Positions 1 through 19,332 of a DNA stretch of 19,332 bases are shown here, piece by piece. The notes under the pieces were generated by a model, which searched no databases, was not told the origin of the DNA, and saw only the letters and a list, made by a program, of their open reading frames with translations. Position 1 is the first letter of the stretch. Each line of letters opens with the position of its first letter. The stretch comes from Bacteroidales bacterium (lineage in GTDB: Bacteria > Bacteroidota > Bacteroidia > Bacteroidales > UBA932), in the NCBI GenBank assembly GCA_017617475.1, contig JAFZWC010000041.1, positions 1 through 19,332 of the forward strand. Direction: 5' to 3'. Made by a program: the position numbers and the translations under genes.

Positions 1-251
1 GGATGCGTCACCTTCTCCTGACCAAGCTTTCCGACATGGGCCTGTCCGTACGTGCCTTCAACTGCCTGAAAGCCGCCGACATCGACACCTTCGCCGACCT
101 CGTGTCCTACAGCCGCAGTGAGCTCATGAAGTTCCGCAACTTCGGCCGTAAGTCCCTGAGCGAAATCGACCTGCTGGTAGAGAAGATGAAGCTTTCCTTC
201 GGAATGGATGTCACCAAGTATAATATTGAACCTAAGAAAAAGATCGTTTAA
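1..251 (+). CDS. rpoA: DNA-directed RNA polymerase subunit alpha, C-terminal part
   Basis: The frame is open at the left edge and ends in TAA at 249-251, so this is the last 82 or so residues of a longer protein. What is visible is the alpha C-terminal domain. The stretch [19 protein letters not shown], then the helix-hairpin-helix region around [13 protein letters not shown], is the fold that binds UP-element DNA and class I activators. The subunit scaffolds RNA polymerase assembly. rplQ starts 2 nt after the stop, the usual end of the bacterial alpha operon, so the two are surely co-transcribed. The ATG at position 3 is internal, not the start. Confidence 0.96.
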
Positions 252-253
252 CA

Positions 254-754
254 ATGAGACACAATAGAGCAGTCAATCATCTTGGTCGTAAGAGCGGTCA
301 CCGCAAGGCTATGCTCGCCAATATGGCATCCTCCCTCATCCTGAAGAAGAGGATCACCACTACCGAGGCCAAGGCTAAGGCCCTGAAGCCTTACGTAGAG
401 CCCCTTATCACCAAGTCCAAAGAAGATACTACCCACTCTCGCCGCGTGGTCTTCAGCTATCTGAAAGACAAAGAGGCAACTGCAGAACTCTTCCGTACCA
501 TTGCTCCCAAGGTGGCCGATCGTCCCGGTGGATACCTCCGTATCCTCCACACTGGCTTCCGTCAGGGTGACGCCGCCGAAATGGTACTGGTGGAACTGGT
601 AGACTTCAACGAGGCCGCCCTTGCCGCCGGCAAGAAGGAAGCCAAGAAGACTACCCGCCGCAGCCGTGCCAAGAAGGCCGAAGCTCCCGCCGAGGCCCCT
701 GCAGCCGAGGCCGCTCCCGCCGCCGAAGCTCCCGAAGCACCCGCAGCAGAGTAA
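254..754 (+). CDS. rplQ: 50S ribosomal protein L17
   Basis: Large-subunit protein lining the peptide-exit region. It is recognised from the N-terminus [20 protein letters not shown], the following [22 protein letters not shown], and the [18 protein letters not shown] segment near residues 98-115, all typical of L17. The conserved core ends near residue 120. The rest, to residue 166, is a low-complexity tail, first Lys/Arg-rich and then Ala/Glu/Pro-rich (repeated AEAPA-like units). It makes the protein longer than the roughly 120-130 residues of many L17 proteins; such tails are common in Bacteroidota ribosomal proteins and are presumably disordered. It lies 2 nt downstream of rpoA and is followed by a strong terminator, so it closes the operon. 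Confidence 0.97.
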
Positions 755-775
755 ACCTGAACCTATTTAAAAAAT

Positions 776-807
776 GCCCGACCTTTTTGCAAGGCCGGGC
801 GTTTTTT
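776..807 (+). terminator. Rho-independent terminator of the rpoA-rplQ operon
   Basis: A 10-bp stem with one A/C mismatch pairs 776-785 with 791-800 (GCCCGACCTT with AAGGCCGGGC), with loop TTTGC. It is followed by G and six T (802-807). A run of A just upstream (770-774) can extend the stem against the T tract. It sits 21 nt after the rplQ stop. Confidence 0.9.
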
Positions 808-841
808 GTTAACAACGGGACGGCAATTGAAAAAAAATTGT

Positions 842-849
842 TATATTTG
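842..849 (+). promoter_or_regulatory. Bacteroidetes-type -7 promoter element for the sugar permease operon
   Basis: TATATTTG matches the Bacteroidetes -7 consensus TAnnTTTG and lies 48 nt upstream of the permease ATG, just after the rplQ terminator. No convincing TTTG -33 box is seen at the expected 19-20 nt spacing, so only the -7 part is well supported. Confidence 0.6.
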
Positions 850-897
850 AGGACTAGTAACCACGAAACGTATACTAACAAATAAAACACAAACACA

Positions 898-2193
898 ATG
901 ACTAAAAAAGGGAATAGCAGCATTATTGCTATCATTGCGATGATCTTCCTCTTCGGTATGATCTCGTTCGTGACCAATCTGGCCGCTCCTATCGGCAATA
1001 TCTGGAAGATGCAGCCCGGTATCGAGGGCTCCAACTTCTGGGGCATGATGGGTAACATGATGAACTTCCTGGCCTATGCCATCATGGGTATTCCGGCCGG
1101 CAAGATGCTCACCAAATACGGCTACAAGAAGACCGCCCTCATCGCCATCGCCGTTGGTTTCCTGGGTGTGTTCATCCAGTTCCTTTCCGGTATCGTGGGC
1201 GTAGGTTCCACCATGGCCGGTCTGCCTTCCAACTTCTTCGTGTACCTGTTCGGCGCCTTCGTGGCCGGCTTCTCCATGTGCATGCTCAACACCGTGGTGA
1301 ACCCCATGCTCAAGCTCCTGGGTGGCGCCCGTTCCAACCAGTACATCCAGATTGGCGGTTCCTTCAACTCCCTCATGGGTACCCTCACTCCCATGCTGGT
1401 GGGCTCCCTGATCGGCACCCTTACCAAGGACTCCCTCATCACCGACGTGAACCCTGTGCTGTTCCTGGCCATGGGCGTGTTCGCCTTCGCTTTCATTGTG
1501 CTCCTGTTCGTGAACATCCAGGATCCCGAGGCTGTGAAGGATTCTTCCAACGCCGTGAGCCCCATGAAGTTCAGGCACTTCGTACTGGGTGTCATCGCCA
1601 TCTTCGTGTATGTGGGTGTTGAGGTAGGTATTCCCGGAACCCTCAATTTCTATCTTTCCGATCCCAATGGCGCCGGCATGGATCCTTCCACCGCCGTTGC
1701 TATCGCTGGTTTCGTGGCCGGTACCTACTGGTTCCTCATGCTCATCGGCCGTCTTACCTCTTCCGTCATCTCCGGTAAGGTAAGCGCCCGCGCCCAGCTC
1801 ACCACCGTGAGCGCCGTGGCCCTGGTCCTCATCGTCCTGGCCATCATCCTGGGCAACTCCTCCACCGTCTCCATGCCTGTGTTCAAGGGCGTTCAGGACG
1901 GCTTCGGCATGGTTCAGGTTCCCATCGCAGCCCTTCTGCTGGTTCTCTGCGGCCTGTGCACCTCCGTCATGTGGGGCACCATCTTCGACCTCGCCTGCGA
2001 GGGCCTCGGCGCTTCCACCAACCAGGCTTCCGGTATCTTCATGGCCATGGTCGTGGGTGGCGGTATCGTTCCGCTCATCCAGAACGCCATCGCCGATGCC
2101 GTCGGCTACATGCCCAGCTACTGGCTGCTGGCCGTCTGCGTAGGCTTCATCCTCTATTTCGCCGCCATCGGCTCCAAAGTGAAAAAAGCATAA
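898..2193 (+). CDS. MFS sugar permease, FucP/FHS (fucose:H+ symporter-like) family
   Basis: Twelve-helix inner-membrane permease expected to import a monosaccharide with protons. The 431 residues are strongly hydrophobic throughout. Residues near 60-85 (GIPAGKMLTKYGYKKTALIAI) are the cytoplasmic loop 2-3 signature of the major facilitator superfamily, and GMISFVTNLAAPIGNIWK in the first helix resembles FHS members. The ATG follows an AT-rich leader with no Shine-Dalgarno. It ends 9 nt before a ROK sugar kinase, so the pair probably imports and then phosphorylates one sugar. Substrate cannot be read from sequence: glucose, galactose and N-acetylglucosamine are all plausible, and the GH3 gene downstream slightly favours the last. 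Confidence 0.85.
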   Translation: MTKKGNSSIIAIIAMIFLFGMISFVTNLAAPIGNIWKMQPGIEGSNFWGMMGNMMNFLAYAIMGIPAGKMLTKYGYKKTALIAIAVGFLGVFIQFLSGIVGVGSTMAGLPSNFFVYLFGAFVAGFSMCMLNTVVNPMLKLLGGARSNQYIQIGGSFNSLMGTLTPMLVGSLIGTLTKDSLITDVNPVLFLAMGVFAFAFIVLLFVNIQDPEAVKDSSNAVSPMKFRHFVLGVIAIFVYVGVEVGIPGTLNFYLSDPNGAGMDPSTAVAIAGFVAGTYWFLMLIGRLTSSVISGKVSARAQLTTVSAVALVLIVLAIILGNSSTVSMPVFKGVQDGFGMVQVPIAALLLVLCGLCTSVMWGTIFDLACEGLGASTNQASGIFMAMVVGGGIVPLIQNAIADAVGYMPSYWLLAVCVGFILYFAAIGSKVKKA

Positions 2194-2202
2194 TTCAATA
2201 TC

Positions 2203-3162
2203 ATGGCACAAGACTTAGTAATCGGCATTGACATTGGTGGTCAGACCACCAAATGCGGCATCGTGGATGCCCGTGGTACCGTTCTTTCCCAAACCGTAAT
2301 CCGCTCGGACAACCATACCGAAGTGGCTCCCTATATTGCCGAACTGGCAGAGGCCCTCAACCGCATCATTGCAGAGGCCAAGGCCGAAGGCCGCATCCGC
2401 GGCATTGGCGTAGGTGCCCCTAACGGCAACTACTACACCGGCACCATCGAGAGCGCCGTGAACCTCGTATGGGGTGGCACCAAGATCATTCCTTTTGCCA
2501 AACTCCTCAGCGAGCAAATGAACGGCATTCCCGTTTCCCTGACCAACGACGCCAACGCCGCCGCCATGGGTGAAATGACTTACGGCGCCGCCCGCGGTAT
2601 GAAGAACTTCATCATGATCACGCTGGGCACCGGCGTAGGTTCCGGTATCGTCATTGACGGTAACGTGGTCTACGGTCACGACGGTTTCGCCGGCGAGCTG
2701 GGTCACACCTGCGCCGTGCGTCACAACGGCCGTCAGTGCAACTGCGGAAAGACCGGTTGCCTGGAAACGTACGCCAGCGCCATCGGTGTTGCCCGTACCG
2801 CCCGCGAATGGCTGGAAATGAGCGAAGAACCTTCCGTCCTCCGTTCCCTGGACAAGATTACCTCCAAGGACGTTTACGAGGCCGCCAAGGAAGGTGACAA
2901 GCTGGCTCTCAAGATCTTCGACTTCACCGGTCGTATCCTGGGAGAGAAGTTTGCCGATTTCATCGAGTTCTCCGCCCCCGAAGCCATCGTGCTGTTCGGC
3001 GGTCTGGCCCGCGCCAAGGAGTTCCTCGCCGCCCCCATCCAGAAGGCCATGGACGAAAACGTCCTGTCCCTGTGGAAGGGCAAGGTGAAGCTCGTCTTCT
3101 CCCAGCTGAAGGAATCCGACGCCGCCATTCTGGGCGCCTCGGCCCTTGCTTGGGAACTTTAA
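2203..3162 (+). CDS. ROK family sugar kinase (glucokinase or N-acetylglucosamine kinase type)
   Basis: Cytoplasmic ATP-dependent hexokinase of 319 residues. Visible motifs in order: the phosphate-binding loop VIGIDIGGQTTKCGIVD (residues about 5-21); sugar-binding GVGAPNGNYY; catalytic LTNDANAAAMGEM with the ROK base Asp (near residues 113-125); second phosphate loop ITLGTGVGSGIVIDG; and the ROK zinc site GELGHTC followed by CNCGKTGCLE (near residues 163-188). All key residues are present, so the enzyme should be active. It is 9 nt downstream of the FucP-type permease. Glucokinase and GlcNAc kinase cannot be told apart by eye. Confidence 0.9.
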   Translation: MAQDLVIGIDIGGQTTKCGIVDARGTVLSQTVIRSDNHTEVAPYIAELAEALNRIIAEAKAEGRIRGIGVGAPNGNYYTGTIESAVNLVWGGTKIIPFAKLLSEQMNGIPVSLTNDANAAAMGEMTYGAARGMKNFIMITLGTGVGSGIVIDGNVVYGHDGFAGELGHTCAVRHNGRQCNCGKTGCLETYASAIGVARTAREWLEMSEEPSVLRSLDKITSKDVYEAAKEGDKLALKIFDFTGRILGEKFADFIEFSAPEAIVLFGGLARAKEFLAAPIQKAMDENVLSLWKGKVKLVFSQLKESDAAILGASALAWEL

Positions 3163-3173
3163 GGCTTTGACAT

Positions 3174-3201
3174 AGGGCGGCTTTGCAGACAAGGCCGCCC
3201 T
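3174..3201 (+). terminator. Intergenic hairpin between ROK kinase and GH3 genes, possible weak terminator
   Basis: The arm GGGCGGC with TTT (3175-3184) pairs with AAG and GCCGCCC (3191-3200), giving 10 bp including one G-U, with loop GCAGAC; A3174 and T3201 can add one pair. The tract after it (TTAAACATTAAT) is AT-rich but not a clean T run. It may attenuate read-through into the GH3 gene or protect the permease-kinase mRNA end. Confidence 0.5.
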
Positions 3202-3221
3202 TAAACATTAATATGATTGTT

Positions 3222-4370
3222 ATGAGGAAAGTTGCACACAGTCTTCTTGTATTTTTGGCTATGGTAGCGGTGGGTTGCTCTTCCAGCAACTCTGCCATCG
3301 AGCAGGAACTCAAGCAGATGACCCTCCAGGAAAAGGTGGGTTCCATGTTTTTTATCCGCCCCGAAGCCCTGGATACAGACATTTATTACGACTCTCCTGC
3401 CGTATTGAAGTCCTATAATCTGCAAGGAGTAAACGACAGAATGCGCGAGACAGCCCGCGTATATCCTCCGGGAGGCATCATTCTGTTCGGTCACAACATC
3501 AAGGACCCGGCCCAGTTGTCGCAGTTCATAGGCGACCTCCGCTCCCTTCCCAGCAAGCCCCTGCTGTGCGTGGACGAGGAAGGCGGTTCCGTTGCCCGTC
3601 TGGCCAACAATCCCAATTTCCGCGTTCCCAAATTCTCGCCCATGGGCAGTATCGCCGCCTCGGGACGCACCAAGGACGTCCTGGATGCTGCTACCGCCAT
3701 CGGCGAATACGTGAAGCAGTATGGGTTCGACATTGACTTCGCCCCCGTGGCCGATGTCAACACCAACCCCCGCAACGTCGTTATCGGCGCCCGCGCCTTC
3801 TCCAACGAGCCCAGTGTAGCCGCCGAAATGGTGAAGAGCTACCTCAAGGGCTTGCAGAAGAGCGGTGTTATCGGCTGCCTCAAGCATTTCCCCGGTCACG
3901 GAGACACCCAGGCCGATTCCCACTTCGGCTATGCCATGAGCCGCAAGACGTGGGAAGAGATTGCCAACTGCGAGATGATCCCCTTCAAGGCAGGTATCAG
4001 TGCCGGCGCCCAAATGATTATGACGGCCCACATTTCCCTGCCCAACGTGACGGGCTCCAACGTGCCCTCCACGCTTTCTTCCATGATTCTTCAGGACAAA
4101 CTCCGTGGAGAGCTGGGATTCCAGGGACTCATTATTACCGACGCCATGGAAATGGGCGCCATCCTGCGCCAGTATCCGGTTGAGGATGCCGCTATCATGG
4201 CCATCAAGGCCGGTGTAGACGTGCTCCTCTGCGTCCGTGAGTACCCCAAGGTGTTTGACGCTGTGGTTGCTGCCGTGCGCCGCGGAGAAATCCCGGAAAG
4301 CCGCATTGACGAGAGTGTCCGCCGCATCCTCAAACTCCGTCACCAGTCCATTACCTACGGAGCCAAGTAA
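3222..4370 (+). CDS. GH3 beta-N-acetylhexosaminidase-like lipoprotein (NagZ type)
   Basis: Surface or periplasmic lipoprotein predicted to hydrolyse beta-linked N-acetylhexosamine, as NagZ does on peptidoglycan fragments. The N-terminus MRKVAHSLLVFLAMVAVGC is a lipoprotein signal with Cys19 as lipidation site. The GH3 barrel shows DEEGG (118-122), then KHFPGHGDT with D232-S-H234, the NagZ-type Asp-His general acid dyad in its flexible loop, and nucleophile D307 in ITDAMEMGA. The 382 residues correspond to the barrel alone, without the second GH3 domain of beta-glucosidases. Start 3222 fits the signal peptide; an ATG at 3213 would add MIV and is equally possible. It lies about 60 nt after the ROK kinase, separated by a hairpin. 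Confidence 0.88.
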   Translation: MRKVAHSLLVFLAMVAVGCSSSNSAIEQELKQMTLQEKVGSMFFIRPEALDTDIYYDSPAVLKSYNLQGVNDRMRETARVYPPGGIILFGHNIKDPAQLSQFIGDLRSLPSKPLLCVDEEGGSVARLANNPNFRVPKFSPMGSIAASGRTKDVLDAATAIGEYVKQYGFDIDFAPVADVNTNPRNVVIGARAFSNEPSVAAEMVKSYLKGLQKSGVIGCLKHFPGHGDTQADSHFGYAMSRKTWEEIANCEMIPFKAGISAGAQMIMTAHISLPNVTGSNVPSTLSSMILQDKLRGELGFQGLIITDAMEMGAILRQYPVEDAAIMAIKAGVDVLLCVREYPKVFDAVVAAVRRGEIPESRIDESVRRILKLRHQSITYGAK

Positions 4371-4394
4371 TTTTTGAAAAAAGTTTCTAAAAAG

Positions 4395-4425
4395 TTTGCA
4401 AGTTCGGATTTTTGCCGTATCTTTG
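4395..4425 (+). promoter_or_regulatory. Consensus Bacteroidetes promoter of the tRNA-Gly gene
   Basis: TTTG (4395-4398), 19 nt, then TATCTTTG (4418-4425): an exact match to the -33/-7 pattern of the Bacteroidetes housekeeping sigma factor. It lies 33 nt before the mature tRNA. The leader contains two small hairpins (CCCGT-TCA-ACGGG at 4430-4442, and CTCT-TT-AGAG after it). Confidence 0.88.
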
Positions 4426-4458
4426 CAGTCCCGTTCAACGGGAGCTCTTTAGAGATTT

Positions 4459-4590
<132 letters not shown>

Positions 4591-4598
4591 GATGTGAG

Positions 4599-4646
4599 CC
4601 CGGCCCCCCGAGGGGGCGGCCGCCGGGAGGCGGCGGGGGGCAACGT
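4599..4646. repeat. GC-rich palindromic repeat, copy 1
   Basis: Almost pure G/C. GCCCCC-CGA-GGGGGC (4603-4617) forms a 6-bp hairpin; further on come CGGGAGG (4624-4630), a GGCGG and G run, and CAACGT (4641-4646). The same skeleton (C run, CGA loop, G run, CGGGAGG, G run, AACGT) recurs at 7830-7868 after upp. This looks like a dispersed REP-like intergenic element. From here to 4688 no gene is seen; two more small hairpins occur at 4658-4670 and 4673-4688. Confidence 0.55.
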
Positions 4647-4688
4647 GGTTTTCGCGAGGGCCGAAGGCCCCTGCCCGCGTCAGCGGGC

Positions 4689-4708
4689 TCGAGTCTCGTT
4701 TTCCGCTC
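4689..4708 (+). repeat. Second copy of the tRNA-Gly 3' end (T loop to discriminator plus 1 nt)
   Basis: Twenty nucleotides identical to 4513-4532 of the tRNA, beginning in the T loop and including the acceptor 3' strand. It abuts a 6-bp hairpin (GCCCGC-GTCA-GCGGGC, 4673-4688) on the left and a rho-independent terminator on the right (4715 onward). That right junction may be the original downstream flank of the tRNA gene. Confidence 0.8.
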
Positions 4709-4714
4709 TTCGAG

Positions 4715-4743
4715 ACGCCTCACTGCAAAGTGGGGCGTTTTCG
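4715..4743 (+). terminator. Rho-independent terminator after the second tRNA 3'-end copy
   Basis: ACGCCTCACT (4715-4724), tetraloop GCAA, AGTGGGGCGT (4729-4738): 10 bp with one G-U, followed by TTTTCGTTT. Since no complete gene ends just before it, it probably belonged to the tRNA before the 4533-4708 segment was inserted. It now insulates mntA from upstream transcription. Confidence 0.75.
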
Positions 4744-4761
4744 TTTATCTGGAACTTTCAC

Positions 4762-4769
4762 TATATTTG
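4762..4769 (+). promoter_or_regulatory. -7 promoter element of mntA-hepT
   Basis: TATATTTG matches TAnnTTTG. At the -33 distance only TTTTCG (4738-4743) is found, a partial match. Transcription would begin around 4773-4776, only 1-4 nt before the ATG at 4777. Confidence 0.6.
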
Positions 4770-4776
4770 CGGTGTT

Positions 4777-5091
4777 ATGAAGTTGATTCGTCGTAATATG
4801 GCGCAAATTGTGGCTTTGTGTGAAAAACACAAGGTACTGCAGCTATATGTGTTCGGATCCATTCTTACAAACAAATTCAATAAGGACAGCGATGTGGATT
4901 TCACGGTTGTTTTTGACCGTGATGCTCTTCCGCTTCTTGTGTATGGTGAGAATTATTTCGATTTCAAATTCGCTTTGGAGGACCTGTTGAAGCGCAATGT
5001 GGATTTGGTGGAATATAACGCCGTAAAGAATCCCTATTTCAAGGAAGAACTTGACGAAACCAAACAGCTGATTTATGGACAGGCATCTTAA
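4777..5091 (+). CDS. mntA: MntA-type minimal nucleotidyltransferase antitoxin
   Basis: Antitoxin of a type VII HEPN/MNT module. In characterised systems it neutralises HepT by AMPylating the tyrosine of its active-site motif. The 104 residues show the nucleotidyltransferase signature GS-X10-DxD (G27, S28, D39, D41) and the third carboxylate D76 in NVDLVEY, so it should be catalytically competent. The stop overlaps the start of hepT by 17 nt, indicating translational coupling. A second ATG at 4798 (MAQIVALCEK) would give 97 residues and a 5' leader of about 20 nt, and is a real alternative because the promoter lies so close to 4777. AT-richer than its neighbours, which suggests transfer. Confidence 0.85.
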   Translation: MKLIRRNMAQIVALCEKHKVLQLYVFGSILTNKFNKDSDVDFTVVFDRDALPLLVYGENYFDFKFALEDLLKRNVDLVEYNAVKNPYFKEELDETKQLIYGQAS

Positions 5092-5419
5092 AGCTCACTT
5101 ATTCGATATCGAAACGGCCATTGGAGAAGTATATTCTTTTTTTGAGCAAGTTCCGAAACGCTTTGATGAGTATCAAAAAAATTTGATGCTCAGACGTGCC
5201 ATAGAAAGAAACATCGGCATCATCGGAGAAGCCATTAATAAGCTTTTAAAAGAGAACCCCGACATTGCCATTACAAACGCCAAGGCCATAATCGCTACAC
5301 GAAACCGCGTAATTCATGATTATGCTGCCGTGACGGATGATGTCATGTGGAAAATCGTGGTAAACGATTTGCCGAAACTCAAAGAGGAAGTCTCTTTTTT
5401 GCTTTCAAATGAGGCATAA
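5075..5419 (+). CDS. hepT: HepT-type HEPN domain ribonuclease toxin
   Basis: Toxin partner of MntA; HEPN RNases of this family cleave RNA, and some studied members act on tRNA. The 114 residues are mostly helical and carry the family motif RX4HXY as R76-NRVI-H81-D-Y83. Here R and H are the catalytic residues and Y83 is the predicted AMPylation target. IGEAINKLLKENPDI and the TRNRVIHDY segment are typical of the DUF86/HepT group. It overlaps mntA by 17 nt. In the Shewanella system the order is hepT then mntA; here it is reversed. Its TAA stop runs straight into the degenerate tRNA-like sequence ending at 5464. Confidence 0.87.
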   Translation: MDRHLKAHLFDIETAIGEVYSFFEQVPKRFDEYQKNLMLRRAIERNIGIIGEAINKLLKENPDIAITNAKAIIATRNRVIHDYAAVTDDVMWKIVVNDLPKLKEEVSFLLSNEA

Positions 5420-5429
5420 CCCTGCTAAA

Positions 5430-5464
5430 TCGGGGTTGCGAGTTCGAGTCTCGTTTTCCGCTCA
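5430..5464 (+). repeat. Third copy of the tRNA-Gly 3' end (att-like site)
   Basis: Thirty-five nt matching tRNA positions 4499-4533 with one C-to-T change, from the anticodon-stem 3' side through the discriminator and two more bases. Just upstream, 5417-5429 still resembles an anticodon arm (ACC-CTGCTAA) with a lost base. No acceptor 5' strand or D arm exists, so this is not a functional tRNA. It sits between the hepT stop and the pyrG stop (5468). Confidence 0.85.
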
Positions 5465-5467
5465 CGC

Positions 5468-7078
<1,611 letters not shown>

Positions 7079-7101
7079 TTAAGCAGTTTGATAACGGGAC
7101 A

Positions 7102-7132
7102 CAAAATTAACACGAATCTCGGGAATAGACAA
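7102..7132 (-). promoter_or_regulatory. Promoter of pyrG
   Basis: On the minus strand TTG (7132-7130), 20 nt, then TAATTTTG (7109-7102), close to the Bacteroidetes TTTG-N19-TAnnTTTG pattern. The predicted leader before the ATG is about 20-25 nt. Confidence 0.7.
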
Positions 7133-7144
7133 GAAAAAATTCGC

Positions 7145-7152
7145 TATCTTTG
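7145..7152 (+). promoter_or_regulatory. -7 promoter element of upp
   Basis: TATCTTTG is a perfect -7 element 24 nt before the upp ATG; no good -33 TTTG at the usual spacing. It lies back to back with the pyrG promoter, about 13 nt beyond that promoter's -33 box, so the two polymerases could interfere. Confidence 0.7.
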
Positions 7153-7176
7153 TGTAATCAAAAACCTAATACTGAT

Positions 7177-7806
7177 ATGAGCCAACTGCACGTGATTAAC
7201 CACCCCATGATTCAGCACAAGCTGACCATCATGCGTGATAAGGAAACCGGATCCAAAGATTTCCGTGAACTGTTAAAGGAAATTTCCCTTCTGATGGGCT
7301 ATGAGGTAACCCGGGACATCCCGCTGATGGACGTGGATATTGAAACCCCCATCTGCAAGATGAAAGCCAAGATGGTCAATGGCCGAAAGCTGGCCATCGT
7401 TCCCATTCTGCGTGCCGGTCTGGGTATGGTGGAAGGTCTTCACGAACTGGTGCCCGTGGGTAAGGTGGGCCATATCGGCCTGTATCGCAACGAAGAAACC
7501 CACACTCCCGTGGTGTACTACTGCAAGTTGCCGGAAGATATCCAGGACCGTCTGGTCATTGTGACGGATCCCATGCTGGCCACCGGCGGCAGCGCCTGTG
7601 ACGCTCTGTCCATGCTCAAGGAGCGCGGCTGCACCAACATCCGACTCATGTGCCTGGTGGGCGTACCGGAGGGTATCCGGCGTGTCCAGAAAGAGCATCC
7701 GGACGTAGACATCTACCTGGCTGCCGTAGACGACCACCTGAACGAGAACGCCTACATCGTCCCCGGCCTGGGAGACGCGGGAGACCGTATTTTCGGAACG
7801 AAATAA
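7177..7806 (+). CDS. upp: Uracil phosphoribosyltransferase
   Basis: Salvages uracil with PRPP to give UMP in the cytoplasm. The 209 residues match the usual family length. The PRPP-binding loop [14 protein letters not shown] starts at D131, and the uracil-binding end reads [15 protein letters not shown]. The ATG at 7177 follows a perfect -7 element by 24 nt and gives the conserved N-terminus [17 protein letters not shown]; upstream in-frame codons overlap the promoter. Divergent pyrG places de novo and salvage synthesis of pyrimidine nucleotides side by side. A strong terminator lies about 75 nt downstream, after a GC-rich repeat. Confidence 0.97.
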
Positions 7807-7829
7807 GATTAAGAGGTGGCTGAACAAGT

Positions 7830-7868
7830 CCCTCCCCCGAGGGGAGGGGTTTCGGGAGGGGGTAACGT
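7830..7868. repeat. GC-rich palindromic repeat, copy 2
   Basis: CCCTCCCC-CGA-GGGGAGGG (7830-7848) is a perfect 8-bp hairpin with loop CGA, followed by CGGGAGG (7853-7859), a G run and AACGT. It shares loop, order of blocks and the terminal AACGT with the element at 4599-4646. It sits between the upp stop and the terminator and ends at the cutC stop codon. Confidence 0.55.
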
Positions 7869-8626
7869 TAGAAAAATTCTGTGGCCGAAAGAATTTCGGC
7901 CACTTTTTTTGCATCCGTCACCTTCCTTCCGTCCGGCAGGAGGGTGGAGGCCGATGCGTGCAGCTCGGTGCAGCCGGAGAGCTCAAGGATGCGGCGGGCG
8001 TTGGAAGCGTTGATGCCTCCGCCGGGCAAAATAATAAGGTGAGCCCGCTCCTGCAGATCCCGCAGCATGTCCGTCCCTTCCTGGGCCGACGGAGCCTGCC
8101 CCGAGGTAAGGATGCGGTGGAAACCCATTCCTTCGATGGTTTCCAGGGCGTCAAAAGGCCTTCGGCAGACGTCAAAAGCCCGGTGGAAGGTTAACGCCGG
8201 CCCTTCGGGCAAAGGCCGTATGAAATGGCTGTCGTTGGCGGCGTGGCAGCCGTCTCCTGCCAGGGCATGCGCCAGGGTCCAGTCGTCCACCACGGCCAGC
8301 AGTTCCTCCATCACGTCCTTGTCCACGTCTCCTTTTTCGTCCAGGGCGCCCAGAACCAGGCCGTCGGCCCCCAGCGTAAGAGCGGTTTCTATATGGGCCG
8401 ACATCAGGGATACCTCATCGGCCGAGTAACAGAAGTCTCCTCCCCGCGGCCGGATGAGGACGTGAATCTTAAGAGAGGGGAAAAGCCTGCGGGCCACGCG
8501 GAGGTCGTCCCACACGGGGGTAAGACCGTCCAGGTCCAGCCGGGAGCACAGTTCCACGCGCGGCGCGCCACCTTCCACGGCCGCCTTCACGCTTTCCAGA
8601 TTCCCGCAGCAAACCTCTAAGGTCAT
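7868..8626 (-). CDS. cutC: CutC family copper homeostasis protein
   Basis: TIM-barrel protein of 252 residues, the usual length for the family. Recognised from the N-terminus MTLEVCCGNLESVKAAVEGGAPRVELCS, then LDGLTP, the HVLIRPRGGDFCYS strand, FHRAFDVC, and ILTSGQAPSA near the phosphate-binding end. Linked to copper tolerance in early E. coli work, though its biochemical role is still debated. It starts 3 nt after the CPBP protease stop, so both are on one mRNA. Its last dozen codons encode the terminator hairpin shared with upp. Confidence 0.93.
   Translation of the reverse strand: MTLEVCCGNLESVKAAVEGGAPRVELCSRLDLDGLTPVWDDLRVARRLFPSLKIHVLIRPRGGDFCYSADEVSLMSAHIETALTLGADGLVLGALDEKGDVDKDVMEELLAVVDDWTLAHALAGDGCHAANDSHFIRPLPEGPALTFHRAFDVCRRPFDALETIEGMGFHRILTSGQAPSAQEGTDMLRDLQERAHLIILPGGGINASNARRILELSGCTELHASASTLLPDGRKVTDAKKVAEILSATEFF
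7881..7910 (+). terminator. Strong, probably bidirectional terminator of upp and cutC
   Basis: A perfect 10-bp stem GTGGCCGAAA (7881-7890), loop GAA, TTTCGGCCAC (7894-7903), followed by seven T on the plus strand. On the minus strand the same hairpin is followed by AGAATTTTTC. The hairpin lies inside the last codons of cutC, so it can end both convergent genes. Confidence 0.9.
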
Positions 8627-8629
8627 GGT

Positions 8630-9430
8630 CTATTTCCTCTTGAGATAAGCCCAAACAAACAGGGCCGTCAGGGCCAGCCCCAGCAGCACGGAGATGATGG
8701 AAGCTTCGGCACCGAAAGCGCCGCCCGTGAGAATATCCGGACCGTCCGGCACCACTCGCAGCCACGAAGTACCCGCATCGGTTCCCGACACGGCAAAGCC
8801 GAAGATGTTCCCCTGCGTGTAATTCCATGTCCAATGGATGCCGATGGGAAGCCACAGCGAGCCGCTCCACTTGTAGGCGGCACCCAGAAGGAGCCCCGCC
8901 TCAATGGAAATGGCCAGGCTGGACCAGATGGTAGCGTTGTCGTTGGTCAGATGGACAAAGCCGAAGATGAGCCCCGACACAATCAGGGCCACCCACAGGC
9001 CCCAGCGCTTGTCAATCCACTTGAAGACGACTCCCCGGAAGAGGACCTCTTCTCCCACGGCCACGCCCAGGAACATCAGGAAGGCCTTGATTTGCGCATT
9101 CCAATCCCAGGAGAGCTGTTGGATGGAGCAGCAGCCGCAAAGCCACATAATGCCCACCACCAGGATAAAATAAACCACGCCTACGGCCAGGCCCAGCAAC
9201 AGGTGCCAGACCGCGTTTTTGGTAAGGATGTCGGGGGCCCACTCTTTCTCGAACCAGCGGACTACCAGAACGTAGAGTGCAATAAGCACAAGGGGTGCCA
9301 GCAGGGCCACCACCGACGAATGGGTGGCTTCCGTAGCGGCCACTACCAGGCCGTAGCCCGTCAGGCCCAAGAAGATGGCAGCCATCACCATCAGGATCCA
9401 CTGCCAAAGGGGTGCGGTTTTGATATTCAT
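8630..9430 (-). CDS. CPBP family intramembrane metalloprotease
   Basis: Predicted inner-membrane protease of the CAAX/Abi (CPBP) family, 266 residues with about eight hydrophobic segments. The three conserved motifs are present: E127-E128-V-L-F-R132, the FGFVH motif ending at H160, and H199-W-T-W-N203. They supply the glutamate and zinc-type ligands of the site. Start 9430 (MNIKTAPLWQW) is preferred because the longer start at 9460 falls inside the -7 promoter box. First gene of a two-gene unit with cutC. Substrate unknown: some relatives process prenylated proteins or bacteriocins, others have no known target. Confidence 0.86.
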   Translation of the reverse strand: MNIKTAPLWQWILMVMAAIFLGLTGYGLVVAATEATHSSVVALLAPLVLIALYVLVVRWFEKEWAPDILTKNAVWHLLLGLAVGVVYFILVVGIMWLCGCCSIQQLSWDWNAQIKAFLMFLGVAVGEEVLFRGVVFKWIDKRWGLWVALIVSGLIFGFVHLTNDNATIWSSLAISIEAGLLLGAAYKWSGSLWLPIGIHWTWNYTQGNIFGFAVSGTDAGTSWLRVVPDGPDILTGGAFGAEASIISVLLGLALTALFVWAYLKRK

Positions 9431-9457
9431 CTTGTTGTATTTACCATTTCTACTATA

Positions 9458-9465
9458 CAAAGTTA
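9458..9465 (-). promoter_or_regulatory. -7 promoter element of the CPBP-cutC operon
   Basis: TAACTTTG on the minus strand, 27 nt before the chosen ATG; it decides the start codon of the protease. On the plus strand a weaker TATCTTGT (9487-9494), 20 nt before the ATG at 9515, may serve the divergent hydrolase. Confidence 0.65.
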
Positions 9466-9514
9466 GCAGTTTCTGCGGAAAAGTGTTATCTTGTGAAGGT
9501 TAAGTCAGATTCTT

Positions 9515-10603
9515 ATGAAAAAGATTGTGCTCTGCCTGCTGGCCCTGGTGGCCGCATTGTCCAGCGCTACTGCGCAAAACATTGATGAACTGCTTCCGGT
9601 AAGGGGGTTTGCCATTGCAGCCCCCGCACCGCAAGGGGTGGATGCCTTTGTCCGCTTCATTGACGAGGAACTCGCTCCCGCCAAAATCAATCTTCTCATT
9701 CTCCGGGTAGACTGGGGCTATGCCTACGAATCCCACCCCGAACTCCGCGACCCTGATCCCCTTTCCAAGGCCGACGTGGGGAAGCTCGTGGCCGCCTGCC
9801 GGAGAAACGGAATCCGGCTGGTTCCGCAGGTGAACCTGCTGGGGCACCAGTCCTGGGCGCAGGAAACCAACGCCCTGTTGAGGGTGTATCCCCAATTTGA
9901 CGAGACGCCATCCATCAAGACGGAGAACTACACCGGCTGGCCCAATCCGGACGGGCTGTACTGCAAGAGTTACTGCCCGCTTCATCCCGATGTGCACACG
10001 GTGGTATTTGACGTTGTAGACGAGGTTTGCAAGGCCTTTGAGGCCGATGCCTTCCACGCAGGAATGGACGAAGTGTTCTATATCGGCGAGAAAGAATGCC
10101 CCCGCTGCAACGGCCGAGACAAAGCCGAACTCTATGCCGGAGAAGTAACGCTGATCCGGAACCACCTGGCCCAGGACGGAAGGCAGCTCATGATCTGGGG
10201 CGACCGCCTGCTGGACGGCCGCACCACCGGCCTGGGAGAATGGGAAGCCAGCTACAACGGCACCTGGCGCGCCATCGACCTCATCCCAAAGGACGTTCTC
10301 ATATGCGACTGGCATTACGAAAGGGCCGATTTAAGCGCCGTATACTTTGCCATGAAAGGCCTTCCGGTGGCCACATGCGGATACCGCAACCCCGAAGTGT
10401 CCCTGCAGCAGGTCAAGGACATGATCCAGTTCCGGAAACAGGCTTCGGCCGAGACGGTGAATCATCTTCAGGGCTATATCCACACCATCTGGAGCGGCAC
10501 CGCGCCTTTCCTCCGTTCCTACTATTCCCAAGACGAGGACAAAGGCCGCGACGGCGGAGCCAAAGCCGCCAAGGCTGTCCTTAACTATCTCAAGGAGCTA
10601 TAG
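9515..10603 (+). CDS. Secreted GH20-like glycoside hydrolase
   Basis: Exported TIM-barrel protein of 362 residues with a clear signal peptide (MKKIVLCLLALVAALSSATAQ, cleavage near residue 20). H181-A-G-M-D185-E186 aligns with the HxGxDE motif of GH20 hexosaminidases, where the Asp-Glu pair positions the N-acetyl group and donates the proton. NLLILRVDWGYAYES, LVPQVNLLGHQSW and HTIWSGTAPF are barrel strands seen in this group. It has only the barrel, lacking the N-terminal GH20b domain of classical chitobiases. CPRC (about 193-196), just after the catalytic loop, is a Cys pair sometimes seen in such proteins. Substrate unknown; an N-acetylhexosamine glycan is the first guess. Convergent with the permease gene, 3 nt between stops. 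Confidence 0.75.
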   Translation: MKKIVLCLLALVAALSSATAQNIDELLPVRGFAIAAPAPQGVDAFVRFIDEELAPAKINLLILRVDWGYAYESHPELRDPDPLSKADVGKLVAACRRNGIRLVPQVNLLGHQSWAQETNALLRVYPQFDETPSIKTENYTGWPNPDGLYCKSYCPLHPDVHTVVFDVVDEVCKAFEADAFHAGMDEVFYIGEKECPRCNGRDKAELYAGEVTLIRNHLAQDGRQLMIWGDRLLDGRTTGLGEWEASYNGTWRAIDLIPKDVLICDWHYERADLSAVYFAMKGLPVATCGYRNPEVSLQQVKDMIQFRKQASAETVNHLQGYIHTIWSGTAPFLRSYYSQDEDKGRDGGAKAAKAVLNYLKEL

Positions 10604-10606
10604 CGG

Positions 10607-11758
10607 CTATAACAAGGCTTCCGTATTTTCCTGTTCGATATCCGGCATCAGGCGCTGGACGACTTTCTTGTGAGAGAAGAAGCGTGCGGCTATGACGCGG
10701 ATCACCGTGTACACGGGGATGCCCACCAGCAGGCCCAGGGTTCCGCCCATATGGCCGGCCATGAGCAGGACGATGAAAATTTCCAGCGGAGAAGATTTGA
10801 TGCTGGTAGAGTATATGAGCGGCTGGTACACGAAGTTGTCAATGAGCTGGGCGGCAAGCATGATGGCCAGTACAATGATGGCAAAGACCAGGATGGGAAC
10901 GTTCAGGCCCACGCCGGCACCGTATTTCAGCACCACGCACAGCAGGACGCCCGTGACTTCGCCGATGAGCGGACCCACATAAGGAATCACGTTCAGGATG
11001 CCGGCAATGAATGCAATGCCCAATGCATACGAAGCGCCAATCCGGGCAATGAGCCAGAGGCCCAGAAAGTCCACCAGAATAACCCCGGCAACCTCGATCA
11101 GCAGGCCGATGAAGTAGCGGGACAGAAGGTGGACGATGTCTTCGACCGTCTTTTCCACGGAACTTTCAACGCGGTCAGGGACCAGCGCGCTGATGATTTT
11201 GCAGAAGAGCTTCTCGTCCTTGATGAAGAAAAAGGAAATGAAGGTGATGGAGAACAGGCCGACGCCGATGGTCACGGCGGCCGACGCCACATTGCCCACC
11301 AGGGTGCTCACACTGGACAGGCTCATCACGGAACGGATCTTTTCCAGGATGGTGCTTACCAGGTCAAAATTGGGGCCCAAGCCGGGGATGACGCCTATAA
11401 GCCAGTCGTTCAACTGGTCCAGCAGCGAGTTGTACGGAACATCCTTGGCGTTCATGACGGAGGCGTCCCGGACTATGTGCAGCACTACGGGGACCACCTG
11501 CGTGATTACCAGGGAGAGTGTCAACAGGATGATGAGGATGGTAATGACGGCGAGCAGGCCGTCCGGCAGCGATTTCCCCTTGATCTTCACTTTCCTGAGC
11601 AGTTTCATGATGGGGTGACCGATGAGGGACACCACGAAGGCGACCAGGATATACACGAGGACGCTGCGGAAGTACCAGCACGCAGCCAGGATGATGGCCA
11701 GGATACCCAGTTTCAGCACCCATCCTGCCAGTTTTTCACCATTCTTTTCGTTCTCCAT
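10607..11758 (-). CDS. AI-2E family (PerM/TqsA-like) membrane permease
   Basis: Inner-membrane protein of 383 residues. Hydrophobic segments cluster at residues about 15-70 and 140-370, with a polar periplasmic-type stretch between (RDASVMNAKDVPYNSLLDQLNDW). IAFIAGILNVIPYVGPLIGEVTGVL is the family signature, followed by LIYSTSIKSSPLEIFIVLL and GGTLGLLVGIPVYTVIRVI. Family members export small molecules, with AI-2 being the case that named it, or act as sodium/proton antiporters; substrate cannot be assigned. Starts 5 nt after the alkyltransferase stop, last gene of the minus-strand run. Confidence 0.92.
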   Translation of the reverse strand: MENEKNGEKLAGWVLKLGILAIILAACWYFRSVLVYILVAFVVSLIGHPIMKLLRKVKIKGKSLPDGLLAVITILIILLTLSLVITQVVPVVLHIVRDASVMNAKDVPYNSLLDQLNDWLIGVIPGLGPNFDLVSTILEKIRSVMSLSSVSTLVGNVASAAVTIGVGLFSITFISFFFIKDEKLFCKIISALVPDRVESSVEKTVEDIVHLLSRYFIGLLIEVAGVILVDFLGLWLIARIGASYALGIAFIAGILNVIPYVGPLIGEVTGVLLCVVLKYGAGVGLNVPILVFAIIVLAIMLAAQLIDNFVYQPLIYSTSIKSSPLEIFIVLLMAGHMGGTLGLLVGIPVYTVIRVIAARFFSHKKVVQRLMPDIEQENTEALL

Positions 11759-11763
11759 TATTT

Positions 11764-12291
11764 CTATTGTGCCAACTGCATTTTGATGAACTGGCGTTTG
11801 AGGTCGGGGCCGTAGGCGTAGGCGCCCACGTCAATGCTGTCCAGCAGGTACAGGTCTTTGCCCTTGAAGAGGGTTCCCAGGGCCGATTCCCGGATTTCCT
11901 GCGCGCGGTCCATGGTCTCTTTGGGGACGATGAGGTGGCAGGGAATCACATAGGCAACGGGGTTCAGCGCCACGGCGTGGGCTACGGCCCGCACGCCGGC
12001 GGGGTTGTCCACCAGTTCGGCCAGGTCGGAATAGCTGTACAGCCGCGGCTCCAGCTCGTAGAGCTTCTTCCAGACGCTTATCTGGAAGGGGGAGCCGAAG
12101 AGCCGGAGATCGTCCCAGGTGAGGAACTTGGCAAACTCGGCCAGCTCTTCCGTGCAAATCTTGCGCGTGCCGATGGAACCCACCTCCTCCGGAGGAAGCG
12201 CCGCCACTTCGGCAGCAATGTGGGGCAGATGACGGTAGTCGGCCGCGATGGATGCGACCTTCCCGTCTACCTCAGTCACAACCCAGTCCAT
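11764..12291 (-). CDS. Methylated-DNA-[protein]-cysteine S-methyltransferase-like protein with PCHL active site
   Basis: Predicted suicide repair protein removing alkyl groups from O6-guanine. In 175 residues, FGSPFQISVWKKLYELEPRLYSYSDLAELV is the DNA-binding winged-helix part, VRAVAHAVALNPV the Arg-finger helix, and VIPCHLIVP holds acceptor C118. Family members nearly always read PCHR; here the Arg is Leu. The glycine usual after RAV is Ala. Cys and His are kept, so this is not an alkyltransferase-like (ATL) protein, in which Cys is replaced, usually by Trp. The N-terminal 50 residues are short compared with Ada/Ogt. Gaps of 5 nt on both sides tie it to the lipoprotein and permease genes. 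Confidence 0.85.
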   Translation of the reverse strand: MDWVVTEVDGKVASIAADYRHLPHIAAEVAALPPEEVGSIGTRKICTEELAEFAKFLTWDDLRLFGSPFQISVWKKLYELEPRLYSYSDLAELVDNPAGVRAVAHAVALNPVAYVIPCHLIVPKETMDRAQEIRESALGTLFKGKDLYLLDSIDVGAYAYGPDLKRQFIKMQLAQ

Positions 12292-12296
12292 ACCGA

Positions 12297-13028
12297 TTAT
12301 TTTAAGAAAGGTTTCAAATCTTCCCAGGAGAGGGAGGCGCTTACTATGCCCAGGGCATAAGGGCCCACCTCATAAGGCTGGTAAAACCATTCCATACCGT
12401 TTTCGCCCACGGAGAAATTGCCGTTGGGTACCACTTCTTCCAGATGCACCAGCTGCATAAGCTCGGGGTCTTCCTCTTCCATGGAAGACTGTACGGCCAG
12501 GCGAAGGAGCTGGGCCACCGGGGCTTCGTAGCCCGGGGCGAAGAGATCGGCCTCCTGGACCTGTTCTCCCGTTTTGGCGTCGAAGACTATGTTGCTCAGG
12601 GTCTGGATGCCGTGGGCGCCCCCGCGGAAGGAATAGTAGCTTACGAGATAGTTCCTGTAGTTTTTGTATTTTTCCTGGAAGGATCCGCTCAGGCGGTCTT
12701 CCCAGGAGCGGACACCGTTCTCCAGGACGGCGTTCTCGTTCATGTACTCGTCTATGAGGTTCTCGCGGTAGCGGATGGCCGTCTCTTCCAGGGTTCCGGA
12801 GCCGCCCTCCAGGTCGAAGGCCTGCGCCACGATGGCGTTGTTGATGTTCTGCCTCACCTCTACCTTCATGCCGGTGACCACGTACTCGATGCTCACGGAG
12901 AAGAAGAGGGAGTCCTGCTGGCCGTCTTCCAGGGGCATAACCAGGTCGTCCTGATAGGTTTCCGTCCGGACCATGTCGCAGCTTGCCAGAAGCAGGAGGG
13001 CCGATAGAAGAATAAATGCTCTTTTCAT
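12297..13028 (-). CDS. DUF3298-containing lipoprotein (RsiV-like)
   Basis: Lipoprotein of 243 residues; MKRAFILLSALLLLASC is the signal with lipidation at C17. The N-terminal half (VSIEYVVTGMKVEVRQNINNAIVAQAF) fits the DUF4163-type region. The second half has SYYSFRGGAHGIQT, then EADLF and the closing YQPYEVGPYALGI, which mark DUF3298, the domain also found in the anti-sigma factor RsiV, where it binds lysozyme. No transmembrane anti-sigma part is present, so it is not RsiV itself; function unknown. Starts 42 nt after the S9 peptidase stop, with a short repeat between, and ends 5 nt before the alkyltransferase gene. Confidence 0.83.
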   Translation of the reverse strand: MKRAFILLSALLLLASCDMVRTETYQDDLVMPLEDGQQDSLFFSVSIEYVVTGMKVEVRQNINNAIVAQAFDLEGGSGTLEETAIRYRENLIDEYMNENAVLENGVRSWEDRLSGSFQEKYKNYRNYLVSYYSFRGGAHGIQTLSNIVFDAKTGEQVQEADLFAPGYEAPVAQLLRLAVQSSMEEEDPELMQLVHLEEVVPNGNFSVGENGMEWFYQPYEVGPYALGIVSASLSWEDLKPFLK

Positions 13029-13040
13029 ATCAATTCAACA

Positions 13041-13066
13041 GATTCTTCGCTTCGCTCAGAATGACA
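13041..13066. repeat. Short intergenic inverted repeat element
   Basis: ATTCT (13042-13046) and AGAAT (13058-13062) flank TCGCTTCGCTC. Only one copy lies in this window. It has the look of short dispersed intergenic repeats, but that is from general familiarity and not shown here. It fills most of the 42-nt gap between two same-strand genes. Confidence 0.35.
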
Positions 13067-13070
13067 AAAA

Positions 13071-15473
13071 CTAATCATTATTCAGTTCCGGGATGTCGAT
13101 GGGGCGCTCGCGGGTGTCGCCTATGAGCCAGCGGGAGTACCAGTCGGCCATCTTCCAGAAGAAATACTCGTTCATGTCTCCGAAGCCGTGGCGCTGGCCG
13201 GGGAGGATCACCAGTTCGAAGCGCTTGTTGGCCTTGATGAGGTCGTTCACCACGCGGATGGTGTTGGCGGGGTTCACGTTGTTGTCCTGGTCTCCGTGCA
13301 CCAGCATCAGGTGACCCTTGAGGCGGGAGGCAATCTCCTGGTTGGTCTTGATGCTGTAGACAAACGAGGTGTCTCCCTTGGAAACCTTCTCCTGGATGCC
13401 GTGGTGCTGTTCGCTCCACCAGCGGTTGTAGATGCTGTTGTCGTGGTTGCCGGCGCAGGAGACGGCGGCTTTGAAGAAGTCGTTGTACTGAAGGATGGCG
13501 GCCGTGGACATGAATCCGCCGCCGGAGTGGCCGTGGATGCCCACGCGGTCCAGGTCTATCCATTTGTAACGTGCACCCAGTTGCTGGATGGCGTACTTCT
13601 GATCTTCCAGGCCGTAGTCCCGCAGGTTGCCGTAGCCGTAGTTATGATACCACTTGGAGCGGTTGGGATGGCCGCCGCGGTTGCCTACGGTAACCACAAT
13701 CATGCCCAGCTGGGCCAGGCGGTCGGTGCGCAGGTTGAAGCGCCAGGAGATGTCGTTGGCTTCCACCTGCGGGCCGGGATAAACGTAATCGGCAATGGGA
13801 TATACCTTGGTGGAATCGAAGTCGAAGGGCTTGTGCAACTCTCCCCACAAGTCGGTGATGCCGTCGGCCGCCTTGACCTTGAAGCGCTCCGGGAATTTGT
13901 AGCCGGCCTCCAGGAGGCGGGAGAAATCGGCCTCTTCCAGGTGGGTGCGCTTGCCCGTGGCGGTGTTCACCAGCATCACGGCGGGCTTGTAGTCTACGCG
14001 GGAGTAGTTGGCTACGATGTACTTGCCGTCAAAGGAAGAGGTGGCCAGCACGTCCATGTCTTCCATGTCCAGCTGCACCATGGGACCGCCCGCGAGCGGA
14101 ACGCGGTAGTTGTGCATCTGGTAGGGGTTCTCGTTGGGATTCACTCCGCAGGCGCTTACCACCAGGTAACTGGCGGTAACGCCCAGCACGTCTTCCACAT
14201 GGAAGGAGCCCTCGGTGAGGTTTTTCTTGAGGGTGCCGTCGGCCCCGTACAAATATAGGTTGGCCCAGCCGTTACGCTCGCTCCACCAGACAAAGTCTCC
14301 GTTGGGGAGGAACTTGGGGTCGCGGGTTTCCACGTAGGTGTTCATGCGTTCGCCCACGATGGTGCGGGTGCTGTCTGCTCCGACGTCCACGCGGCACAGG
14401 TCCCAGCGCTTGAGGTCGCGGCTGCCGCGGAGCATGTAGAAGCCCTTTTCGTCGCCCAGCCATTTGGAACAATGGTAGTCTTTATACTGGTCGGCAGGGG
14501 TGGGTTCGGCCGACAGGATGCTGCCGTCCTGGTCCTTGAAGGCGTTCCAGGCCACTTTCTGCACCTTGCCGTCCAGGTCCAGGATGCACAGCTCTCCCTT
14601 GGGGCCGGGTTCTCCGGGCATCTGGTAATGATAGGCTTCCAGTTCCGGACGGGGCTTGGCTATGGAATTGATGACCCACAGTTCCTTGACCATGCTCATG
14701 TCCCAGCGGATGATGGCCAGATGCTTGCCGTCGGGGGCCCAGCTCACACCGGCAAAGCGGCGGGCGGTGGTATCGGCCTCCATGTCACCCGTGTAATTGT
14801 CTCCGTTCCAGGAGAAGTCCTTGGTGCCGTCCGTGGTGAGGGCGCGCTCCACCAGGGTGCTGTCCTTGTCGTCTTTGGCGGCCTTGGCCAGGTTCTCCTT
14901 GTCCATCACCCACAGGTTGTGGTTCTTCAGGTAGACGCCCATGCTGCCGTCCGGGCTCACGTTGGCCCAGCGGGGATACTCGTCCTTGTGCTCCTCGGTA
15001 TCCCAGGTGAGCTTGCCGGTGGCTATGTCATAATAGAAACGGTACTCCACGAACTTGCCGGTGGTGTTGCCGGCGCTGTCCCGCTTCTCCGTCTTGCTCT
15101 TCATGTCCCACTGGAAGGTTTTGTCTTCCTTCAGTTCCAGCCGCAGCGGCAGGTGCTGGGCGTCGTAGGGGTCGTGGGTGATCTCCGTAATCTGGCGGGC
15201 CAGTTTGGCCATGTCAAAGACTTCGGTCTTGACGCCGGTAGCGGGGTCCACAATGAAATAACGGGTGCCTTCGGCCGTTTTCCAACTGTACCAGAATTTA
15301 TCTGAATACTGGAACCAGTTGGGACGGATGCGGGTGCTGTACACCAGGTTCTGCAGCTTCTTGGTGCTGAAGCGGGCTGCCTGTTCGTAATTGGCTTTTT
15401 GGGGGGCATGTTTCTGACCCCAGGCGGCCGCAGTCAGAAGCACCAGGGCGCCCATCAGGAGAAATCTCTTCAT
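13071..15473 (-). CDS. Secreted S9 family peptidase (dipeptidyl peptidase IV-like)
   Basis: Periplasmic or surface serine peptidase of 800 residues that would cut dipeptides, typically after proline, from peptide N-termini. The signal peptide is MKRFLLMGALVLLTAAAWGQ. Residues about 80-500 are the DPPIV_N beta-propeller (repeated WAPDGKHLAIIRW-like and SPDG blades). The alpha/beta hydrolase domain carries S650 in GHSGGG, D730 in HGDQDNNV and H762 in GQRHGFG, a complete triad. The start at 15473 is chosen because it begins the signal peptide; upstream in-frame codons run through the promoter region. Divergent from the phosphatase-GH2 gene, sharing a palindromic promoter region. Confidence 0.93.
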   Translation of the reverse strand: MKRFLLMGALVLLTAAAWGQKHAPQKANYEQAARFSTKKLQNLVYSTRIRPNWFQYSDKFWYSWKTAEGTRYFIVDPATGVKTEVFDMAKLARQITEITHDPYDAQHLPLRLELKEDKTFQWDMKSKTEKRDSAGNTTGKFVEYRFYYDIATGKLTWDTEEHKDEYPRWANVSPDGSMGVYLKNHNLWVMDKENLAKAAKDDKDSTLVERALTTDGTKDFSWNGDNYTGDMEADTTARRFAGVSWAPDGKHLAIIRWDMSMVKELWVINSIAKPRPELEAYHYQMPGEPGPKGELCILDLDGKVQKVAWNAFKDQDGSILSAEPTPADQYKDYHCSKWLGDEKGFYMLRGSRDLKRWDLCRVDVGADSTRTIVGERMNTYVETRDPKFLPNGDFVWWSERNGWANLYLYGADGTLKKNLTEGSFHVEDVLGVTASYLVVSACGVNPNENPYQMHNYRVPLAGGPMVQLDMEDMDVLATSSFDGKYIVANYSRVDYKPAVMLVNTATGKRTHLEEADFSRLLEAGYKFPERFKVKAADGITDLWGELHKPFDFDSTKVYPIADYVYPGPQVEANDISWRFNLRTDRLAQLGMIVVTVGNRGGHPNRSKWYHNYGYGNLRDYGLEDQKYAIQQLGARYKWIDLDRVGIHGHSGGGFMSTAAILQYNDFFKAAVSCAGNHDNSIYNRWWSEQHHGIQEKVSKGDTSFVYSIKTNQEIASRLKGHLMLVHGDQDNNVNPANTIRVVNDLIKANKRFELVILPGQRHGFGDMNEYFFWKMADWYSRWLIGDTRERPIDIPELNND

Positions 15474-15502
15474 AACACGAAAAATACACGAACTTATATA
15501 GG

Positions 15503-15532
15503 GCGAAGATAACAAAAAAAAGCTATCTTCGC
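15503..15532. promoter_or_regulatory. Palindromic divergent promoter region of the S9 peptidase and the phosphatase-GH2 fusion
   Basis: GCGAAGATA (15503-15511) and TATCTTCGC (15524-15532) are perfect 9-bp arms around a 12-nt A-rich spacer. Each arm contains TATCTTCG, one base from the TAnnTTTG -7 consensus, reading outward toward each gene: 21 nt before the plus ATG and 30 nt before the minus ATG. On the minus strand TTG (15534-15532) lies 20 nt upstream of its -7 box, a proper -33 spacing. Overlapping divergent promoters or an operator are both possible. Confidence 0.6.
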
Positions 15533-15552
15533 AAGGACAGAACATTACGCCG

Positions 15553-18500
15553 ATGAAAAAGATCATTTCCCTGTTGGGAGCCTTGTTATTCAGCTTCTCT
15601 CTGGCTTGGGCGGGTACGCCCCGCAGTACCCGGGACAGCCTTTCGGCCGACGGGCCTTATATCCTTTACCGCCCCGCCGGGGTGGAAGTCATCACGGTCG
15701 ATGTAAAGGGTTCCATTTCCCGGCGGCAGTTCCCGCAATTGCCGGAAGGCTACCGTTTCCTGGTTACCGACCACCGCGGGCAATACCCCTTCGAGGTGAG
15801 CCTGAGGCCGGTGGCGCGCTCGGCGTGGAAAGAGGAGGAGGTGCCGGCGCGCACCTTCGTGATGTCGGACCCGCATGGCCGTCTGGACTGCGTGATAGAC
15901 CTTCTGCAGGGCAACCGGGTCATTGACGGCGGTCTGCACTGGGCATACGGCACCGACCGCCTGGTGGTCATTGGAGACATCACCGACCGCGGCAAAGACG
16001 CCACAGCCATCTACTGGTTTTTCTACAAGCTGCAGCAGGAAGCGGCCGATGCCGGAGGCGAGGTTGTTATGCTCCTGGGTAATCACGAGCCCATGGAGTT
16101 TGCCTCAGACATGCGCTATGCCGAAGACAAATACAAGATTCTGGCGCGGGAGCTGGGGATGGCGTACGCCGATTTGATCGGCCCGGATTCTGAGCTGGGC
16201 CGATGGATAGCCACCTGGAATACGATGAGCATCCTGGGCCGAGACCTGTACGTACACGCGGGCATCGGCAAAGATTTCTACGACTGGAACCTGCCCATCC
16301 CGGAAGTCAACGCAAAGGTCAGCCGGGCCCTCTTCAAGTTAAAGGGGGGCCGGAAGGCTGTCGGCGACACGGCGGCCTTCCTCCACGGGTCTTACGGCCC
16401 CCTCTGGTACCGGGGTCTGGTAAGCAAGGAGGCCAAGCGCCGGCCCGTCTCGACTGACACGCTGGACCTTATCCGCGCGCGGTATGAGGTGGAGCACATT
16501 ATCGTGGGCCATACCATCTTCCCTGACGTGAGTACCTTCTACGACGGCCGGGTCATCGACGTGAATGTGAACAATCCCCTAAACCGCAAGAAACACCGCA
16601 CCCGGGCTCTCCTCATAGACAAGGGCCACTACTTCGCCGTGACGGACCGCGGCAAGCGCAAGGAGCTTCCCACCCCCGTTCCCGCCCCTGTTCTGCCGGC
16701 GGGCCGGCAATCCTGGAACGCAGACTGGACTTTTACCAAAGACGGCGAGAGCCGGGTATTGACCCTTCCGCACGACTGGGGCGTAGAGCAGCCCTTCCTG
16801 CAGGAGAACCCCGGAGAAACCGGCAAGCTGGCCTGGTGGGGGCAGGCAACTTATGCTAAAACCCTCACCGTCGGGTCCGAAGACCTGTCTCACAGGCTGC
16901 GCCTGGAGGTGGACGGCGCCTTCTCCAACGCCAGGGTGTATGTGAACGGTGCCGAGGCCGGCGGCTGGCCTTACGGCTACGCCTCCTGGGCTGTGGAACT
17001 GAATCCCTGGCTCCGGGAAGGGGATAACCTCATAGAAATCAAACTGGACAACAAGGAGGAAAGCTCCCGCTGGTATCCCGGCGGCGGCATCTACCGCAAC
17101 GTCTGGCTCACCCGCACGGCGCCTACGTCGGTGGCCCACTGGGGCACGTTCGTAAAGGCCGACGCCTCGGGAAAGGTCTCCGTGGAGATAACCTTCAGGA
17201 CGGACAAGCCCGTGCTGGGCAAGGTAACCACCTACATCCTGGGAACATCGGCCGAAGTTGTGACGGAAGGGCCGCTCAATGACGGCAGCGTGCTCACCCA
17301 GACCCTGTCGGTAGAGAATCCCAGGCTCTGGTCTCCGGACACCCCGTCTCTCTACGTGGCCCGCACAACGGTGGAAACGGTCGACGGAACAGACGTTTAT
17401 GACACACCCTTCGGCTTCCGCGACGCACAGTGGCGGGCCGACGGCTTTTACTTGAACGGAGAGAAGACCTTCCTCAAGGGCGTGTGCCTGCACCACGACG
17501 CGGGGGTGCTGGGTGCCGTGTGGAACGACGACGCCTGGGAGCGCCGGTTTACCATGCTCAAGGCTATGGGCTGCAACGCCATCCGTACCAGCCACAATCC
17601 GCCGGCTCCGGAGTTCCTGGATTTGTGCGACCGCATGGGCTTCCTGGTGCTGGACGAGCTCACGGACACCTGGACCTGGCCCAAGAAAGACAACGGATAC
17701 GCCACTTTGTTTGACGAATGGGCCGAAAAGGACCTGGTGGCCATGATCCACCGGGACCGCAACCACCCCAGCGTGATTGCCTGGAGTATCGGCAACGAAT
17801 GCGGGGAGCAGGGAGACAGCACCCGCTGGTGGATTCCCCAAATGCTCACGGACATCTGTCACCGCGAGGACCCCACGCGTCCCACCACCGCCGGCAACGA
17901 TAACCCCGGTGCGGCCTTTACGGGTTATGCCTCCACCATAGATGTTTATGGCTTCAATTACAAGCCGCATTCCTATGCCCGCTTCCGGGACACGCACCCC
18001 GGCCAGCCTGTCTACGGTTCCGAAACGGCATCCTGCATCTCTACGCGCGGGTATTACCGCTTCCCGGTAGAACAGGAAAAGGGGAAGGGCTGGACCATGG
18101 AAGCACCTTTCCAGGTAAGTTCCTACGACCTCTACGCCCCCGGCTGGGCCTCCAAGCCGGATTATGAGTGGAAGTATGAGGACGAGGTGCCCGAGTGTGC
18201 CGGTGAGTTCGTCTGGACGGGTTATGACTATCTGGGCGAGCCCACGCCTTTCAACATGGACCCCTCCGTCCTCACCAATTTCCATACGGAGGAGGAGCGC
18301 GAGGCCTTCAAGAGAATGGTGGCCGGTTGGGGCCAGGCCATTGCCGATGTCCCGCTGCCCAGCCGCAGCAGCTATTTCGGCATCATAGATTTGGCAGGCT
18401 TCCCCAAGGACCGTTACTGGCTGTATCAGAGCCGATGGGCGCCTGAGGTGCCGTCGGCCCATATCCTGCCGCACTGGACCTGGCCCGGCCGCGAAGGCCA

Positions 18501-19002
18501 GGTGACGCCCGTGCACGTGTACACTTCCGGCGATGAGGCCGAGCTGTTTGTGAATGGGAAATCCCAGGGCCGAAAGTCCCGTGACGGGTATCGCTTTGTC
18601 TGGGACGGCGTGGTCTATGAACCCGGCACCGTTGAGGTGATTGTGTATAAGAACGGTAGCGAGTGGGCCCGCGAGCAGGTGCGTACGGCTGGAAAGGCCT
18701 CTACGCTGGCAGCTTCGGTAGATTACTCCGGCGAGGACCTTACCTATATAACTGTTGACGTGCTGGACAAGAAGGGTATCCTGGTGCCCGACGCTGACAA
18801 CCTGCTTTCCTTCAGCGTCCAGGGTCCGGCCTGCATCATCGGCACCGACGCCGGCGACCCTACGTCCCACGTTCCCCTCTACAGCCCCGAGCTTCCCGCC
18901 TTCCACGGGAAAGCATCGGCCGTTATCCGCCGCACAGGGGAGGGTCCCGTCAAGGTTATCTGCAAGTCAAAAGGGCTTAAAACCACGAAAATCACGCTGT
19001 AA
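15553..19002 (+). CDS. Exported fusion: Shewanella-like PPP metallophosphatase + GH2 glycosidase
   Basis: One uninterrupted frame of 1149 residues. Residues 1-20 are a signal peptide (MKKIISLLGALLFSFSLAWAG). Residues about 95-370 are a calcineurin-like PPP phosphatase resembling bacterial Shelph enzymes: D106-P-H-G, GDITDRG (141-147), GNHE (176-179), VHAG (234-237), GHT (319-321), so all metal and phosphate ligands are present. A Pro-rich linker (373-384, PTPVPAPVLPAG) leads to a full GH2 enzyme. This has a sugar-binding domain from W388 with LPHDWGVEQPF and WYPGGGIYRNVW, an Ig-like domain, then a TIM barrel from about 640 with TSHNPP, acid/base E749 (WSIGNEC) and nucleophile E824 (GSETAS). 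C-terminal Ig-like domains follow (about 975-1149; VHVYTSGDEAELFVNGKSQGR is DUF4982-like). Beta-galactosidase is the likeliest GH2 activity. The phosphatase substrate is unknown. Confidence 0.9.
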   Translation: MKKIISLLGALLFSFSLAWAGTPRSTRDSLSADGPYILYRPAGVEVITVDVKGSISRRQFPQLPEGYRFLVTDHRGQYPFEVSLRPVARSAWKEEEVPARTFVMSDPHGRLDCVIDLLQGNRVIDGGLHWAYGTDRLVVIGDITDRGKDATAIYWFFYKLQQEAADAGGEVVMLLGNHEPMEFASDMRYAEDKYKILARELGMAYADLIGPDSELGRWIATWNTMSILGRDLYVHAGIGKDFYDWNLPIPEVNAKVSRALFKLKGGRKAVGDTAAFLHGSYGPLWYRGLVSKEAKRRPVSTDTLDLIRARYEVEHIIVGHTIFPDVSTFYDGRVIDVNVNNPLNRKKHRTRALLIDKGHYFAVTDRGKRKELPTPVPAPVLPAGRQSWNADWTFTKDGESRVLTLPHDWGVEQPFLQENPGETGKLAWWGQATYAKTLTVGSEDLSHRLRLEVDGAFSNARVYVNGAEAGGWPYGYASWAVELNPWLREGDNLIEIKLDNKEESSRWYPGGGIYRNVWLTRTAPTSVAHWGTFVKADASGKVSVEITFRTDKPVLGKVTTYILGTSAEVVTEGPLNDGSVLTQTLSVENPRLWSPDTPSLYVARTTVETVDGTDVYDTPFGFRDAQWRADGFYLNGEKTFLKGVCLHHDAGVLGAVWNDDAWERRFTMLKAMGCNAIRTSHNPPAPEFLDLCDRMGFLVLDELTDTWTWPKKDNGYATLFDEWAEKDLVAMIHRDRNHPSVIAWSIGNECGEQGDSTRWWIPQMLTDICHREDPTRPTTAGNDNPGAAFTGYASTIDVYGFNYKPHSYARFRDTHPGQPVYGSETASCISTRGYYRFPVEQEKGKGWTMEAPFQVSSYDLYAPGWASKPDYEWKYEDEVPECAGEFVWTGYDYLGEPTPFNMDPSVLTNFHTEEEREAFKRMVAGWGQAIADVPLPSRSSYFGIIDLAGFPKDRYWLYQSRWAPEVPSAHILPHWTWPGREGQVTPVHVYTSGDEAELFVNGKSQGRKSRDGYRFVWDGVVYEPGTVEVIVYKNGSEWAREQVRTAGKASTLAASVDYSGEDLTYITVDVLDKKGILVPDADNLLSFSVQGPACIIGTDAGDPTSHVPLYSPELPAFHGKASAVIRRTGEGPVKVICKSKGLKTTKITL

Positions 19003-19027
19003 CAGGTGGGATTAGCCTGTGAATAAC

Positions 19028-19058
19028 TTTGTTAATTAAAATATTTTGCTTATCTTTG
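19028..19058 (+). promoter_or_regulatory. Consensus Bacteroidetes promoter of rpsL (str operon)
   Basis: TTTG (19028-19031), 19 nt, TATCTTTG (19051-19058): identical in boxes and spacing to the tRNA-Gly promoter at 4395-4425. Transcription should start near 19062-19065. Confidence 0.9.
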
Positions 19059-19061
19059 CAG

Positions 19062-19096
19062 CCCATTTTGCGGAAACATAAGAGCCGTAAAATGGG
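19062..19096 (+). promoter_or_regulatory. 5'-terminal hairpin in the rpsL leader
   Basis: CCCATTTTGCGG (19062-19073) pairs with CCGTAAAATGGG (19085-19096): 12 bp with one G-U, loop AAACATAAGAG. By the promoter position it forms the very start of the mRNA. It is followed by 33 nt of AT-rich sequence to the ATG. No T run follows, so it is not a terminator. It may stabilise the transcript or be a ribosomal-protein binding site. Confidence 0.65.
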
Positions 19097-19129
19097 TTGT
19101 AACTATAATTTATTTATTAACAAACATTT

Positions 19130-19332
19130 ATGCCTACAATTCAACAACTTGTCCGTAAAGGACGCGAGCAGCTCGAAATCAAGAGCAAGTCTCGTGCGTT
19201 GGATGCATGCCCTCAGAAGCGTGGCGTATGTCTGCGTGTTTACACCACTACGCCTAAGAAGCCGAACTCCGCTATGCGTAAGGTAGCCCGTGTTCGTCTT
19301 TCCAACGCCAAAGAGGTCAATGCCTACATCCC
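19130..19332 (+). CDS. rpsL: 30S ribosomal protein S12, N-terminal part
   Basis: Cut by the right edge after 67 codons. [14 protein letters not shown] and [33 protein letters not shown] are unmistakable S12, a decoding-centre protein of the small subunit. K43 in TPKKPNSA, the classic streptomycin-resistance position, is the wild-type lysine. Start 19130 is the first ATG after the promoter and structured leader, with the AT-rich upstream typical of Bacteroidota. Normally followed by rpsG and fusA, outside the window. Confidence 0.96.

What the first reader, a model, noticed from the sequence alone, without database searches (positions are those of the whole stretch)
15553..19002. In-frame fusion of a secreted PPP-type metallophosphatase to a complete GH2 glycosidase
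Seen: one open frame with a single signal peptide, all phosphatase motifs (DPHG, GDxxDRG, GNHE, VHAG, GHT), a Pro-rich linker at 16669-16704, and both GH2 catalytic glutamates. Known: both families are common in Bacteroidota as separate exported enzymes. Inference: the fusion couples dephosphorylation and glycoside hydrolysis in one periplasmic protein, perhaps on phosphorylated glycans or glycolipids. I am not aware of this architecture being described. A deletion that merged two neighbouring genes is the main alternative, since the GH2 part has lost its own signal peptide.
Basis: partly seen in the sequence, partly recalled or inferred. Interest (0 to 1): 0.8.

Follow-up and report, generated by a model that had tools for sequence, protein, structure and literature searches.

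The report
Exported phosphatase fused to a β-galactosidase
A relative of rumen Bacteroidales encodes one exported protein that looks like a phosphatase in its first third and a β-galactosidase in the rest; a second lineage carries the same joint, and other relatives still have the two genes side by side.

Summary
Observation confirmed: 15553-19002 is one open frame (1149 aa) with one N-terminal signal peptide, a Metallophos domain and a complete GH2 enzyme. It is not an assembly slip: P0001 (1164 aa, 79% over the full length, another contig) has the same order and a like Pro-rich linker. In L006 and L041 the two genes stand apart: the phosphatase ends in TAA and 11 bases later galB starts with its own signal peptide, so fusion removed stop, spacer, start codon and signal peptide. 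The phosphatase is closest to the Shewanella cold-active PPP phosphatase, the GH2 part to BuGH2A and GalB. The gene is a mosaic: phosphatase parts of window and P0001 are sisters, their GH2 parts from aa 634 on are not (p-AU 0.0005), which suggests recombination among galB alleles. The architecture is rare: P0001 is the only one of 15 long proteins with this phosphatase that has GH2. Others join it to an unnamed 500-aa domain, SusD or S9 peptidases. I read it as a bifunctional periplasmic enzyme; both activities and any substrate coupling are untested.

The parts
15553..19002 (+). fusion gene, 1149 aa: exported PPP-type phosphatase + GH2 beta-galactosidase
   Evidence: full-length homologue P0001
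15553..15612 (+). signal peptide (MKKIISLLGALLFSFSLAWA), the only one seen
   Evidence: read by eye; helix 2-15 in the model
15628..16665 (+). phosphatase part (about aa 26-371), Metallophos domain aa 100-321
   Evidence: tree
16666..16701 (+). Pro-rich linker LPTPVPAPVLPA (aa 372-383), at the place where two-gene relatives have stop codon, spacer, start codon and signal peptide
   Evidence: pLDDT under 50 at aa 373-381
16702..18999 (+). GH2 part (aa 384-1149), with E749 and E824
13071..15566 (-). divergent S9 (DPP IV type) peptidase gene; divergent neighbour also in L001-L006 and L164. The mechanical ORF start overlaps the fusion gene; the true start is probably further in
19130..19332 (+). 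start of rpsL (ribosomal protein S12), cut by the window end; downstream neighbour also in L001-L005 and L114
   Evidence: Pfam PF00164

Best explanation
A real, inherited gene fusion that yields one exported bifunctional enzyme. The N-terminal third is a PPP-type, metal-dependent phosphatase of the Shewanella-like kind; the rest is a retaining GH2 beta-galactosidase of the GalB kind; a short Pro-rich linker joins them, so one signal peptide exports both at 1:1. Shown: one frame, both sets of motifs, the same fusion in a second lineage, separate neighbouring genes in other relatives. Inferred: the fusion arose once, by loss of the phosphatase stop, the spacer, the galB start and its signal peptide, and galB bodies were then exchanged by recombination. 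Inferred and untested: both halves are active in the periplasm, each on its own ester or galactoside; co-processing of phosphorylated galactosides is possible.
For:: frame, domains, motifs. P0001, 79% over 100% of the query, cluster of 5 member sequences; linkers ELPTPVPAPVLPAGRQ (window) and ELPAPVPTSLVPAGRQ (P0001); two-gene state in L006 and L041; phosphatase parts of window and P0001 are sisters, SH-aLRT 100; for GH2 aa 384-533 a window+P0001 clade is allowed (held tree 7.88 lnL better, p-AU 0.651); for aa 634-1149 it is rejected (p-AU 0.00055), and window joins the unfused P0002 (100); against L006, dN 0.170 and dS 0.832 (phosphatase), dN 0.133 and dS 0.847 (GH2); closest solved relatives 1V73 and 5T98/5T99; both domains modelled with long stretches of high confidence, linker low.
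Against: The fused state is patchy: P0002, nearest in the GH2 C-terminal part, is unfused. No GH2 fusion was seen in the 72 of 80 GH2 loci with at least 1.3 kb upstream, nor in the listed matches of 398 and 400 genomes (lists cut, at most 2 candidates scored per genome, samples overlap). For GH2 aa 384-533 the free quick tree puts window with P0002 (support 44), and for aa 384-633 also with P0002 (88) and P0001 elsewhere, so a shared fused front reaches at most about aa 533. dN/dS covers the time before fusion too. The model is moderate (mean pLDDT 75.0, pTM 0.63). No DNA is held for P0001 or P0002.
Confidence: 0.78

Rival explanations
1. Assembly or frameshift artefact that joined two neighbouring genes in this contig only.
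For: The two genes are neighbours in L006 and L041.
Against: P0001 is a different sequence (79%) from another contig, with the same junction and a like linker; the linker is a Pro-rich stretch, not a leftover signal peptide.
Confidence: 0.03
2. Near-neutral fusion: two exported hydrolases share a signal peptide by accident and work independently.
For: Rare, with unfused close kin. The locus also loses either gene: galB is cut to 145 aa in L114/L164, the phosphatase to a 38-residue scrap in L022. In 13 of 20 fetched phosphatase regions none of the partner types was recognised (their neighbours were not all scanned).
Against: The phosphatase part is shared by two lineages with different GH2 bodies; the same phosphatase is fused or adjacent to carbohydrate-type genes in other loci.
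Confidence: 0.45
3. Two independent fusions (window and P0001) with similar linkers.
For: The GH2 parts belong to different clades.
Against: The phosphatase parts are sisters (100) and the linkers are alike; recombination within galB explains both.
Confidence: 0.12

Closest known systems
Shewanella-like PPP phosphatases (Shelphs; psychrophilic phosphatase I, PDB 1V73, 2Z72, 2ZBM)
   Same: The only 3 solved sequences found at E 0.001 (1V73: 7.4e-45); motifs of the metal site shared. The phosphatase domain of the relative P0121 matches 2Z72 and 1V73 with TMt 0.89-0.90
   Different: Here exported and fused to GH2; the first motif and the D(S/T)G motif vary
GH2 beta-galactosidase GalB (NCBIfam NF041463) and BuGH2A (PDB 5T98/5T99)
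   Same: GH2 domain set and both glutamates; best fold match 5T99, TMt 0.84
   Different: 860.6 bits, below the GalB cut-off of 900; of the 4 relatives scanned, unfused P0002, P0005 and L006 are also below it and fused P0001 is above (904.7). No signal peptide of its own
Other fusions of the same phosphatase family (P0121-P0126 with a 500-aa domain; P0127 SusD; P0128 and P0129 S9 peptidase)
   Same: Same phosphatase part in one frame with another, mostly exported-type protein
   Different: Different partners and other places on the phosphatase tree

Membership tests
Shewanella-like PPP phosphatase (Shelph) | PPP signatures GDxHG, GDxxDRG, GNH(E/D) (PMC535813, passages read) | tested here: inconclusive
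   GDITDRG 141 and GNHE 176 met; the first motif is SDPHG, where 1V73 itself has SDVHG
Shewanella-like PPP phosphatase (Shelph) | (I/L/V)D(S/T)G motif of bacterial-type PPPs | tested here: inconclusive
   IDVN at aa 335; the paper says Val or Phe replaces the S/T in most Shelphs, but the Gly is Asn here
Shewanella-like PPP phosphatase (Shelph) | groups with Shelphs rather than ApaH or other PPPs | tested here: inconclusive
   only Shewanella-type chains found in the PDB; ApaH model weak, 19.3 bits against a cut-off of 176; no tree with other PPP groups was made
Shewanella-like PPP phosphatase (Shelph) | metal-dependent phosphatase activity | not testable with these tools
   needs the protein
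Glycoside hydrolase family 2 | sugar-binding, Ig-like and TIM-barrel domains | tested here: met
   PF02837, PF00703, PF02836 above cut-offs
Glycoside hydrolase family 2 | acid/base and nucleophile glutamates | tested here: met
   E749 and E824 align with Glu of 5T98; their catalytic roles are recalled
GalB equivalog NF041463 | score of at least 900 bits | tested here: not met
   860.6 bits

The most novel reading that the evidence does not exclude
This phosphatase is a portable phosphate-removing front end that Bacteroidales repeatedly join to exported carbohydrate-active proteins (GH2 here; a 500-aa alpha/alpha-barrel-like domain and SusD elsewhere), shuffled among partners by recombination; in the GH2 case it clears phosphate from galactosides before the glycosidase cuts them in the same protein.
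Probability: 0.22. Interest if true: 0.68.

Novelty: new variant of a known kind. Interest (0 to 1): 0.45.

Why it matters
Two known enzyme families in an architecture that I found in no paper searched. Because unfused neighbours, the fused gene and mosaic copies all survive in one group, the path from neighbouring genes to one enzyme can be followed. If the halves cooperate, it points to phosphorylated galactosides as a substrate for rumen-type Bacteroidales.

Tried and rejected
Assembly artefact: rejected on P0001 and its like linker.

A fusion common to GalB: rejected. One search found 550 relatives and kept 80 loci; 72 of the 80 have at least 1.3 kb before GH2, and 2 of the 72 (L006, L041) have the phosphatase there, each as a separate gene. 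The same count on loci, in part the same genomes, gave 0 of 26 and 1 of 22, the one being L006's genome again. Of the 120 listed proteins, only P0001 carries PF00149.

One search extended some GH2 matches into the phosphatase part (L013, L039, L068). A looser search of the 3 kb before GH2 found no phosphatase there. It covered the 62 loci L001-L062 and L084-L113, so L068 was not covered. Only L022 has a 38-residue scrap.

The 500-aa partner (P0121) has no NCBIfam name and only PF00149 in Pfam; sequence hits of its free-standing relative to sugar isomerases were weak (E 0.03), and fold hits were diffuse on a low-confidence model (mean pLDDT 70.0, pTM 0.48). I call it alpha/alpha-barrel-like and no more.

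Papers: searches (2 papers listed; passages of PMC535813; no paper held the terms; 38 papers, 15 listed; 8 of 5,619 listed; 2 listed): listings and abstract starts only, none on such a fusion. Preprints and most subscription journals are not held.

Script error, mended: my rpsL query was read two bases off frame, so it found rpsL through DNA likeness only. In frame it is rpsL (PF00164), and one search finds it in L001-L005, L041, L114 and L164, and not in L006 or L022. No count rests on it. In one search, loci L138-L162 were named but not yet in the database searched.

Full report
What is there. The ORF at 15553-19002 codes for 1149 aa without a stop. Pfam finds Metallophos at aa 100-321 and five GH2-associated domains between aa 391 and 1148, all above cut-offs. 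The phosphatase motifs and two GH2 glutamates are present. The part between, aa 372-383, is Pro-rich and has pLDDT under 50 at 373-381 in the model (mean pLDDT 75.0, pTM 0.63; other low stretches lie in the phosphatase C-terminus and the TIM barrel).

Is the joint real? A search with the whole protein (7999 candidates scored, 120 listed) gave one full-length relative, P0001 (1164 aa, 79% over 100% of the query, cluster of 5 member sequences). It keeps the order and the seven motifs tested, and the linker is alike: ELPTPVPAPVLPAGRQ in the window, ELPAPVPTSLVPAGRQ in P0001. A search with the phosphatase part among proteins of similar total length gave 15 hits from 5715 candidates; only P0001 has GH2 domains.

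What it came from. In L006 and L041 the phosphatase gene (375 aa) ends with TAA, and galB begins after an 11-base spacer with a signal peptide. In L006 the order is S9 peptidase (divergent), phosphatase, galB. In L114/L164 (both genome G325) it is S9, phosphatase, a 145-aa remnant of galB that keeps signal peptide and C-terminus, then rpsL: the window's order. In L041 the phosphatase and galB lie in a different order relative to S9 and rpsL, and galB has a frameshift. L001-L005 (S9 85-94% identical to the window's) have S9, galB with signal peptide, rpsL and no phosphatase. L022 has a 38-residue phosphatase scrap between S9 and galB. So the phosphatase gene has come or gone more than once at this place; which state came first I cannot say.

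Mosaic. The phosphatase parts of window and P0001 are each other's nearest (85%, SH-aLRT 100). Their GH2 parts differ. For aa 634-1149 the window is 97% identical to the unfused P0002, and a window+P0001 clade is rejected (p-AU 0.00055). For aa 384-533 that clade is not rejected (p-AU 0.651; held tree 7.88 lnL better), though the free quick tree joins window with P0002 at support 44. For aa 384-633 window joins P0002 (88) and P0001 falls elsewhere. In 50-residue blocks, window and P0001 share 92, 84, 88% over aa 384-533 and then 36% and 62%; window and P0002 share 90, 82, 92, 68, 80% up to aa 633 and 92-100% after it. I infer at least one exchange within galB, with a possible second break near aa 634. 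It was seen on protein only.

How common. Phosphatase relatives occur in 25 of 398 genomes of the family of G001, the genome of L041. Of 80 GH2 loci kept, 72 have at least 1.3 kb upstream; 2 of these have the phosphatase, as a separate gene. No listed match spans both halves (398 genomes) or (400 genomes of the genus of G004, the genome of L001); those lists are cut, at most 2 candidates per genome were scored, and the samples overlap.

Other fusions. The same phosphatase stands in one frame with an about 500-aa domain without a Pfam match above cut-off (P0121-P0126, of which P0121 and P0124 were scanned; L169, L173, L181), with SusD (P0127) and with S9 peptidases (P0128, P0129); the rest of the 15 hits have Big_2, a Por sorting domain or no other named domain. 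L167 and L179 hold phosphatase and 500-aa gene separately and side by side, a parallel to the window's case. In L169 and L181 the next gene has GDPD and HAD-type domains. In L163 the phosphatase lies between an alpha-L-fucosidase gene and a family 43 glycosidase gene. Of 20 phosphatase regions fetched, 7 (L163, L164, L167, L169, L173, L179, L181) show such a partner; in 13 none was recognised, but their neighbours were not all scanned.

Families and function. Solved relatives are 1V73, 2ZBM and 2Z72 for the phosphatase, and 5T98 and 9BEY at the head of the GH2 list; the best Foldseek match is 5T99, BuGH2A. The listed Foldseek matches for the window's model are GH2 proteins; the phosphatase fold match comes from the related P0121 model. 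The Shewanella enzyme is named a protein-tyrosine phosphatase; PMC535813 (passages) says substrate specificity of such PPPs cannot be predicted without experiment. dN is well below dS in both halves against L006, which covers the time before fusion too. Hence: an exported phosphatase plus beta-galactosidase, substrates unknown.

Verdict. A genuine, rare domain architecture from two known families, with a clear two-gene origin; functional coupling is a hypothesis.

Noticed in passing
window 4774-5416 (+): MntA-like nucleotidyltransferase and HepT-like gene pair, probable type VII toxin-antitoxin system; both score below the NCBIfam cut-offs (50.9 and 35 against 60).
   Followed up: partly
window 4459-4531 (+): tRNA gene (Rfam) in front of the MntA/HepT pair.
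   Followed up: no
L164 278-715 (-): galB reduced to 145 aa by an in-frame internal loss that keeps signal peptide and C-terminal domain.
   Followed up: partly
L022 about 5940-7220: about 1.3 kb between S9 and galB with a phosphatase scrap (6001-6114) and filler that looks internally repetitive by eye.
   Followed up: partly
L169 7293-8798, L181 3388-4887: gene with a GDPD domain followed by a HAD-type domain, right after the phosphatase + 500-aa fusion.
   Followed up: partly
P0127: SusD-like protein with this phosphatase at its C-terminus.
   Followed up: no
L041 7140-9478: galB broken by a frameshift beside an intact phosphatase gene.
   Followed up: no
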